Assembly (NCBI RefSeq): GCF_026230175.1
Contig: NZ_CP104208.1
Coordinates: 3,844,001 to 3,908,000 of the forward strand
Direction: 5' to 3'
Origin: Desulfovibrio mangrovi
Lineage (GTDB): Bacteria > Desulfobacterota > Desulfovibrionia > Desulfovibrionales > Desulfovibrionaceae
DNA length: 64,000 nt
Shown: positions 1 to 64,000 of the stretch, piece after piece
How positions within the stretch are numbered: the first letter of the stretch is position 1
Layout of the letters: each line of letters opens with the position of its first letter
Translations under genes and position numbers: made by a program
The notes under the pieces: generated by a model
What the model was told of the DNA's origin: nothing
The model's database searches: none
What the model saw: the letters and a program-made list of their open reading frames with translations, nothing else

Positions 1-1
1 T

Positions 2-649
2 GTGCCGTCGCATGTTGCACTGGCAACGCACAACCTCAGCCCCTACGGGTGCTATGATGCTTCCGGACACTTTGATGGCATAGCTGTACGTGCCGTCCGG
101 TATGCTTTTGCGGAAATGGGCGTAATTCTGGAGTTACGTGTCGTGCCGTGGAAACGAGCCCAGTATATGTTTCAGACTGGGGATGTGGACGGTTTTTTTG
201 CGGCCTCCAAGAACGATGAACGTGATGGCTTGGGAGTTCTCTCTTGTACGATAGCAGACCAGCAATGGAGTTGGTATTATCTGCCGCACGGCGGTCCTGT
301 ACCATCAGATTCCGTCTTCAGGCAGAAGGCCAGGGTCGCTTCGTTTCATGGCGCGAATATGCTGCAGTGGCTGCATGATGAGGGATATAATGTTGTGGCC
401 TCTCCGCCAACCACGGCAGAGCTTGTGGAATTGCTTGAGCGGCGCAGAGTGGACGCGGTGCTTGCGAATAATCTCGTTATGGAAGAGCTGTTACGTCAAC
501 GCAGAAATTCTGAATCTATCAACGTCTTTGTGCTCAAGGATAATCCGCTCGGGGTCTACTTTTCCCATTCCTTTCTTGCCAGATATCCTGATTTTCTCCG
601 GCAGTTCAATGAGCATGTCGATACGTACCGGCGACAATTTCAGCACTGA
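2..649 (+). CDS. Periplasmic substrate-binding protein (SBP_bac_3 type), 5' partial
   Basis: The product resembles the extracellular solute-binding proteins of the amino-acid ABC transporter family. It opens with the typical 'hNLSPYG' sugar/amino-acid pocket start, followed by an 'RAVRYAFAEMG' helix and a 'VPWKRAQYMFQTGDVDGFF' stretch found in this fold. The visible 215 residues lack a signal peptide, so the true start is almost certainly left of the window. Proteins of this kind in sulfate reducers often stand alone or feed sensor proteins, and no permease or ATPase lies nearby. The gene is followed by a strong hairpin shared with the convergent gapA. Ligand is unknown. Confidence 0.7.
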   Translation: MPSHVALATHNLSPYGCYDASGHFDGIAVRAVRYAFAEMGVILELRVVPWKRAQYMFQTGDVDGFFAASKNDERDGLGVLSCTIADQQWSWYYLPHGGPVPSDSVFRQKARVASFHGANMLQWLHDEGYNVVASPPTTAELVELLERRRVDAVLANNLVMEELLRQRRNSESINVFVLKDNPLGVYFSHSFLARYPDFLRQFNEHVDTYRRQFQH

Positions 650-654
650 ATACG

Positions 655-685
655 TAAAAAAGGGAGGCACGCTGTGCCTCCCTTT
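655..685. terminator. Bidirectional intrinsic terminator
   Basis: A perfect 9-bp stem (662-670 with 674-682, loop GCT) is flanked by an A-run on the left and a T-rich run on the right. It can end the plus-strand binding-protein gene and the minus-strand gapA gene. Confidence 0.85.
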
Positions 686-707
686 GTTCTTTCTGTTGCC
701 AGAGGGC

Positions 708-1727
708 TTACATGCCCTTCTTGGCCATCATGTCGATGAGGTCGCCCACGCGGCAGGAATAGCCCCATTCGTTGTCGTACCATGAATAGATCTTGGCCAT
801 GTTGCCGGACTGCATCATGGTGAAGTCCGCTTCAACAATGGAGGAGCGGGGGTCGCCGATGAAGTCGGATGAAACCAGCGGCTGTTCCGAGAAGCCCAGA
901 ATTCCCTTCAACTGGCCTTCAGAGGCTGCCTTGAGGGCTGCGCGAAGGTCTTCAGTGGTGGTGTCCTTTTCCAGCTCGCAGACGAAGTCTACGAGAGAAA
1001 CAGTGGGGGTGGGCACGCGGACGGAGTAGCCTGAGAACTTGCCGGCCATCTCCGGAATAACCAACGCCACGGCCTTGGCTGCGCCTGTGGAGGTGGGAAT
1101 CATGTTGCAGGCGGCGGCGCGTGCGCGGCGCAGGTCGGAGTGGGGCAGGTCCAGAATGCGCTGGTCGTTGGTGTAGGCGTGGATGGTGGTCATTACGCCT
1201 TTTTTGATGCCGTATTTCTCGTGCACGACCTTGACGATGGGAGCAAGGCAGTTCGTGGTACACGAGGCGTTGGAAATGATGTGATGCTTGGCAGGATCGT
1301 AATCCTTTTCGTTCACGCCCATGACGATGGTAATGTCTTCTTCCTTGGCGGGGGCGGAGATGATGACCTTCTTGGCACCAGCTTCAATATGCATGGCGGC
1401 CTTGGGGCCGGTACGGAAAATGCCGGTGGATTCCACCACCACATCCACGTTCTGGCTGGCCCAGGGAATGAGGCGCGGATCGCGTTCCGCAAAGTTCTTT
1501 ACCTGGAAATCACTGCCTACGTGAATGATGTCGCCCTCAACGGTGATCTTGGGCTCGAACGGTCCGTAGCTGGTGTCGTGCGCCAGCAGGTGCGCGTTGG
1601 TATTGATATCGAAAAGATCGTTCACGGCTACCACTTCAATGGTGTCGCGATGGTATTTCCATATGGATTTGAGAACCTGGCGACCAATACGGCCGAAACC
1701 GTTGATGCCAACACGTACTTTGCTCAT
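708..1727 (-). CDS. gapA: Glyceraldehyde-3-phosphate dehydrogenase, type I
   Basis: Glycolytic/gluconeogenic enzyme that oxidises and phosphorylates glyceraldehyde 3-phosphate with NAD(P). The 339-residue length is normal. The N-terminal Rossmann motif NGFGRIGR is at residues 9-16. The catalytic SNASCTTNC motif puts the nucleophilic cysteine at 156, and the partner histidine lies in [10 protein letters not shown] at 183. The start is supported by GGAGG 6 nt upstream of ATG. It follows a GAF-domain gene by 54 nt on the same strand, so the two are probably co-transcribed. It ends at a bidirectional terminator. Confidence 0.97.
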
Positions 1728-1781
1728 GCTATCCTCCGGTCGCGATATGTCGCGTTGCTGGTAATGGTCAGGGCGAGACGG

Positions 1782-2342
1782 CTAGTCTTCAAACACCTGA
1801 TATACGTAGGCGTTGGCCAGTTCGCTGGCACGTTTGAGCGCGGTATACATGCGCGCGTTTTCCAGAGCTATGCCGCAAAGGTTGGCGATGCAGCTCAGGA
1901 ATTCCAGTTCTTCTTCGGTAAATTTGCGGGTTTCGCCGGAGTATACGCGCAGTACGCCGATAACCTTGTTGCCATGGGCGATAAGCGGGACAACAACAAG
2001 AGAGACAAGCCCTTCCTCAGATGCCTGCTGGGGATACTGGAAGCGGCCGTCATTGCGCACGTCTTCAATATAAATGGCCTTGCCCGCCAGCACTTCCTGA
2101 TCAAGTTTGCTCTTGCCCACTTCCACAGGGCCCTTTTGTGCATAGCGCTCGCTGAGGCCGTAATACGCGTCGGGTTTGAGCAGGGTGCCATTGCGGTTCA
2201 GCAGGCGGATGAAGCAGCCTCTGGCCCCCATGGTTCTGGTCACCTGTTCTACAATCTGACCGAGAACGACCTTGGGCTCAAGGGAAGAGTTCACGACCTT
2301 GGCTATCTTGTAGATGGTTTTATACAATTCTTTCGATTCCAT
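1782..2342 (-). CDS. GAF domain protein
   Basis: A 186-residue protein consisting mainly of one GAF sensory domain (about residues 15-165, with 'ARGCFIRLLNRNG', 'EVLAGKAIYIEDVRNDGRFQYP' and 'VVVPLIAHGNKVIGVLRVYSG'). No output domain is attached, so it may bind a small ligand and act on a partner. It sits directly upstream of gapA on the same strand, which suggests a link to central carbon metabolism or its control. That link is inference. The start has AGGTAG upstream. Ligand is unknown. Confidence 0.85.
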   Translation of the reverse strand: MESKELYKTIYKIAKVVNSSLEPKVVLGQIVEQVTRTMGARGCFIRLLNRNGTLLKPDAYYGLSERYAQKGPVEVGKSKLDQEVLAGKAIYIEDVRNDGRFQYPQQASEEGLVSLVVVPLIAHGNKVIGVLRVYSGETRKFTEEELEFLSCIANLCGIALENARMYTALKRASELANAYVYQVFED

Positions 2343-2560
2343 GATGCTACCTGCCTTTTATGGGTTATCCGCAAGGCTCGCTGCAGGCCGCGCTGGCGGC
2401 TGTCGGAGCGGTAAGTCAAAGAGAATATGCCGAAATTCCCTTAGCTCATAGCATAGTTGCATATGCATTGGTAGTGGATTGATAGGGCCCTTCAAGAAAA
2501 TAAACGATACAATGCAGGGGGAAACACGGCTGTTGTCAGGCTCTGTGGGGCGGTTGGGCG

Positions 2561-2588
2561 AAAAAAAAGCCGGACCCTGAGGTCCGGC
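2561..2588 (-). terminator. Intrinsic terminator after frr
   Basis: GCCGGACC (2569-2576) pairs with GGTCCGGC (2581-2588) around a 4-nt loop. On the minus strand it is followed by eight T residues. It lies 28 nt beyond the frr stop. Confidence 0.9.
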
Positions 2589-2615
2589 TTTGCAATCCTT
2601 GAAGCACGGTGTGTG

Positions 2616-3170
2616 CTAGATGGCCATGACTTCGGCTTCCTTGGCGGAACCGCGTTCGTCTGCCTTGGCAACATAGGCGTCGGTGAGCTTCTGCACTTCG
2701 TCCTGACCGTGACGGCAATCGTCTTCGGTGATCTCTTTGCCCTTTTCGAGCTTCTTGATCTGTTCGTTGGCGTCGCGACGTACGTTGCGGATGGCAACCT
2801 TGGCTTCTTCCACATACTTCTTGGAAACCTTCACGAGTTCCTTGCGGCGCTCTTCGGTCAGCATGGGAATGTTGATGCGGATGACTCGACCGTCATTCAT
2901 GGGGTTGAGGCCCAGATCGGAGTTGATGATGGCCTTTTCGATCAGCGCAAAGGCGCCCTTGTCCCAGGGCTGTATGGTGATGCTGCGGCTGTCCGGAATG
3001 GCAACGGAAGACATCTGCTTGATGGGCGTGGGGGTGCCGTAATAGTCCACCACGATGTTGTCCACGAGCGAGGTGGAAGCGCGACCGGTGCGCAGCTTTC
3101 CGAATTCACGTTCCAGCGACGTGATGGCCTTCTCCATTCTTTCTTCGGCGTCGAGCAGGATATCATCCAT
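2616..3170 (-). CDS. frr: Ribosome recycling factor
   Basis: Splits post-termination ribosomes together with EF-G. The 184-residue product begins [12 protein letters not shown], as is usual for the family. It contains the GRAS segment ('[26 protein letters not shown]') and the C-terminal '[20 protein letters not shown]' helix. An upstream in-frame ATG at 3203 would add 11 residues, but the ATG at 3170 has AAGGAG 9 nt ahead and gives the standard length. It starts 4 nt after pyrH, forming a tight pyrH-frr pair. Confidence 0.97.
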
Positions 3171-3174
3171 TGGG

Positions 3175-3891
3175 TTACTCTCCTTGTACGATGGTGCCGA
3201 CACTCTCGCCCAGCATCATGCGCTTGATGTCACCCTTGTACAGGTTGCAGACGAGGATCGGAACATTGTTTTCCATGCACAGCGTGATGGCGGTGGAGTC
3301 CATGACGCCGAGCTTCTTTTGCAATACATCAATGTAGTTGAGCTGCTTGAACATGACTGCATCTGCGTGCTTTACGGGATCCTTGTCATACACACCGTCC
3401 ACCTTGGTGGCCTTGACGATGGCATCGCACTTGAGCTCCATGCCGCGCAACGCAGCCGCAGTGTCAGTGGTGAAATAGGGGTTGCCGGTGCCGGCGGCGC
3501 ATATGACGATGCGTCCCTTTTCCAGATGGCGTTCGGCGCGGCGGCGAATGTAAGGCTCGCACACCTCCTGCATGGTGATGGCGGAAAGAACGCGGGTGGG
3601 GTGCCCGAGCTTTTCCAGCTGATCCTGCACGGCAAGGGCGTTGAGCACCGTAGCCATCATGCCCATGTAGTCCGCAGAGGAGCGGTCCATGCCCTTGGCG
3701 GACGAAGACAGTCCGCGGAAGATGTTGCCGCCGCCGATGACCAGGGCAACTTCTATACCCATATCAGCCACTTCAGCGATTTCTCGACATATCTTTGAAA
3801 CAGTTGCAGGGTCAATACCGAATTTCTCATCACCAGCCAAAGCCTCGCCGCTCAGTTTCAGCAGCACGCGTTTGAAACGCAATTCGCTCAT
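3175..3891 (-). CDS. pyrH: UMP kinase
   Basis: Phosphorylates UMP to UDP for pyrimidine nucleotide supply. It is a hexameric amino-acid-kinase-fold enzyme of normal length (238 residues). Typical motifs are [11 protein letters not shown] near the N-terminus, [10 protein letters not shown] and '[20 protein letters not shown]' near the C-terminus. It forms a tight pair with frr. In many bacteria rpsB-tsf-pyrH-frr is contiguous, but here two polysaccharide genes separate tsf from pyrH. The start has AGAGGT upstream. Confidence 0.97.
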
Positions 3892-3927
3892 GTCCGACCT
3901 CTGGGGTTGTCGTTACTAATGCTATTC

Positions 3928-3954
3928 AAAAAATATGGCGGACTTGCCGCCATA
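3928..3954 (-). terminator. Intrinsic terminator after glycosyltransferase
   Basis: TATGGCGG (3934-3941) pairs with CCGCCATA (3947-3954). The minus-strand transcript then reads into a run of T (3928-3933). It lies within 35 nt of the glycosyltransferase stop and separates that unit from pyrH-frr. Confidence 0.8.
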
Positions 3955-3960
3955 AATACA

Positions 3961-4731
3961 TTATTGTTCGTCGTAGGGCTTGCCCCACGTTCCTTCATCT
4001 ACCCGTACATATTTGAGAAAGGCGTAAAATGCGCCGTGTGCGGCGTTGATGAAGCCTGCGCGGCCATCGAGTACGCCGCGCTGGAAGAAATAGAGTTTGG
4101 CAAACCGCATGGCGCCGTGTCCTATACCACGCATCACGCCGCCTTTTTTGCCTTTGCGGCGCAGGTCGTCCGCCCCTTGCTGAGCATAGGAGTTGATCTT
4201 GTCCAGATGCTGGGCAAAGCTCTCGTAGGGGTAGTGGATGATGTCCGCCTTGATGACGTCCGTTTCACCCTTGGGACGGAAGGAATAGTGCGCGCCGCTT
4301 ACCTCAACCTGCATCCTGTCTGCACGAAATGCGCGCAGCAGCCTGTCCGGATACCAGCCGGAATAGCGCATGAACCGGTCATAATACCAGTTGCGGCGAT
4401 GCACATAGTAGCCCGCAAGAGAGGCTGGCGCGGAGGGCAGCGCTGCAAGAATGCGTTCGCGCAGGTCATCCGTGCAGATTTCATCCTGATCTAGACTCAC
4501 GACCCAGTCGGTATCGATCTGGGCAAGGGCGAACTGGAACTGGGGGCCGGGGCCTTCCCATTTGCGCTGCACAACTGTTGCTCCGGCGGCTTCCGCAATG
4601 GCAACGGTGCTGTCGGTGGAATATGAGTCCACTACCAGCACCTTGTCGCAGAAAGCCAGCGAGGCAAGACATTTGTCCAGCAGACGCTCTCCGTTGTAGG
4701 TGAGCACCAGTCCCGTTACCGTCGGTCTCAC
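3961..4731 (-). CDS. Family 2 glycosyltransferase (WaaE/KdtX-like)
   Basis: A 256-residue GT-A fold glycosyltransferase, probably acting on lipopolysaccharide core or another surface glycan. The nucleotide-sugar site is visible as 'LVLTYNGERLLDKCLASL' at the start and 'DKVLVVDSYSTDST'. The metal-binding region is 'DWVVSLDQDEI'. The length and 'YHRNWYYDRFMRYSGWYPD'-like region are as in WaaE-type proteins. It starts with GTG, whose bases overlap the stop of the upstream aminotransferase gene (GTGA), so translation is probably coupled. The sugar transferred is unknown. Confidence 0.85.
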   Translation of the reverse strand: MRPTVTGLVLTYNGERLLDKCLASLAFCDKVLVVDSYSTDSTVAIAEAAGATVVQRKWEGPGPQFQFALAQIDTDWVVSLDQDEICTDDLRERILAALPSAPASLAGYYVHRRNWYYDRFMRYSGWYPDRLLRAFRADRMQVEVSGAHYSFRPKGETDVIKADIIHYPYESFAQHLDKINSYAQQGADDLRRKGKKGGVMRGIGHGAMRFAKLYFFQRGVLDGRAGFINAAHGAFYAFLKYVRVDEGTWGKPYDEQ

Positions 4732-5897
4732 TTGGATGCTCCGGTGCAGGCGTTACAGATGGAACGTACGGCGTTGATCACGTCGTCCACGTCCTTTTCG
4801 GTCAGCTTGGCGGAAAGGGGCAGGCTGACGGTTTCGCGTCCGTATGCCGTGGCATGGGGGGTGTCTTCAGGCTTCCAGCCGAACCGCTTCTGGTAGTAGG
4901 GGTGTTCGGGGATGGCAAGATAGTGCACACCGACGCCGATGTTGTGCTTGCGCATGGCCTCGAGCATCTGGTCGCGTTCCACGCCGCAGCACTGCTTGTC
5001 CACGCGTATGGTGAACAGGTGGTAAGCATGTACGGTATCTGCTTCAGGCGCTGCGGGCAGGCCGAGGCCGAGATCGGCAAAGGCTTCCATGTAACGGTTC
5101 CATATGGCTTCACGGTGCTTCCAGTAACGTTCGATGCGGGGAAGCTGGTGCAGGCCCAGTGCCGCCTGCAGGTCCATCATGTTGTATTTGAAGCCGTGGT
5201 CAACCACCTGATAGTGCTTGTAGCCCGCATCGGAGAAGCGTGCCCAGGCGTCGGCGCTCATGCCGTGCAGGGCCATGATCTTGCAGCGGTCGATGGCGGC
5301 CTTGTCATTGGAGATGAGCATGCCGCCTTCTCCGGTGACGATGTTCTTGGTGGCGTAGAAGCTGAAACAGCCGATGTGGCCGATGGTGCCCGCCTTGCGT
5401 CCCTTGTATTCGGATTCGATGGCGTGTGCGCAGTCTTCAATGACCACAAGATTGTGCTTGGCGGCAAGCGCCATGATGGCGTCCATGTCGCAGCAGCGTC
5501 CGGCGTAGTGCACCACCATGATGGCGCGCGTGCGCGGAGAAATTTTTGCCTCAATGGCGGCAGGGGCGATGTTCAGCGTCAGCGGGTCCACATCGGCGAG
5601 AACGGGAGTGCCACCCGCGTGGATGATGGAGTTTACCGAGGCGCAGAAGGTCATTGCCGTGGTGATGACTTCGTCGCCGGGTTCCAGTTCAAGGGTGAGA
5701 CAGGCAAGGTGCAGAGCGGCGGTGCAGGAGTTGACCGCGGCTGCGTAGGGAACGCCCTTGAAGGCGGCAAAGTCCTTCTCGAATTTGTGGACCTTGGGAC
5801 CGGTGCCGATCCATGCCTTGCTCAGGCTGTCCACCACTTCATCTATTTCGTCCTGTTCGATCAGCGGCTGTCCGAAGACCAGAAAGGAATCGCGCAT
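4728..5897 (-). CDS. DegT/DnrJ/EryC1/StrS family sugar aminotransferase
   Basis: A PLP-dependent aminotransferase that places an amino group on a nucleotide-linked keto-sugar. Its 389 residues are normal for the family. The PLP lysine is K184 in 'FSFYATKNIVTGEGG'. Other family landmarks are 'NSCTAALHLA' (56-65) and 'VIEDCAHAIES' (152-162). The sequence is closest in style to ArnB-type enzymes, but the exact sugar cannot be read from it. It overlaps the following glycosyltransferase by 4 nt, forming a two-gene polysaccharide unit. Confidence 0.9.
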   Translation of the reverse strand: MRDSFLVFGQPLIEQDEIDEVVDSLSKAWIGTGPKVHKFEKDFAAFKGVPYAAAVNSCTAALHLACLTLELEPGDEVITTAMTFCASVNSIIHAGGTPVLADVDPLTLNIAPAAIEAKISPRTRAIMVVHYAGRCCDMDAIMALAAKHNLVVIEDCAHAIESEYKGRKAGTIGHIGCFSFYATKNIVTGEGGMLISNDKAAIDRCKIMALHGMSADAWARFSDAGYKHYQVVDHGFKYNMMDLQAALGLHQLPRIERYWKHREAIWNRYMEAFADLGLGLPAAPEADTVHAYHLFTIRVDKQCCGVERDQMLEAMRKHNIGVGVHYLAIPEHPYYQKRFGWKPEDTPHATAYGRETVSLPLSAKLTEKDVDDVINAVRSICNACTGASK

Positions 5898-6114
5898 GTA
5901 TATTGGCTCCGCTTGCTGTGCGTATGTGCGTCCGCTGCCTGTTGTTCCGCCGTGTACAGGGCGGGAAAGGCGTACCGGAAAAGGGACGCGGTTTCAGATT
6001 TGCGTTTCTGTGCGCCCTTTGGTCATGAAAGTCAAGACCGGTTCCGACTGCCCGTGAGCAGGCCTGTGCGGCAGGCATCAGGCTTGGCGTACAAGGGCCG
6101 AGAGTACCGTACCC

Positions 6115-6140
6115 AAAAAAAGGGGGTCTTGCGACCCCCT
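6115..6140 (-). terminator. Intrinsic terminator after tsf
   Basis: GGGGGTC (6122-6128) pairs with GACCCCC (6133-6139) around TTGC, and seven T residues follow on the minus strand. It ends the rpsB-tsf transcript before the aminotransferase gene. Confidence 0.92.
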
Positions 6141-6165
6141 TTTACGAGCTATGCGAAGAAAAAGG

Positions 6166-6987
6166 CTATTCGGCCTCTTCCTCTTCTGCAACGGCGTCTT
6201 CACCAAGGGCGAAGCGCACGAATTCGGTAACCTTGGCACCGCCCTTGAGCAGGTCCTTAACGGCCATCTTGTCGTCGCGGATGTAGGGCTGGTCGAGCAG
6301 GGTAACTTCCTTGAAGAACTTCTGCATACGGCCATCTACGATCTTGTCCACGATGTTCTCGGGCTTGCCTTCTTCCAGAGTCTTCTGACGGTGGATTTCG
6401 CGCTCACGCTCGATCAGGTCGGCGGGAATGCTGGAAGCGTCCAGAGAAACGGGGTTGGTAGCGGCTACCTGCATGGCAATGTTCTTGGCCAGTTCTGCGT
6501 TGTCGGTGCCTTCGATGGCAACCAGAACGCCGATCTTGCCGTTGGAGTGCACGTAGGAACCGATAACACCGTCGTTAGCCAGAGTAACACGGGCAGCGCG
6601 GCCTGCGGACATGTTTTCGCCGAGGGTGGCGATGCAGTCGGTCACGTCAGCGGCAACGCGGTCGGTGAAGCCTTCTGCGCCGTTGGCGGCAACGTCCTGT
6701 GCGAACTTCTGGGAAAGGGCGATGAAGGCCTCGTTGCGTGCAACGAAGTCGGTTTCGCACTTGAACTCGGCCAGAGCGCCTACCTTGCCTTCAACCACGC
6801 AGCCGACGAGGCCTTCGGTGGTTGCACGGCCAGCCTTCTTGGCTGCCTTGGAGAGGCCCTTCTGGCGGAGCCAGTCGATTGCCTTTTCTTCGTCACCGTT
6901 GTTCTCTGCAAGAGCTTTCTTGCAGTCCATCATGCCGGCGCCGGTCTTGTCGCGCAGGCTCTTCACCATAGCGGCGGAAATAGACAT
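6166..6987 (-). CDS. tsf: Elongation factor Ts
   Basis: Nucleotide exchange factor for EF-Tu. The N-terminal TDVGDKL-like UBA region reads 'VKSLRDKTGAGMMDCKKALAENNGD', followed by 'KCETDFVARNEAF', the hallmark that contacts EF-Tu. At 273 residues it matches the medium-length bacterial form, with one long dimerisation segment and an acidic C-terminal tail. The ATG has GGGAGA upstream. It lies 21 nt behind rpsB and ends in a strong terminator. Confidence 0.98.
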   Translation of the reverse strand: MSISAAMVKSLRDKTGAGMMDCKKALAENNGDEEKAIDWLRQKGLSKAAKKAGRATTEGLVGCVVEGKVGALAEFKCETDFVARNEAFIALSQKFAQDVAANGAEGFTDRVAADVTDCIATLGENMSAGRAARVTLANDGVIGSYVHSNGKIGVLVAIEGTDNAELAKNIAMQVAATNPVSLDASSIPADLIEREREIHRQKTLEEGKPENIVDKIVDGRMQKFFKEVTLLDQPYIRDDKMAVKDLLKGGAKVTEFVRFALGEDAVAEEEEAE

Positions 6988-7008
6988 CAGTATTCTCCCG
7001 AGGTGATT

Positions 7009-7770
7009 TTATTCTTCGTCTTTGCCGGCTTCAGCTTCAGCAGCGGCAGCCATGGCAACTTCAGGCTCAACGTCCTTGCTGTCCTTGCCCATTGCAGCGC
7101 CTTCCATGCAGGCTTCTGCGATGTGTGCAACAAACAGCTTGATGGCGCGGATGGCGTCGTCGTTGCCGGGGATAACGTAGTCGATCACGTCGGGATCGCA
7201 GTTGGAGTCGGTGATGGCAACGATCGGGATACCGAGCTTGCGGCATTCCTTAACAGCGATTTCTTCGCGCTTGGGGTCAACGATGAAAGCCAGCTGGGGC
7301 AGGCGGTCCATGTTCTTGATACCACCGAGGGTCAGTTCCAGCTTATCCATCTCGCGACGGAGAGTCAGGATTTCCTTCTTCTGGTAACGGTTTACGGAAC
7401 CGTCTTCGAACATGGCTTCCAGCTTCTTCAGGCGGTCGATGGACTTACGAATGGTCTGGAAGTTGGTCAGGGTGCCACCCATCCAGCGGTTGGTCACGAA
7501 GAACTGATCAGCGCGGGAAGCTTCGGTGCGCACGGCTTCGTGAGCCTGACGCTTGGTGCCGATGAAGATAACCTTGCCGCCCTTGGCAACGGTTTCAGCT
7601 ACCTTGTCATGGGCGCGGCGGAACAGCTTTGCAGTCTGCTGCAGGTCCATGATGTGGATGCCGTTGCGTGCGCCAAAAATGAAGGGGCGCATCTTGGGGT
7701 TCCAGCGGCGGGTCTGGTGGCCGAAGTGGACGCCGGTTTCCAGCATCTGCTTCATTGATACGTAAGACAT
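7009..7770 (-). CDS. rpsB: 30S ribosomal protein S2
   Basis: Small-subunit ribosomal protein of 253 residues. It starts [18 protein letters not shown] and contains '[23 protein letters not shown]', typical of S2. An in-frame GTG further upstream (7800) is less likely, because the ATG at 7770 has AGGAG 7 nt ahead and gives the conserved N-terminus. The C-terminus is Ala/Glu rich. It is the first gene of the rpsB-tsf operon, so its promoter should lie within 7771-8063. Confidence 0.98.
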
Positions 7771-8063
7771 GTGTAACTCCTGTAATGGGTTTTCTTCCAC
7801 CCCGAGCCATGACCCTCGACCTGCATGAAGGTACGTTAATACGCCGACTTACAGGCACCCAAGGACGAAACTCGGAGTGTGCTTTGTGTATAAAAGGCAG
7901 GAATGGATACGTTGGTTTCAGGGAAAAGGCAAGCGTTTGTGCGCATCGCGAGCGAATTTTCACATGATTTTTATGACTCCGGGCGTATGAGAGCCCGAGG
8001 TCATCTTTCAACCCTCACGCTGTCCCCGCGGGGGACATGCCGCATGCGGCCATGCGCGGCAGG

Positions 8064-8846
8064 CTACTGGACCGGCACCTCGTCCTCTCCGGCGCGGCCA
8101 AGGCTGTCGCGTACGGGGTTGATGAGCAGCGCCATGTTCTCAACCTCCACGCGCACTTCGTCTCCCGGGTGCATGGGGCCTACGCCGGGCGGGGTGCCGG
8201 TGAGAATCACATCTCCCGGCAGCAGGGTCATGACGTGGGAAATGTGCATGACCAGACTGTAGGGAGAGAAGAGCATGTCGGAGGTGTGTCCCTCCTGCAT
8301 GACCTGTCCGTTCTTGATACAGCGTATGGTCAGGTCGTCCGGATTCTTCACTTCCGTCTCAATCCACGGACCTATCGGAAGGAAGGTGTCGAAACCCTTG
8401 CAACGGCCAAACATGGCGTCCTTTTTCTGCAGGTCGCGGGCGGTGACGTCGTTGGCGCAGGTGAAGCCGAAAATGCTGTCCGGAACCTGGTCGGGGCGCA
8501 GCTTGCGGCTTTCCTTGCCGATGACGATGGCAAGTTCGGCCTCGTAGTCCACCCGTTGGGAGACTTCTGGCAGCAGGATGGGCTGGCCGGAGCCTATGAC
8601 TGCGGACGGCGGCTTGAGGAAGTAGACCGGTTCATCAGGGATGGGCATGCCGAGCTCCGCCGCGTGGGCCTTGTAGTTCAATCCCACGCAGACCACCTTT
8701 GAAGGGGTGACCACCGGCAGTACGGCAACGTCTTCCAGCGGAATGGGATCGACGAAGCCCAGTTGGGGATTGAGGCACAGTACCGTGTCTTCGCGCAAGG
8801 CGGCGTAGAAGGCGGAATTCTTGTAGCGGACCCTGAGAACGCGCAT
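8064..8846 (-). CDS. Fumarylacetoacetate hydrolase family protein
   Basis: A 260-residue FAH-fold protein. Family members hydrolyse, decarboxylate or isomerise 2-keto acids with a divalent metal. The N-terminal segment is followed by 'VVCVGLNYKAHAAELG' and 'EPVYFLKPPSAVIGSG'. Acidic metal-ligand regions appear in 'YEAELAIVIGKES' and 'FTCANDVTARDLQ', and 'DVILTGTPPGVGPM' closes the barrel. GGAGGGG precedes the ATG. It stands between rpsB and the RNase J gene, and substrate is not predictable. Confidence 0.88.
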   Translation of the reverse strand: MRVLRVRYKNSAFYAALREDTVLCLNPQLGFVDPIPLEDVAVLPVVTPSKVVCVGLNYKAHAAELGMPIPDEPVYFLKPPSAVIGSGQPILLPEVSQRVDYEAELAIVIGKESRKLRPDQVPDSIFGFTCANDVTARDLQKKDAMFGRCKGFDTFLPIGPWIETEVKNPDDLTIRCIKNGQVMQEGHTSDMLFSPYSLVMHISHVMTLLPGDVILTGTPPGVGPMHPGDEVRVEVENMALLINPVRDSLGRAGEDEVPVQ

Positions 8847-9053
8847 ATCCCCTCCGTTTCTGAACAGTTGTGTCAGGACGTTGTTGAGCGTACGGCGGCT
8901 GCGGTCAAAAGCTTTGTATCTGCAGGCAGCGTTGTGAGGCAGTATGGGAAAAAGGGCCGGAAGCGTCCATTATTCTTCCGGTCTTCCCCCTTCGGTTTCA
9001 GTCAGTCCGCGTTGCGCCGGTCGTTCCGTAACGGCAGATGCCTTTGGGCATGC

Positions 9054-10712
9054 CTAGACCATGGTGATGACGGGCAGCACTACGGGGTCACGTTCCAGCA
9101 CCTTGCGGAAGAAGCGGCGCAGGGTGGAGCGGATGCGGTCCTTCAGCTTTTCCAGATCGCCCGGGCTCATGTTTTCCAGAATGTCCAGCACGATGCACTT
9201 GGCGTCTTCCAGCACGTGATTGTAATGGGCCTCGAAGATGAAGCCTTTGGACACGATGTCCGGCCCGTGCAGGATTTCCCAAATCTGCTCATCCAGCACG
9301 AGGAAGACTACCACCATGCCTTCTCCGCCCAGTATCTGACGTTCCTTGAGTACGGAGGAACCCACGTCGCCCACGCCCTTGCCGTCTACCAGCACGGTTT
9401 CCAGATTGATGCGCGGCTCCTTGCGGATGCCTTCCGGCAGCAGTGTGACGGGATCGCCGTCTTCCAGAATGATGGTGTGGTCGGCGGGAATGCCGCATTC
9501 GTGGGCAAGGCGGCAGTGCTTGACCAGATGGCGATACTCGCCGTGCACCGGTACGAAGAAGCGTGGGCGCACGGTTTCCAGCATGATGCGAAGTTCTTCA
9601 CGGTAGGCGTGGCCCGAAGCGTGGATGTTGCGGAAATTCTCGTAATAGACCTCTGCCCCCAGCCGGTACATGTCGTTGATGAGCCGGGTGATGGCGCGCG
9701 CGTTGCCGGGGATGAACCGTGACGACATGATGACCGTATCCCCTTCCTTGATGGAGAGGGAGCGGTGTTCGCCGCGGGTGATGCGGGAAAGTGCTGACAG
9801 CGGCTCGCCCTGTGAGCCTGTTACCAGCAGGACGATCTCGTTGTCCGGCAGGGCGGGCATGTCCTGCGGGTCCATGTAGACGCCGGAAGGCACGCGCATG
9901 AAGCCGAGATCGCGGGCGATGTCTATATTGTTCAGCAGGCTGCGGCCGGAAACGGCCACCTTGCGGCCGTACTTGGCGGCGATGTCGAACACTTCCTGAA
10001 TGCGCTGGATATGGCTTGAGAACAGCGTGACAACCACTCGTCCCTTGGCGTCACGGAAGATGCCGTCAAAGGTGTCGCGGATCTCGCGTTCGCCAAGCGA
10101 ATGGCCATCCCGCTCAATGTTGGTGGAGTCGGAAAGCAGGAGCTGCACACCCTCGTCGGAAAAACGGCGGAAGGCGTCCAGATCGGTGCTGTGGCCGTCA
10201 ATGGGGTTGGGGTCCAGCTTGAAGTCGCCGGTATGCACCACGCGCCCTACGGGCGTTTCCACACCGAGAGCGAAACCTTCAATGATGGAGTGGCACACGG
10301 GGAAGAAGTTGAAGACCATGTCGCCCAAGGCAAGACGCTGTCCAGGTTTCACAACGATCAGTTCGGTGCGATCCAGCAGATTGGCTTCGCGCAGCTTGTG
10401 TTCCACCAGCGCGAGCGTGAAGCGGGAACCGTAGATGGGCACGTGCAGCCAGGGCATGAGCCATGGCAGCGCGCCTATGTGATCTTCGTGTCCGTGCGTG
10501 AGCACAACGCCGCGCACTTTCTCCTTCTGACGGAGAATATGGTCGAACTGGGGAATGACCACGTCGATGCCGAGGTGGTAGTCGTCAGGAAACATGAGCC
10601 CGCAGTCCACCACGACCGAGGTCGTGGGGGTGGACCAGATGGTGCAGTTCATGCCGATTTCGCCGTAGCCCCCAAGGGGGGTCAGCGTCAGGAATTCTTG
10701 CTGGTCCGGCAT
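9054..10712 (-). CDS. rnj: Ribonuclease J
   Basis: A metallo-beta-lactamase/beta-CASP ribonuclease for mRNA turnover and rRNA maturation. Residues 73-78 carry the zinc motif HGHEDH. 'PLGGYGEIGMNC' at the N-terminus and 'RFFVPVHGEYRHL' near residue 370 are typical of RNase J. The length of 552 residues is normal for the full enzyme with a C-terminal domain. Its start overlaps the end of plsC by 25 nt, so the two are co-transcribed. Confidence 0.93.
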   Translation of the reverse strand: MPDQQEFLTLTPLGGYGEIGMNCTIWSTPTTSVVVDCGLMFPDDYHLGIDVVIPQFDHILRQKEKVRGVVLTHGHEDHIGALPWLMPWLHVPIYGSRFTLALVEHKLREANLLDRTELIVVKPGQRLALGDMVFNFFPVCHSIIEGFALGVETPVGRVVHTGDFKLDPNPIDGHSTDLDAFRRFSDEGVQLLLSDSTNIERDGHSLGEREIRDTFDGIFRDAKGRVVVTLFSSHIQRIQEVFDIAAKYGRKVAVSGRSLLNNIDIARDLGFMRVPSGVYMDPQDMPALPDNEIVLLVTGSQGEPLSALSRITRGEHRSLSIKEGDTVIMSSRFIPGNARAITRLINDMYRLGAEVYYENFRNIHASGHAYREELRIMLETVRPRFFVPVHGEYRHLVKHCRLAHECGIPADHTIILEDGDPVTLLPEGIRKEPRINLETVLVDGKGVGDVGSSVLKERQILGGEGMVVVFLVLDEQIWEILHGPDIVSKGFIFEAHYNHVLEDAKCIVLDILENMSPGDLEKLKDRIRSTLRRFFRKVLERDPVVLPVITMV

Positions 10713-11425
10713 GCGCGCATCTCCAGATAGGCGTTGTTCATTATGGTGTGCAGGTCCTCGAGAAACCTGTTGCGGTCTTTGAGGGTATAACCGGAAAGGT
10801 CAATGGGCGGCAGGGCCTTTACCCGCACCACATGGCGGCGCTTGAGCGTGATATGCCCCTTGGGCAGAATTTCACCGGTGCCGTCCATGACAACGGGAAC
10901 CACGGGAAGACCGGTTTTAAGGGCCAGAATGATGCCTCCGGATTTGAAATCGCCCAAATGGGAGGTGTCCAACTGGCGGGTACCTTCGGGAAAAATGAGA
11001 ATGGAGCGGCCTGCCTTGGCTATTTCCGCAGCATTGTCCATGGATTTCATGGCGCTTCGGCTATTCTTGCGGTCGATGGGAATGTGCTTGCCCATACTGA
11101 ATGCCCAGCCCACGAAGGGAATGCGGAAAAGACTCTTCTTGGCGATGAAGGCCGGATAGAAGTCGCGCAGCAGCAGGGTGCTTATGGGAATGTCGAACTG
11201 GCTCTGGTGGTTGACCATGAAGACCACCGGGCCATTTTCAGGCAGGGCAGCAAGGTCGGACTCCAGCCGGATGCCGGAAAGGACAACAGCGCTACGGCTC
11301 CACAGGGCGGCAAGAAAGGCGCAGGCCTTGCCGGCCGGTGCGAAGACGCCCACGGCCAGAGTGGCGACGCTGATCACGAATGTGGCCGTGAGGAACGATA
11401 GATAAAACCATAGAGTACGGATCAT
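10688..11425 (-). CDS. plsC: 1-acyl-sn-glycerol-3-phosphate acyltransferase
   Basis: Membrane enzyme that makes phosphatidic acid from lysophosphatidic acid. Its 245 residues include an N-terminal membrane segment (about 5-30), the catalytic NHQSQFD box (72-78) and the substrate-binding PEGTR box (146-150). GGAAGG lies ahead of the ATG. It overlaps the RNase J gene downstream by 25 nt. The upstream EF-G-like gene is separated by a terminator, so plsC-rnj is likely its own unit. Confidence 0.93.
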   Translation of the reverse strand: MIRTLWFYLSFLTATFVISVATLAVGVFAPAGKACAFLAALWSRSAVVLSGIRLESDLAALPENGPVVFMVNHQSQFDIPISTLLLRDFYPAFIAKKSLFRIPFVGWAFSMGKHIPIDRKNSRSAMKSMDNAAEIAKAGRSILIFPEGTRQLDTSHLGDFKSGGIILALKTGLPVVPVVMDGTGEILPKGHITLKRRHVVRVKALPPIDLSGYTLKDRNRFLEDLHTIMNNAYLEMRACRTSKNS

Positions 11426-11504
11426 GAAACCTTCCAGTGTGAATCAAGTCTGCCAAGCTACCGGAAAAAGTGGATTGCCTCAAGGGGGAGCGGGCAGCAA
11501 ATTA

Positions 11505-11532
11505 AAGCCCCGCCGCAGATGCGACGGGGCTT
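11505..11532 (-). terminator. Terminator after the EF-G-like gene
   Basis: AAGCCCCGCCGC pairs with GCGACGGGGCTT (one mismatch) around AGAT, and the minus strand then reads TAATTT. It lies 11 nt past the stop of the gene ending at 11543. Confidence 0.7.
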
Positions 11533-11542
11533 GTCTCTTCCA

Positions 11543-13603
11543 TTAGTCTCTGGCTGCCTCATGTTCGGCTACCACGCGGTCCACAACCGGAGGCGGAGCC
11601 TCTTCATAGTGGGTGAGTTCCATGGTGAACACGCCCTGACCACCCGTCATGGAGCGCAGGTCGGGGGCGTAGCGCAGGACTTCGTTCATGGGCACGTGTG
11701 CCTTGATCTCCGTGAGACCCGATTGGGAGTCGGAGCCCAGCACCTTGCCGCGCCGCGAGGAAAGGTCGCCGATGACGTCGCCCATGTATTCGTCCGGAAT
11801 TTGCACGGTGAGCAGGACGATGGGTTCCAGCAGGGCGGGCTTCACCTTTTCCATAGCGCTTTTCAGGGCGAGGGAACCGGCGATCTTGAAGGCCATTTCA
11901 GAGGAGTCCACGTTGTGGTAGGAGCCGTCGTACAGCTTGGCACGGAAGTCCACCAACGGGTAGCCCGCAAGGAAGCCGCGCTGGGCCGATTCCTGAATGC
12001 CCTTGTCCACGGCGGGGATGTACTGGCGCGGAATGACACCGCCCACGATGGCGTCTTCGAACTCGTAGCCGAAGCCGTGGGGCATGCCTTCGATTTCCAC
12101 CCAGCAATCGCCGAACTGGCCGCGTCCGCCGGACTGCTTCTTGTGTCGTCCCTGTACCTGGGCCTTGCCCTTGATGGTTTCGCGGTAGGGAACCTTGGGG
12201 GTTTTCAGCAGGATTTCGCACTTGTACCGGCGCATGGCTTTTTCCACGCTGGTCTCTATGTGCATCTGGCCCATTCCGGAGATGAGGATGTCGCTCGATT
12301 CCTCGGCACGGGAAAGGCGCAGTGTGATATCTTCGTCAAGCAGCCTGTTAACGGCTGCATACACCTTGTCTTCGTCTCCCTTTTCCTTGGGCGCGAGCGC
12401 GTAGGAGATAAGGTGCGGAGGCAGGGTGGGCGGGGTAAGCTTGAAGGGCTTCTTTTCGTCGGCAAGGGTGTCGCCGGTTTTGGTCATCTTGAGTTTCGGC
12501 AGGGCGACAATGGCACCGGGGCCTATGCCGCCGCGGGCGGGCGAGGTTTCCTTGCCAACCATGAAGAGCGGGGTGCCGATGCGTTCGGATTCACCCTTGT
12601 TCACGTTGCGCAGGCTGGCTTCGCCGTTCAGCGTGCCGGAAAGTACGCGCATTATGGTGAGTTGGCCCGCAAAGGGATCTGCCAGCGTCTTGAACGCGAA
12701 CATGGCAAGTGGGGCATCGGGATCAGATGTACGGGTTGCGCTTTCCGCACCTTGCCACGGAGCATGGTCCATGGGGTTGGGGAACAGTTCCTGGATGGCG
12801 TCGAGAAGTTGGGCACCGCCCCTGTTTTCGAGCGAGGAACCCACAACAACGGGCACCAGCTCACCTTTGAGCACGCCGATTCTCAGGCCGTGCGCAATCT
12901 CTTCGGGGGCAAGTTCGCCGGTTTCCAGATACTTTTCCATCAGTTCTTCATCGCTCTCCGCGATGTTCTCGATGGTGGTCTCGCGCAGCATGGAGACCTC
13001 ATCCGCCATCTCGGCGGGAATGGGGATTTCCGAAAATTTACCGTCTGCTTCAAAGGAATAGGCCTTTTCACCAAGGACATCCACAACGCCTTTGAAGTCC
13101 TGTTTGGTGCCTATGGGCATGTACAGCAGGACAGTGCGCATGCCCAGCATGGAGGAGAGGCCGTTGAACGCCATGTCGAAATCCGCACGGTCGCGGTCCA
13201 TCTTGTTGATGAAGGCAATGGCGGGCAGGCCTGCGCTTTTTACATAGCTCCACAGACGTTTTGTGAGGGGGCGTACACCGTCCACGGCGTCTACAACTAA
13301 AATGGCGCTATCCGCACCTTTGAGCAGGTACTGGATATCGCCGATAAAGTTGTTGTCGCCGGGGGTGTCGATGAGGAAGTGACGGTTCTTCTGCCATTCG
13401 AAGGTGGCGAAGGCCGGTTGGACGGAACCGCGGCGCTTCACTTCCTCAGGTTCGTAGTCGAGGGTGGTGGAACCCTCCTCGACCTTCCCAAGGCGGTTGA
13501 TGACGCCAGACTGAAACAGCAGCATTTCAGCCAGCGACGTCTTACCGCAACCTCCGGTGCCTACAATTGCATAGGTTCTCTGGGTCTCCAGTGCTTTGGA
13601 CAT
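11543..13603 (-). CDS. Elongation factor G-like translational GTPase
   Basis: A five-domain EF-G homologue of 686 residues. The P-loop GTGGCGKT is at 15-22, the switch II motif DTPGD at 79-83, and NKMD at 133-136. The glutamine/histidine position after DTPG, normally His in EF-G (DTPGH), is Asp here. Together with the divergent P-loop this places it with the EF-G-like/EF-G2 paralogues rather than the main translocase. Its cellular role is not settled. The ATG is preceded by GGGAGAGG. It is a single-gene unit with its own terminator. Confidence 0.9.
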   Translation of the reverse strand: MSKALETQRTYAIVGTGGCGKTSLAEMLLFQSGVINRLGKVEEGSTTLDYEPEEVKRRGSVQPAFATFEWQKNRHFLIDTPGDNNFIGDIQYLLKGADSAILVVDAVDGVRPLTKRLWSYVKSAGLPAIAFINKMDRDRADFDMAFNGLSSMLGMRTVLLYMPIGTKQDFKGVVDVLGEKAYSFEADGKFSEIPIPAEMADEVSMLRETTIENIAESDEELMEKYLETGELAPEEIAHGLRIGVLKGELVPVVVGSSLENRGGAQLLDAIQELFPNPMDHAPWQGAESATRTSDPDAPLAMFAFKTLADPFAGQLTIMRVLSGTLNGEASLRNVNKGESERIGTPLFMVGKETSPARGGIGPGAIVALPKLKMTKTGDTLADEKKPFKLTPPTLPPHLISYALAPKEKGDEDKVYAAVNRLLDEDITLRLSRAEESSDILISGMGQMHIETSVEKAMRRYKCEILLKTPKVPYRETIKGKAQVQGRHKKQSGGRGQFGDCWVEIEGMPHGFGYEFEDAIVGGVIPRQYIPAVDKGIQESAQRGFLAGYPLVDFRAKLYDGSYHNVDSSEMAFKIAGSLALKSAMEKVKPALLEPIVLLTVQIPDEYMGDVIGDLSSRRGKVLGSDSQSGLTEIKAHVPMNEVLRYAPDLRSMTGGQGVFTMELTHYEEAPPPVVDRVVAEHEAARD

Positions 13604-13901
13604 ATACCTCTCCCTTACTCAGTTTAAACCAGTTAAGACGGAGTTCTCTGGCCCGGCATCCGGGCGTTCGGTCCATTGCGAATATGCGGAGGGGAAATCA
13701 GTACGGCGTGCCCTCCGACTTTTCCCGATGATGCCACATTGAATAAGCTGCACCTAGTTGTCAACCCTGTTTGTAAAAACGCTTGTTTGGTTGCTCAGGC
13801 AAAATAGGGGCAAATGTATCATCCCGCCATGGTTTACCCTTTGTGTTGACCACGACGCGCAACTGATAGATGATGCGATAGTATTATGCAGAGGAGCGGT
13901 C

Positions 13902-14399
13902 ATGTATTTCAATCTGATCATCGGTCTGGTCGTGCTCGGAGGGCTGTTTTTTCTGGCAAGGGAATTTGCCGGACGCCTGCGTTCTCCTCGCGCCATCCTG
14001 CAGGAAGAGCTGGAAGAGCGCCGCAGGCGTAACGAGCGTATTCAGGAAAACCTGCAGCGTATCCGCGAACGCGCCATTGCCAAGATGGTTCCCGTGCGGC
14101 GGGCCATAGACGAGATGAATGCATCCCTCCTTGTCTCGCAACGGTTCATCATTGAAGGGGAGGGCGAAACCGTCTCCCTGCGTCAAGGCAGTCTGACCAT
14201 TACCGTCAGCTATCAGCTGGCTAGTTTTTCCGTGGATGGCACGCCCGGCGAGTTGCGTGAAGATGTGGCCCAATATGAGCGGTATGTGATCGATGTGCAG
14301 GATACCGCGTATGAACGGTCGAACATGCGTGAGGCCGTGACCAGCGAGGAGGCCATCCGCCTCGTGGCGCGCGAGATTGCCGCCCTGCTGCAACGCTGA
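13902..14399 (+). CDS. Membrane-anchored protein of unknown function
   Basis: A 165-residue protein with one N-terminal membrane segment (about residues 2-20, YFNLIIGLVVLGGLFFLA). A strongly charged helical stretch (about 28-60, rich in Arg/Glu) follows, probably a coiled coil, then a globular C-terminal domain. The frame is open upstream to 13758, but the ATG at 13902 has GAGGAG 7 nt ahead and starts directly at the membrane segment. It lies divergent from the EF-G-like gene and upstream of the glutaredoxin/FTR pair. I recognise no known family. Confidence 0.75.
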   Translation: MYFNLIIGLVVLGGLFFLAREFAGRLRSPRAILQEELEERRRRNERIQENLQRIRERAIAKMVPVRRAIDEMNASLLVSQRFIIEGEGETVSLRQGSLTITVSYQLASFSVDGTPGELREDVAQYERYVIDVQDTAYERSNMREAVTSEEAIRLVAREIAALLQR

Positions 14400-14479
14400 A
14401 GCGGGCCGGACGCGTTGTCTTTGCCTCCGGCTGCTGTTATGCTGCACTATTCAGTACACGATACGATGAGGATATTCTT

Positions 14480-14743
14480 ATGGCAAAGCCCTGCAATGTG
14501 ACTCTGTATGCCTTATCCACTTGCATTCATTGCAAGAAGACCAAGCAGTTCCTTGAGGATAACGACGTGCAGTTCAAGGTGGTGTATGTGGACCAGCTCA
14601 CCGGCGACGAGCGCAAGGAAGCCATTGCGCGCATCAAGGAATACAACCCGAAGCTGTCGTTCCCCACTATCATTATTGACGAGGGCGTGTGCGTCATCGT
14701 CGGGTTCCAGAAGGAAGAGATTCAGGAGGCGCTGGACATATGA
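14480..14743 (+). CDS. Glutaredoxin/thioredoxin-like protein
   Basis: An 87-residue thioredoxin-fold protein with the redox motif CIHC at residues 15-18, the cis-proline region 'LSFPTIIIDEG' and a C-terminal 'VIVGFQKEEIQEAL' helix. It should exchange disulfides with protein partners. Its stop overlaps the start of the ferredoxin:thioredoxin reductase gene (ATGA), so the latter is probably its reductase. This replaces the NADPH/glutathione route and fits an anaerobe with abundant reduced ferredoxin. Confidence 0.9.
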   Translation: MAKPCNVTLYALSTCIHCKKTKQFLEDNDVQFKVVYVDQLTGDERKEAIARIKEYNPKLSFPTIIIDEGVCVIVGFQKEEIQEALDI

Positions 14744-15090
14744 GCAAGCAGATGACCGTGGAGCAGCTCTTTGAGATGCTCAAGAAGTTTCAGGAACCCA
14801 AGGGGTATTTCTTCAACAAGGACATGACCATGACCATGCCCCTGCTGGAGAATCTGCTTGTGAACAAGGAGCGCTACGGCTACATGGCCTGCCCCTGTCG
14901 CCTGCCCAACGGTACCTTTGAAGACGACAAGGATATCGTCTGTCCCTGCGTGTACCGCGAGGAAGACATGAAGGAATACGGGGCCTGCTTCTGCGGCCTG
15001 TATGTCACCGCCGAGGTGAACGAGCGGGAAGATACCTCCATCGTCGTGCCTGAACGCCGCCCCCCGGAAAAGATTCTGGGTCAGGACTAG
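14740..15090 (+). CDS. Ferredoxin:thioredoxin reductase catalytic subunit
   Basis: A 116-residue [4Fe-4S] protein that passes electrons one by one to a disulfide on a thioredoxin-like partner. The diagnostic cysteine pattern is present: CPC at 51-53, CPC at 68-70 and CFC at 83-85. No variable (alpha) subunit gene is adjacent, as is common outside plants and cyanobacteria. It starts at the ATG overlapping the glutaredoxin stop. A strong terminator follows. Confidence 0.93.
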   Translation: MSKQMTVEQLFEMLKKFQEPKGYFFNKDMTMTMPLLENLLVNKERYGYMACPCRLPNGTFEDDKDIVCPCVYREEDMKEYGACFCGLYVTAEVNEREDTSIVVPERRPPEKILGQD

Positions 15091-15096
15091 AAAGCG

Positions 15097-15131
15097 AAAG
15101 CCCTGCCGTGATGAACGGCAGGGCTTTTTTT
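15097..15131. terminator. Bidirectional intrinsic terminator
   Basis: A 12-bp stem (AAAGCCCTGCCG, 15097-15108, with 15116-15127) is followed by a T-run on the plus strand. It ends the FTR gene. The minus-strand amidohydrolase gene stops just at its right edge. Confidence 0.93.
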
Positions 15132-15924
15132 ATTGTTCGATTCCCAGCGCGATCGCGCTGTTACGCAGAATCTGTTCCAGATCCGCGTCGCTCAGTTTCA
15201 GGCGTTTGCGTAGTCTGGCCATTTCATCCGCCGGATCGTACAGCGGATAGTCCGAGCCGAAGAGGATGCGTTCGCGTGGATGCTTCTTCCAGATGGCGGC
15301 AAGGGTCTCGTCGTCGATGAACTCCAGCGAGCTGGAGGTGTCGATGTAAACATCTCTGCCAATAATGCTTTCCAACGCGTACTTCCAGTGCCTGTAGCCG
15401 CCCATGTGGGCCGCGATGAAGCGTGCGCGGGGAAAGAGGTCCATCAGGGCGGCGAGCTTGTACGGGCAGGAGGGGTTTTGCTCGGGCGGCAGTACGTCGC
15501 CGATGTGCAGCATGAACATGAAGTGGTCCTGCGCCTCTTCGATGATGGGGTGCAGGCGCGGATCATCCAGACGGAAGCTCTGGAATTCGGGATGCAGCTT
15601 CAGGCCCATTATGCCGTTTTTCTTCAGTCGTTCCAGTTGGCAGGCCCAATCCTCGTAGTCGGGATGAATAGTGCCGAAAGGAATGACCGAAGGATGGGCT
15701 TCCTTCAGGGCAAGCGCAAAATTGTTGGCCGGAATGACCTGTGCTGCCGCAGTGGCAGCGGAATGGACCACAACCTTGTCTATGCCCGCTTTGCGGGCCC
15801 TTGCCAGCAAATCTTCTATCAGCCCGGAACCAACGCCGTGAATGCCGTAATGCTGCCCCAGCTGCTGGAGCACCTTGTCGGCAATCTTCGGGTGGAAGGC
15901 ATGAGTATGCACGTCTATAAACAT
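15130..15924 (-). CDS. Amidohydrolase family protein (TatD/ACMSD-like barrel)
   Basis: A 264-residue metal-dependent hydrolase of the amidohydrolase_2 type. It begins MFIDVHTHAFHPKI, where HTH is the first metal-binding motif. 'IAAHMGGYRHW' supplies further histidines and 'RILFGSDYPLYDPA' the terminal aspartate motif. The frame extends upstream to a TTG at 15966, but the ATG at 15924 places the HTH motif near residue 6 as usual. It is the last gene of a minus-strand cluster with two thioesterases. Substrate unknown. Confidence 0.85.
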   Translation of the reverse strand: MFIDVHTHAFHPKIADKVLQQLGQHYGIHGVGSGLIEDLLARARKAGIDKVVVHSAATAAAQVIPANNFALALKEAHPSVIPFGTIHPDYEDWACQLERLKKNGIMGLKLHPEFQSFRLDDPRLHPIIEEAQDHFMFMLHIGDVLPPEQNPSCPYKLAALMDLFPRARFIAAHMGGYRHWKYALESIIGRDVYIDTSSSLEFIDDETLAAIWKKHPRERILFGSDYPLYDPADEMARLRKRLKLSDADLEQILRNSAIALGIEQ

Positions 15925-16021
15925 GGGCAGTTGCTTACTGCCGCCTTTGGGGAAAGGCAAGCGCAAAACATATCATGCAGGGAATGGAATTGGATGGAAG
16001 GCAGTTGCAGTGCTATTTCAA

Positions 16022-16447
16022 TCAGCTTGCCTGCACATCGCCGGAGAACAGGTTCTTCAGCCAGTCCGGCACGGCCACGGGGCGTCCTGTTTCGTTCACG
16101 CAGGCATGCTGCGTCATGCCGGTTGCCAGCACCTTGGCCTTGTCTGCGTTCAGAATCTCGTAGGTGAACGTAATGGAAGCCTTGCCCCATTCGGCAATGC
16201 CGACGCGCACGTATACAAGGTCGTCGTAGCGTGCGGGAGCACGGTACCGGCACTGGGCTTCGCGCACGGGCAGCATGATGCCACGCTCTTCAACTGTGGC
16301 ATAGCTCATGCCGCGTTCGCGGATGAACTCGCTTCTGCCGCGTTCAAACAGGTGCAGGTATTCGGCGTAGTACAGCACGCCCATTGTGTCTGTTTCACCG
16401 TAGGAAATGCGGTGGGGCAGGAAGGTTTCCGGTGTGGGAAAGCTCAT
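16022..16447 (-). CDS. Acyl-CoA thioesterase, YbgC/4HBT family
   Basis: A 141-residue hot-dog fold thioesterase. The catalytic signature is 'YGETDTMGVLYYAEYLHLFERGRSEF' (about residues 16-41), in which the Asp of 'DTMG' is the active-site acid. It probably clears acyl-CoA or acyl-ACP species. It sits in a row with a DLH-type hydrolase and an acyl-ACP thioesterase, consistent with lipid or acyl-thioester metabolism. CGGAG precedes the ATG. Confidence 0.9.
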   Translation of the reverse strand: MSFPTPETFLPHRISYGETDTMGVLYYAEYLHLFERGRSEFIRERGMSYATVEERGIMLPVREAQCRYRAPARYDDLVYVRVGIAEWGKASITFTYEILNADKAKVLATGMTQHACVNETGRPVAVPDWLKNLFSGDVQAS

Positions 16448-16480
16448 GTGCGTATGCTCCGGAATGGATGATTGCTCGGG

Positions 16481-17245
16481 TTATGCGGATAATGTCTTTT
16501 CGGAGGCCGCAAGGGCGGCCTCGAAGAATGTCAGGATGTCGTTCCATGCCCGCTGTGCGAGTTGCGGGCAGTACCATGAATTGAGGGCCTCGTTCGGAAT
16601 CAGCAGTTCATTGCAGAAGCCGTGACCCGCATCACTATATATGGTGAGGCGGCAGTCGAGGCGGGCGTCCCGCATCTCTTCCACAAAGGGGGGCACTTCG
16701 GCAAGGGGGACCACCTTGTCGTGCGCGCCGTGCAGTACCAGCAGCGGGCCGCAGGGTACGGCTTTTTCCGTGACGGGCTGCAGGGGATGCGTCGTGTTCA
16801 GATAGCCGTAGACGCTGCAGGTGGCGTCCACGGGAGCGCCGGAGCGGGCAAGCTCCAGCACGCAACAGCCGCCGAAGGAAAAGCCGAGCGTGAACACCGG
16901 CAGTCCTGCCGTGGCAGGATGTGCGCGCAGGGCGTTGAACGAAGCACGGATGCGTCTGCGCATCAGGAGCCTGTCCGAGCGGTAGATGCGGGAAACGGTA
17001 CTGCCTTCCGCCGGAGAGGCGGGGCGCACGTCCTTGCCATACATATCGCAGGCCAGAACAGCATAGCCGAGGGCGGCAAGCCGTCCGGCGTGTCTGTGCA
17101 TGTATTCGCCCGGCCCCATGAATTCATGCACCAGCAGCACGGCTGCCTTTGCCTTTTGGGGGACAAGGAGCAGCCCTTCCAGCAGGGTGTCCTGATCCAT
17201 GCATTCGAAGGCGGTGTCTGATTCGAGGGAGGATGCGCCGGTCAT
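16481..17245 (-). CDS. Dienelactone-hydrolase-family alpha/beta hydrolase
   Basis: A 254-residue alpha/beta hydrolase. The nucleophile elbow reads GFSFGG, so serine replaces the cysteine of classical dienelactone hydrolase. The acid is in 'LHGAHDKVVP' and the histidine in 'SDAGHGFCN'. The ATG at 17245 overlaps the stop of the upstream acyl-ACP thioesterase gene (ATGA), which fixes the start over longer upstream options. It may act as a carboxylesterase or thioesterase, and its substrate is unknown. Confidence 0.87.
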   Translation of the reverse strand: MTGASSLESDTAFECMDQDTLLEGLLLVPQKAKAAVLLVHEFMGPGEYMHRHAGRLAALGYAVLACDMYGKDVRPASPAEGSTVSRIYRSDRLLMRRRIRASFNALRAHPATAGLPVFTLGFSFGGCCVLELARSGAPVDATCSVYGYLNTTHPLQPVTEKAVPCGPLLVLHGAHDKVVPLAEVPPFVEEMRDARLDCRLTIYSDAGHGFCNELLIPNEALNSWYCPQLAQRAWNDILTFFEAALAASEKTLSA

Positions 17246-18033
17246 TTCCGGCTTCCGTTTGCAAAGGCTGCGGGAATGCCGTTCATGTTGACTGCGGAGC
17301 GTTCCCGCCAGATCACGCGCGCACGGCACAGTTCCGTGCCGTCCTCAAGCGTGACGGAATGCAGAGTCTCGCGTGATGCGGGATCGGAGCAGGCGGAAAC
17401 CAGCGGGGTTCCCGCACCGCATTCGGCACGAAAGGTGATGTCCACCAGCGATGGTTCATGCGTAGCCGAGAAGGACTCCGGTACCGATTCCAGCACCCAG
17501 TCCGTATAGCGGGCGTTGTTGACGTGTCCGTTCATGTCCAGATCGGCCTTGCGGGTGAGCACGGGGGCGTTGTGGGCTACCTCGCGCAGTTTGGGCACCG
17601 CACGGGTTGCAAATGCCTGACAGGGGGGCTGGTTCTTGGGGTACTCGTCAGTCACGAAGTCTGGAATGGGGGCCATGCGGCGGGTGGAAAAGTCGATGAC
17701 CGTCCATGCGCTGGTGCCGGAGGCGAGCAGGTTGCCTTGCGCGTCGAAGGCTTCATAGCAGCGCATGGCCACCGTGCGGTCGTGGGTGGAGGGCCACGTG
17801 CGCAGGGTTATGGTCTCGCCTGCGGCGGGATAGCGGTCTACCGTGATGGAGAGTCTGGTCAGCACCCATGCGACTCCTTCGGCCCACAGCCGCTCGCCGG
17901 GAAAGCCGAGATCACGGGCGTTGTTGGAGGCCGCTTCCTGAAAATAGTCAGCAAAGGTGGTGGGGGTGGCAACGCCTGTCACGCCTACTTCATAGCAGCG
18001 CACAGGCAGCGTTTCTGTGCCGGATACGGTCAT
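17242..18033 (-). CDS. Acyl-ACP thioesterase
   Basis: A 263-residue double hot-dog thioesterase of the acyl-ACP family, which releases free fatty acids from acyl carrier protein. The second half has the family motif 'DMNGHVNNARYTDWVLES'. The first has 'TFADYFQEAASNNARDLG' and 'AWVLTRLSITVDRYP'. Of three possible starts, the ATG at 18033 has AGAGGA about 8 nt ahead and gives the normal N-terminus. The ATG at 18105 overlaps the permease stop but lacks a Shine-Dalgarno. It overlaps the downstream hydrolase gene by 4 nt. Confidence 0.9.
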   Translation of the reverse strand: MTVSGTETLPVRCYEVGVTGVATPTTFADYFQEAASNNARDLGFPGERLWAEGVAWVLTRLSITVDRYPAAGETITLRTWPSTHDRTVAMRCYEAFDAQGNLLASGTSAWTVIDFSTRRMAPIPDFVTDEYPKNQPPCQAFATRAVPKLREVAHNAPVLTRKADLDMNGHVNNARYTDWVLESVPESFSATHEPSLVDITFRAECGAGTPLVSACSDPASRETLHSVTLEDGTELCRARVIWRERSAVNMNGIPAAFANGSRK

Positions 18034-18104
18034 TGGGGTATCCTCTGATTTGAGTCCTGGCAGAGTCTGAGCGGTGCGGGACTGGAGTTGTCGTAAATGC
18101 GTCA

Positions 18105-19361
18105 TCAGGTTTCGTGGCTGCGCAGCACGTCCAGCACTTCCACGCGGGAAGCCTTCCATGCCGGATAGGCTCCGGCAATGAGACCGAACAGGACGGAAGC
18201 GCCGCAGGACATGGCAATCAGCAGCGGGTCATATACATAGGGGAAGTTGCCTATGCGATATACCACGGTCACGCAGAGCAGAGCTCCGCATACACCAAGA
18301 AGGCCGCCAGTGCCAGACATGAGACCGGCTTCCAGAAGAAATTGCAGCACGATGGAACGGCGTTTGGCTCCCACGGCGCGGCGTATGCCTATCTCCAGCC
18401 TGCGTGAGCGTACCAGCAGGATCATGATGGACAGAATGCCGAGGCTGCCCACCATGAAGGAAATGCCGGAACTCATGACGCCCAGTGTCCACACGAGGTC
18501 CAGAGCCTGAGTCTGCAGTATGGCCGCGTCACTGGCCGTGAGCACGGCGAAATCGTCGCGGGCTGGATCGGTTATCTGGTGCCGTGCACGGAGCAGGGCT
18601 TTTGTCTCAGCCTTGGCGGCCGTCGTATCCGCGCCGTCGTACAGGGTCATGTAGACGCCGGAGATGTAATCCTGATTGCTCATGCGCCGCATGTAGGTGG
18701 TGACGGGGACGAATACCTGCTCGTCCTGATCGGTGCCGGAAAGGTCGCGGCCCTTCTCTTCCATGACGCCTATCACTTCGAGGCCCGCGCGGTAGAAAAA
18801 TACGGTTTGCCCCAATGCCAGCTCGGGCTTGCCGAAGAGCTTTTCCGCAATGGTCTTGCCCAGTACGCAAACCTTGGCCCGTGTCTCCACGTCATTCCGC
18901 GAAATAAAGCGGCCAGTGGCCGGAGCTACGGAGCGTACAGCGGTATACGCGGGAGCCGTGGCCACAAGCTGGGCTGTGGTCGTGGTGCGCTGAAAGCGAA
19001 CCGGCATGTTCTTTCTTACAAAGGGAACGCCGACGCGTACCTGCGGTACGCCGCTGATCAGGGCTTCTGCATCGGCGAGGGTGAATGTGGTGGTTTCGCT
19101 GCCGAAGCGGACGGAGCCGCTATGGACGAAGCGCACCTTGCCGGACATGGCTACAAACAGGTTGGGGCCGAGCTTGGCGGTCTCTTCTTCCGCCTTTTGT
19201 ACCATGGCCTTGGAAACATGCATGACGCCGGTAAGGGCCAGTGCGCCGAGGAATACACCGAGCATGGCAAGGGCCGTGCGCAACTTGTGGGTGGCAAGCG
19301 CCTGCAGGGCGATTTTCAGGCCGCCGAACAGGGTGTGCAGCATGGAAGCGGCGGTGCTCAT
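18105..19361 (-). CDS. ABC transporter permease, MacB/FtsX type (second of pair)
   Basis: A 418-residue membrane protein with the MacB topology. One N-terminal helix ('LRTALAMLGVFLGALALTGVM', about 28-48) is followed by a large periplasmic MacB_PCD domain (about 50-275) and three C-terminal helices within FtsX ('LGVMSSGISFMVGSLGILSIMILLV', then 'RRAVGAKRRSIVLQFLLEAGLMS'). No ATPase domain is fused. It starts 2 nt past the first permease and likely pairs with it. Their ATPase and fusion protein are probably the genes at 25.9-27.8 kb. Confidence 0.88.
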   Translation of the reverse strand: MSTAASMLHTLFGGLKIALQALATHKLRTALAMLGVFLGALALTGVMHVSKAMVQKAEEETAKLGPNLFVAMSGKVRFVHSGSVRFGSETTTFTLADAEALISGVPQVRVGVPFVRKNMPVRFQRTTTTAQLVATAPAYTAVRSVAPATGRFISRNDVETRAKVCVLGKTIAEKLFGKPELALGQTVFFYRAGLEVIGVMEEKGRDLSGTDQDEQVFVPVTTYMRRMSNQDYISGVYMTLYDGADTTAAKAETKALLRARHQITDPARDDFAVLTASDAAILQTQALDLVWTLGVMSSGISFMVGSLGILSIMILLVRSRRLEIGIRRAVGAKRRSIVLQFLLEAGLMSGTGGLLGVCGALLCVTVVYRIGNFPYVYDPLLIAMSCGASVLFGLIAGAYPAWKASRVEVLDVLRSHET

Positions 19362-19363
19362 GG

Positions 19364-20638
19364 CTAATCGCCTCCCCGCAGGGCACGTATGGGGTCCATG
19401 TCGGCGGCATGTCGCGCGGGCCGCAGCCCGAAAATAACGCCCACCAGCGTGGCGGAGAGCATCGCGTAGCTGAAGATCTTCCACGACAGGCGGATTTCGA
19501 TGAGGCCGAGCCGGGCCAGCATCTGGCCCATGGCAAGGCCCAGAAAAACGCCCACCACGGCTCCGAGCACTGTCAGCGCCACGGCTTCAATGAGAAACTG
19601 GGTGACAATGGCCTGCCTGTCGGCTCCCATGGCGCGGCGCAGGCCGATTTCGCGCGTGCGTTCGGACACGGAGAGGTAGAAGAGGTTGGCCAGCACGAAG
19701 CCGCCTACCAGAATGGCGGCGGCAGCCGTAATGCCGAGAAATATGGTCAGTCCGCCCTTGATCATGGCGAGAAATTTCTGCACCTCGGCGGCGGAAAGGA
19801 TGGTGAAGTCGTTGGGCTCGCCTTCCCGCAACCCGTGCAGGTGGCGGAGCAGGCTCTCCAGATTGATGATGTTGTCTTCCATGTGTTCGGCGTCATGGAA
19901 TTTGATGCGCAGGGCGCGGAAGTAGCGGCGGTCCACGCCGAAGCGTTGAACCATGGTGGTCAGGGGGATGATGACGCGGTCATCCAGATTGGCCCCGCCT
20001 CCGGCAATGCCGCGTGGGGTGAGTTTGCCTGCTACGGTGAAGGGAATTCGGTTCAGAAAGACGCTTTTGCCTACGGGGCTGGCGTTGCCGAACAGTTCCT
20101 TTGCCACGGTCTCGCCCAGAAGGCAGACACGGGCGCCCATCTCAACGTCTCCGGCGGAAAGGTCACGGCCTTCGGCAAGGGGCCAGTTCCACGATTCCCC
20201 GTAGTTCTCCGTGGCGCCGATGGTGTTTCCAATATCCCACTTTTTGTTGCCGTGGCTGATGCTTGTTGCTCCCGATACCTGCATGGGGACAACAAGATAG
20301 GTGCCCGGCAGTGACTGACGGATGCGTTCCGCGTCATCCCACGTGAGTGTCTTGAAACGCTGGCCCACTGCCCGATTGATTATGTCGCCGCCAAGAATGA
20401 GCAGGGCGTCCGGCCCGAATGACTGCGTGATTTCGTCCGCTTTGCGGTTGGCACCGTCATGGGCGGCGATGATGACCGTGAGCGAGGCGATACCCAGCGC
20501 AATGGCCGTGATGACGAAGACTGAGCGCAGCTTGTAGGCCCACAGCACGTTCAGGGCCATGCCCTGTATGCGCCAGAAGAGGCGCAGACGCTGGCGGAGT
20601 CCGGTGCGGAAGGTTGTGGCGGTTTGCGGAGTCTTCAT
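19364..20638 (-). CDS. ABC transporter permease, MacB/FtsX type (first of pair)
   Basis: A 424-residue permease with an N-terminal membrane helix ('VFVITAIALGIASLTVIIAA', about 40-60), a periplasmic domain, and three C-terminal helices with the FtsX signature 'REIGLRRAMGADRQAIVTQFLIEA'. Such proteins act as mechanotransmitting or lipoprotein/efflux permeases with a MacA-like fusion protein. A weak ribosome site precedes the ATG. Upstream of it lies the terminator of a symporter gene rather than its usual ATPase. The substrate is unknown. Confidence 0.88.
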   Translation of the reverse strand: MKTPQTATTFRTGLRQRLRLFWRIQGMALNVLWAYKLRSVFVITAIALGIASLTVIIAAHDGANRKADEITQSFGPDALLILGGDIINRAVGQRFKTLTWDDAERIRQSLPGTYLVVPMQVSGATSISHGNKKWDIGNTIGATENYGESWNWPLAEGRDLSAGDVEMGARVCLLGETVAKELFGNASPVGKSVFLNRIPFTVAGKLTPRGIAGGGANLDDRVIIPLTTMVQRFGVDRRYFRALRIKFHDAEHMEDNIINLESLLRHLHGLREGEPNDFTILSAAEVQKFLAMIKGGLTIFLGITAAAAILVGGFVLANLFYLSVSERTREIGLRRAMGADRQAIVTQFLIEAVALTVLGAVVGVFLGLAMGQMLARLGLIEIRLSWKIFSYAMLSATLVGVIFGLRPARHAADMDPIRALRGGD

Positions 20639-20848
20639 GGTTCGTGGCGTGCTGCAACGGTGGGAGGTTGGAGGATGTTGATCGGCATATGGTAATCATC
20701 TGCGGCAGAACCGCAAGCGGAATCGTCGGACTGATGCGTCAAACAATCATGAGGAAGCTTGCCGGTAGGTTGTCGTTTCCGCAGCCCCGTTCTTTTGCAG
20801 TACATATGAGCTGTTGGGCAGCATGCACCAGATTCCGTTTTAAATGAT

Positions 20849-20872
20849 GAAGGGCGCGTTGCCGCGCCCTTC
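20849..20872 (-). terminator. Hairpin after second symporter gene
   Basis: GAAGGGCGCG pairs with CGCGCCCTTC around TTGC, 25 nt past the symporter stop. The trailing T-run on the minus strand is poor (ATCATTTAAAAC), so termination may be partial and some transcript could continue into the permease genes. Confidence 0.6.
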
Positions 20873-20896
20873 TCGATTGTCGATTTCCTTGGAGAG

Positions 20897-22504
20897 CTAG
20901 CAGTTCTGCCAGCAGGCTTCCACGTGTTCGTCGGCAAGGCTTGTGGAGAATGCGCTTACGCCCCATGCGAGCAGGAAGGCGAAGGGCAGAGCCACCACGT
21001 TGGGGTCTACCCACTGGAGCAGGAACAGCCAGCTGCCCTTGGTCGCGTCGGCAACGAGCGTGGTCTTGCCGAAGAGGAACTGGCACAGACCTATGGAAGC
21101 AGCTTCCTTTTCATGGATGAAGAGCAGCCAGAACATGGAGGTCATGAAGCCTCCGATGATGGAGACCTTGGCACCGGCTTTGGTCATGCCCTTCCAGTAC
21201 AGGCCGAGCAGGTAGGCAGGCAGGAAGGCTGCACCGCACAGGCCGAAGAAGAACGCCGTGGCGCGGGCGATGACGGATTCCGGCAGCACCCATGCCCAGA
21301 TGAGGGCGGCGAGAATGGTGATGACCACGCCCATCTGGTTCACCGCCATGGAATTTCCTGCGGCACGCACGCGGGTGCGCATGGCGCGGGCATAGATGTC
21401 GTGGCCCAGCGAGGTGCCACCCACGTGGAACTGGCTGGAAAGGGTGGACATGGCTGCGGCGAACATGGCCAGCAGGAACACGGCGGAGAACCACGAGGGC
21501 ATCATGGTTTCGATGAATGTGGGAATGATCTTGTCAATGTTGCCACCGGCCATGGCTATGCTGATTTTGCCGAATTCCTTGAAGAACACGGCGTTGGAAA
21601 GGGCGCCGACAGTGAAAGCCACGCCCGTCATCAACAGGATGAAAATGCCGCCGTAGAGCACGGCCCGGTTCAGTTCGCGGTCGCCGGGTACGGTCATGAA
21701 GCGCACGGCAAGCTGCGGCTGGGCAAGCACGCCCACACCCACGCCGTAGACGATGGTGGTGTAGATGGTCAGCCACAGGGGCGAGAAGGGCACGGCTCCC
21801 TGCGTCCAGCCGAGCATGCCGCCTTTCTGCAATTTTTCCGGCATCAGGTGGGCCATGTCGGTGAGCATCTGGTGACCTTCCGTCACGCCGCCGAGCAGGC
21901 TGTAAGTGTAGCAGATGAGTACCAGCATCATCACGGCCATGATGGTACCCTGAAAGACATCCGTATACATAACGGCCTTCATGCCGCCCGTGATGACGTA
22001 GAGCGCCACGATGGCAGTTACGCCGAGCAGCACCCATGTGTAGGGCAGGCCGAGGGAGACTTCCACCATGCGGCATATGCCGATGAGCACGGCAGCGGCG
22101 TAGACGGGAATGAACAGGAAGATCACGCCGCCGGTAAAGCCCTGAATGAATCTGGATTGATAGCGTTTGCCCAGCAGTTCCGGAAAGGTGTGGCAGTTGA
22201 GGGCAAGCCCCATGCGGCGGGTGCGTTTGCCGAAGAAGACCATGGCGATGAAGATGCCGAAGACCAGTGTGAAAACGGTGAGCCAGAGCAGGGGAAACCC
22301 GAACAGCCCTGCCGCGCCGCCGAAGCCGATGATGGCGGAAGTGGAAATGAAGGTGGCCCCGTAGGACATGGCCATGACGAAGGGGTTCACGCGGCGGCCT
22401 GCCAGCATGTAGTCATTGGCTCCCTTGGTTTCCTTCCACCCCTTGTACCCGAGATAGAAAACGATGGCGAAATAGACCAGCGTGGTAATCAGCTTGGCGG
22501 TCAT
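20897..22504 (-). CDS. Sodium:solute symporter (SSS family), copy 2
   Basis: A 535-residue secondary transporter with about 13 membrane helices. It has the SSS-family region 'SYGATFISTSAIIGFGGAAG' (about 48-67) and a 'TGGMKAVMYTDVFQG' motif. By eye it differs from the copy at 23102-24709 at about 21 positions (roughly 96% identical), most in the first 300 residues. It lies 11 nt behind a 54-residue accessory membrane protein. The pair is preceded by a Phe-rich leader peptide and terminator, which points to phenylalanine or a related aromatic compound as substrate (inference). The acetate-type ActP group is an alternative. Confidence 0.9.
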   Translation of the reverse strand: MTAKLITTLVYFAIVFYLGYKGWKETKGANDYMLAGRRVNPFVMAMSYGATFISTSAIIGFGGAAGLFGFPLLWLTVFTLVFGIFIAMVFFGKRTRRMGLALNCHTFPELLGKRYQSRFIQGFTGGVIFLFIPVYAAAVLIGICRMVEVSLGLPYTWVLLGVTAIVALYVITGGMKAVMYTDVFQGTIMAVMMLVLICYTYSLLGGVTEGHQMLTDMAHLMPEKLQKGGMLGWTQGAVPFSPLWLTIYTTIVYGVGVGVLAQPQLAVRFMTVPGDRELNRAVLYGGIFILLMTGVAFTVGALSNAVFFKEFGKISIAMAGGNIDKIIPTFIETMMPSWFSAVFLLAMFAAAMSTLSSQFHVGGTSLGHDIYARAMRTRVRAAGNSMAVNQMGVVITILAALIWAWVLPESVIARATAFFFGLCGAAFLPAYLLGLYWKGMTKAGAKVSIIGGFMTSMFWLLFIHEKEAASIGLCQFLFGKTTLVADATKGSWLFLLQWVDPNVVALPFAFLLAWGVSAFSTSLADEHVEACWQNC

Positions 22505-22515
22505 GGTGTTGCTCC

Positions 22516-22680
22516 CTATGCGTTGTCTCCGCCTTCGTCAGGCAGAATATCGTCTATGGAAATGGTGTCCGGCGTGCCGGTGTTATTCCAGTTGATGTAG
22601 CCGTATGCCACGCAGCCTATTGCCGAAATGATGCATAGCCAAAAGGCCAGTGCCGTGTCCCAACTGCCGAGTCCGAGCAT
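22516..22680 (-). CDS. Small symporter accessory membrane protein, copy 2
   Basis: A 54-residue protein with one membrane helix ('TALAFWLCIISAIGCVAYGYI', about 9-29), then a polar tail (NWNNTGTPDTISIDD) ending in acidic residues. It begins with ATG preceded by GAGGAAAC. It is matched by a near-identical 55-residue gene at 24722-24889 ahead of the other symporter. The first 44 residues differ at one position (Y28/F), and the last 10 vary. Small proteins of this kind upstream of SSS transporters are known as symporter accessory proteins. The exact role is unproven. Confidence 0.85.
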   Translation of the reverse strand: MLGLGSWDTALAFWLCIISAIGCVAYGYINWNNTGTPDTISIDDILPDEGGDNA

Positions 22681-22710
22681 GTTTCCTCCTCAGGGTTAAC
22701 GCCGTTACAA

Positions 22711-22745
22711 CGAAAAAGGGCCGCAGGTTTTCACCTGCGGCCCTT
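22711..22745 (-). terminator. Attenuator terminator, symporter unit 2
   Basis: A 13-bp stem AAGGGCCGCAGGT (22716-22728) with ACCTGCGGCCCTT (22733-22745). On the minus strand five T residues follow, then CG. It stands between the leader ORF and the accessory gene, so it would end transcription before the structural genes unless disrupted. Its 5' arm can instead pair over 7 bp (CCTGCGG, 22734-22740) with the leader strand at 22803-22809. Confidence 0.88.
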
Positions 22746-22771
22746 GTGGGTGCCTTGGTTCTAGTTCTTCT

Positions 22772-22888
22772 TCAGCAGCGCGTGGTCGCGCACACCCGGG
22801 GTCCGCAGGCAATCAAGCCGCTAAAGAAGAAGCTAAAAAAGAAGCTGAATGCGAAGTGCGCAAGTGCGCGTGCGGTAAGGGTGTTCAT
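22772..22888 (-). CDS. Phenylalanine-rich leader peptide, symporter unit 2
   Basis: A 38-codon ORF starting ATG at 22888 and ending TGA at 22772. It contains eight phenylalanines in residues 12-22 (F-A-F-S-FFF-S-FFF) and a conserved C-terminal half (FFSG-IACG-RVCA-RC) shared with the leader of unit 1. The Phe codons (22817-22831) can pair over 15 bp, with two G-U pairs, with the region just past the stop (22765-22779). This is the layout of the E. coli pheA-type attenuation leader. No Shine-Dalgarno is visible, and a promoter -10-like hexamer lies 10 nt before the ATG, so it may be read as a nearly leaderless mRNA. Confidence 0.85.
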   Translation of the reverse strand: MNTLTARALAHFAFSFFFSFFFSGLIACGPRVCATTRC

Positions 22889-22898
22889 AGGGATGTTG

Positions 22899-22926
22899 TT
22901 TACGCGGCTGTTTTCAAATTTGTCAA
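22899..22926 (-). promoter_or_regulatory. Promoter for symporter unit 2
   Basis: A perfect TTGACA -35 box (minus strand of 22921-22926), a 16-nt spacer and a weak -10, CGTAAA (22899-22904). The leader ATG follows 10 nt after the -10. The same layout with a better -10 precedes the other copy. Confidence 0.65.
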
Positions 22927-23049
22927 GCCGGAATTTGTTGTGGATATGAAAAATAATGACGTATCACTCCTGAGTGCGGTGGTTAATACTGCATTTGGGG
23001 CAAGCAGCTAACGGGATGGAGCTGCTGCCGGTTACCGTAAGTACGGTAA

Positions 23050-23081
23050 CAGAAAGGGGGGCGCGTTGCCGCGCCCCCCTT
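23050..23081 (-). terminator. Intrinsic terminator after symporter copy 1
   Basis: GGGGGGCGCG (23056-23065) pairs with CGCGCCCCCC (23070-23079) around TTGC. TTTCTG follows on the minus strand. It isolates unit 1 from the promoter of unit 2. Confidence 0.85.
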
Positions 23082-23101
23082 ATTCGGTTGAGTATGGATG
23101 G

Positions 23102-24709
23102 TTAGCAGTTCTGCCAGCAGGCTTCCACGTGTTCGTCGGCAAGGCTGGTGGAGAATGCGCTTACGCCCCATGCGAGCAGGAAGGCGAAAGGCAGGGCCAC
23201 CACGTTGGGGTCTACCCACTGGAGCAGGAACAGCCAACTGCCCTTGGTCGCATCGGCAACGAGCGTGGTCTTGCCGAAAAGGAACTGGCACAGGCCTATG
23301 GAGGCGGCTTCCTTTTCGTGGATGAAGAGCAGCCAGAACATGGAGGTCATGAAGCCGCCGATAATGGAGACCTTGGCACCGGCTTTGGTCATGCCCTTCC
23401 AGTACAGGCCGAGCAGGTAGGACGGCAGGAAGGCTGCACCGCACAGGCCGAAGAAGAACGCCGTGGCGCGGGCGATGACGGATTCCGGCAGGACCCATGC
23501 CCAGACGAGAGCGGCGAGAATGGTGATGACTACGCCCATCTGGTTCACGGCCATGGAATTCCCTGCGGCGCGCACGCGGGTGCGCATGGCGCGGGCATAG
23601 ATGTCGTGGCCCAGCGAGGTGCCACCCACGTGGAACTGGCTGGAAAGGGTGGACATGGCTGCGGCGAACATGGCCAGCAGGAACACGGCGGAGAACCACG
23701 AGGGCATCATGGTCTCGATGAATGTGGGAATGATCTTGTCAATGTTGCCGGCTGCCATGGCAATGCTGATCTTGCCGAATTCCTTGAAGAACACGGCGTT
23801 GGAAAGGGCACCTACGGTGAAGGCCACGCCCGTCATCAGCAGGATGAAGATGCCGCCGTAGAGTACGGCCCGGTTCAGCTCGCGGTCACCGGGAACGGTC
23901 ATGTAGCGTACGGCAAGCTGGGGTTGGGCAAGTACGCCGATACCCACGCCGTAGACGATGGTGGTGTAGATGGTCAGCCACAACGGGGAGTAGGGCACGG
24001 CTCCCTGCGTCCAGCCGAGCATGCCGCCCTTCTGCAGCTTTTCCGGCATCAGGTGGGCCATGTCGGTGAGGGTCTGGTGGGCTTCCGTCACACCGCCGAG
24101 CATGGAATAGGTGTAGTAGATCAGAATGAGCATCATCACGGCCATGACGGTGCCCTGAAATGCGTCCGTGTACATGACGGCCTTCATGCCGCCCGTGATG
24201 ACGTACAGGGCGATGATGGCGGTTACGCCGATCAGCACCCATGTGTAGGGCAGGCCGAGGGAGACTTCCACCATGCGGCATATGCCGATGAGCACGGCAG
24301 CGGCATAGACGGGAATGAACATGAAGATAACGCCGCCGGTGAAGCCCTGAATGAATCTGGATTGATAGCGTTTACCGAGCAGCTCGGGGAAGGTGTGGCA
24401 GTTGAGAGCAAGTCCCATGCGGCGGGTGCGTTTGCCGAAGAAGATCATGGCGATGAAGATGCCGAAGACAAGATTGAACACCGTGAGCCACAGCAACGGA
24501 AAGCCGAAGAGACCGGCTGCGCCGCCGAAGCCGATGATGGCGGAGGTGGAAATGAAGGTGGCCCCGTAGGACATGGCCATGACGAAGGGGTTCACGCGGC
24601 GGCCTGCCAGCATGTAGTCGCTGGCGCCCTTGGTCTCCTTCCAGCCCTTGTAGCCGAGGTAGAAGACAATGCCGAAGTAGACCAGCGTGGTGAGCAGTTT
24701 GGCTGTCAT
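23102..24709 (-). CDS. Sodium:solute symporter (SSS family), copy 1
   Basis: A 535-residue transporter, nearly identical to the copy at 20897-22504 and arranged in the same direction. It is the first copy in transcription order. Residues 1-300 carry almost all of the roughly 21 differences, while the C-terminal half is almost unchanged, which suggests recent duplication or gene conversion. It lies 12 nt behind its own accessory protein. The two copies carry separate leaders, promoters and terminators, so they can be expressed independently. Substrate as for copy 2: an aromatic amino acid or related acid is inferred from the leader only. Confidence 0.9.
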   Translation of the reverse strand: MTAKLLTTLVYFGIVFYLGYKGWKETKGASDYMLAGRRVNPFVMAMSYGATFISTSAIIGFGGAAGLFGFPLLWLTVFNLVFGIFIAMIFFGKRTRRMGLALNCHTFPELLGKRYQSRFIQGFTGGVIFMFIPVYAAAVLIGICRMVEVSLGLPYTWVLIGVTAIIALYVITGGMKAVMYTDAFQGTVMAVMMLILIYYTYSMLGGVTEAHQTLTDMAHLMPEKLQKGGMLGWTQGAVPYSPLWLTIYTTIVYGVGIGVLAQPQLAVRYMTVPGDRELNRAVLYGGIFILLMTGVAFTVGALSNAVFFKEFGKISIAMAAGNIDKIIPTFIETMMPSWFSAVFLLAMFAAAMSTLSSQFHVGGTSLGHDIYARAMRTRVRAAGNSMAVNQMGVVITILAALVWAWVLPESVIARATAFFFGLCGAAFLPSYLLGLYWKGMTKAGAKVSIIGGFMTSMFWLLFIHEKEAASIGLCQFLFGKTTLVADATKGSWLFLLQWVDPNVVALPFAFLLAWGVSAFSTSLADEHVEACWQNC

Positions 24710-24721
24710 GCTGTTATCTCC

Positions 24722-24889
24722 CTATCTGTCGTCATCGCAACTGCCGTCCGGCAGCACGTCGTCTATGGAAATGGTGTCGGGCGTACCGGTGTTATTCCAG
24801 TTGATGAAGCCGTATGCCACGCAGCCAATTGCCGAAATTATGCACAGCCAGAAAGCCAGCGCCGTGTCCCAACTGCCGAGTCCGAGCAT
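24722..24889 (-). CDS. Small symporter accessory membrane protein, copy 1
   Basis: A 55-residue protein beginning MLGLGSWDTALAFW, with a single membrane helix at about 9-29 and a shared NWNNTGTPDTISIDD tail. It diverges from the copy at 22516-22680 only in the final segment. The ATG is preceded by GAGGAGGAAAC, and the stop lies 12 nt before the symporter ATG. The tight pairing in both duplicated units argues that the small protein works with the transporter. Confidence 0.86.
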   Translation of the reverse strand: MLGLGSWDTALAFWLCIISAIGCVAYGFINWNNTGTPDTISIDDVLPDGSCDDDR

Positions 24890-24913
24890 GTTTCCTCCTC
24901 TTGTTGCAAGCCC

Positions 24914-24954
24914 GAAAAAACAAGAAGGGCCGCAGGTGTTGCCTGCGGCCCTTC
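24914..24954 (-). terminator. Attenuator terminator, symporter unit 1
   Basis: GAAGGGCCGCAGG (24924-24936) pairs with CCTGCGGCCCTTC (24942-24954), and the minus strand then reads TTGTTTTTTC. In the alternative fold, TTGCCTGCGG of the leader (25008-25017) pairs perfectly over 10 bp with the 5' arm and loop of this hairpin (24939-24948), which would block it. That is an antiterminator arrangement. Confidence 0.92.
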
Positions 24955-24976
24955 GGGGTGTTCGTGAAGCTACTTT

Positions 24977-25084
24977 TTAGCAGCGCCTTGAGGCGCACAC
25001 CCGGGTCCCGCAGGCAATCGTGCCGCTAAAAAAGTAAAAGCCAAAAAAGAATAGCGCAGAGGCGCATGCGGTATGGGTGTTCAT
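24977..25084 (-). CDS. Phenylalanine-rich leader peptide, symporter unit 1
   Basis: A 35-codon ORF, ATG at 25084 to TAA at 24977. Residues 12-19 read FFFGFYFF, i.e. six Phe and one Tyr codon in eight. The start (M-N-T-x-T-A) and the C-terminal half (FFSG-IACG-RVCA-RC) match the other leader. The control codons with the next residues (25022-25036) can pair with 24971-24984 beyond the stop, with one bulge and one G-U. A small hairpin, GCGCC-TCAA-GGCGC, lies near the stop. A weak AAAGG lies 6-7 nt before the ATG. Ribosome stalling at Phe codons should favour the antiterminator. Confidence 0.88.
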   Translation of the reverse strand: MNTHTACASALFFFGFYFFSGTIACGTRVCASRRC

Positions 25085-25092
25085 GGGCAACC

Positions 25093-25120
25093 TTTATCTT
25101 GTGTTTTTCATTATTGTCAA
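25093..25120 (-). promoter_or_regulatory. Promoter for symporter unit 1
   Basis: TTGACA (minus strand of 25115-25120), a 16-nt spacer and GATAAA (25093-25098, four of six matches to TATAAT). The leader ATG begins only 8 nt after the -10, so the transcript starts at or next to the start codon. Confidence 0.75.
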
Positions 25121-25465
25121 GTTCGACAATGAGAAGAACGCAATGGGACAGAACATTATAACGGTGTGACTTTGTCGCGGTGGTGTGGCGCTCTTTGTCT
25201 GGTGTGCTGAATGCTTGTTTTGGCGGGGCTTGGCTGGAGCCTGTTTGTGCGGCGCAGAGAGCAAAAGAAAAGGCCGGAATTGTTCCGGCCTTTTGCTTCG
25301 GATGGGCCCCCGGCCACATCTCGCCGCTAGTGTGGCGAATAATGCGGCAGGATGAAAGTGCGATCAGGCGCTTCGGGATCACCCTCAACTATGTGAAGGG
25401 ATATAGTGTGCATACCCTTAACGTCGTTAAAACCTCTATCGGTCAGTGCGGACTGAACCTGAGGG
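25121..25465. other. Intergenic stretch upstream of symporter unit 1
   Basis: Between the unit 1 promoter and the small lipoprotein gene. It holds one clear bidirectional hairpin (25268-25294). I see no convincing gene in the rest. A minus-strand open frame at 25327-25578 overlaps the lipoprotein gene in another frame and is not credible. Confidence 0.6.
25265..25294. terminator. Bidirectional intrinsic terminator
   Basis: AAAAGGCCGGAA (25268-25279) pairs with TTCCGGCCTTTT (25283-25294) with a 3-nt loop. A- and T-runs lie on both sides. It can end the minus-strand lipoprotein transcript. Confidence 0.85.
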
Positions 25466-25624
25466 CTATTCAAACAGTTTTTTCGCGCCTTCCTTGGCGG
25501 AATCCATGGCTTCGTCAATCTTCTTACCGGCCTTCTCGGCGGGGCCTTCTTCCTTGCAGCCGGCGAGGGGCAGGGCAAGAGACAGCATCAACATGGCAAC
25601 AAGCAGCAATCTGGCAAACGTCAT
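25466..25624 (-). CDS. Small lipoprotein (entericidin-like)
   Basis: A 52-residue protein with a lipoprotein signal peptide (MTFARLLLVAMLML...) and lipobox LAGC. The mature part is a short amphipathic, Lys/Glu-rich helix. The ATG at 25624 has GGAG 8 nt upstream. The frame opens further up, but that would add only a hydrophilic N-terminus. It is probably attached to a membrane, and function is unknown. It lies between the ABC ATPase gene and the symporter units. Confidence 0.75.
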   Translation of the reverse strand: MTFARLLLVAMLMLSLALPLAGCKEEGPAEKAGKKIDEAMDSAKEGAKKLFE

Positions 25625-25911
25625 TGGGTATCTCCGTAATAAAAACATTGGTTCCGGCAGGATAGGGGGGCATTGCCGCGCACCGCCTGTCTGCCGGAGT
25701 AATTTCTCGCGGACCTGTCTGTCCGCAGGATGGTCCTCACCAATAATGTATACGTTGGCATCCGTACAGAGGTCACATGATTATGAAAAAAAATGAAAAA
25801 GGATAGTGCAGGCAGGCGAGGTCCCCGCAACCGGGGTGATGATCGGTAGCGTTGACCGGTATATGCCGGGAGTCGTCATGGGGACTTGGGGGCCGGTGGA
25901 CATGCCCGCTG

Positions 25912-26607
25912 TCAGGACGTGGTGTCGGAAACGATGCGTCCGTCGGCGAATTCAATGCGCCTTGCGGCTCTGGTTGCGGTTTCCGGATCGTGTGTGACGA
26001 TGATGATCGTCTTGCCCGCCGCGTTGATGGATTCGAAGAGATCCAGAATATCCTTGCCGGTGGCTGTGTCCAGCTGGCCCGTAGGCTCATCGGCCAACAG
26101 CAGGGGCGGGTCATTGAGCAGGGCGCGGGCCAGCGCCACACGTTGCTGCTGGCCGCCGGACAGGCTTGAAGGCTTGAAGTGCATGCGGTCCGCCAACCCT
26201 ACACGTTCGAGCAGGGCTTCGGCCCGTTCACGCAGGAACTTGCCGCTCGCATCGCCATACAGGCCTGGGAGCATCACGTTATCCAGCGCCGAGGCGTAGG
26301 GAATGAGATAAAAGCTCTGGAACACCATGCCCACAAGGGTGTTGCGGGCGGCACTGCGGGTGTCGTCATCCATGCCTGCCGTATCCGTTCCATCAAGATA
26401 ATAGTGGCCGGAAGTGGGGGAATCGAGCAGCGCCAGCAGGTGCAGCAGGGTGGACTTGCCCGATCCCGAAACTCCCTGAATGGCCACCAGCTCTCCGTGA
26501 CCAATGCACAGATCAAGCGGCTTTACCGCCTCCACGGTCAGGTCCCCCTGCCGGAATGTGCGGGTCAGGGCCTCGGTCCGCACAACGTATGGCGCTTTGC
26601 TGGTCAT
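25912..26607 (-). CDS. ABC transporter ATP-binding protein (MacB/LolD type)
   Basis: A 231-residue ATPase. Walker A GVSGSGKST is at 45-53, the signature LSGGQQQ at 149-155 and Walker B LLLADEP at 169-175, followed by 'TGQLD' (usually TGNLD in this family). The start ATG shares one base with the stop of the fusion-protein gene. Its likely partners are the two FtsX-type permeases at 18.1-20.6 kb, from which it is separated by the two symporter units. The substrate is unknown. The family includes macrolide, lipoprotein and peptide exporters. Confidence 0.92.
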   Translation of the reverse strand: MTSKAPYVVRTEALTRTFRQGDLTVEAVKPLDLCIGHGELVAIQGVSGSGKSTLLHLLALLDSPTSGHYYLDGTDTAGMDDDTRSAARNTLVGMVFQSFYLIPYASALDNVMLPGLYGDASGKFLRERAEALLERVGLADRMHFKPSSLSGGQQQRVALARALLNDPPLLLADEPTGQLDTATGKDILDLFESINAAGKTIIIVTHDPETATRAARRIEFADGRIVSDTTS

Positions 26608-27845
26608 CAGGGGGTCTTCTTTCTGGCGGACGCTGTGGGCAGGACGATCTTGACGGCCAGCTCGTCGCCTTCGGAGAGCCCCTCAAGCACTTCGCTGGAC
26701 GTCTGTCCAAGCAGGCCGAGCTTGGGCTGGACTTGCCTGATGCCTCCTCCGGCTGCCTTGACGAAGACGTATTGTTCGCCGTCCACCCATTTGAGCGCAT
26801 CGTTGGGCAGGGCGAGCACGTCCTTCTTTTCCTCCACAACCACGGTGCACTGGGTGGTCATTTCGGGCCGCAGCTCGGAAGCTGTTTCCGGTGTCAGACG
26901 GACAAGTGCCTGATAATAAACGATGTTGTCGCGGATTTCCGGTTCCGGATAAATCTGGTTCACGGTGCCGTCAAAGATGCGGCCGGGGTAGGCGTCTACG
27001 CGAAACTCCACGGGCATGCCGGGGCGTATGCGGCCCACGTCGGTTTCATCCACGTAAATCCACATCTCAAGTCGGGTCGGGTCAAGAATGGTGATGAGGT
27101 TGGCCACTTCCAGCCCCGCCACCACGGTCTCACCCGTCTGGGCGGCCACCTGGCTGACAACGCCGTCTATGGGGGCGTATATGGTCGTATAGGTGATGCG
27201 TACCTGCGTGGACTTGAGGGTTGCCTGCGCTGCGGCAACGGCTTCGCGGGCCTTGGTGCTCTCAAGCCGGTACTCGGTTTCAAGCCGCTTGAGGGTGGCG
27301 CTACGCGCCTTTTGGGTATTCTTTGAAACGGTGAATTTCTGGTTGGCGTCGTCCAGACTGTCCTGCGAATCCAGCTTCTGTTCCACCAGTTTCATTTTAC
27401 GCTTCAGGCTGAGTTGCAGATATTCGGCCTCGGCCTGTGATGCTTTCAACTGGGCACGGGCTTCATTGATCTGCAGGGGATACACCGTGTCCACACGGGA
27501 AAGTTCGGCTTCCGCTTTGCGCAGGGCTGCTTCGGCTTCGGCAAGGCTGGCCTGTTGTTCGCGGTCATCGATTTCCGCGATGAGGTCGCCTTTCTTTACG
27601 CTGTCGCCCACGCGGACATACATCTGCTTGATGAGGCCGGTGGCGCGGCTGCCGGTTTTGACTATGGCTCCCACCTCGGGCTTGATGATGCCGGTGGCTT
27701 CAAGCGTGGCGCGGACGGTCCCCTTGGTGAGGCGGGCTGTTTCCAGCACCTTGGTTTCCTGCGATGTCCTGCCTGATTGCCAATACCATGCGCCCGCACC
27801 GACTGCGGCGAGAAGCAGGGCGAGTATGATCAGTCTGTTCCGCAT
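26607..27845 (-). CDS. Membrane fusion protein (MacA/HlyD-like efflux subunit)
   Basis: A 412-residue periplasmic adaptor. An N-terminal membrane segment (about 3-20) is followed by the lipoyl/barrel-sandwich domain ('GAIVKTGSRATGLIKQMYV') and a long alpha-helical hairpin (about 95-200). Beta-barrel and membrane-proximal domains complete it. It carries substrates from the ABC permeases toward the outer membrane. The ATG at 27845 has AGGA 6-7 nt ahead and puts the membrane segment at the N-terminus. Upstream in-frame starts (27863, 27875) lack a ribosome site. Confidence 0.9.
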   Translation of the reverse strand: MRNRLIILALLLAAVGAGAWYWQSGRTSQETKVLETARLTKGTVRATLEATGIIKPEVGAIVKTGSRATGLIKQMYVRVGDSVKKGDLIAEIDDREQQASLAEAEAALRKAEAELSRVDTVYPLQINEARAQLKASQAEAEYLQLSLKRKMKLVEQKLDSQDSLDDANQKFTVSKNTQKARSATLKRLETEYRLESTKAREAVAAAQATLKSTQVRITYTTIYAPIDGVVSQVAAQTGETVVAGLEVANLITILDPTRLEMWIYVDETDVGRIRPGMPVEFRVDAYPGRIFDGTVNQIYPEPEIRDNIVYYQALVRLTPETASELRPEMTTQCTVVVEEKKDVLALPNDALKWVDGEQYVFVKAAGGGIRQVQPKLGLLGQTSSEVLEGLSEGDELAVKIVLPTASARKKTP

Positions 27846-27991
27846 GCGTTTCCTGTGATTCATTGTTTGCAGCACAGCGTTCCGTTGAGGGGATGCCCCA
27901 ACGGGAGCGCACGATAACTGCGTGGACGCATACTATAATACAGTAATCGCATTAGGCCACCCCAAATGCAGAACGATTCCTGATTAGTCGT

Positions 27992-28027
27992 AAAAAAGGG
28001 CGGAGCTGTTTGGAAGCTCCGCCCCTT
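27992..28027 (-). terminator. Intrinsic terminator
   Basis: GGGCGGAGCT (27998-28007) pairs with AGCTCCGCCC (28015-28024), then TTTTTT on the minus strand. It ends the gene at 28080-28979 before the efflux operon. Confidence 0.92.
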
Positions 28028-28079
28028 CTGTTGCATGGGGAAGGCATATGGGGGCCTCAAGGTACGAGGCTGCGCCCTG

Positions 28080-28979
28080 CTAAATGTCGACCACCTCGCA
28101 TTCCATGCACTTTTCGCCATCCTTGAAGCGGATGCCGAAGTTGGCCCAGAACGCTTCCATAAGGTCGATGCCGTCGGAAAGGTCAACGGCGTCTTCCTGA
28201 AACTTGTAGCGGAAATACTCGAGGAAGGCCCGGGTGTTGTTGTCCAGCATGGGGGCTTCCGCAATCAGCGATTCCTTTTCACGCAGGGACTCGTAGTGGT
28301 CCATGGTCGCATACGCAAAGATGATTGCGTAGGAAAGCTGCGCGATTTTCCCGCGTACCGCTCCCAGAAAATCGTTGATATTCTGTTTCTCGCGGTACTC
28401 CATGATCTGGAAGCGGAACCAGTCGTAGTACTCCGCCTTGTTGCGGATGATGGCAAGGCTGCCCAGCAGGGAACGCTCAAGGTCTTCCTTGGCAAGGTCG
28501 GAAAGTTCTTCCTTCAGTACTTCACGCAGTACGGCATCGCGGAACTCAAAGGACTTTCTGGCCGCGGTGTACTGGTCGTACAGCTGGTACAGGTTCATGA
28601 AGTAGTTGGCGTACCTGTCCAGCTTATGACGGGTGAGTACGGGGAAGTGCCCCTTGTTCACCAGCAGGGTGAATTCGTGCCAGTAAATGGCGTAGCGGAT
28701 GTGATTGTCGTAGGCGGTGGAGAAGATGTTGGGATGGAAGAGCAGCACATGACCCTGCGGGGTGAATATGGCCTTGGAGACGGGCTCCATGCCGGGAATG
28801 GATTTGTAGGTGCCTGCCTTCTGCAGCTCGGTTACCGTGGCATCGAAGTCCTTGGGAACAATGATTTCCTTGATGCGGAACGCCATGGTGTAATGCTTGG
28901 AGGCTTCTCCCAGCATACCGAGCTCATTGATTATTTCCTGCTGTTGTTCCTTGGTGCCGATTTCAACGGTGATTTGCAT
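28080..28979 (-). CDS. Conserved-looking protein of unknown function
   Basis: A 299-residue soluble, mostly helical protein with no signal peptide or membrane segment. It has many aromatic and charged residues ('YAIYWHEFTLLVNKGHFPVL', 'LVRHKLDRYANYFMNLYQLYDQY'). The ATG at 28979 has GGGAG ahead, which fits better than the longer upstream frame. The C-terminus carries a CMEC motif. It is monocistronic with its own terminator and lies upstream of, and divergent from, the Hsp20 pair. I recognise no family. Confidence 0.8.
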   Translation of the reverse strand: MQITVEIGTKEQQQEIINELGMLGEASKHYTMAFRIKEIIVPKDFDATVTELQKAGTYKSIPGMEPVSKAIFTPQGHVLLFHPNIFSTAYDNHIRYAIYWHEFTLLVNKGHFPVLTRHKLDRYANYFMNLYQLYDQYTAARKSFEFRDAVLREVLKEELSDLAKEDLERSLLGSLAIIRNKAEYYDWFRFQIMEYREKQNINDFLGAVRGKIAQLSYAIIFAYATMDHYESLREKESLIAEAPMLDNNTRAFLEYFRYKFQEDAVDLSDGIDLMEAFWANFGIRFKDGEKCMECEVVDI

Positions 28980-29166
28980 GAATTCTCCCTGTCGCGAAAG
29001 TTTGCGGGGAGCTTCCCCGCGCGTTTTGGGTATACCGTCACGCCCCGGCCCGCAAGAAAAAATGGCATCTCCGGTATTCGCCGGAAAACTCTTGAAGCGA
29101 CGATAATTTTTGGCTGTGGAATGTTTTCCACAGGGTAACATTATGTAATAAAGCGCTAATGATGTG

Positions 29167-29191
29167 TTGACAGTTTTTTAATGGGTATTAC
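29167..29191 (+). promoter_or_regulatory. Possible promoter of Hsp20 operon
   Basis: TTGACA (29167-29172) and TATTAC (29186-29191) with a 13-nt spacer, short for sigma70. The spacing fits a heat-shock sigma32 promoter better, but the box sequences do not match that consensus well. Confidence 0.35.
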
Positions 29192-29247
29192 TTCAAGAAC
29201 GAAAAAAGCAAATCGAGCTCCCGAAGAGGGGCTCAAAGGAGGTGCCC

Positions 29248-29682
29248 ATGGTTATCGATTTCAGTTCTTTCTATGACTTCCCCAGAGAGGTTGAGCGCTT
29301 CTTTGACGATGTGGCCCGCTTCCGCAGAGTGGGAACGGGCGGCGCTACGTACCCCCTGCTTAATATCGCAGAAGACGAAGAGAACTATTACGTTGAGATT
29401 CTTGCTCCCGGAGTTGACCCCAAGGAAGTGGAACTGACCCTCACGGAGAGAAGTCTTGTCATCAAGTGTGTGCGCAACGCCGCAGAAGGCCGCTATCTGC
29501 GACAGGAATGCCCTGCCGGAACATTTCAGAGGGTTGTGTCCCTGAACGTTCCTGTAGAACGCGACAAGGTAATGGCTTCCGGAGCCGACGGCATTCTGAA
29601 GGTTGTCCTTCCCAAGGCGGAAGGCGTGAAGCCGCGTAAGATTTCCATAACCGCCGCTGACAGCAAGGCGATTGACGTATAA
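29248..29682 (+). CDS. Hsp20/alpha-crystallin small heat-shock protein, first
   Basis: A 144-residue chaperone that binds unfolding proteins without ATP. The alpha-crystallin domain covers about residues 40-130 ('YPLLNIAEDEENYYVEILAPGVDPKEVELTLT'), ending with 'ADGILKVVLPKAEGVKP', which includes the usual G-x-L-x-V motif. The start at 29248 has AAAGGAGG 5 nt upstream. A GTG at 29242 is in frame but too close to that site. It is followed 11 nt later by a second Hsp20. Confidence 0.93.
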   Translation: MVIDFSSFYDFPREVERFFDDVARFRRVGTGGATYPLLNIAEDEENYYVEILAPGVDPKEVELTLTERSLVIKCVRNAAEGRYLRQECPAGTFQRVVSLNVPVERDKVMASGADGILKVVLPKAEGVKPRKISITAADSKAIDV

Positions 29683-29693
29683 GGAGGCCGGAC

Positions 29694-30056
29694 ATGACAA
29701 ACGAAGTTGCAAAGACCGAAACGGCACTGCGGCGTATTGTTCCCGCTTCTGATATTCTTGAGCGTGAAGATGGCTTCCACATCATCATGGATATTCCGGG
29801 TGTGGTGAAGGAAGCGCTGGCCATTGAGATCGAGGAAAATGAACTGAAGGTTACCGGCAAGGTCGAAAGGCAGTCAGACTCTGCAATGCGCCGTATTCAT
29901 ACCGAGTTTGGTCCGGTGGAATATGTACGTACCTTCACGCTGACCGACATGGTGGACAAGGACAAGGTTAAGGCGTCGATCAGTAACGGCGTGCTGGATC
30001 TTTTTCTGCCGCGGGCAGAGGCGGCCAAGCCCAGGAGGATAGAGGTAACCACCTAG
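29694..30056 (+). CDS. Hsp20/alpha-crystallin small heat-shock protein, second
   Basis: A 120-residue Hsp20. Its alpha-crystallin domain is at about 22-112 ('GFHIIMDIPGVVKEALAIEIEENELKV' and 'ISNGVLDLFLPRAEAAKPRRI'). Tandem, non-identical Hsp20 pairs can form hetero-oligomers. AAGGAGG precedes the ATG, and a clear terminator lies 53 nt past the stop. Confidence 0.93.
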   Translation: MTNEVAKTETALRRIVPASDILEREDGFHIIMDIPGVVKEALAIEIEENELKVTGKVERQSDSAMRRIHTEFGPVEYVRTFTLTDMVDKDKVKASISNGVLDLFLPRAEAAKPRRIEVTT

Positions 30057-30109
30057 GTTGGAATGGGATACCGCTCTCCTTCCCTATGCGGAAGGCAAGG
30101 ATTGAAAGG

Positions 30110-30142
30110 AACGTCCGGCAATTGCCGGACGTTTTCGTTTTT
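30110..30142 (+). terminator. Intrinsic terminator of Hsp20 operon
   Basis: AACGTCCGGC (30110-30119) pairs with GCCGGACGTT (30124-30133) around AATT, followed by TTCGTTTTTTT. Confidence 0.93.
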
Positions 30143-30294
30143 TTAATAATGTTGCTTCCATAGTATCCTGACTTATTGGTAAGGTGTAAGGACAATCGTT
30201 ACAGGGTGGCTCATCATGGCGCGGGAGGCGTGATGGCTTGGCGGTGCGGGATGTGACCTCTAGCTTGAGGACGTGCTGAGGGGAGTTTGCCGAG

Positions 30295-31524
30295 ATGAAA
30301 CTGCGAGTCCTGTTTGTTGATGACGAACCCAATGTGCTGAACGGATTACGCCTTGTGTTGCGCTCCTTGCGAGACAAGTGGCATATGGCCTATGCGACAA
30401 ACGCTGTTGAAGCGTTGGGCATGCTGGCCGGAGAAACCTTTGATGTAATCATTTCGGACATGCGCATGCCGGGTATGGACGGGGGAGATCTGCTGGCTGA
30501 GGTGCAGCAGCGCTACCCGCACATGCTGCGCATCATTCTGTCGGGCTACTCCGATCAGGCCATGATCATGAAGACGGTGAAGCCCGCCCATCAATTTCTT
30601 TCCAAACCATGCAACCACAAGGAACTGGAAGAGGTTGTCGAGCGTTCCATGCAGTTGCGTGGCGTGCTTGGCAATGATCGTGTGCGTTCCATTCTTTCCG
30701 ATGTGGAAGCGCTGCCTTCCCTTCCTGAAGTCTACCAGGCGCTAGAGGCTGAACTTGGTAAAGAAAATCCATCTTTGCAGTATCTTGGTGATATCATTGA
30801 ACAGGACATGGGGCTCACCGTTTCGTTGCTCAAGCTGGTGAATTCGTCCTTCTTCGGGCTCCGCAGACATGTTTCCAGCCCTCATCAGGCCGTTGTGCTG
30901 CTGGGGACAGAAACCGTAAAAAGTCTCATGCTGATACTCGCTCTGGTAAAGAAGTTTCATGTCAATAGCTCCCTCAAGGTGGATGCCTCATTGCTGTGGC
31001 AGCACAGCACATACACAGGGCATCTGGCTCGGTGTATTGCCGCCAAGTGTCAGGCAAGCAAGGAAATGATAGATTACTCCTTTATCGGCGGCCTGTTGCA
31101 CGATGTGGGTAAGCTGGTGCTCCTTACCCGTTTCGAGAAGGAATATGCAGAGGTGTTGAAGCTGGTGCGCGAGGAAGGATTCTATATTCTTGATGCTGAA
31201 CAGCGAGTTTTCGGAACAACACATGCCGAGATGGGAGCCTATCTGCTTGCACTCTGGGGGCTGCCTGCGCCGGTGGTTGAGGCCGTGCTTCGGCATGATG
31301 CGCCAGTTATTTCCGACGAGGGCGTCTTTACCCCCCTTGCTGCTGTTCATGTGGCCAATGTGCTGGAACGCCAGTTGCGCATTATTCACGAGGATTACCT
31401 GTTGCCGCAGTTGCACGAGGAGTTCGTCCATAGCGTTGGGATTGCCCACCGTATTGACGACCTGACCGAGGCGTGCAGGGGAATGCTTGACGCAGACGAC
31501 TGCCGGGAGAGTGTGGCCTCCTGA
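30295..31524 (+). CDS. Response regulator with HDOD domain
   Basis: A 409-residue signalling protein. Residues 1-125 form a receiver domain with phosphorylation site Asp55 in DMRMPGMDG. Residues about 140-370 form an HDOD domain ('SFIGGLLHDVGKLVLL' marks the family's degenerate HD region). HDOD proteins bind other signalling components or nucleic-acid-linked second-messenger systems, and the output is unknown. No dedicated sensor kinase is adjacent. The start is the first ATG after GAGTTTGCCGAG, with no strong ribosome site. Confidence 0.9.
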   Translation: MKLRVLFVDDEPNVLNGLRLVLRSLRDKWHMAYATNAVEALGMLAGETFDVIISDMRMPGMDGGDLLAEVQQRYPHMLRIILSGYSDQAMIMKTVKPAHQFLSKPCNHKELEEVVERSMQLRGVLGNDRVRSILSDVEALPSLPEVYQALEAELGKENPSLQYLGDIIEQDMGLTVSLLKLVNSSFFGLRRHVSSPHQAVVLLGTETVKSLMLILALVKKFHVNSSLKVDASLLWQHSTYTGHLARCIAAKCQASKEMIDYSFIGGLLHDVGKLVLLTRFEKEYAEVLKLVREEGFYILDAEQRVFGTTHAEMGAYLLALWGLPAPVVEAVLRHDAPVISDEGVFTPLAAVHVANVLERQLRIIHEDYLLPQLHEEFVHSVGIAHRIDDLTEACRGMLDADDCRESVAS

Positions 31525-31761
31525 TTCTTAAGTCCCTTCGAGCCCGGAGCCGTAACCTGTTCTTCTCATTTCCCTAATGCATCCCGTTTCGCAGAAGGCG
31601 TAACGGCTGGTTTTTTCGTCCTCTCTTTCGGGGTTGCCATGCAGGGGGCAAATCTGTATTGTCCCCCCCTTCGCGTAACTGACATTTGCCGCAGGTTCGG
31701 CCTGTGGCTTTTTTCTTCCCGTTGATACAAATTTTGCATCACAGCCAAAGAGATCGAGAAT

Positions 31762-32271
31762 ATGATGACGAAAGAACTGTCTGCTGGCGGCCGCATTGAA
31801 ACAACCTGTTCCCGCTGTAGCGATATCACCGGCCACATCATCGTGGCTATGGTGGGCGATGCCATCGTCAAGGTTGAGTGTCAGGCCTGCGGCAGTGTCC
31901 ATAAATACAGAGAGATTCGTAAGCCCAAGCTGAAGTCCGAGACCTCCGGTGTTCGCAGGGTGCGCCCCGGTGAATCCAGAGAGCAGGCCGTGTCGCAGGC
32001 ACGTTCCGAGGCTGCCAAGAAGGCCGCTCAGACTCGCGCCAACCAGCGCGCTCAGCAGGAAGCGGAAGCCGTGATGATTGCGTGGAAGTCGGTCATCGTC
32101 TCCAAGGGAGTCGGTGAGGCGCGTCCCTACAGCATGCGTGAGAGTTTTGCGCCCGGTGATATCGTTGACCATCCCACTTTCGGCATGGGCGAAGTGCAGG
32201 GCGTTACCCGTCCCGATAAGATGGAAGTGCTGTTCAAGGACGGCGTGAAGGTACTGCGCTGCACCCTGTAG
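31762..32271 (+). CDS. Zinc-ribbon protein with CarD/SH3-like C-terminus, unknown function
   Basis: A 169-residue protein. The N-terminus has a CxxC-x20-CxxC pattern (Cys16, 19, 40, 43), probably a zinc ribbon. The middle is a Lys/Arg/Ala-rich linker (about 65-105). The C-terminal domain begins 'APGDIVDHPTFGMGEVQGVTRPDKMEVLF', similar to small beta-barrels in nucleic-acid or RNA-polymerase binding proteins. Two adjacent ATGs (31762, 31765) could serve as start. Terminator downstream. The name of the family is not known to me. Confidence 0.8.
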   Translation: MMTKELSAGGRIETTCSRCSDITGHIIVAMVGDAIVKVECQACGSVHKYREIRKPKLKSETSGVRRVRPGESREQAVSQARSEAAKKAAQTRANQRAQQEAEAVMIAWKSVIVSKGVGEARPYSMRESFAPGDIVDHPTFGMGEVQGVTRPDKMEVLFKDGVKVLRCTL

Positions 32272-32294
32272 TAGCCGCCGTATTGTGACGAAAC

Positions 32295-32323
32295 AGGGCA
32301 GCGGATTTCCGCTGCCCTTTTTT
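32295..32323 (+). terminator. Intrinsic terminator
   Basis: AGGGCAGCGG (32295-32304) pairs with CCGCTGCCCT (32309-32318), then TTTTTTG. It ends the zinc-ribbon gene. The next gene to the right runs on the opposite strand. Confidence 0.9.
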
Positions 32324-32379
32324 GTTGCCGTGTGTGCGGGACGATGGAGGGGCGTGAAACGCCGGTTCTGCCCTTCCTA

Positions 32380-32838
32380 TCAATGCAGCCTTCTTGAGCC
32401 GCCAGCCTGGGGGGTGCTGCCGGAGGATTTTCCGGGGCCCGTTTGGGCGTTGTCCTTCCTGACTCCCTTGGCGAGCTGGCTATCCGGTATGCCGGGGTAG
32501 GGCGGTCTGAACCACTCCAGAATGCTTTCCGCTGATGCCCGGTAAATGCCGTCCGAGCAGCGGCGGGCGGGAAAAGCGTCTTCCCGTATCCAGCGTTTAA
32601 TGGTTTGCGGGCCGGCTCCTACCGCTTTGCCTATTGCCTGCAATCCCACGAAAACAGGGACGGCGGCATGCACGGGCATGCCCGTCGGGTGCCGATGGGA
32701 TTCATCATGAGGCCGTTCAAAATCTCGCTCGCCCCCCCGCTCCAGTTCGGTAAACGGCCATGCAGGCTGGGCACCCGGTCTGCCGAACGTCGTTTGCTGC
32801 GGCGGCAGGCTGTCGCAGCGAGAGGCTGACCTATGCAT
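32380..32838 (-). CDS. Excisionase/MerR-like HTH DNA-binding protein
   Basis: A 152-residue protein with a central helix-turn-helix similar to HTH_17 excisionase-type domains ('VFVGLQAIGKAVGAGPQTIKRWIREDAFPARRCSDGIYRASAESILEWF', about residues 62-110). The N- and C-terminal parts look disordered. The ATG at 32838 has AGAGGTG 6 nt ahead, which decides the start. It is the last gene of the minus-strand set in the 32.3-34.5 kb island and overlaps the 61-residue gene upstream by 8 nt. A recombination-directionality or regulatory role is possible, but no integrase is present. Confidence 0.75.
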   Translation of the reverse strand: MHRSASRCDSLPPQQTTFGRPGAQPAWPFTELERGGERDFERPHDESHRHPTGMPVHAAVPVFVGLQAIGKAVGAGPQTIKRWIREDAFPARRCSDGIYRASAESILEWFRPPYPGIPDSQLAKGVRKDNAQTGPGKSSGSTPQAGGSRRLH

Positions 32839-33016
32839 CCGGCACCTCTGTCTTTTCTTGTCTATCGCCTGTTCCCCTTTCCTTTACCTGCGGGGCGGGC
32901 GTGCCTGCTGCGATGATCTGCACTCCCCTTGTTTCCTTCTCATGATTGCCTATATCGAAAGGGAGCCAGTTCATGCCTTCGATGGCCTTTATGCGGAAGT
33001 GGCTTGGTGTATACAT
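32831..33016 (-). CDS. Small protein of unknown function in phage-like island
   Basis: A 61-residue basic/acidic mixed protein (MYTPSHFRIKAIEG...). It has AGAG about 7 nt before its ATG, starts 9 nt after the SSB-like gene stop and overlaps the HTH gene by 8 nt. This tight packing is what supports it. There are no recognisable motifs. Confidence 0.55.
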   Translation of the reverse strand: MYTPSHFRIKAIEGMNWLPFDIGNHEKETRGVQIIAAGTPAPQVKERGTGDRQEKTEVPDA

Positions 33017-33025
33017 GGCTGTTCT

Positions 33026-33505
33026 CTAATTGGTTCGCAGACTGTGTGCGGTTGCCATAAAGGCCGCGTTGCGGAATGTGGCGCATACAGGGGGAATGCT
33101 TCTCTGCGCGGCAAGGAGGAAAGGGGCGTTCGACACAAGCTGAAGATGGTCCGCTTCCAGCATGGTGAGGCAGGCGCCCGTCTCCGTAACGCCCAGTGGA
33201 GTGATTCGTGCTTCAGCCATAACGAGTGCCCCCGTCCTCAGCTTTTCTGCACACCATTGTGCTGCAAGGCCCCGTACGAGCAACGGCAGGGCATGGTGTC
33301 TGTCGGGATGGGATGAACAGGGTTGTCTGCCGGAGAATCCTTGGAGCATGCTGTCGTTATAGACCATGCTTTCCTGTACGCGTAGCAGGACGATAGCCAA
33401 TTCGCCCTGTGCGTCCTGTCTGATCTGCGGTGTGTCCATTACCTTTCCCATGAGGGTTGCCCTGTTGATACTGGGCGATCCCTGTTGCAGCCTTGTTGCG
33501 ATCAT
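33026..33505 (-). CDS. Single-stranded DNA-binding-protein-like OB-fold protein
   Basis: A 159-residue protein whose start resembles SSB: 'SINRATLMGKVMDTPQIRQDAQGELAIVLLRVQES' (about 12-46). A later 'AQWCAEKLRTGALVMAEARITPLGVTETGA' matches the SSB strand 4-5 region. The acidic tail typical of chromosomal SSB is missing, which is usual in phage or accessory versions. It is part of the minus-strand phage-like run with small neighbours. It may protect or handle single-stranded DNA. Family assignment is from pattern alone. Confidence 0.65.
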   Translation of the reverse strand: MIATRLQQGSPSINRATLMGKVMDTPQIRQDAQGELAIVLLRVQESMVYNDSMLQGFSGRQPCSSHPDRHHALPLLVRGLAAQWCAEKLRTGALVMAEARITPLGVTETGACLTMLEADHLQLVSNAPFLLAAQRSIPPVCATFRNAAFMATAHSLRTN

Positions 33506-33791
33506 GGCCTATCCTTCTCTGTTGCCGGATGATTCGATCTGTGTCCGGCTTTTGCAGCGTTGTCTGTATTGTCGCACCGTTCAAGTTGTGAGTGTGTCCG
33601 GTGAGACGGTGGCTTCCTCGGTCAATATGATATCGTTTCGCCGGTTGCAGTTCGGCGGGTAAGGGGCGTTGCCAGCGCCAATCGGCCTGCCCAGCCGGTT
33701 GTGCGGTTTGTTCGATAGTTCGGAGCGTTCGGATGAGCGGCAGCGTGCCTCCGTCCGGCACCTTGGCCCGGGAGTGCGGTCCTGGGCAGGC
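33506..33791. other. 286 nt between zinc-finger and SSB-like genes without a convincing gene
   Basis: A minus-strand frame starting GTG at 33761 runs into the SSB-like gene (to 33357), but it has no ribosome site and an amino-acid mix unlike a folded protein. The stretch may hold a degraded gene or regulatory DNA. I see no clear hairpin. Confidence 0.4.
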
Positions 33792-34241
33792 TCAGAAGCC
33801 CAGCCCGATGTCCGGTGTGCGGTACAAGTCTCTGCCGTACCGGTCCGGCGGTATGGCGCCGCTGGCCCATGGGTCTTCAAACAGACCGAATGATGGGCCG
33901 CCTCCGAGCCGTGCTGCCTTGCGGCAGCGGTTGGAGCAGTAGTGTTCCGTCAGCGTGGCCGGAGCAAAGCCTGTTCCGCACTGTTTGCATTCCCGCTGAT
34001 CCGGGAGTTTGCGATACTGTGCAGCATGCAGGGCGGCAGCTGAGCAGGCGCGTGAGCAGAACTTCTGGTTGCCGCGTCTGGGAACCATGGGTTGCTGGCA
34101 CCATTCGCAGGGAATTGGCTTTGTTGCCCGCCGGGAGGCGGCCGAACAGGCTCGGGAGCAGAATTTCGCCTTGCCCATGGCAATGCGTCCGGGTTTGGCC
34201 TGAAACTCCTTGCCGCAGGTTTGGCAGGTGACTAATGGCAT
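33792..34241 (-). CDS. Triple zinc-finger protein of phage-like island
   Basis: A 149-residue protein with three repeated putative zinc modules: 'CQTCGKEF...KFCSRACSAA', 'CEWCQQPM...KFCSRACSAA' and 'CKQCGTGF...YCSNRC' (about residues 6-35, 44-72 and 85-107). Each has a CxxC followed by FCSxxC or YCSxxC. Such modules may bind DNA or RNA. The C-terminus is Gly/Pro rich. It overlaps the upstream zinc-finger gene by 10 nt. The function is not known. Confidence 0.75.
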   Translation of the reverse strand: MPLVTCQTCGKEFQAKPGRIAMGKAKFCSRACSAASRRATKPIPCEWCQQPMVPRRGNQKFCSRACSAAALHAAQYRKLPDQRECKQCGTGFAPATLTEHYCSNRCRKAARLGGGPSFGLFEDPWASGAIPPDRYGRDLYRTPDIGLGF

Positions 34242-34540
34242 GAACTGCCTCCCTCAAAGTATTTGTTGCAGCGTTGAATGGCCTGATAAAGGGCCGTGGA
34301 GGTCTGCGCGGATGGAGTCATCTCGTGCTCGAAAAGTGCATAGTAGAGGTGGAGCAAGCGCTGATGCTCTCCGGATTCGATCTGGACCATGGGCTCGTAT
34401 CCCCCCCGTGAGGCCTGCGGGCGTACGCAGGTGGCGCAGGTTTGCGTGCCTTCCCGCATCATGTTCCACGGGCGCGTGAAGATGCGTCCGCAGACACTGC
34501 AGGCGATATGGTCGTGCTCCGGCATGTGATGTGGATGCAT
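34232..34540 (-). CDS. Small zinc-finger protein of phage-like island
   Basis: A 102-residue protein beginning MHPHHMPEHDHIACSVCG, with a CxxC-x21-CxxC type zinc motif (CSVCG at about 14-18 and CATC near 40) and a helical C-terminal half ('HQRLLHLYYALFEHEM'). The ATG at 34540 has GAGGAG 5 nt ahead, and the frame's upstream part is rejected. It is the first gene in the minus-strand run, reading away from the divergent repressor gene 192 nt away. A role in host takeover or regulation is only inferred. Confidence 0.7.
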   Translation of the reverse strand: MHPHHMPEHDHIACSVCGRIFTRPWNMMREGTQTCATCVRPQASRGGYEPMVQIESGEHQRLLHLYYALFEHEMTPSAQTSTALYQAIQRCNKYFEGGSSCH

Positions 34541-34584
34541 AAACTCCTCGCTGTTAGATATAGGTTCTGCTTTGGTGTATGTAT

Positions 34585-34681
34585 TTGTGCACATCTTGTG
34601 CGACTTTGGAACGCTTTGCCTGTATTGCTTGCACATATATTTCATTATTCGCACAGAAACGTCAAGGTGTCGTGCGATAAT
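34585..34681. promoter_or_regulatory. Divergent operator/promoter region of S24 repressor
   Basis: Five half-sites related to TTGTGCGA or TTCGCACA appear here (TTGTGCAC 34585-34592, TTGTGCGA 34596-34603, TTGCACA 34629-34635, TTCGCACA 34648-34655, TCGTGCGA 34670-34677). A plus-strand extended -10 TGC-GATAAT (34673-34681) overlaps the last one and could drive the repressor gene. A minus-strand -35, TTGACG, lies next to a half-site and could drive the zinc-finger genes. This looks like lambda-type operators, with the repressor shutting both promoters. Confidence 0.7.
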
Positions 34682-34731
34682 GTTCGGAATGGGTATTTAC
34701 TTCTGCCCGTAATGCGCTATCATCTCAACAT

Positions 34732-35493
34732 ATGAACAATATTCGCACAGCCAGTGGAGACTGGCGCATTCGGGAATTCATAGCCGAGGCCATCGGGCTG
34801 GTCGGCGGCATCGCCGAACTGGCGCGTATTGCCGGGGTCAGCGAACGGACCGTCTATGCCTGGAAGAATGGCGAGAGGCACCCCAGCAGGACCAACCTGA
34901 ACAGGGTGACGGAGCATCTGGAGTCCATTGTGGAAGGCGGCTGGACACAAGGAGGTTCCGGGCCGGGACTGCCGATGCAGGAGCGAACCCTTGCGCCCTA
35001 TGGTTCCTCCGGCGGGAGAGCTGTTTTGGGAGACAAGGCTGCGGGCGCTCAGGCGAAGGCGGATCTGCTGGAATCCTTCGTCTTTGTGGAGAAAGCGCAG
35101 GCGCGCCCCAGTGCCGGTGGCGGTTCGCTGGAAACGGGTGGCGAGGGAGAAGGAGTCTACGCATTCAGGCTGGACTGGCTGACGCGCAAGACGGCGGATA
35201 CGTCGCGGTTACGGATCATGGAAGTCATGGGCCGCTCCATGGAAAACACCTTACACAACGGTGACATGTGTCTGGTTAATGAACGGGATAAGGAGCTCGT
35301 GGAAGACCGGATTTATGTGATCCGCGTGCATGATGAAATTTACGTGAAGCGTTTTTCCCGTGCTCCGGGCAGATATCTTTTCCGGGGCGATAACCGTGAG
35401 CTTTCCTATCAGGATATCGAAGTCGATGTCTCCGACGAATCGCTGAACTGGGAGGTTATCGGCAGGGTTATCTGGGCGGGCAAGGACTTTTAG
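34732..35493 (+). CDS. S24-family phage-type repressor (HTH plus self-cleaving peptidase domain)
   Basis: A 253-residue CI/LexA-like repressor. An N-terminal helix-turn-helix ('GGIAELARIAGVSERTVYAWKNGERHPSRTNL', about 25-56) is followed by a linker and an S24 domain with Ser169 in GRSMEN and Lys206 in 'DEIYVKRF', the catalytic pair. These proteins cleave themselves when RecA filaments form after DNA damage. The likely linker cleavage region includes Ala-Gly at 104-105. The half-sites on both sides support autoregulation. The start is the ATG at 34732; its ribosome site is weak. Confidence 0.88.
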   Translation: MNNIRTASGDWRIREFIAEAIGLVGGIAELARIAGVSERTVYAWKNGERHPSRTNLNRVTEHLESIVEGGWTQGGSGPGLPMQERTLAPYGSSGGRAVLGDKAAGAQAKADLLESFVFVEKAQARPSAGGGSLETGGEGEGVYAFRLDWLTRKTADTSRLRIMEVMGRSMENTLHNGDMCLVNERDKELVEDRIYVIRVHDEIYVKRFSRAPGRYLFRGDNRELSYQDIEVDVSDESLNWEVIGRVIWAGKDF

Positions 35494-35524
35494 AAGCGGA
35501 TTGTTCTGGCGCGGTTCTGCGATG

Positions 35525-35544
35525 TGTGCAACAGTCTTTGCACA
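35525..35544 (+). promoter_or_regulatory. Perfect inverted-repeat operator downstream of repressor
   Basis: TGTGCAA-N6-TTGCACA forms a perfect 7-bp inverted repeat. Its half-sites match those of the divergent operator upstream. It lies ahead of the small gene at 35606, so that gene is probably under the same repressor. Confidence 0.75.
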
Positions 35545-35605
35545 TTTTGTACAAGGTGTTGTGTTGCCGCCGGCAGTGGATCTCGTGAAAAATGATGGGG
35601 GGACG

Positions 35606-35854
35606 ATGCAGGATTTTCTGGTGCAGTGCCGCTGGCCTGACGGAGAGATTGAGTACTTTCTTTCCGACAGCGAGGCAGAGGCCCGCGCATGGGCGGCGGA
35701 TGCCCGCAGGGACAGTGAGTGTGTGGCCGGGGTTTATGGGCTTTTACTGCTGGAATCGCCTGAAGATGCCGGGGGGAGTGTCGGGGGGAGTACCGGGCGT
35801 TATGCCGGATTGCAGGTGCGGCGTGCTGCCGCCGGAGAGATGGTGCTGCAATGA
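35606..35854 (+). CDS. Small acidic protein of unknown function
   Basis: An 82-residue protein (MQDFLVQCRWPDGEIEYFLSDSEAEARAW...) with no known motif. The ATG at 35606 is preceded by a G-rich stretch (GGGGGGACG). It lies 113 nt after the repressor gene, behind the inverted-repeat operator, so it is likely de-repressed with the zinc-finger/SSB set. The start could be one of several in-frame codons upstream. Confidence 0.5.
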   Translation: MQDFLVQCRWPDGEIEYFLSDSEAEARAWAADARRDSECVAGVYGLLLLESPEDAGGSVGGSTGRYAGLQVRRAAAGEMVLQ

Positions 35855-36093
35855 CCGTTTGGTCGCAGTAGACAGGCAGAGCATGCTCTGATTGCAACAT
35901 GAACGGCGTCCGATGTTGTGGTGGCGCGGCTTATGCGTTGTCTGCGGGGGCAGAAGGCAAGGCGGCGTTTCGGGATGACAGGCGACAATGGGCAAATGGG
36001 CAAATGGGCTGGGTGACGGGTGCAGATCGCCTGTCTCTGAAGCAATAACAACCAGATGTGTATTTTTTGATCCGCCTGCGCGGAGGAATTTGT

Positions 36094-37506
36094 ATGAATG
36101 GTGCACGGTATCTGCGTTTGGTCGCAATTCTTGCGGCATGTTTTATTCTCTGTGCCTGCGGTGCCCGCAGGGAAGGCATTGCCGACCTTGAAAAACTGCA
36201 GCAGCGCGCTGCAGCCTACCTGCCGGATGAATCCGGCCGACCTCTTGTCACCCCTGAGGTCCAGAAGGACTTGCAGGCCCGGTATATGGAAAAGTTTTTC
36301 GGCCCGTGGCGTAACGGCAAGGCCACGCTTGCGCCCGAGGTCGCTTTCTGGGGAACGGCGACCTTCGGCCGGAAGAAAGGGTTCGGAGAAAACCTGCAGC
36401 CCTGGTCCCTGCCTCGTTGGGAGGCTCTTGTGGCCATGCAGTTGGAAAGCTCCTATCCCTCCATGGCGCGGCATGCCATTGCCACGCGCAATACCTCCTT
36501 CCGGGTCATGCCCACGGACAAGCCCTTTTTTTATGATCCGGCCAAGGCCGGAGAAGGGTATCCCTTTGATTACATGCAGAACTCTGCCGTGTGGATTGGC
36601 ACCCCCCTGCTCGTGACACACGCTTCCGCTGACGGGGCATGGTACTTTGCCGAGGCGGGCATGACCTATGGCTGGGTGCCGGCCGATGCTGTCGGCTGGA
36701 CGGATGAGGCGTTCAGGACGGCCTACATGACCGGCATTTATGCAGCAGCCCTGCACGACAGGATTGTTCTGCGCACGGATGCCGGAGCCTTTGCCGGTAT
36801 GGCCCATCTGGGAACCGTGTTCCCGGTTTCTGTCAGCGCCATGATGCTGGAGTCGGCACAGGCTGCCGAAGGTGTGGTTGCAGAGCAGGGTGGCGGCGTA
36901 CAGGCGTTGCCCGTGCTTGTGCCCTTGCGTACGGTCGAAGGCGATGCCATCGCCGTATCTGTCAGGTTGCCTCTTACGGCGATGGGGCTCATGCCCCAGC
37001 CGCTTTCGGCGCAGGCTCTTGCCCGCTTTGCGGATGTGATGATGGGTCAGCCCTACGGCTGGGGCGGGCTGCTTGAAAACCGGGACTGTTCGGCAGCAAT
37101 GCGCGACCTCTTTGCGCCTTTCGGTATCTGGTTGCCCCGTAATTCCAGCCAGCAGGGCAAGGAAGTGGGAACCCCTGTTTCGCTGGAAGGAAAAAGTGCG
37201 GCGGTAAAGCGCGCCATGATTCTTGAAGCGGGCATTCCGTATTACACCCTGCTCTGGTTCAAGGGGCATATCGGACTGTATATCGGGCCTGATCCTGTGA
37301 CCGGCGAGCCGTTGCTTCTGCATGATGTGTGGGGAGCTCGTACCACATGGAAAGGCGTCGATGGCCGCGCCGTCGTGGGGCGGCTGGCCGTGACCACGCT
37401 TCGTTTCGGCGAAGAGCGTGACGACGTGCAGAAAGATTGGTTCTACGACAGGCTGCGCGGAATGGTGCTCATGCCTTCAGGTGAGGCGAGCGGCTCTGTG
37501 CAGTAA
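36094..37506 (+). CDS. SH3-domain NlpC/P60 cell-wall hydrolase lipoprotein
   Basis: A 470-residue periplasmic lipoprotein. A signal peptide with lipobox CAC (Cys around 20) is followed by a helical/SH3 region (about 90-275). The C-terminal NlpC/P60 domain (about 300-450) has the nucleophile in 'LLENRDCSAAMRDLF' and the histidine in 'WFKGHIGLYIG'. It should cleave gamma-D-Glu-diamino-acid bonds in stem peptides, for recycling or remodelling. A D. vulgaris homologue of this architecture has been characterised structurally, as I recall. GGAGGA lies 6 nt before the ATG. Confidence 0.9.
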   Translation: MNGARYLRLVAILAACFILCACGARREGIADLEKLQQRAAAYLPDESGRPLVTPEVQKDLQARYMEKFFGPWRNGKATLAPEVAFWGTATFGRKKGFGENLQPWSLPRWEALVAMQLESSYPSMARHAIATRNTSFRVMPTDKPFFYDPAKAGEGYPFDYMQNSAVWIGTPLLVTHASADGAWYFAEAGMTYGWVPADAVGWTDEAFRTAYMTGIYAAALHDRIVLRTDAGAFAGMAHLGTVFPVSVSAMMLESAQAAEGVVAEQGGGVQALPVLVPLRTVEGDAIAVSVRLPLTAMGLMPQPLSAQALARFADVMMGQPYGWGGLLENRDCSAAMRDLFAPFGIWLPRNSSQQGKEVGTPVSLEGKSAAVKRAMILEAGIPYYTLLWFKGHIGLYIGPDPVTGEPLLLHDVWGARTTWKGVDGRAVVGRLAVTTLRFGEERDDVQKDWFYDRLRGMVLMPSGEASGSVQ

Positions 37507-37520
37507 GAATAAGAAACGTG

Positions 37521-37548
37521 AAGCGGCGATCATGATCGCCGCTTTTTT
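37521..37548 (+). terminator. Intrinsic terminator after NlpC/P60 gene
   Basis: AAGCGGCGAT (37521-37530) pairs with ATCGCCGCTT (37535-37544) around CATG, followed by TTTT. Confidence 0.92.
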
Positions 37549-37589
37549 GCGCTGCACGGTGTTTTGCTGCTCTGTCCTGTTCTGTACAG

Positions 37590-37617
37590 TTGACACCGTT
37601 TCGTTTATCGCTACTCT
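37590..37617 (+). promoter_or_regulatory. Possible promoter upstream of mtaB
   Basis: TTGACA (37590-37595), a 16-nt spacer and TACTCT (37612-37617, weak). The 311 nt between the terminator (37545) and mtaB hold no credible gene, so a long leader would precede mtaB. Confidence 0.4.
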
Positions 37618-37855
37618 GCCGTAAGGCGTTGCCCGAGGCCGGACTTGCGACAGATTCATCTCGGGTAGCCCGGCTTGCTGGCTTCATGCAGCGCCGGAAA
37701 CCGCAATCCCAAAAAACCGAAGCTGAACCTGCGGGCTTCAGTTTGCGTAGCAGGGAACAGGGTTCCTGTTCCGCCCGTATCGCTTCCGCACCGTTTTCCG
37801 GATACCTTCAGGAGGGCGGTGAGACGTCAGCGATCCTTCAGCTTCAGGATATCCC

Positions 37856-39151
37856 ATGAGTGATTTTCACACCTTCTACATGGCCACCCATGGCTGCAAG
37901 ATAAATCAGTACGAAACACAGGCTCTGCGCGAGGTCTGGGTGCGTCGCGGTTTCCGCGAGGTGCAGGCTGCGGAGGATGCCTCCGTGGTGCTCGTCAACT
38001 CCTGCGCCGTCACCGCCAAGGCGGTGAGCGAACTGCGCTCTGTGGTACGGCAGGCGAACAGAGCCAACCCCGATGCCCGCATCATCATTACGGGCTGTGC
38101 CGCACAGGTCATGGGCAAGGAGCTTGAAACCCTGCCCGGCGTAGTGGAGGTGGTGCCGCAGGAAGCCAAGGCATCTCTGAAGGCATGGCCTCTCAAGCTG
38201 GAAACTGCTGACGGTGCGGATGCCTTTCCCGCTTTTTCCATCAGCGGCTACAACCGTGCCCGCGCCGTTGTGAAGGTGCAGGACGGTTGTTCGCACCGTT
38301 GCACCTACTGCATCGTGCCGCTTACCCGCGGTCGTTCGCGTTCCCGCTCCATCGCGGATATTGTTTCCGAATCCCGCTCCCTGCTGGAGGCCGGATTCCG
38401 CGAGATCATTCTCTCCGGTGTGAATCTGCGGCAGTTCGGCAAGGATCTTTCCTATACGCCGGATTTCTGGGATCTCGTGTCGACTTTGGAATCCTCGCTG
38501 GGGCCGGACTGGGCAGGCGAGGCTCGCTTCCGCCTTTCGTCTCTTGAGCCGGGGCAGTTGAACGACCGTGCGCTGGAAACACTGTCGGCATCGCGGCTCA
38601 TTGCGCCGCAGCTGCATATTTCCATGCAATCCGGGAGTGATAGCGTACTCAAGCGTATGGGACGCGGGCATTACAACGTGGCCCCGCTTCTGGAATTTCT
38701 GGAGCGTCTGCGCGGCGTATGGCCGGTGTATGGTCTCGGCGCGGACATCCTGATGGGTTTTCCCGGTGAAACGGAAGACGAGTTTGCCCGGACGCTGGAG
38801 GTGGTGAAGGCCATGCCCCTCACTTACGCCCATGTGTTCCCCTATTCGCGTCGCCCCGGTACGGCGGCTTCCGCCATGCCGGACCAGCTGGACAAGCAGA
38901 CCAAGGCGGCGCGTGCCAAGGCCGTGCGTGAGATTGTTGCTGAAAAGAAGGCTGCCTTCCTGCAATGGCTTGTGGATAATGAAACTCCGCTGGACGTTGT
39001 GCTGCAGTCGGAGGAGACGAAAAGCGGCATTTCCCAGTTTTACACCGAGTGCCAGTTTTCGCTTTTGCCGCTCGGAGCAGCGCAGCGCAATATCGTCAGG
39101 GCTGTTGCCGTGAAGGTTCGCAAGCGCGGCCTGCTGGTACGTCCGCTGTAG
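37856..39151 (+). CDS. mtaB: tRNA t6A37 methylthiotransferase
   Basis: A radical SAM enzyme that adds a methylthio group to t6A at position 37 of ANN-decoding tRNAs. N-terminal cluster cysteines are C14 (THGCKINQYE), C50 and C81. The radical SAM motif is C145-x3-C149-x2-C152 ('DGCSHRCTYC'), followed by 'IVPLTRGRSRSR', typical of MtaB rather than RimO or MiaB. The length of 431 is normal for MtaB. The C-terminal TRAM-like region is short. No strong Shine-Dalgarno is visible. Confidence 0.9.
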   Translation: MSDFHTFYMATHGCKINQYETQALREVWVRRGFREVQAAEDASVVLVNSCAVTAKAVSELRSVVRQANRANPDARIIITGCAAQVMGKELETLPGVVEVVPQEAKASLKAWPLKLETADGADAFPAFSISGYNRARAVVKVQDGCSHRCTYCIVPLTRGRSRSRSIADIVSESRSLLEAGFREIILSGVNLRQFGKDLSYTPDFWDLVSTLESSLGPDWAGEARFRLSSLEPGQLNDRALETLSASRLIAPQLHISMQSGSDSVLKRMGRGHYNVAPLLEFLERLRGVWPVYGLGADILMGFPGETEDEFARTLEVVKAMPLTYAHVFPYSRRPGTAASAMPDQLDKQTKAARAKAVREIVAEKKAAFLQWLVDNETPLDVVLQSEETKSGISQFYTECQFSLLPLGAAQRNIVRAVAVKVRKRGLLVRPL

Positions 39152-39381
39152 TCTTTGCCATATGCCGCCGCATGGTGTACGGTACGGACTTGAACAAAGG
39201 TGCGTTGTAGCGTATCGGGGCGTACCGTTATTGCATGCGGCGTTTTTTGCGGACGCCATGCATCTGTCCGATCATGGCCGGTCCGGTTGCAGCAGTCCTG
39301 CTGCACACCATATGTGCATGCATCATTTTAGAATTTTTCCGCCCTGCCGATGCAGGGCGTTACCGTATCAAGAGGCTCGCA

Positions 39382-40263
39382 ATGCTGAGAAGTATGACAG
39401 GTTTCGGACGTTGTTTCATGGAAGGCGACGGCTTTACCATGACTTGGGAAGTGCGCAGTGTGAACAGCCGCCATCTGGACGTAAAATGGCGGCTGCCTGT
39501 TATGGTGCGGTCTGCCGAGGCGCGCTTTGAAAAGGTCGTGCGTCGTTTCGCCACCCGCGGCAGGGTGGACGTGTCCCTGAATCTGCAGGTGCATAAGGCC
39601 GAACTGATGGCAGTGACCTTCAACGCCTCGCAGGCAGGTGCCATGATGGACCAGCTTGCTTCCTTCGCTTCGTCGAGGGGCGATGCCTTTGCGCCGGATT
39701 ACAACCGTCTGCTCGGCATGGGCTTCCTGTGGGAAGACAGCGGTGCCGAACTGGACGAAGCCTTCGTGGCCAGCCTTGAAAACGGTCTTGCCGAGGCGCT
39801 GCAGGACTGGAACGTTTCCCGCGAGGCGGAAGCCGTGGCACTGGAAAAGGACATGCTGGAGCGTATTGCCCGCATGGAGGAATGGACCGCCATCATCAGC
39901 GAACGTGCTCCCCAGATCAAGGAAGATCGCTTCGCACTGGTGCGCGAGCGTCTGCGTGACGTGCTTTCCCGCAATGAGGTTGAGCTTGAGGAACAGCGCT
40001 TCCTGCAGGAAATCACCCTGCTTTCCGACAAGCTGGATGTGAGCGAGGAGATTACCCGCCTGAACACCCACCTTGTCCGCCTGCGCGAGCTCATGCAGTC
40101 CGGCGGCGATGCTGGCAAGCGTCTCGACTTTACGCTGCAGGAGTGCTTCCGCGAGATCAATACCTGCGGCAACAAGATTCAGGATCCCCAGATTTCCCAC
40201 ATCGTGGTGGATTTCAAGAACGAAATGGAAAAGTGCCGCGAACAGGTTCAGAATCTGGAGTAA
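39382..40263 (+). CDS. yicC: YicC/YloC family endoribonuclease
   Basis: A 293-residue protein starting MLRSMTGFGR, the signature of the family. The C-terminal DUF1732 region runs from 'EEQRFLQEITLLSDKLDVSEEITRL' to the end. YicC proteins act as endoribonucleases that affect small-RNA stability. AGAGG precedes this ATG, so the in-frame upstream extension is rejected. It leads a cluster with remA and gmk, an order also common in Firmicutes and other groups. Confidence 0.93.
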   Translation: MLRSMTGFGRCFMEGDGFTMTWEVRSVNSRHLDVKWRLPVMVRSAEARFEKVVRRFATRGRVDVSLNLQVHKAELMAVTFNASQAGAMMDQLASFASSRGDAFAPDYNRLLGMGFLWEDSGAELDEAFVASLENGLAEALQDWNVSREAEAVALEKDMLERIARMEEWTAIISERAPQIKEDRFALVRERLRDVLSRNEVELEEQRFLQEITLLSDKLDVSEEITRLNTHLVRLRELMQSGGDAGKRLDFTLQECFREINTCGNKIQDPQISHIVVDFKNEMEKCREQVQNLE

Positions 40264-40269
40264 GCCTGC

Positions 40270-40524
40270 ATGAAGGGAAACAGGCTACTCAACATCGGGT
40301 TCGGCAACTTTGTGGTGGCAAGCCGTGTCATAGGCATCTACAGCCCCACATCCGCCCCCATGCGTCGCGTGCGTGAGGACGCAAGGGCGGAGGGCAGGCT
40401 GGTGGACGCCACGCAGGGCAGAAAAACGCGATCCATAGTGATTACCGACTCGAACCATGTTATTCTCTCCGCCATACAGGCGGAAACCATAGGTCAACGA
40501 TTCATACAGGAGGATGAGGCATAA
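40270..40524 (+). CDS. remA: RemA family protein (DUF370)
   Basis: An 84-residue protein, [22 protein letters not shown], with the typical internal '[29 protein letters not shown]'. RemA binds DNA and controls matrix genes in Bacillus. In Desulfovibrio-type genomes its job is unknown, but it is kept with yicC and gmk. Its stop shares one base with the gmk ATG (TAATG), which implies coupled translation. Confidence 0.93.
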
Positions 40525-41222
40525 TGGTGCCTGACACGCAAGACGCAACCGGAAAACAGGAAAAGGGCGCGTCCATGTCCAGAAGGGACAGGATGGAAGC
40601 TGAACGTACGGGCATCGTACTGGTACTCTGCGCGCCTTCCGGTACTGGCAAGACAACGCTGACCAGGCGTCTTCTCAAGGAATTTCCCCGCTTCGAGTTT
40701 TCGGTTTCCTACACCACCCGCCAGCCCCGCGATGGCGAAGAGCACGGTAAGGACTATTTTTTCGTGACCGAGGCGGAATTCACCGAAAAGCAGAAGGCCG
40801 GCTTTTTTGCCGAATGGGCAGAAGTGCACGGCAACTATTATGGCACCCCCAAGGAAGAAACCCTGCAGAAACTTGCCGCCGGCAAGGACATCATCTTCGA
40901 CATCGACGTGCAGGGTGCCAGCCAGCTGCACGGCAGCCTGAAGCAGGGGTGCTACGTCTTCATCCTGCCGCCTTCCCGCAATGAGCTGGAACGCCGTCTG
41001 CACGGCAGGGGGACTGATTCAGAAGCCACCATCATCAAGCGGCTTGCCAATGCCGAAAAGGAAATGCAGCAGGCTCACTGGTTCAACGCATGGATCGTGA
41101 ACGACGACCTTGAGCGGGCCTATGACGAGTTGCGCAGCGCCTATCTTGCGGCCACCCTGTCTCCCGCCTGCCATCCGGCACTTGTCAGCAGCATCATGAA
41201 GGGCTGGAGGGACAATGGCTGA
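40524..41222 (+). CDS. gmk: Guanylate kinase
   Basis: Phosphorylates GMP/dGMP. The 232-residue product has the P-loop APSGTGKTT at 37-45, then '[20 protein letters not shown]' (GMP-binding) and '[11 protein letters not shown]'. It has a longer N-terminus than usual (about 25 extra residues), so a start at an internal ATG (40575 or 40593) is possible. The first ATG is favoured by its overlap with the remA stop and a GGAGG upstream. The last 8 bases overlap pyrF. Confidence 0.94.
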
Positions 41223-41913
41223 TCTCGTCATTGCGCTTGATTATCCGGACGCGCGCGGCGCGCTTGCCATGGCGGAACGCCTGAAGGGCGCGGATGTGTG
41301 GATGAAGGTAGGGCTGGAGCTCTTTACTGCCGAAGGCCCGTCGCTCATCTCCCGCATCAAGGATATGGGCTTCAAGGTCTTTCTGGACATGAAGTTTTTC
41401 GACATCCCCAATACTGTGCGCGGTGCGGTGCGCTCCAGCGTGCGGCACGGGGTGGATATGGTGAATATCCATCTCATGGGCGGCGAGCGTATGGCCCGCG
41501 CAGCCATGGAAGGCCTGCAGGAAGGCGCTGCCGGTTCCGGCGCTGCTCCTCTTCTGCTCGGCGTGACCGTGCTTACCTCCATGGCGCAGGAAGACCTGCC
41601 GCAGGGCTTCAGCACATCCCTGTCGGAAACGGTTCTGCAACTGGCTTCGGCGGGCAGCCGTTGGGGCATTCACGGTGTTGTCTGTTCCGGCCACGAGGTT
41701 GCCGCCATAAAAAATAGTTGTGGAAATGGTTACTTATGTCTTACTCCTGGAATACGCCCCGTAGCGCTTGGCGATGACCAGCGCAGGACCATGACGCCGG
41801 CGCAGGCCGTGCAGGCAGGGTCGGATTTCCTTGTGGTGGGACGCCCGGTAACCGGATCGGATGATCCTGTCTCCGCGGCACACGCCATACTGGAAGCCAT
41901 GCGGCAGGCCTAG
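41215..41913 (+). CDS. pyrF: Orotidine 5'-phosphate decarboxylase
   Basis: Makes UMP from OMP. The 232-residue protein has the catalytic '[11 protein letters not shown]' motif (Asp58, Lys60, Asp63) and '[11 protein letters not shown]' for phosphate binding. It overlaps gmk by 8 nt, so the two nucleotide kinase/decarboxylase genes are translationally coupled. No ribosome site independent of gmk is needed. No terminator follows within the next 150 nt. Confidence 0.94.
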
Positions 41914-42061
41914 CTTCCTGCCGTCGTGAGTCTGGATTGCTGCGAAAGGCGTCGATGGTGACTTTTTAGAACTGTGCAGCGCGGTAGCGCACGGCGGCAA
42001 ACAATACCTTGTCAGAAAGCCAGAGGTCGCTGCATGGCGACTCTTGCCCTTGGGAGAGAAT

Positions 42062-42973
42062 ATGGGAGAGCAGAAGGAGCAAGCGGCCGGGACCAAAGAG
42101 CGTGAACCTATCAAGGGTATTTTTTCCACGCAGGAATTGAAGAAGGTAGGGGCGGGCACCACGGTGCGCAAAACCGTCCAGAAAGCTTTCTGGTCTGTGG
42201 AGGAAGCCGGCGGCAAGATTGAGGTGCAGCCCCTCAACGCCAACTATGTGCCTTCCGGTCCCAAGAGGACCATCAGTCTTGAGGAGCTGATCGAAAAGTT
42301 TCAGCCGGAACCGGAGTTCTACGTACAGACCGTGTTCCCCAAGATGAAGGAGCTAAACAAGACCATTGCCCGTGCCGACAGGCACCGCCAGCGGGGTGAG
42401 GGCTTCAGCGCCGAATTCGAATACAATAACGCCCTCAAGGTGGACGAACAGAACGTGCGTGCCAACTTCGGGCTGGGACTGACCTACCTTGACCGCGGCG
42501 AGACAGAGAAGGCGGATAACATCTTCGAACGTCTCGTCAAGCTGGATGCCGCCTTCGACGTTGAGCACAAGCATCTGTTCAATGAATTCGGCATCAACCT
42601 GCGCAAGAACAAGATGCTTGATCAGGCGCGGGACTACTACTCAAGGGCGCTTGAGCTTTCCGGTAATGACGAGAACCTGCACTACAATGTGGCCCGCGTC
42701 TGTCTGGAGAAGCAGGAATATGCGCCCTGCGCCGAACATCTGCTCAAATGTCTGGCTATCAACCCCTCTCTTGATGCGGCTGTGAAATTTCTCCTCTGGC
42801 TGAAGCAGAAGGATTTTGTTCCGGCGGAAAAGAAGGCCGAGGTGGATGCGCAACTCGTCAAATCCGCCCAGGCCATCAAGCGCCAGAAGGAAGGCGGCGA
42901 GGCTCCTGCCGCCAAGCCGGAAGGAACTGCAGCGCCTGCAACGCCTCAGGAGGCTGAGGGGGAAGCGGAGTAA
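42062..42973 (+). CDS. TPR-repeat protein
   Basis: A 303-residue soluble protein. An N-terminal region ('PIKGIFSTQELKKVGAGTTVRKTVQKAFWSVEEA') is followed by tetratricopeptide repeats (about 100-235: 'AEFEYNNALKVDEQNVRANFGLGLTYLDRGETEKADNIF', 'LDQARDYYSRALELSGNDENLHYNVARVCLEK'). The C-terminus is an Ala/Pro/Glu-rich low-complexity tail. TPRs mediate protein binding, and the partners are unknown. The ATG at 42062 follows GGGAGAG. It is followed 157 nt later by an HDOD gene. Confidence 0.85.
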   Translation: MGEQKEQAAGTKEREPIKGIFSTQELKKVGAGTTVRKTVQKAFWSVEEAGGKIEVQPLNANYVPSGPKRTISLEELIEKFQPEPEFYVQTVFPKMKELNKTIARADRHRQRGEGFSAEFEYNNALKVDEQNVRANFGLGLTYLDRGETEKADNIFERLVKLDAAFDVEHKHLFNEFGINLRKNKMLDQARDYYSRALELSGNDENLHYNVARVCLEKQEYAPCAEHLLKCLAINPSLDAAVKFLLWLKQKDFVPAEKKAEVDAQLVKSAQAIKRQKEGGEAPAAKPEGTAAPATPQEAEGEAE

Positions 42974-43129
42974 TAGGGAGATGTGCGCGCAGCGAAATTG
43001 CCCTCCGGATTCTTTCCGGGGCGGACAATACGCGAGCGCAGTTGTCTTGCAGTGAAGACCGGTCTGGCGTCTTTGGATGATTCGTTCTTAACCTGAGTTG
43101 TGTGGCGGGGTCACGTAACAGGAGCGGAA

Positions 43130-44005
43130 ATGCAGCATCACATGGAAGCGCAGGATTTTTTGGCGGACCTGTTGCAGAGCATGCAGGATCTTCCCTATGA
43201 GCCGAGCCTGCTAAGCGATCTCTTTTCGCTTACAAAGGATAATTCCCCCGCGTCACTGGAAGCCATAGGCCAGACCATAGCCCGCGGACAGGGGCTTGCC
43301 GCCCGTGTTCTTTCCATTGCCAATTCCGCTTATTACGGCCTGCAGTCGGAGGTTTCCTCCGTCTCGCGGGCCGTTGCCGTTCTTGGTCTAAAAGAGGTGC
43401 GCAACCTTGTTCTGGCCATCGGTGTTGCCGAGATTGCCAGCAAACGCAAGATGCCGAAAAAATTCGAGATAGCCGAATACTGGATGCATCAGGTGGGCGT
43501 TGGCGAAGCGGCGCGTCTTATCGCTCTGCATGCGGCAAAGAAAGGGGAAAAGGAAGATCCCGATACCCTCTATACTGCAGGCCTGCTGCATGACCTTGGC
43601 AAACTCTTCATAGCTTCTTTCAGGCCGTTGACCTGGGCAGCCATCCGCAAGTTGCGTGATACCGCGCAGATATCCGATGCAGAGGCAGAGGACCGCTATT
43701 GGGGCATGGACCATGCCGTTATTGCGGCGCATGTCCTTTCTTACTGGAACCTGCCGGATGTCCTGACTGACCCCATCAGCTGGCACCACCAGCCCCGCCT
43801 TGCCGGAGAGCACAAGTGCGCCGCCGCCATGCTGCATGTGGCTAATGCCCTGTTGCACAGCCGGGAGGCGCAGGCTATACCCATGTCCGAGACGGCAACG
43901 GCTCTGCTCTCCCGATTCGTGCCCGATATGGAGCAATTCGAGAGCGAGCTTGCCCTGCGGCTGGCCCCCGACAATATCCGGGCCTTTGTTTCACACCTCA
44001 TCTAG
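43130..44005 (+). CDS. HDOD domain protein
   Basis: A 291-residue protein formed by a single HDOD domain (about 20-220), with 'SIANSAYYGLQSEVSSVSRAVAVLGLKEVRNLVLAIG' and 'YTAGLLHDLGKLFIASF'. No receiver domain is fused, unlike the protein at 30.3 kb. HDOD proteins take part in signalling, motility and biofilm control. AGGAG 6 nt before the ATG at 43130 decides the start. Confidence 0.9.
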   Translation: MQHHMEAQDFLADLLQSMQDLPYEPSLLSDLFSLTKDNSPASLEAIGQTIARGQGLAARVLSIANSAYYGLQSEVSSVSRAVAVLGLKEVRNLVLAIGVAEIASKRKMPKKFEIAEYWMHQVGVGEAARLIALHAAKKGEKEDPDTLYTAGLLHDLGKLFIASFRPLTWAAIRKLRDTAQISDAEAEDRYWGMDHAVIAAHVLSYWNLPDVLTDPISWHHQPRLAGEHKCAAAMLHVANALLHSREAQAIPMSETATALLSRFVPDMEQFESELALRLAPDNIRAFVSHLI

Positions 44006-44037
44006 GTTGCCTTCGTTCGCACATCACGGAGTCTCTT

Positions 44038-45744
44038 TTGTCCAAACAGTGGATTTCCCGTTCGGCAGACCCTGCACCGCAGGGCCTTTCTGCCTGGGCG
44101 GAACAACTGGAAATTTCGGATTTTCTGGCGGAACTTCTGTGGCATCGCGGCCTGCAGAGCCGTGAGGATATGCAGCAGTACCTCAGCCCCTTTCTGCGTC
44201 AGCTTGCTCCGCTGTGCCAATGGCCCGGTCTGGAGGAGGCGGCGGACGTGCTTGCACAGGGGCTGGCGGAAGGTCGCCAACTGGCCGTGTGGGGCGATTA
44301 TGACGTGGATGGCGTGACCTCCACGGCTTTGGTGAAGAGCTTTCTGGCAGGGCACGGGATTGATGCGCTGCATCATCTGCCCAATCGTATGACCGAAGGT
44401 TACGGCATGAACGTGGCGGGCGTGGAAGCCCTGTTTGAGCGGGGGGTGCGCATGCTCCTTTCCGTTGACTGCGGCATTTCCGATTTCGCTCCCGTGGCGC
44501 GTGCCCGAGAGTTGGGCATGCTGGTGGTGGTTTCCGACCACCATCTCCCCGGCGAGAAACTGCCCGATGCCCACGCCATCTGCAATCCCCGTTTGCGTGA
44601 ATGTCCGTGTCCGGCCTTGGCCGGCGTGGGCGTGGCATTTTTCCTCATGTGCGCATTGAACGCACGGCTTGAGAAGCAAACCGGCATCCGGCAGGACGTG
44701 CGTCCGTTGCTTGACCTTGTGGCCTTGGGCACCATCGCCGACGTGGTGGATCTGGCAGGCCAGAACCGCATTCTGGTCAAGAACGGCCTGCTGGTGCTGG
44801 CGGAAGGAAAGCGCATCGGCATGGCTGCGCTCAAGGAAGTTTCCGGCTATGCGCCGGGGGCGGCCGTGGGGGCAGGGCAGGTCGCCTTCGGCCTTGCGCC
44901 GCGCATCAACGCAGCCGGACGCATGGGCAGGGCTGGTTTGGCGCTTGATCTTCTGCTCTCGCAGGATCCCGAGGAGGCCAGACGGCTTGCGGCCTCGCTG
45001 GACGGCATGAACGAGGAACGCAAGAACGAGGAAGAACGCATTCAGGAAGCTGCGTTCAATCAGGCGGAATCACAGCTCAACCGCAACGCGTTAGTGCTGT
45101 ATGGTGAGGACTGGCACTCCGGCGTCATAGGCATCGTCGCCTCCCGCGTGGTGGAAGCCCACTACAGGCCCACGGTCATCCTGTGCCGTGAGGGAGATAT
45201 CATCAAGGGGTCGGCCCGTTCGGTCAGCGAATTTCATCTGCACGAGGGGCTCACCCGCTGTGCCGATCTGTTCATTGGCTTCGGCGGACACAAGCTCGCG
45301 GCGGGCATGTCCTTTGCGCCCGACAAGCTGGAGGCGTTCAGATCCCGTTTCACGGATATCGTCGAGCAGAGTATCGGCACCCAGCCGCTTACGGCCCACC
45401 TTCGTGTGGACGGAGACATGGGCTTTGATCTGGCTTCGGACTTTACCCTGCTCAAGGAACTTGAACTGCTGCAGCCCTTCGGCATGGGGAACAGTGAGCC
45501 CGTGTTCGCCTCGCCGCCCCTGTTGGTCAAGTCGCGCCGCGTCTTTGCCAGAAAGCACCTGAAGCTGGAACTCTTTGACGGGGCAAGCGGCATAACCCTG
45601 CACGCCAAGGCGTGGAGAATGGCTGAAGCCATGCCGCCCATGATCGAAGGCAGGAATATTCGTCTCGCTTTTTCTCCCCGCATAGACCGCTACAACGGCG
45701 GAGCCGAGGTGGACTTGCGCATCAAGGATTGGAAATTGATGTGA
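44038..45744 (+). CDS. recJ: Single-stranded-DNA-specific exonuclease RecJ
   Basis: 5'-3' exonuclease of recombination and mismatch repair. The DHH/DHHA1 protein of 568 residues has motifs GDYDVDG (86-92) and DHH (167-169). Residues near 360-420 carry 'GSARSVSEFHLHEGL' and 'FGGHKLAAGMSF', the DHHA1 GGH-type motif. It starts with TTG behind GGAG, 33 nt after the HDOD gene. No ATG fits better. A strong terminator follows. Confidence 0.95.
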   Translation: MSKQWISRSADPAPQGLSAWAEQLEISDFLAELLWHRGLQSREDMQQYLSPFLRQLAPLCQWPGLEEAADVLAQGLAEGRQLAVWGDYDVDGVTSTALVKSFLAGHGIDALHHLPNRMTEGYGMNVAGVEALFERGVRMLLSVDCGISDFAPVARARELGMLVVVSDHHLPGEKLPDAHAICNPRLRECPCPALAGVGVAFFLMCALNARLEKQTGIRQDVRPLLDLVALGTIADVVDLAGQNRILVKNGLLVLAEGKRIGMAALKEVSGYAPGAAVGAGQVAFGLAPRINAAGRMGRAGLALDLLLSQDPEEARRLAASLDGMNEERKNEEERIQEAAFNQAESQLNRNALVLYGEDWHSGVIGIVASRVVEAHYRPTVILCREGDIIKGSARSVSEFHLHEGLTRCADLFIGFGGHKLAAGMSFAPDKLEAFRSRFTDIVEQSIGTQPLTAHLRVDGDMGFDLASDFTLLKELELLQPFGMGNSEPVFASPPLLVKSRRVFARKHLKLELFDGASGITLHAKAWRMAEAMPPMIEGRNIRLAFSPRIDRYNGGAEVDLRIKDWKLM

Positions 45745-45795
45745 TCTCAGATAGATATCGCCTTTACAAAAAATAAGGTATCTTAACCTTGCTGA

Positions 45796-45819
45796 ACGGT
45801 CCTTAACGGACCGTTTTTT
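45796..45819 (+). terminator. Intrinsic terminator after recJ
   Basis: ACGGTCC (45796-45802) pairs with GGACCGT (45808-45814), followed by TTTTTG. Confidence 0.88.
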
Positions 45820-45908
45820 GCTGCATCTGTGGTGTTTCTTCGTTTCGGCAAAGATTGCCGATGACCCTTCGGTGAACCCGGGAGGGGGTAAACCGCAGAG
45901 AGGCGAGT

Positions 45909-46937
45909 ATGAGCGTATCGGGGATTGATAAATCGTTATCGGGAACCAGCGGATGGATTCATGGTGCCGGGCAGCGCGGAAAGAAGGATTCCGGGCCGGA
46001 TTATGATCAGCTGGCAAAGAAGATCCTGGAAGAGCGCGATCAGGATGGGGACGGACTTCTTTCCGCATCGGAACTGCGCATGTCCCGCAAGCGTTTTGCG
46101 GCGGTGGATACAGACAGCGACGGTTTCGTTTCGCAGGAAGAGCTGGCCACACACGTAAGCAGCGGCAACAGCAACAGCCATTTGCACAAGATTGCCGCGG
46201 CCATCATTGCACAGCAGGATACCGACGGCGACGGCAAGCTCTCCAAGTCCGAGAGCGAGCTGGCCAACGAGCAGTTCGAACAGGCCGACTCTGACGGAGA
46301 CGGCTTCCTTACCCAGAGCGAAATCGCCAATGCCTTGGGGGCCTCGCGCAAGGAGTTCAACGAAGCCATGCAGGAAGGCATGGCCTCCATGCGCGGCGAG
46401 CAACAGGACCGCGGTGCCGGTAATGATGACCGCAAGGGGACATATCCTCTCGGCAGTCCTGATTCGGACGCCACCAGCAAAAGCGGATACAATGAACGCA
46501 AGGACTTGAACGGCGACGGCGTTGTTTCTCCTGAAGAGGTTGCCGCGATTCTGGAACACGGCCTTGCCAAGGCCAAGTCCATGGTTGCCAGTGGCGAGTT
46601 GGATATCAAGACCGAGGACAACGGGGGCAGCACTGTTGACGGCACAGAGGAAAATGCCGCTGTCATTGCCGGAGAGAAGCAGGATGAGGGGCATGGCGGC
46701 AGGCATGGCGTTCCTGTCTGGCTGCGCCGACGTGCCATGGAAGCCTATGAGGGCCAGATGGGGACTCTGTTGAGCCGCGTGCTCGGCGGAACCGGAACTC
46801 CTGTTGCGGCTGATGGTGTTGAAGGCGCATCGCCCGTCACCGAGGCTGCAGAAGGCACTGTTGCCGATCAGGTTCCCGCCGCGGATGCGACGGCGGCTGT
46901 TCCAGAAACAGGCGAGATGCTTTCGGCTCTGGTCTGA
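45909..46937 (+). CDS. EF-hand calcium-binding protein
   Basis: A 342-residue protein with five canonical EF-hand loops: DQDGDGLLSASE, DTDSDGFVSQEE, DTDGDGKLSKSE, DSDGDGFLTQSE and DLNGDGVVSPEE (from about residue 44 to 210). No signal peptide is visible, so it may be cytoplasmic or exported by a type I/other route. The C-terminal third is Ala/Glu/Val rich and probably unstructured. Bacterial EF-hand proteins of this sort may buffer calcium or bind surface structures. It is a single gene between terminators. Confidence 0.88.
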   Translation: MSVSGIDKSLSGTSGWIHGAGQRGKKDSGPDYDQLAKKILEERDQDGDGLLSASELRMSRKRFAAVDTDSDGFVSQEELATHVSSGNSNSHLHKIAAAIIAQQDTDGDGKLSKSESELANEQFEQADSDGDGFLTQSEIANALGASRKEFNEAMQEGMASMRGEQQDRGAGNDDRKGTYPLGSPDSDATSKSGYNERKDLNGDGVVSPEEVAAILEHGLAKAKSMVASGELDIKTEDNGGSTVDGTEENAAVIAGEKQDEGHGGRHGVPVWLRRRAMEAYEGQMGTLLSRVLGGTGTPVAADGVEGASPVTEAAEGTVADQVPAADATAAVPETGEMLSALV

Positions 46938-46997
46938 TGTGCTTCAGCCTGCTTCGACCTTGGCCTATTGCAGGCAATGGATCATTGAATGCCAATG

Positions 46998-47024
46998 AAC
47001 CGGCTCTTCGGAGCCGGTTTTTAT
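46998..47024 (+). terminator. Intrinsic terminator after EF-hand gene
   Basis: AACCGGCTC (46998-47006) pairs with GAGCCGGTT (47011-47019) around TTCG, followed by TTTATTTTT. Confidence 0.92.
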
Positions 47025-47172
47025 TTTTCGGTCAGCCCATGAATCGAAATATCTAAAAGGTGCGATGTATTTCTCACCTATGCCGCTGCAAGACATTGCA
47101 TGGAAAAATAACAGGGCTTCGTTGCTGCCGGTGCTTCCGTAGCTGTCCTTGCAGCGGCTACGTTCGGTCCGT

Positions 47173-47736
47173 CTAGCGGGCGTTGATGCGTATCACGTTA
47201 CCGGCGGCCGTTGCGGCAATGGCAGCTCCGTCTCGGTCCACGGTGACGGAAACAACGGCTTCCGTTCCGCTCTCCAGAAGGATTGCGCTGCCGTCCGGGG
47301 CAATCTTCCATATCTCTCCGAAACGGGTACCCACAATCAACTGCCTGCGGTGGTCTACCGCCACAGCACTGGGACCGCGCAGTCCGCTCACGAGCACGCC
47401 GGATTCACCGTCTCTGGTCAGGCAGCGGACGGTTCCTGCTGTTTCGTCAGCCACATACAGGGCTCCGTGTGCATCCATGGCAAGACAAAGGGAAGAGGAT
47501 TCCCTGTGCAGCAAAATGCGGGAGGATGTTGTATCTGCACCGGGGGCGGAAGGAATAGACTTGCCCGCCATGAGTACGGCGCCAGAACCGGCCTTCTGCA
47601 ACTGGTTCAAGGCCTCCTGCCCGCCTGCGTGTCCGAAGACCGGCAGGCTGAGAACGGTCAGAATGCATCCGGCTGCAAGAGCGTGCCGCCAGACGCGATA
47701 TCCGGAAAAGGTACTGGGAAAGGTCTCGTTGTGCAT
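47173..47736 (-). CDS. Secreted NHL/SMP-30-like beta-propeller protein
   Basis: A 187-residue protein with a signal peptide ('WRHALAAGCILTVLSLPVFGHAG', cleavage near 'GHA'). The mature part carries NHL-like blades ('LCLAMDAHGALYVADETAGTVRCLT' and 'GPSAVAVDHRRQLIVGTRFGEIWKI'). The length is too short for a full six-blade propeller, so it may be a partial fold. AGGAGG lies 6 nt before the ATG at 47736. It reads away from the LysR gene, with which it shares a 107-nt spacer, so LysR may control it. Confidence 0.75.
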   Translation of the reverse strand: MHNETFPSTFSGYRVWRHALAAGCILTVLSLPVFGHAGGQEALNQLQKAGSGAVLMAGKSIPSAPGADTTSSRILLHRESSSLCLAMDAHGALYVADETAGTVRCLTRDGESGVLVSGLRGPSAVAVDHRRQLIVGTRFGEIWKIAPDGSAILLESGTEAVVSVTVDRDGAAIAATAAGNVIRINAR

Positions 47737-47843
47737 GGTTTCCTCCTGCATCACGGTGGATACGATAAGGGGATACTGCGCCCGGGGTATTGATATGTCC
47801 AATATTGCTTTATGTGGTGATTGATTTGTGCTATGTATTAATA

Positions 47844-48734
47844 ATGGAACTCAGACATCTTCACTATTTTATCGCTGTGGCAGAGGAACTGCATTTCGGC
47901 AACGCGGCCAAGCGCCTGCATATGTCGCAGCCGCCGCTCAGTCAGCAGGTGCGCCAGCTTGAAGAGGAGTTGGGCGTTTCGTTGTTCAGCAGGACAAGCC
48001 GGAGCGTGGCCCTGACGCCGGAGGGGGCTGCTTTTCTTGAAGACGCCCGTGATATTCTGCAGCGCACGGAGCTTGCGGTGAAGCGGGTTCAGGCTGTGGC
48101 CAACGGGGAGGAGGGGCTGTTGCGGGTCGGCTTCATGGGGTATGCGCTCATGACCGGATACCCGCAGGCCATTCGGGAGTTCAGGCAACGGTACCCCAAG
48201 GTCCGTCTGGAGCTTTGGGAGTTTTCCACGGCGCATCAGCTCAGGATGATTGCGGCGGATGAGTTGGATGTGGGGCTCATAAGCTGTGTACGCGGGGTTC
48301 CCATGAAGCTGGACAGTCTGCTGTTCCGCAAGGAGCCATTCATGCTGTGCATTCCGGAAGGGCACCCGCTTGCCGAACTGGAAGCAGTGCCGCTTGCAAG
48401 GCTGGCCGGAGTGCCGCTTATCCTCTTTCCGCGCAAGGCGCACCCCATGCTTTACGATGCGTTGATTGCCAGCTTTCGCAATGCCGGTGTAGTGGCCGAG
48501 GTGGTGCAGAGCGTTGCCCGTATAGAAACCGGCAAGGCGCTGGTGGCTGCAGGGTTGGGGTGCTCCATTCATCCGGCTTCCGTCAGCGCCGCAATGAGGC
48601 CCGGGGTGGTGTACCGTCCGCTCATAGGCGACATGCCCAGCCCGGAGTTGCGCGTTGTGTGGAAGAAGGACAACCTGAGCGCTGCGCTCAGCCTGTTTCT
48701 TGAAGAAGTGCGCCTGTATAGGGACGAGGTGTGA
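47844..48734 (+). CDS. LysR family transcriptional regulator
   Basis: A 296-residue regulator. The N-terminal winged helix starts MELRHLHYFIAVAEELHFGNAAKRLHMSQPPLSQQ. The C-terminal part is the type-2 periplasmic-like ligand domain ('LRVGFMGYALMTGYP', 'DVGLISCVRG'). The ATG at 47844 has no clear Shine-Dalgarno. The longer upstream frame is rejected because this start gives the standard HTH. It is divergent from the secreted propeller gene and followed by an ErcA-like gene. Both are possible targets. Confidence 0.9.
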   Translation: MELRHLHYFIAVAEELHFGNAAKRLHMSQPPLSQQVRQLEEELGVSLFSRTSRSVALTPEGAAFLEDARDILQRTELAVKRVQAVANGEEGLLRVGFMGYALMTGYPQAIREFRQRYPKVRLELWEFSTAHQLRMIAADELDVGLISCVRGVPMKLDSLLFRKEPFMLCIPEGHPLAELEAVPLARLAGVPLILFPRKAHPMLYDALIASFRNAGVVAEVVQSVARIETGKALVAAGLGCSIHPASVSAAMRPGVVYRPLIGDMPSPELRVVWKKDNLSAALSLFLEEVRLYRDEV

Positions 48735-48839
48735 TCGGTATGACTGATTGGTCAGGGAAGGAAATTTTGCAAGGTCGGGGTTCCTCTCACTAACTCCCTG
48801 TGATATGCTGTAAACCTATCCAATGCGGGAGGTGAGAGC

Positions 48840-50000
48840 ATGAGCGGATTGCATACCTTGCGTAAATTTGCGGCACCGGAGGTCATATTCGGCAACGGGG
48901 CCCGCTTTCTGTTGACCAAGTATGTTCATAACTTCAGCCTGAGCCATTGTCTGGTTGTGACCGACAAAGGGGTGCGCTCGACCGGATTGGTTGATGCGCT
49001 CATTGCTCCGCTGCATGAGGCAGGTGTTCGGACGACCATTTTTGATGACATTTCACCGAACCCCAGAGACGGCCAGATCCGCAGGGGGACGGCCGTATTT
49101 CTCGATTCCCGCTGTGACGGTGTTGTGGCCATCGGGGGCGGCAGCCCCATGGATGCCGCCAAGGCCATCGGTTTTATGGCCACCAACGGTGCGGATGTGC
49201 TGTCCTTTGAAGGGGTGGATAAGGTCGAGGCTCCGGCCCCGCCCATGATATGCATTCCGACCACGGCGGGTACCAGCGCCGATATTTCGCAATTCTGCAT
49301 CGTCAACGATACAAGTCGCCATATCAAGATTGCCATTGTGGCGCAGGCCGCCATTCCGGATGTGGCGCTGGTCGATCCCGAATGCACCTACAGCATGCCC
49401 CCAGGGCTGACTGCCGCAACCGGCATGGATGCCCTTACCCACGCGTTTGAGGCTTATGTCTCAACCGTATCTTCCCCCACGACGGATCTCTTTGCCCTGG
49501 ATGCGGTGCAGCTTGTACGCAAGCATTTGAGGCAAGCCGTAGAGCACCCTGACGACGTCGAGGCACGTGAGGGGATGATGCGTGCGTCCATGCATGCGGG
49601 GTATGCCTTTTCAAATGCCATTCTGGGGGCGGTGCACGCCATGGCCCATAGCCTTGGCGGCATTCTCGACGCGCCGCATGGCGATTGTAATGCCGTTCTG
49701 CTGCCTTACGTGGTGCGGGCGAATTTCATTACCGTACCGGAACGTTATCGGGAGCTCGCCGCTGCGTTCGGCATGTCTGTAAAGGATATGTCTGATGCAG
49801 TGCTTGTAGAGGAATTATTCAACGAGTTACAGATGTTTGGCAGGCAGCTTGGCATACCGGAAGGGCTGAGCGGTTTAAATATGGACAAGGGGATTATTCC
49901 GAGGCTTGCGCATACTGCCTTGCAGGATGCCTGTATGCTCACGAATCCGCGCAAGTTTAGTCAGGGAGAGGTTGAGGCGTTGTATGAAGAGGCGTGGTAA
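48840..50000 (+). CDS. Iron-containing alcohol dehydrogenase, ErcA-like
   Basis: A 386-residue Fe-ADH family protein. Hallmarks are 'GGGSPMDAAKAI' (nucleotide binding, about 99-110), 'ATGMDALTHAFEAY' and 'GAVHAMAHSLGGILDAPHGDCNAVLLP', which holds the histidine ligands of the metal. Its gene overlaps a PAS sensor kinase by 17 nt. The same pairing occurs for ErcA with its kinase in Pseudomonas, where ErcA acts in control of ethanol oxidation. I infer a regulatory rather than purely metabolic role, but activity as an alcohol dehydrogenase is not excluded. Confidence 0.87.
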   Translation: MSGLHTLRKFAAPEVIFGNGARFLLTKYVHNFSLSHCLVVTDKGVRSTGLVDALIAPLHEAGVRTTIFDDISPNPRDGQIRRGTAVFLDSRCDGVVAIGGGSPMDAAKAIGFMATNGADVLSFEGVDKVEAPAPPMICIPTTAGTSADISQFCIVNDTSRHIKIAIVAQAAIPDVALVDPECTYSMPPGLTAATGMDALTHAFEAYVSTVSSPTTDLFALDAVQLVRKHLRQAVEHPDDVEAREGMMRASMHAGYAFSNAILGAVHAMAHSLGGILDAPHGDCNAVLLPYVVRANFITVPERYRELAAAFGMSVKDMSDAVLVEELFNELQMFGRQLGIPEGLSGLNMDKGIIPRLAHTALQDACMLTNPRKFSQGEVEALYEEAW

Positions 50001-52083
50001 TCCGTTAGGGACTCATATTCCTGCAGTAGAGCCTGCCGAATCCCTTGATGCAGATCAGGCTGAAGAGCTTGAAAAGCTTATCGGGCTTGGCGAGCGCTCC
50101 ATCCGCAAGAGCTATTATCCAGAGTTGCGCCGCAAGATCGGAGAACTGGAGCGTTTTCAGGTTCTTGTGGATACGGCGCGTGACTTTATCTATCTTGTCC
50201 GGCTTGACCCGCTGTCCATCGTTCATGCCAACTACGCGGCCATGGAGTGCTTCGGCGTCGGTGCAACGTTTGAGGGGAGAAATGTTGTCGAGCTGTTCGG
50301 GGTAAAAATGGCTGACCGCTTGCTTGCCTTTTTCCGTCATCCTGGCAGGAGCAGGCACGCCACATTCCAGACCGAGCTTCCGCGTTATCGCAATCCTGCC
50401 CTGCCGGTGGAAATTTCAGTCAGCCTGCATGAGCTGGACGGCGTAGAGTATGCGGTGATCGTGGCCCGTGACATTTCAGAGAGGTTGCGGGCCGAGCAGG
50501 AACTGGACGCCTCTGCCCAGCGTATTTCCGCCATGGCTTCGGAATTGGAGTTTCTGCTCTCCAACATGGGGGACTGTCTCTATCGCCGTGGTATTGACGG
50601 TAAGCTTAGGTATGTTTCTCCTTCCATCACGCATGTGACCGGGTATACGCCGGAAGAATTCATAGAAGGCGGCGGATCATACAGGACCGATAATCCCATG
50701 AACAAGTCGCTGGAAGATAGCATCGCACGTATTCTTTCCGGCGAGGATGTGCCGCCGTTCCATGTGGAATTTCGGCATAAGGACGGGCGGATTGGTGTGT
50801 TGGAAGTGCTTGAGCGTCCCTTCTTCGAGGATGGAAAAGTTGCCGGCGGCATCGGTGTTGCCCGAGACGTGACGGAACGGGTACGGGCGACAGAGGAATC
50901 CCGACGGCTCAGAGCGTTACTCGCCAATACCATCAATGCCATGCCCTCCATCCTCGTGGGGGTGGATACGGAAGGCAAGGTCATGCAGTGGAACCGGCAG
51001 GCTGAGATGGATTCCGGAGTGTCTTCCCATGATGCTCTGGGTAAGCCCCTGACTGAGATCTATCCCAGACTTTCCGCTTTGGATGCTGAAGTGAAAGCAT
51101 CCATGGACTCCCTTACACCTATTGCTTTGCCGAGGCGTCAGTATTTTCGTGATGGGCGGATGTGTTTTGAAAGCGTGACCATTTTTCCCCTGCCCCGTGA
51201 GGAAGAGCATATTCCGGTCGGAGTTGTCATCCGTATTGACGACGTGACCGAGCAGGTCCGGCTGGAGCAGATCATGATTCAGACGGAGAAAATGATGTCT
51301 GTCGGGGGGCTTGCCGCGGGCATGGCGCATGAGATCAACAACCCTCTCGGGGGCATTCTGCAGGGGGCACAGAATATTCTTCGCCGTCTTTCGCCGGATT
51401 TGCCTGCCAACAGGCAGGCTGCTGATGACGTGGGATGTTCTCTTGATTCCATCCAGGCGTACATCGAGGAGCGCAAGATACTCAAAATGCTTGAGGGCAT
51501 AAGAGAGTCGGCTGTGCGTGCTGCGGAAATCGTGCAGAACATGCTCAGCTTTGCCCGTAAGAGCGACTCTTCACAGAGTACGTATCAACTCAATGATATC
51601 GTGGAGAATACCGTACGGCTGGCCTCGACGGACTATGACCTTAAGAAGAGTTTCGATTTCCGGCATATCGAGATTGTCCGGGAGTTTGCCGGTGACCTGC
51701 CCCTTATCACCTGTTCACGTACCGAGATTGAGCAGGTGCTTCTCAACCTGCTGCGCAATGCCGCACAGGCCATGGTGCATATGGAGTCTCCGGTCATCAC
51801 CCTGCGGACGCGTCTGGAGGCCCCCCGTCGTTCCAAAACGGATATGAGCTATTTGACCATAGTCGTGGAGGATAACGGGCCGGGGATGGATGAGCAGACC
51901 AGAATGCGCATATTCGAACCGTTTTTTACGACCAAGGAGCCGGGAGTGGGAACCGGGCTCGGGCTTTCCGTTTCCTATTTCATTATTACGGAAAACCACA
52001 AAGGGCAGATGGAAGTTGAATCGGTGCCCGGCAAGGGTACCCGTTTCACAATCCGTCTGCCCTTTGAAGGGCCGTCTGCCTGA
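49984..52083 (+). CDS. PAS sensor histidine kinase, ErcS-like partner
   Basis: A 699-residue soluble kinase without membrane segments. Three PAS-type regions at about 55-165, 190-300 and 310-425 precede a HisKA domain with the phospho-acceptor His449 in '[12 protein letters not shown]' and a HATPase domain ('[10 protein letters not shown]', '[37 protein letters not shown]'). The start overlaps the Fe-ADH stop by 17 nt. It likely senses a redox or metabolite cue. No response regulator is next to it. Confidence 0.9.
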
Positions 52084-52090
52084 CGGTATG

Positions 52091-52402
52091 CTATCCGAAG
52101 GGATTGAGTGAGCGAATCACCTGACCCAGTCCGGGGCCCTGTTTGTGCTTGTCACCGTTGCCGCTGGCAATATCCTTGAGGACAAATGCAAGCTGGTCCG
52201 GGCACGAAGTTGCCTTTTTGCCGCAGGAAAGGCCTGCAAGGGCGGTGATGACGTTATCGACTTCCTGCCCTTCGAGCAGGCGGGTGATGGCGGTAAGCGA
52301 GCCGGGACAACCGCCCACGAACTGCAGGTCGTGGATCTTGCCGTCGGTGATGTTGAAAAGAATCTGCTTTGCGCACACTCCAGAGGGGGTGAACGTATAC
52401 AT
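52091..52402 (-). CDS. TSCPD-domain protein (TIGR03905 type)
   Basis: A 103-residue protein starting MYTFTPSGVCAKQI, containing 'GGCPGSL' and 'SCPDQLAFVL', the TSCPD signature also found at the C-terminus of class II (NrdJ-type) ribonucleotide reductases. Its function on its own is unknown, but the cysteines may hold a metal. The ATG at 52402 has AGGAG 11 nt ahead, which is preferred over a GTG further upstream. It converges with the kinase gene, 8 nt apart. Confidence 0.85.
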   Translation of the reverse strand: MYTFTPSGVCAKQILFNITDGKIHDLQFVGGCPGSLTAITRLLEGQEVDNVITALAGLSCGKKATSCPDQLAFVLKDIASGNGDKHKQGPGLGQVIRSLNPFG

Positions 52403-52520
52403 GAGAAATGGTGCTCCTGAATGTTTGTGGGCCACACTCTACGGCGGGCGTCCTGTCTTGTAAAGATTGTTTCGCCTGTCCTTATTCATCCAGCAGTTTC
52501 AGACTGCTGCAGGGTTTTCT

Positions 52521-55397
52521 ATGCGTCTGTTCCGTAACGCAAGCGTGCGTTTGAAGCTGATCGGCACCAATGTCTTCTACCTTGCGCTCCTGCTCTGCCT
52601 GGGCGGGGGCCTCGCCTATCGTCTTGTTTCCGATGTATTTCTTTCACACATTGAATCCGAGATTCAGCTGGCTTCAACTAGCGTTGCCAGAAATATGGAA
52701 CTCGCGGGCGACATGGCCGTGAAGAGTTTTCTGCGCGCTCAGGCAGAGACCTGCCTGCAGATTGTGGAGAGGGTGTATATCGAATCGATACAATCCGGCA
52801 CAGACAAGGAAGAGGCCAAGCGCAAGGCAATAGAGTTGCTCTCAAGCTTGCGCGTGGGGCAAAGCGGATACGTGTTCTGTCTTGATGGCGATGCCAGGCT
52901 TATTTTTCACCCCCGCCCTGAGCTGGTCGGAAAAAGCATTGTGCAGACGGATGTCGCGCAAAGGATGTTGGGGCTGGAGGAAGGGTATTTTGAGTACGAG
53001 TGGAGGAATCCCGGCGAGGATGCTGAACGTGCCAAGGGAGGGTACGTTATCCGCTTCAGGCCTTGGGACTGGTATATCGGCGTTTCCGGTTATCGCGATG
53101 AGTTTTCAGAACTTGTTACCATAGGAGATTTGCGGGGGACTCTCGAACCCATGGCGCTCTCTTCGGGAGGGATGGCCTTCCTGATAGGTGCGGACGGCTC
53201 CCTTCTGCTCGGAAATACCACGCAAGGGACTGCCGAATCTGAAATGCGGTCTGTGTATCAACTGTTCGTGAAAGATATGCTCCGTAACAGAAACGGGCGT
53301 ATTCAGTATCAGTGGAAGGATCCCGGAGGGGGCAGGTTCAGGCAGCGTCTGATCGTGTATCAGGAAATGCCGAAGTTTAACTGGATTGTTGGCATTTCCG
53401 GCTACATGGACGACATTTATGCTCCGGTTCTGTTGCTGAAGTACTGGTCGTTGGGGGCGTTTTTTGTTTTTCTTGCAGTTGTGCTGGCTGTTTCGCACGT
53501 TATGGGCATGTCCATTGTGGGTCCTTTGTGGGAACTGATGGACTGCTTCAAACGTGGCGCCCGGGGCGAGTATGATGTCCGGAGCACGCGTACGAGTCAG
53601 GATGAGATAGGCATGTTGGGGCGGTATTTCAATGACCTTATGAACCGCCTGCAGCGACACACGGACTTCATGGAGAAGACCGTGGAAGAGCGGACGCGCG
53701 AATTGGCCCATTTGAATAGTGAGTATCTTAGGGAAATTGATGAGAAGAACGAGGCGGAGAGCAAACTGAGGCAACAACTCGCCTTTCTGGATACGCTGTT
53801 GTCTACCATTCCCAGTCCGGTGTTCTATCGGGGAACGGACGGTCGTTTTCTCGGATGTAACCGAAGCTATGCGCGAGACGTGCTGGGGACTGATCCGGAG
53901 GCCGTGCGCGGCAAGACCGTGCGAGATTTCGGAACGACCTATATACACGAATTGGGCAGCAGTATCATGCTGAACGACGCCAGCTTGCTGCGGACGGGCG
54001 GGCGGATGCAGGTGGAACGTGTTCTTATGTGTGCTGACGGGCGGCTCAGGGATTTCGTGATTGATAAGGCCGTGTTTCATGACAGTGAGGGAATGCCTGC
54101 CGGTATCATCGGCGTCATGGTGGACATCAGCGAACGGAGGAATGCGGAGCGCGACAGAGAGTTGCTTGAAAGGGCTGTGGAACGCGCAAGCAGCGCCATT
54201 TTCATTACGGAAGCCGATCTGGGGTTGATTCGCTACGTGAACTGCGCCTTTGAGGAGGATACGGGCTTTCACCGGGATGAGGCCGTGGGAAGACTGTTCA
54301 GGGACATGGTTTCCAGACTGTATCGGGATGAAGACATTGCCGGAACCATTCTGGATAGCGTCAAGGCGCAGAATGTATGGGCCGGAAGGCTGATAGGTCT
54401 TCGTAAGGACGGTGCTTCGTATGAGGCCGAGTTGTCAGTTTCCGTCATTCATGACGAGAACGGAAAGGCTGCCTGGCTTGTTGGGGTACAGAACGATATT
54501 TCTGAAAGAACACGCATGGAAACCAAGCTGCTGCAGGCGCAGAAGTTGGAATCCATAGGGTTGCTGGCTGCGGGTATTGCGCATGAAATCAATACGCCAG
54601 CACAATTTGTGGGGGATAACCTGCGCTTCATCAAAGATTCGACTGCCGTACTGTTGGAAATGGTGGATTCGTGTAATGAAATGGCTTGCGGCATGCCGGA
54701 AAGCAAGGTGGAGCTGGACTCGTTTTGCAGTTCCCTGAAGAGAAAGCTTGAGGATGGCGGTTTCGACTTTGTGCGTGCCGAACTGCCCACAGCCATAGCC
54801 CAGTCGTTGGACGGCATGGGGCGCATAACCACCATTGTGCGGGCTATGAAGGAGTTTTCACATCCCGGGCGTAAGGAAAAACAGCTGGCGAATCTGAACA
54901 ACGCGTTGCGGAATACCCTTACCGTGACCCGCAATGAGTGGAAGTATGTGGCCGATGTGGAGCTGGATCTGGATGATGCCCTGCCGGAAGTGTATTGTCT
55001 GCTGGCGGAGATCAATCAGGTATTCATGAATATTCTTGTGAACGCCTCGCACGCCATTGCCGAAAAACTTAGCAGGGACCATGTGAAACGGACCCAAAGT
55101 ACAGGCACCATATCCGTATCAGGGGATAAGGGGCTCATTCATTTGTCGAGCTGTGCGCAGAACAATATGGCTGTGATCCGTATTTCAGATACCGGAATCG
55201 GTATCCCCCAAGAGCACCTGCAACTGATATTTGATCCTTTCTTCACCACCAAGGAGGTGGGCAAGGGAACCGGACAAGGGTTGGCCATCGCACGTGACGT
55301 GGTGGTGAACAAGCATGGGGGAGCGTTGGACGTTGAATCAGAACCTGGCAAGGGAACCACGTTTACCATCTCGCTGCCCATGGCTCGCTTCCGATGA
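52521..55397 (+). CDS. Cache-HAMP-PAS sensor histidine kinase
   Basis: A 958-residue membrane-bound kinase. A first membrane helix (about 12-32) is followed by an extracytoplasmic double Cache-type sensor region (about 35-310, with 'GYVFCLDGDARLIFHPRPELVGKS' and 'WYIGVSGY' repeats), a second helix (about 310-330) and HAMP. Two PAS domains (about 425-540 and 555-660), HisKA with His688 in 'GIAHEINTP' and HATPase ('ISDTGIGIPQEH...FDPFFTTKEVGKGTGQGLAI') complete it. The ligand could be an organic acid or amino acid. No response regulator neighbour. Confidence 0.9.
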   Translation: MRLFRNASVRLKLIGTNVFYLALLLCLGGGLAYRLVSDVFLSHIESEIQLASTSVARNMELAGDMAVKSFLRAQAETCLQIVERVYIESIQSGTDKEEAKRKAIELLSSLRVGQSGYVFCLDGDARLIFHPRPELVGKSIVQTDVAQRMLGLEEGYFEYEWRNPGEDAERAKGGYVIRFRPWDWYIGVSGYRDEFSELVTIGDLRGTLEPMALSSGGMAFLIGADGSLLLGNTTQGTAESEMRSVYQLFVKDMLRNRNGRIQYQWKDPGGGRFRQRLIVYQEMPKFNWIVGISGYMDDIYAPVLLLKYWSLGAFFVFLAVVLAVSHVMGMSIVGPLWELMDCFKRGARGEYDVRSTRTSQDEIGMLGRYFNDLMNRLQRHTDFMEKTVEERTRELAHLNSEYLREIDEKNEAESKLRQQLAFLDTLLSTIPSPVFYRGTDGRFLGCNRSYARDVLGTDPEAVRGKTVRDFGTTYIHELGSSIMLNDASLLRTGGRMQVERVLMCADGRLRDFVIDKAVFHDSEGMPAGIIGVMVDISERRNAERDRELLERAVERASSAIFITEADLGLIRYVNCAFEEDTGFHRDEAVGRLFRDMVSRLYRDEDIAGTILDSVKAQNVWAGRLIGLRKDGASYEAELSVSVIHDENGKAAWLVGVQNDISERTRMETKLLQAQKLESIGLLAAGIAHEINTPAQFVGDNLRFIKDSTAVLLEMVDSCNEMACGMPESKVELDSFCSSLKRKLEDGGFDFVRAELPTAIAQSLDGMGRITTIVRAMKEFSHPGRKEKQLANLNNALRNTLTVTRNEWKYVADVELDLDDALPEVYCLLAEINQVFMNILVNASHAIAEKLSRDHVKRTQSTGTISVSGDKGLIHLSSCAQNNMAVIRISDTGIGIPQEHLQLIFDPFFTTKEVGKGTGQGLAIARDVVVNKHGGALDVESEPGKGTTFTISLPMARFR

Positions 55398-55407
55398 ATA
55401 TAGCGTT

Positions 55408-56388
55408 CTATCTGACGTATTCGGGTGCCCAGAGGTAGTAAAAACCTGTTCTGGGAACCGCCAGAAATTCGGCAAGACTGATGTTGATGAGGGCGGCACT
55501 GTCCGCTGTCCGTGTTTCCATGTTGTTGTAGACGCTCTCATTGGGGAAGCTGGACTCGCGATAGGCCACTACCCTCGGGTTTTCAATTCCCGCCTTTTCT
55601 TCCACCATGCGCAATGCATCTTCCATATATCCGATTCTGTCCACCAATCCTGCCTCAAGAGCTTGATTGGCGGTGAGGATGCGTGCGTCGGCAAACAGGG
55701 ATGCCTGCGTTTGCGAGAGCTTTCTGCTCTCCTGCACAAGCGTCTGGAAACGGTTGTTCATTGTGTCGATCATGGTCTGGAACAGGGCCTGCTCTTCTTC
55801 GGTTTCTTCCCTGAAAGGAGAGCCCATGTCCTTGTGGGCACCGGATTTTGTGACAATGGCCTCTACGCCGATTTTGTCCATGAGACCTGAAACCTGCGGT
55901 CTGATGAACACTGTGCCGATGGAGCCTGTCACCGTGGAAGGATGGGCGACGATGCCGTCTGCCGCCGTGGCGATGTAGTACCCGCCGGAGGCAGCAATAT
56001 CCATGAACAGGGCGACAACCTTGTTGCCCGTATCCTTTTTGTAGCGGGCCAGCTCATGCTGGATGACATCGCTTGCGGTCACACCGCCGCCGGGACTGTC
56101 GATGACCAGCAGCACGGAACGGATGGCATCGTCTTCCCGTGCGGCATCCAGTCGTGTAACCACCTGCTGGACCATGCCCGGCCGGGAACTGAGCCAGCCG
56201 CGGCTGGGTTTGTTGTCTATGACGCCGTGTATGTTGATGAGCAGTATCTTGTCGTCGCCATCGCCTTGCAGGGTGTACTGTTGCAGGGGAGAAGGCTCGC
56301 CGAAGAGCTTTACCTTCGGGGCGCAGCCTGAGAGCGTGATCACCGCGAAGAACAGGAATATCGTTGCAAGGCGGGGATTGATTCGCAT
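55408..56388 (-). CDS. sppA: SppA-type signal peptide peptidase lipoprotein
   Basis: A 326-residue protein of the short (single-domain) SppA form. An N-terminal lipoprotein signal with lipobox LSGC is followed by the peptidase domain. The catalytic dyad is Ser134 in 'DIAASGGYYIATAADG' and Lys186 in 'KSGAHKDMGSP'. It removes remnant signal peptides in the membrane. The start ATG at 56388 has AAGGAG 7 nt ahead. A TTG two codons upstream is unlikely. Confidence 0.9.
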   Translation of the reverse strand: MRINPRLATIFLFFAVITLSGCAPKVKLFGEPSPLQQYTLQGDGDDKILLINIHGVIDNKPSRGWLSSRPGMVQQVVTRLDAAREDDAIRSVLLVIDSPGGGVTASDVIQHELARYKKDTGNKVVALFMDIAASGGYYIATAADGIVAHPSTVTGSIGTVFIRPQVSGLMDKIGVEAIVTKSGAHKDMGSPFREETEEEQALFQTMIDTMNNRFQTLVQESRKLSQTQASLFADARILTANQALEAGLVDRIGYMEDALRMVEEKAGIENPRVVAYRESSFPNESVYNNMETRTADSAALINISLAEFLAVPRTGFYYLWAPEYVR

Positions 56389-56568
56389 GGTCAACTCCTT
56401 GATGTCTTTTTCAGAGTATGGGAGTGCTGGACAGGGTTGCGGAAATGCCGCACGGTTGTACCCTATCGCTCCGTGAAATTGCGGGCAATGCGCTCAGCCG
56501 TATTTTTTCATTGTTTTACATAGTTGAGATTGTGCCGTTCCTGCATGATGCGGTGCAAGGAGATGAAT

Positions 56569-57678
56569 ATGTCTTTTGAGGATGCCAATCCGTTCAAGAA
56601 GCTGGATAAATTGTTGTTCAAGGATGCTGAAGACCCGAAGGGAAAGAAGCAGAAGGATACCCTTGTCCGGAAGACGTCGGCCGCCAAGTCCGGCAAGATG
56701 GGGAACGCCAAGTCGCCCAGCGGAAACGGTGCTGCTGTTAATGACATGTTGCAGGAAGAAGGGGCTGCTGACTTCATGCGTGCCATGACAGGGGTTGCCC
56801 GTCTGGAAAAAGCCAAGTCGTCCAAGGCGGGCGGCGGTGCTTCCTCTTCTGCAAAGGCGGACGTTGCCGGAACTTTGGCGCATGGTAAGAGCAGTCAGCC
56901 GCCACAGGATGAGGGTATTTTTTCCATGGCCGATCTTGAAGAGTTCAAGCAGGTTGCCAAGAAGGGAACCTCGCAGGAGATCAAGTCTTCCCACGAGGAT
57001 AGCGATGCCAGAAAGCGTTCCCGGGATGCCGTTGTGAAGCGCGAGACGCTGACCGTGCAGCAGGCGGAAGATATGCAGAGCCATGGGGAAGACGCGGAAG
57101 AGGATGCTTTCATGCAGGCCATGGAGGGCGTTTCCGGCATCACTTCGCGCGGGCGGGATATTCGCAAGCGGCCTGAACTTGCTCAGAAGGGGCAGGGGGC
57201 GGCCCATGCCGCGCAGGCGTTGCAGGACCTGCTGGATGGCACCATAGAGTTTCAGCTTGAATACACGGAAGAGTTCATACAGGGACACGTCAGCGGTTTT
57301 GATCCTGTGGTGCTTGGCAAGCTTCGCGCAGGTCAGTACAGCCCCGAGGCGCATCTTGATCTGCATGGCATGGTGGCGCAGGAAGCCTATGATGCCTTGG
57401 TGATGTTCATGCGCATGGCCTACAACAAGGGAATGCGGAACGTACTGCTCATTCCCGGACGGGGCAAGAACTCACCGGAAGGCTTCGGGGTGTTGCGTCA
57501 GAAAATGCAGCATTGGCTGACAAGGGATCCCTTCAAGCGGGTCGTTCTGGCTTTTTGTACCGCACAGCCCAGAGATGGCGGTGCAGGGGCTGTATACGTC
57601 ATGTTGCGCAAGATGAAGAAGAGCCACGGAAAGATTCAGTGGGATCGGACACCTTCGGATCCCGACCTGTTTGTGTAG
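56569..57678 (+). CDS. Smr-domain protein
   Basis: A 369-residue protein with a low-complexity, charged and Ala/Ser-rich N-terminal part and a C-terminal Smr domain (about 260-365, 'AHLDLHGMVAQEAYDALVMFMRMAYNKGMRNVLLIPGRGKNS'). Smr domains act as nicking or RNA-cleaving nucleases in other proteins. The DLHG motif and the G-R-G-x-N loop are present, so an endonuclease role is likely. AAGGAG lies about 7 nt ahead of the ATG. Confidence 0.87.
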   Translation: MSFEDANPFKKLDKLLFKDAEDPKGKKQKDTLVRKTSAAKSGKMGNAKSPSGNGAAVNDMLQEEGAADFMRAMTGVARLEKAKSSKAGGGASSSAKADVAGTLAHGKSSQPPQDEGIFSMADLEEFKQVAKKGTSQEIKSSHEDSDARKRSRDAVVKRETLTVQQAEDMQSHGEDAEEDAFMQAMEGVSGITSRGRDIRKRPELAQKGQGAAHAAQALQDLLDGTIEFQLEYTEEFIQGHVSGFDPVVLGKLRAGQYSPEAHLDLHGMVAQEAYDALVMFMRMAYNKGMRNVLLIPGRGKNSPEGFGVLRQKMQHWLTRDPFKRVVLAFCTAQPRDGGAGAVYVMLRKMKKSHGKIQWDRTPSDPDLFV

Positions 57679-57705
57679 GCACGGCCCGATTGGTAGCGGA
57701 AGGGG

Positions 57706-60099
57706 CTAGTTCCCGTATTCGCTTTGGATCTCGCTGGTAATGTAGGGGACCTGAGGTGCCGATTTGCACTGGTACATGGCCTTGTCCGCCATGGTCAGCA
57801 GCGAGTCGGGATCTGTGCCGTGCTGCGGACACAGGGCTATACCGATGGCGGTTTCCACCTGTCTTTCCTGCCCGTTGATCGTAACGGGCAGGCGGACGGC
57901 TTCGGCGATGCGGGTCGCGGCCTTGTGAATCTCCGTCTCGTTTCTGATGTTGTGCAGTAGCACGACGAATTCGTCGCCGCCGAGCCGTGCGGCGAAGTCA
58001 ACTTCCCGCAGGCTTTCGGAAATGCGGTCTGCTATGGTTTTCAGTACCAGATCGCCCGCATCGTGGCCCAGCGTATCGTTGATCTCCTTGAAATTATTCA
58101 GGTCGAGGAAGAGCAGGGCGAATGGCGTATTGTCGCGTTGGTACATGGCCGCAGCCTGCCGCAGCCTGTTCATGAACAGTCGGCGGTTTGGCAGGGAGGT
58201 CAGGCCGTCGTTCATGGCCATGAAGCGGATGTATTCCTCCTGCTCCTTTCTTTGGGTTATGTCGTCCAGTACTATCAGTGCGTTCAGAATGCTGCCCGCA
58301 TCGTTCATCACGGGCGAGATGGACGCCAGCAGCCAGCACGATGCGCCGCCCTTGCGAGCATATTCGAATTCCCCTCTCCATTGTTCCCCGCATTGAATGA
58401 GCTTCCACACCTCGTCCGGCGTGATCTCCGGCAGACTGTGCAGAATGGCCGGCTGCCTGTTGTGGGCTTGGGCAGGCAGAAGGCCGGTGATTTCCGTGTA
58501 GCGGGGATTCACGTATTCCACGATGCCTTCCCGTGTCGTAATGGCAACTGCGGTGGAGCTTTGCTCAATGGCCCGCGATAGGGTTCTGATTTCATCTTCG
58601 GCCTTGCGCCGTTCCGAGATGTCGCGGGCAATGCCCATGGTGCCGAGAACGCGGATAAACCCTTCCGGCGTTTCTTCGGTCAGGGGTTGGCGGATGACTT
58701 CAAACCACTTGGATTTGCCGTTGGTCTGGCATAATTCGTCATTACGCAGCGGCATGCCGGTTTGTACCACAGCCCGCTCGTTGGCCGAGCAGCGTCTGGC
58801 CATCTCTTCCGGCAGCAGGTCGTTGTCCGTAAGCCCAGCAAGGTCTGCCGGTGCCTTGCCCAATAGTTCCCCGAGTGCGCGGTTGGCAACGCTGTAGCGT
58901 CCTTCGGCGTCCTTGATCCATGCGGGGTCCGGTATGCCGTTGAGTAGCATGAGGAACTGCCGTTCCTGCTGGCGCAGGTCTGATACATCCGCAATAATGC
59001 CGAGCATGCCGGAAATGCTGCCCTGATTGTCCCGCAGGGGCACCTTGCTTACCAGAACATCTGCCTGCCGCGGGGGCTGGCCTTCCTCGTTGATGAACAT
59101 GGAGCGTTCCGCATTGATGATGGGAACGCCTGATGCCATGACATGCTGGTCTTCCTGACGGGTTCCCTGCGTGTGGGGGGATTTCCGGAGCATGCGGTTA
59201 TCAAGCTCGTCATCCGCGAAGTCTTCCACGCGTTGCAAGGCCGCATTCGGAAATGCGGAGCGGAACAGGGCGTTGGCTCCGAGATAGTGATGGTTCGTAT
59301 CCTTCCAGAATATATAATAGGGAATGTGCCGCAGGATGGATTCGAGCAGTTCTGTCTTGCTGGCCAGTTCGTGGCGCAGGCTTTCAATGTCCGTGATGTC
59401 GCGGGCGATGATGATGTCGCTGCGCACGCCGTCCAGTTCAATGGCGCGGGCAGAGATGAGAAACTGCCGTGCTCTGCCGCCGGAATCGCGGATGTCGGCC
59501 CGCAGGTTGCTGACGGAACCGGTCTGGCGGAGGGTGGCATAGCGATCCTGATCCTCCTGGGAATGCCAGTGGAGGATGTCTTGTATAGGTGCGCCCATGA
59601 CTTCGCGCCAGCTTATGCCCAGCAGGTGCAGAAAACTCTCGTTCAGATCCATGACCAGCCCCGTGTCTGCATTGATGAAGAGAATGGGGTCCGGTGTGGC
59701 ATGAAAGGCCACCTGAAAACGGCTTTCGTGACGCTTCATCGCAAGGTCTGAATGCACGGACTCTGCAGCATGCCGTTGCAATGCCATGGCCTGCCTCTCG
59801 GCTTCGGCAGTCTTGCGGCGTTGTCTGGCAAGTTCAATTTGCTGTTTTTCCTGAGCCTCCCGCTGTTCTGCGTTTTCTGCGGGCAGAGGGCATCGGGAAC
59901 AGTGGCGTGCAGAGAGCAGTCTGATGAAGAGTGTGGCAAGAATGCCGGCGGCAACTGGAAGCGCCAGTCGCAACGGGGAGCCCTGTGGCAGGATCTCCGA
60001 AGTCACATACTGGTAGAGAGTGGCGGCGAGAGTTGCCAGGACAAAGATGAGCACGGCTGAAACGCCGTACTGTCTTGTATCCTTTGGGGGCTGATCCAT
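57706..60099 (-). CDS. PAS-GGDEF diguanylate cyclase
   Basis: A 797-residue membrane protein. Two N-terminal helices (about 12-60) are followed by a short coiled coil and four PAS-like regions ('DPILFINADTGLVMDLNESFLHLLGISW' near 130, then about 260-380, 380-500 and 500-620). The C-terminal GGDEF domain has its full motif at 707-711, so it should make cyclic di-GMP. No EAL domain is fused. It converges with the Smr gene, 27 nt apart, without a terminator. Confidence 0.92.
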   Translation of the reverse strand: MDQPPKDTRQYGVSAVLIFVLATLAATLYQYVTSEILPQGSPLRLALPVAAGILATLFIRLLSARHCSRCPLPAENAEQREAQEKQQIELARQRRKTAEAERQAMALQRHAAESVHSDLAMKRHESRFQVAFHATPDPILFINADTGLVMDLNESFLHLLGISWREVMGAPIQDILHWHSQEDQDRYATLRQTGSVSNLRADIRDSGGRARQFLISARAIELDGVRSDIIIARDITDIESLRHELASKTELLESILRHIPYYIFWKDTNHHYLGANALFRSAFPNAALQRVEDFADDELDNRMLRKSPHTQGTRQEDQHVMASGVPIINAERSMFINEEGQPPRQADVLVSKVPLRDNQGSISGMLGIIADVSDLRQQERQFLMLLNGIPDPAWIKDAEGRYSVANRALGELLGKAPADLAGLTDNDLLPEEMARRCSANERAVVQTGMPLRNDELCQTNGKSKWFEVIRQPLTEETPEGFIRVLGTMGIARDISERRKAEDEIRTLSRAIEQSSTAVAITTREGIVEYVNPRYTEITGLLPAQAHNRQPAILHSLPEITPDEVWKLIQCGEQWRGEFEYARKGGASCWLLASISPVMNDAGSILNALIVLDDITQRKEQEEYIRFMAMNDGLTSLPNRRLFMNRLRQAAAMYQRDNTPFALLFLDLNNFKEINDTLGHDAGDLVLKTIADRISESLREVDFAARLGGDEFVVLLHNIRNETEIHKAATRIAEAVRLPVTINGQERQVETAIGIALCPQHGTDPDSLLTMADKAMYQCKSAPQVPYITSEIQSEYGN

Positions 60100-60224
60100 G
60101 CATCCTGCCTTTGTGTCTGCAAGCCGGCTGTATTGCGGACGGACTGTATCATAAGAGTTGCTGCAGGCAAAGGCGGAACGTGGAGAACAGATTGCCGAAG
60201 CTTCAGGGAAAAGATGCCGTAGCT

Positions 60225-60686
60225 TCAGCGTCGAACCGGGATCTGTTCCATGATGCTTTTGGCGATGTGGAGAGGAAGGTCGTAAAAATAGTGCATCGTG
60301 AAGGCCGTGTTGTCTGTTGGAGACCAGACCGTGCCGCTTTCTACAGTATTGATGAGCTGGATCTCGGATTGGCAGTTGTGCAGGGCTGGGGCCCGCAGAT
60401 TCTTCTCGCGGATGAGGATGAGGATGTCTTCCAGCAGCGGGAGGATCTCGCTGTCGGTCAAGGTTGCGTTGGCGATGGTTTCTCGCAAATGCCGGGCGAA
60501 AGCACTGTCCGGATCGCAGAGCATGTCCATTGATGGTGCCTGCTCAAGAAAGATGCCCAGTGCTGTGATCAGGGCGTCGGTATTATGCGTTTCGGGTCCT
60601 TTCTCCTGCCCTGACCTCATGCCTATCAGCGTACTGATGTGCCGACGGGCATGTTCTCTGAGAGACGAAAAACGGGGAATGTTCAC
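60225..60686 (-). CDS. Protein of unknown function
   Basis: A 153-residue soluble protein, mixed in charge, with no recognised motif ('SMDMLCDPDSAFARHLRETIANATLTDSEILPLLEDILILIREKNLRAP'). It starts with GTG at 60686, with AGGAC 8 nt upstream. A promoter-like -35 box lies 51-57 nt upstream on the same strand. It is followed downstream by the PAS-GGDEF gene on the same strand, 125 nt away, which may point to a shared pathway. Confidence 0.6.
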   Translation of the reverse strand: MNIPRFSSLREHARRHISTLIGMRSGQEKGPETHNTDALITALGIFLEQAPSMDMLCDPDSAFARHLRETIANATLTDSEILPLLEDILILIREKNLRAPALHNCQSEIQLINTVESGTVWSPTDNTAFTMHYFYDLPLHIAKSIMEQIPVRR

Positions 60687-60712
60687 TTGATTGTCCTATA
60701 TAGGTTTTTATT

Positions 60713-60742
60713 TATTTAGATCGCGTCTCGAGGTGATGTCAA
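60713..60742 (-). promoter_or_regulatory. Possible promoter for gene at 60225-60686
   Basis: A perfect TTGACA (minus strand of 60737-60742) with TAAATA at 60713-60718, spacer 18. The surrounding DNA is AT-rich, as promoter regions here often are. Confidence 0.5.
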
Positions 60743-61354
60743 GCTGGTCATATAATTCCTGTTGTCCCTTTGGGAAAATGTCAGAGGTGTCTGATTAGGT
60801 TGTTGATGTATGTTGTAAAAGATATCACGGTCAGGTTTGCGCTGTTTTTTTTCTGTCATGGATAGACACGGAGACTGCCGGGGTAATGTTTGGCAACGTA
60901 GTGTCGGCTCGTTGCGGAGGTGTGTGGCATAATATCATCGTTTTATTATATATTCGGTTTGATGTATCATGCGGTTGTCGCTTTGGTTGATGTGAATGCG
61001 TATAGTTGTATGACAAAGCCAATTATTCCTTTCCAAGAATCATGGATTGCGATATGTGTTTAGGTGATTCTCGTAATCGGTACCCCGATATGCTCCATTG
61101 TCGTCATGGACATATCTCCCGCAAGGAGTGCCGAAGGGAATCTGCACGGAAGCGTTTGGTCCCCGGTTCTGCAAAATAGTGTCTCCCGCCATTCCTTTGC
61201 AGAATGCGCCTTATGCTTCCGTGCTCCTATTTATTCTCTTGTCACCTTTCCCCCTTTTCTTTGCTGCGGATAGCGGCTAGCCTTGCCCCTCATATGCGAC
61301 CGCCATTCGAGAGCACGTCGAGACATGGGCGGAACCAAGGAGGATGAACGGAAG
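60743..61354. other. AT-rich gene-free stretch
   Basis: A gap of about 610 nt between the unknown gene and the TPR lipoprotein. It has a lower GC content than its neighbours, many short open frames without ribosome sites, and no clear hairpin or repeat. It may be an acquired or degraded segment. Confidence 0.5.
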
Positions 61355-61966
61355 ATGACCGTTTTGACGATAGCTGCTGTGAAACATAACATGCTTAAAA
61401 CATTTGGCATTTGTCTGTGCCTTATCTTTGCGCTGGCCGGTTGCGGCAAGAGCGAGTCTGCTCCTTTGGGGCGTTTCAATCCTGTGGGAACGGCGGGCAT
61501 ATATAATGAGCAGGCGGAGCGTGCCTTTGCCAAGGCTCATGTGCTGTGGCGGGGGGAGCGTTGCACTGATCCCGATCAGGCCATAAAGTGGCTGACGGAA
61601 GCGATTACGCTGGAGCCGGAGTATGCGCAGGCGTGGCTGCGCCGCGGTTTGGCCTATTCAGACAAGGGGTGGTACGATCTTGCTCTGGACGACTTGAACA
61701 AAGCGGTCAGGCTGGCCCCGACCGTTGAGTCTTATTCCTACAGAGGACTTGTGGAGATGCGCCTCGGTAACCTTATGGGAGCGGAGCGTGACCTTACCCG
61801 CGCCATAGACATGGATTCGAATTATCACAGGGCGTGGAACTTCCGCGCGGCGACCCGACTTCTGGATGAACGGATTACCGCTGCCTGCGATGACTTCAAA
61901 ACCGGCTGCAAGAAAGGGGATTGTACTGGTTGGGATAATGCCGTGCAGCAAGGCATCTGCGAGTAA
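61355..61966 (+). CDS. TPR lipoprotein
   Basis: A 203-residue lipoprotein. The signal peptide runs to a lipobox LAGC (about residue 30). Tetratricopeptide repeats occupy about 70-170 ('AIKWLTEAITLEPEYAQAWLRRGLAYSDKGWYDLALDDLNKAVRLAP'), like cell-envelope assembly or scaffolding proteins. A CxxGC-like cysteine pair near the C-terminus (K-T-G-C-K-K-G-D-C) may form a disulfide. The start at 61355 lies 12 nt behind an AGGAGG, a rather long gap. A downstream ATG at 61391 is a shorter option with no ribosome site. Confidence 0.8.
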   Translation: MTVLTIAAVKHNMLKTFGICLCLIFALAGCGKSESAPLGRFNPVGTAGIYNEQAERAFAKAHVLWRGERCTDPDQAIKWLTEAITLEPEYAQAWLRRGLAYSDKGWYDLALDDLNKAVRLAPTVESYSYRGLVEMRLGNLMGAERDLTRAIDMDSNYHRAWNFRAATRLLDERITAACDDFKTGCKKGDCTGWDNAVQQGICE

Positions 61967-62052
61967 GCACCGCGACAGCACTGACCTTTGGAAGCAACCG
62001 GACACGGCAGAAGCCTTCGGGGGGCTGTCCGGCAGTACGTTATATGAATCTG

Positions 62053-62084
62053 AAAGACCGGCTTTGGCCGGTCTTTTGTTTTTT
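62053..62084 (+). terminator. Intrinsic terminator after TPR lipoprotein
   Basis: AAAGACCGGC (62053-62062) pairs with GCCGGTCTTT (62067-62076), followed by TGTTTTTTG. Confidence 0.9.
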
Positions 62085-62264
62085 GATGCGATATTCCGGA
62101 ATGCCGTCCACCCTCGGTTACGCCTCTCCGGTACCTGCGGGACGCTACCCCGGGACACGTCTTTCGGCATTTCACGGAAAATTACCATGTTACGCAATGC
62201 CATGAATAACGCGACCATCCTGTCGGGCGGGGCAGGGGATTGCAGAGAGAAGGAGACATTCTCC

Positions 62265-62816
62265 ATGGAATGGAAAGATGTGGCGAAAACCGTGGCAAAG
62301 GCTGCCCCCGTGCTGGCAACGGTTCTTGGCGGTCCTGCAGGGGCAGTGGCTGGAGCTGCCGGTTCGCTGGTCGCCAGCCTGTTCGGCGTTGCGCCGGAGC
62401 CTGATGAGATAGCACGGGTGCTTGATGACCCTCAGGCCCTTGTCCGCCTCAAGGAGCTGGAGAAGGAACACGCGTCACTGCTGCTGCGCTGGCAGGCAAC
62501 GCAGTTGCAGGCCGAACTCGATAATGTGCGCAGCGCCCGTGAACGGGAAGTGCAACTCGCCAAGGCGGGGCACGGAGGGGCATGGGTGACAGGGCTTGTG
62601 GCCATTGTGGTCATTGTCGGTTTTTTCTGGATGCTGCAGGCGGTGGTAGAGATGGGGCAAGTGAACGAGCCCGCTCTCTTGTTGTTGGGTTCTCTCGGTA
62701 CGGCCTTCGGGGCGGTGGTGAACTACTATCTGGGCTCGTCGCTGGGTTCATATCGCAAGGATGCTCTGCTGGGACAGGGCAAGCCTCAGGGCGGAAGCGG
62801 CAATGCAGCGTTGTAG
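62265..62816 (+). CDS. Holin-like protein with three membrane segments (GTA-holin type)
   Basis: A 183-residue protein. A hydrophobic N-terminal region (about 10-45) is followed by a charged coiled-coil middle (about 58-95), then two membrane helices ('WVTGLVAIVVIVGFFWMLQAVV' and 'PALLLLGSLGTAFGAVVNYY'). It ends 'YLGSSLGSYRKDALL', which is like 3-TM holins of gene-transfer agents and phages. AAGGAG lies 10 nt before the ATG at 62265. It is followed by two other phage-type genes with overlapping ends. Function as a holin is by pattern only. Confidence 0.7.
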   Translation: MEWKDVAKTVAKAAPVLATVLGGPAGAVAGAAGSLVASLFGVAPEPDEIARVLDDPQALVRLKELEKEHASLLLRWQATQLQAELDNVRSAREREVQLAKAGHGGAWVTGLVAIVVIVGFFWMLQAVVEMGQVNEPALLLLGSLGTAFGAVVNYYLGSSLGSYRKDALLGQGKPQGGSGNAAL

Positions 62817-63090
62817 CGAGGAAAGCGGCTGGTGTTTTGACCGGCGGGTGAACATATCCACCGTTGTATCGGCCCTTACGAGTCTGGCTATTGCTGTAGG
62901 CATGATTGTGTCCCTTGAGGCGCGGCTTGAAGCGCTGGAGTCCAGAACAGCCCTTATGCGTGAAGAGGTGCGTGAGGCCCGCAAGACTGTGCTGCAGGTG
63001 GAGCGTATTGACGAGCGTATTATCGCCATGCACCGGATGCTGGAGGAGATCAAGGTGGAACTGCGGCAGCGGCGGGAGGCTCGTCCATGA
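62803..63090 (+). CDS. Membrane-coiled-coil phage-type protein (DUF2730-like)
   Basis: A 95-residue protein with one membrane helix ('TVVSALTSLAIAVGMIVSL', about 20-38) and a long C-terminal coiled coil (about 40-90). It overlaps the holin gene by 14 nt and the terminase gene by 4 nt. GGAAG lies 6 nt before the ATG. Proteins like this stand next to holin and small-terminase genes in Mu-like phages and could be accessory to lysis or packaging. That is inference. Confidence 0.6.
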   Translation: MQRCSEESGWCFDRRVNISTVVSALTSLAIAVGMIVSLEARLEALESRTALMREEVREARKTVLQVERIDERIIAMHRMLEEIKVELRQRREARP

Positions 63091-63866
63091 GCAGGCTTAC
63101 ACCGCAACAGAAGCGATTTGCTGAGGAATACCTGATTGACCTTGATGCGGATGCAGCCGCACGCAGGGCCGGATACAGCGAGGCTGGCTGCAGGCGTGCC
63201 GCCGTTCGCAACATGCGGCATGCCGGAGTGAGGGAGGCCATACGCGAAGCGCGGGAGCAGCGTATCGAGCGTGTGCAGGTGACACAGGATATGGTGCTCC
63301 GCGAGCTTGCAGCCATCGGTTTTACCACCATGGCGGACGTGTGCCGCTGGTCCGGAGACTCGTTGGAACTTCTTGATTCCGGCTCGCTCAGTACTGAACA
63401 GGCGGCTGCCATTGCCGAGATAACGGAAACCACGACATCCCGTGGCGGTACCGTGCGGGTGAAGCTGCACTCCAAGCTCAAGGCCCTTGAGATGCTGGCA
63501 CGCCACGTGGGATTGTATGAGGAACGGACGGATGATGCCGAGCCTGCAGCAGACGCCTGCCTGCCTGTCATCTCACCAGAATTACGGGAGAAGCTGGACG
63601 CCATGTATGGCGTGTCCCGCATCTGTGGCGGCGGTGACAGGGAGGCGGACAGGCAGACGGGGCGTGTTGAAGACGTGGCTGTCCCTAAGAACGGGGGCAT
63701 GGCGTCTGCACATGAGCCATCATTAGCTGCTGTGAAGAGGAAGAGGCCATCCTCCGAACGGGGCGGGGGCCGCTTTGGTGAAGAAAACGCAGGGGGGCAC
63801 GAAGAAGGATTCGAAGACGAACCGGACTGGGATTCTTTCGGGTCCGGTGACGATGGCGATTTCTAG
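63087..63866 (+). CDS. Phage terminase small subunit
   Basis: A 259-residue protein starting 'SRLTPQQKRFAEEYLIDLDADAAARRAGYSEAGCRRAAVRNMRHAGVREAI', the DNA-binding helix-turn-helix region of Terminase_2-type small subunits. Residues about 60-150 complete the oligomerisation part. The C-terminal 80 residues are acidic, Gly-rich and probably disordered. It should recognise the packaging site for a large terminase, but none follows: the next hairpin belongs to a minus-strand gene. The ATG overlaps the upstream stop (ATGA). Confidence 0.82.
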   Translation: MSRLTPQQKRFAEEYLIDLDADAAARRAGYSEAGCRRAAVRNMRHAGVREAIREAREQRIERVQVTQDMVLRELAAIGFTTMADVCRWSGDSLELLDSGSLSTEQAAAIAEITETTTSRGGTVRVKLHSKLKALEMLARHVGLYEERTDDAEPAADACLPVISPELREKLDAMYGVSRICGGGDREADRQTGRVEDVAVPKNGGMASAHEPSLAAVKRKRPSSERGGGRFGEENAGGHEEGFEDEPDWDSFGSGDDGDF

Positions 63867-63876
63867 GAGACAATGA

Positions 63877-63910
63877 AAAAGGGACCGGCAGAATTGTCTC
63901 TGCCGGTCCC
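63877..63910 (-). terminator. Intrinsic terminator for a gene at the right edge
   Basis: GGGACCGGCAGA (63881-63892) pairs with TCTGCCGGTCCC (63899-63910). Five T residues follow on the minus strand, but none on the plus strand. It therefore serves a leftward gene whose end lies at 63975 or beyond. Confidence 0.8.
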
Positions 63911-63974
63911 TGATCCAGGACTCGATGTTTTGTCAGGCCGGTGGGGACGTTTGCTCCGTCGGCTTTGGGGCAGA

Positions 63975-64000
63975 TCAGGCGTAGCGTCCCGTGCGTTCAT
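63975..64000 (-). CDS. C-terminal end of a leftward gene (partial, uncertain)
   Basis: A minus-strand frame gives ...ERTGRYA followed by a TGA at 63975-63977, about 65 nt before a terminator. Only eight or so codons are visible, so the product cannot be named, and another frame could be the true one. Confidence 0.3.

Follow-up and report, generated by a model that had tools for sequence, protein, structure and literature searches.

The window, a stretch of 64,000 nt from Desulfovibrio mangrovi (NZ_CP104208.1), carries on its minus strand two units in which a gene for a small accessory membrane protein is followed by a gene for an SSS-family symporter:

24722 to 24889, minus strand: small accessory membrane protein of unit 1, 55 aa, ATG at 24889; NF045580, 43.5 bits (cut-off 35)
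23102 to 24709, minus strand: SSS-family symporter of unit 1, 535 aa, ATG at 24709; PF00474, 194.2 bits (cut-off 22.8), and TIGR00813, 192.6 bits (cut-off 184)
22516 to 22680, minus strand: small accessory membrane protein of unit 2, 54 aa; NF045580, 43.7 bits (cut-off 35)
20897 to 22504, minus strand: SSS-family symporter of unit 2, 96% identical to that of unit 1

NF045580 is the symporter small accessory protein family, and membership in the sodium:solute symporter family (PF00474, TIGR00813) is likewise given by profile scores that exceed the curated cut-offs. Assignment to the PutP proline symporter (TIGR02121) was rejected, with 187.4 and 194.3 bits against an equivalog cut-off of 515.5. 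Both units are flanked, at 18105-20638 and 25912-27875, by genes that resemble those of membrane-fusion proteins, ABC ATPases and MacB-like permeases.

Each unit is preceded by a leader region of its own, with the following elements:

25115 to 25120, minus strand: -35 box TTGACA of unit 1, read from the sequence, its first T 36 nt 5' of the leader ATG
24977 to 25084, minus strand: leader ORF of unit 1, MNTHTACASALFFFGFYFFSGTIACGTRVCASRRC, 35 codons and a stop (ATG at 25084, TAA at 24979-24977), conserved in orthologues
25028 to 25051, minus strand: regulatory codons of unit 1, FFFGFYFF, read from the sequence
25008 to 25017, minus strand: segment 2 of unit 1, TTGCCTGCGG, within the ORF, 5' half of the antiterminator, a conserved helix
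24939 to 24948, minus strand: segment 3 of unit 1, CCGCAGGCAA, common to antiterminator and terminator
24915 to 24954, minus strand: intrinsic terminator of unit 1, a 13-bp stem (24954-24924) and then a T-rich tract (24923-24915)
22921 to 22926, minus strand: -35 box TTGACA of unit 2, its first T 38 nt 5' of the leader ATG
22772 to 22888, minus strand: leader ORF of unit 2, MNTLTARALAHFAFSFFFSFFFSGLIACGPRVCATTRC
22823 to 22855, minus strand: regulatory codons of unit 2, FAFSFFFSFFF, read from the sequence
22803 to 22810, minus strand: segment 2 of unit 2, GCCTGCGG, which pairs with 22740-22733; 2 of 200 shuffles attain the energy of this duplex
22713 to 22744, minus strand: intrinsic terminator of unit 2, a stem (22744-22717) and then a T run

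The elements that the preliminary description had named for unit 1 (TTGACA, a 35-codon Phe-rich ORF, its stop codon and a 13-bp terminator 5' of the symporter pair) are all present at 25120-24915 on the minus strand. The perfect 10-bp pairing that it had proposed between leader and terminator is confirmed as well, segment 2 (25017-25008) being an exact 10-nt complement of segment 3 (24948-24939), which is formed by the 5' arm and loop of the terminator. This terminator, GAAGGGCCGCAGG-caaca-CCTGCGGCCCTTC, has 13 bp and zero mismatches; the folded region has a z of -3.1, and 2 of 200 shuffles fold equally well. That the second symporter unit has a Phe leader of its own was absent from that description. 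A CCGCAGG core is common to the terminators of both units. The motif CCTGCGG-N30-60-CCGCAGG was discarded as a leader finder: it occurs at 13 places in the same genome, one of them the unit 1 leader, and misses unit 2.

An orthologue of the symporter (E<=1e-100) was found in 71 of the 348 genomes searched at the level of the order, and the class-level search covered the same 348 genomes. Together with nine named contigs, and after removal of 11 duplicates, this gave 85 distinct upstream regions, or 86 with L084. The attenuator reading survives comparison with these homologous loci, which might have lacked both the short ORF and the Phe codons: an aromatic leader is kept at 65 of the 86 regions (58 Phe, 6 Tyr and 1 mixed, L092). 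All are inside the order (65/80, against 0/6 outside). The 15 in-order regions from which the leader is absent include L017_3210, directly behind a unit that has one, and L101, on a truncated contig. The upstream regions L016, from the genus of the window, and L006 are identical over the last 260 nt compared.

A short ORF containing 5 or more F/Y per 10 residues occurs in 64 of 83 regions (two regions shorter than 200 nt were left out), whereas the opposite strand yields one in 5 of 83 and dinucleotide shuffling in 107 of 1660 (6.4%). In the F/Y windows of 46 non-redundant leaders, Phe is encoded by 201 TTT and 91 TTC and Tyr by 29 TAT and 11 TAC; TTA and TTG are absent from the 292 TTN codons of these windows, a count favoured by the choice of windows for F/Y richness.

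The alignment of leader RNAs comprises 44 of the 46 non-redundant leaders, L092 and L093 being left out. The antiterminator helix (segment 2 with segment 3) is paired in 99.1% of cells, compared with 26-40% in slid controls, and three of its pairs show double changes (7 cells). For the terminator the paired share is 95.5% of cells, and double changes occupy 35 cells across the 44 leaders. Column 103, in the arm that both helices share (segment 3), can pair with segment 2 in 43 of the 44 rows and with segment 4 in only 24 of 44, which indicates that the shared arm is preserved for the antiterminator. The duplex energy of segments 2 and 3 has a median z of -3.3 relative to shuffles, and in 55 of 61 leaders at most 10 of 200 shuffles are as good. 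Taken together, duplex energies, covariation and column 103 describe an antiterminator and a terminator that are mutually exclusive, as in an attenuator. The terminator was detected automatically in 62 of 64 leaders and by eye in L043 and L045, which are also matched by the RNA model R1 described below. In 60 of 61 rows, segment 2 begins 2-14 nt past the final regulatory codon; the exception is L082, for which the wrong terminator was used.

The promoter is equally regular. TTGACA with no more than one mismatch is present before 63 of 64 symporter leaders, compared with 19 of 64 after single-base shuffling. In 60 of the 63 that have such a box, its first T is 35-38 nt 5' of the leader ATG; for the six Tyr leaders, the upstream in-frame ATG was used for this spacing. 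Given the usual promoter spacing from a -35 box to +1, this distance would place +1 on or beside the A of the leader ATG, and leaderless initiation is therefore predicted. The related leaders of aroA', the first gene of aromatic synthesis, have the box 33-40 nt 5' of the ATG in 32 of 42 cases, a count that is favoured because, where a leader had several in-frame ATGs, the ATG whose box lies at the anticipated spacing was preferred. Among the aroA' leaders of Halodesulfovibrio, L129 and L131 deviate from this spacing.

The preliminary description had also proposed alternative-state folding as a check. In simple folding by ribosome position, applied to 62 leaders with E. coli pheL as a control, truncated transcripts fit a switch, but equilibrium folding of the full transcript does not reproduce it. 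In transcripts without segment 4, a ribosome halfway along the Phe run leaves a mean of 10.5 antiterminator pairs, and one placed 5 or 3 codons 5' of the stop leaves 1.2 or 1.6. At the stop itself 7.0 pairs remain, segment 2 being masked only partly. Without a ribosome there are 9.7, which is opposite to textbook super-attenuation; a protector hairpin forms a mean of fewer than 2 pairs in this state and so is not general. At equilibrium, full transcripts favour the terminator on average in all ribosome states (mean terminator fraction 0.83-0.92); the E. coli pheL control, by contrast, still switches under these conditions. Because the terminator wins whatever the position of the ribosome, these models are read as indicating a switch that would have to be kinetic, decided during synthesis of segment 4.

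The following sequence of events can be proposed. The leader would be translated by a ribosome while RNA polymerase is still making the leader RNA. When charged tRNA-Phe is scarce, the ribosome would stall within the Phe codons and leave segment 2 free, which in unit 1 starts 9 nt past the last Phe codon; segment 2 could then pair with segment 3, the terminator would not form in time, and accessory protein and symporter would be made. When Phe is plentiful, the ribosome would run through segment 2 while segment 4 is made, the terminator would form and transcription would stop. A device of the same design, with Tyr codons, precedes a paralogous symporter, and versions with Phe+Tyr+Trp, Phe or Tyr codons precede aroA'; the codon content would tell which charged tRNA each operon reads.

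The link to aroA' comes from R1, an RNA model trained exclusively on symporter leaders and run on 10 genomes of the genus of the window and on 22 selected genomes from 12 other genera. Within the genus, the 28 matches at E<=1.8e-7 correspond to leaders of symporters (17) and of aroA' (10), plus one false positive. The latter (L134; G006 C56:80855; 1.7e-9) was rejected as an aromatic leader, being a terminator behind a coding sequence, and R1 is accordingly not perfectly specific. Ten among the weaker matches listed for the genus (E > about 1e-6; L136, L139, L140 and L142-L148) are terminators without an aromatic leader. For the other 22 genomes, the best 46 matches (E<=6.4e-8; 27 weaker ones left out) comprise 32 aroA' leaders and 14 symporter leaders, all with a short aromatic ORF; some of these symporter leaders had also served to train R1. 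No match was obtained in 20 leader-less upstream regions (20 of 21 were given to the model).

All 42 proteins encoded behind the aroA' leaders match TIGR01949 (2-amino-3,7-dideoxy-D-threo-hept-6-ulosonate synthase). Their leaders fall into three classes: 32 contain Phe, Tyr and Trp codons, nine are of the Phe type (no Trp and no more than 2 Tyr) and one, L187, is a Tyr leader. Leader class tracks the protein phylogeny, with 3 changes compared with 9.3 in shuffles, and copies led by Phe+Tyr+Trp and by Phe codons occur together in 9 of the 22 genomes, for example in G177 (L172 and L179). The Tyr leader L187 (G076 C1:1682780-1682891, minus strand) reads PYYYGY, with four Tyr; the same genome also has a copy led by Phe+Tyr+Trp codons (L168). 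In six Halodesulfovibrio genomes (L130-L133, L135 and L141), aroA' begins about 210-215 nt past the leader match, compared with the usual distance of about 50-60. The claim of a single Phe attenuator of a symporter has therefore to be widened: its attenuator reading is supported by conservation, TTT/TTC variation and compensatory changes, but the leader is one of a set of aromatic leaders.

In the genome of the window, a Phe+Tyr+Trp leader heads an operon with two aroA' genes, both above the cut-off, followed by DHQ synthase-like, pheA-like, aroA-like and tyrA-like genes and by trpE, G, D, C, F, B and A. The products of trpG, trpD, trpB and trpA pass the curated cut-off, and those of trpE, trpC and trpF best match their own families, at scores below it. 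For the tyrA-like ORF, which has no match at E<=1e-40, the name comes from its position and resemblance; pheA and aroA score above cut-off in the matching cluster of G177, where both were scored. One leader that reads three amino acids would thus precede an operon that makes all three. RNA-seq of D. hydrothermalis, in the main text of PMC4162548, shows an aldolase, dehydroquinate synthase, pheA, aroA, tyrA and the trp block changing together; the strings 'symport' and 'attenuat' are absent from that text. This gene block fits an operon; the leader itself is outside the reach of those data.

Codon content also differs between closely related transporters. Six Halodesulfovibrio genomes contain tandem symporter paralogues, one with a Phe leader and one with a Tyr leader. 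At aligned positions, the clearest Phe form is FFFAFFGFR (with variants including IFYAFFDFR in L029) and the Tyr form is YFYAYYGYR. In a tree of 46 full symporters out of the 85 regions, from which unit 2 of the window was left out, the units with Tyr leaders form one clade (97/97) beside the tandem units with Phe leaders (100/99), inside the Phe-leader group. Most simply, these sequences suggest that a unit was duplicated and that one copy later changed from Phe to Tyr. Such tandem units represent a natural codon swap, in which leader and transporter specificity can be compared side by side. Symporter residues 293, 294 and 297 (I/V, G/F and Y/F) separate the Tyr-leader from the Phe-leader paralogues (L018-L023 and L025-L030, respectively). 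They are among about 32 fixed differences and are T, G and F in the other Phe-leader symporters compared; this cluster is a possible specificity site, although the alignment to 5nv9 is too weak to assign these residues to a substrate site. Two symporter leaders from one genus of another family of the order also differ, L092 (G245) being mixed (FYFYGYYFF) and L093 (G243) all-Phe. This is possibly a second case of codon re-assignment.

The short ORF could instead encode a functional hydrophobic microprotein, such as a partner of the symporter, and the hairpin could be an ordinary terminator. The ORF is indeed conserved and hydrophobic and precedes another small membrane protein; however, its aromatic run shifts from Phe to Tyr or to Phe/Tyr/Trp according to the downstream gene, the aroA' enzymes are preceded by the same type of leader, and segment 3 is kept complementary to RNA that lies within the ORF, all of which make a microprotein very unlikely. 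Slightly less probable still is a leader that arrests the ribosome on abundant free aromatic amino acid, as TnaC does, and so makes the transporter inducible by its substrate. Although arrest peptides also control genes for transport and breakdown, the sensing of starvation accounts better for long runs of a single residue whose neighbours vary, and for the occurrence of the same design before biosynthesis genes. Least credible of all is a U-rich site bound by a protein or a small RNA, with an incidental reading frame, an idea to which the U-richness of Phe runs lends itself, but which is at odds with the missing TTA and TTG codons and with Tyr and Trp versions that swap U for A or G and keep the frame. 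The exchange of Phe for Tyr codons weighs more here than the codon counts.

An attenuator thus remains the preferred reading; its anatomy, conservation, covariation, codon use and target set are all observed directly. It is very likely that both symporter units of the window are under ribosome-mediated transcription attenuators that sense charged tRNA, the codon content setting the tRNA. From this anatomy we infer stalling, read-through and leaderless initiation, and also the nature of the substrate. An aromatic substrate is made more credible by the fact that a model of symporter leaders also finds aroA' and that paralogous symporters bear Tyr leaders. On these grounds, drawn from sequence comparison, the symporters are likely to import aromatic amino acids, most likely phenylalanine (or tyrosine), and an uncharacterised SSS symporter would gain, together with its small accessory protein, a likely substrate class. 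On a wider scale, it seems reasonably probable that the Desulfovibrionales possess an aromatic regulon programmed by codons, with no regulatory protein dedicated to it. In this regulon, the codons of leader peptides (Phe, Tyr or Phe+Tyr+Trp), most of which are predicted to begin at the very 5' end of the RNA, would assign SSS paralogues and aroA' isozymes to one or several charged tRNAs, and a transporter copy that arose by duplication would have passed from Phe to Tyr through changes in its leader codons, giving Tyr-codon attenuators and aromatic SSS importers.

The kind of mechanism is known; what appears new is its set of targets, the lineage, the use of Tyr codons, a leader for three amino acids and the change of codons between paralogues. 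The preliminary description held the design to be undescribed for a sodium:solute symporter or for Desulfovibrio-type bacteria, and searches of open-access papers offer no counterexample: among the matches listed, there is no leader-peptide attenuation in such bacteria, no attenuation of an SSS gene and no Tyr-codon attenuator. The available sections of PMC2965389, PMC10102598, PMC5343134 and PMC1183508 describe no comparable attenuator, and those of a 2005 comparative paper assign phenylalanine control to attenuators and tyrosine control to T-boxes (PMC1262725). Rfam gives no match at gathering score in the window for any family, including the T-box, and the best score for Phe_leader (RF01859) is 20.3 bits, for unit 2, against a gathering cut-off of 55. 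The present leaders would extend ribosome-mediated attenuation to an order for which no such report was listed, to a transporter family, to Tyr codons and to the reading of three amino acids by one leader.

Three known systems invite comparison. With Firmicutes Tyr T-boxes the proposed Tyr version shares control at the RNA level by the charging of tRNA-Tyr, but here this would be exerted through a translated leader with Tyr codons. In S. meliloti trpL, the attenuator RNA begins with the ATG of the leader ORF (available text of PMC7298713), as it would from the start sites predicted here; trpL, however, has Trp codons and serves the trp operon, whereas the present leaders have codons for Phe, Tyr or all three amino acids and precede a symporter gene or aroA'. 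The closest likeness is to pheL-pheA of E. coli (RF01859), with its Phe-rich leader peptide, its mutually exclusive antiterminator and terminator and a segment 2 that starts shortly after the final Phe codon. Unlike pheL, in which segment 2 follows the stop codon, the symporter leaders target a transporter and have segment 2 inside the ORF, with the stop beyond it.
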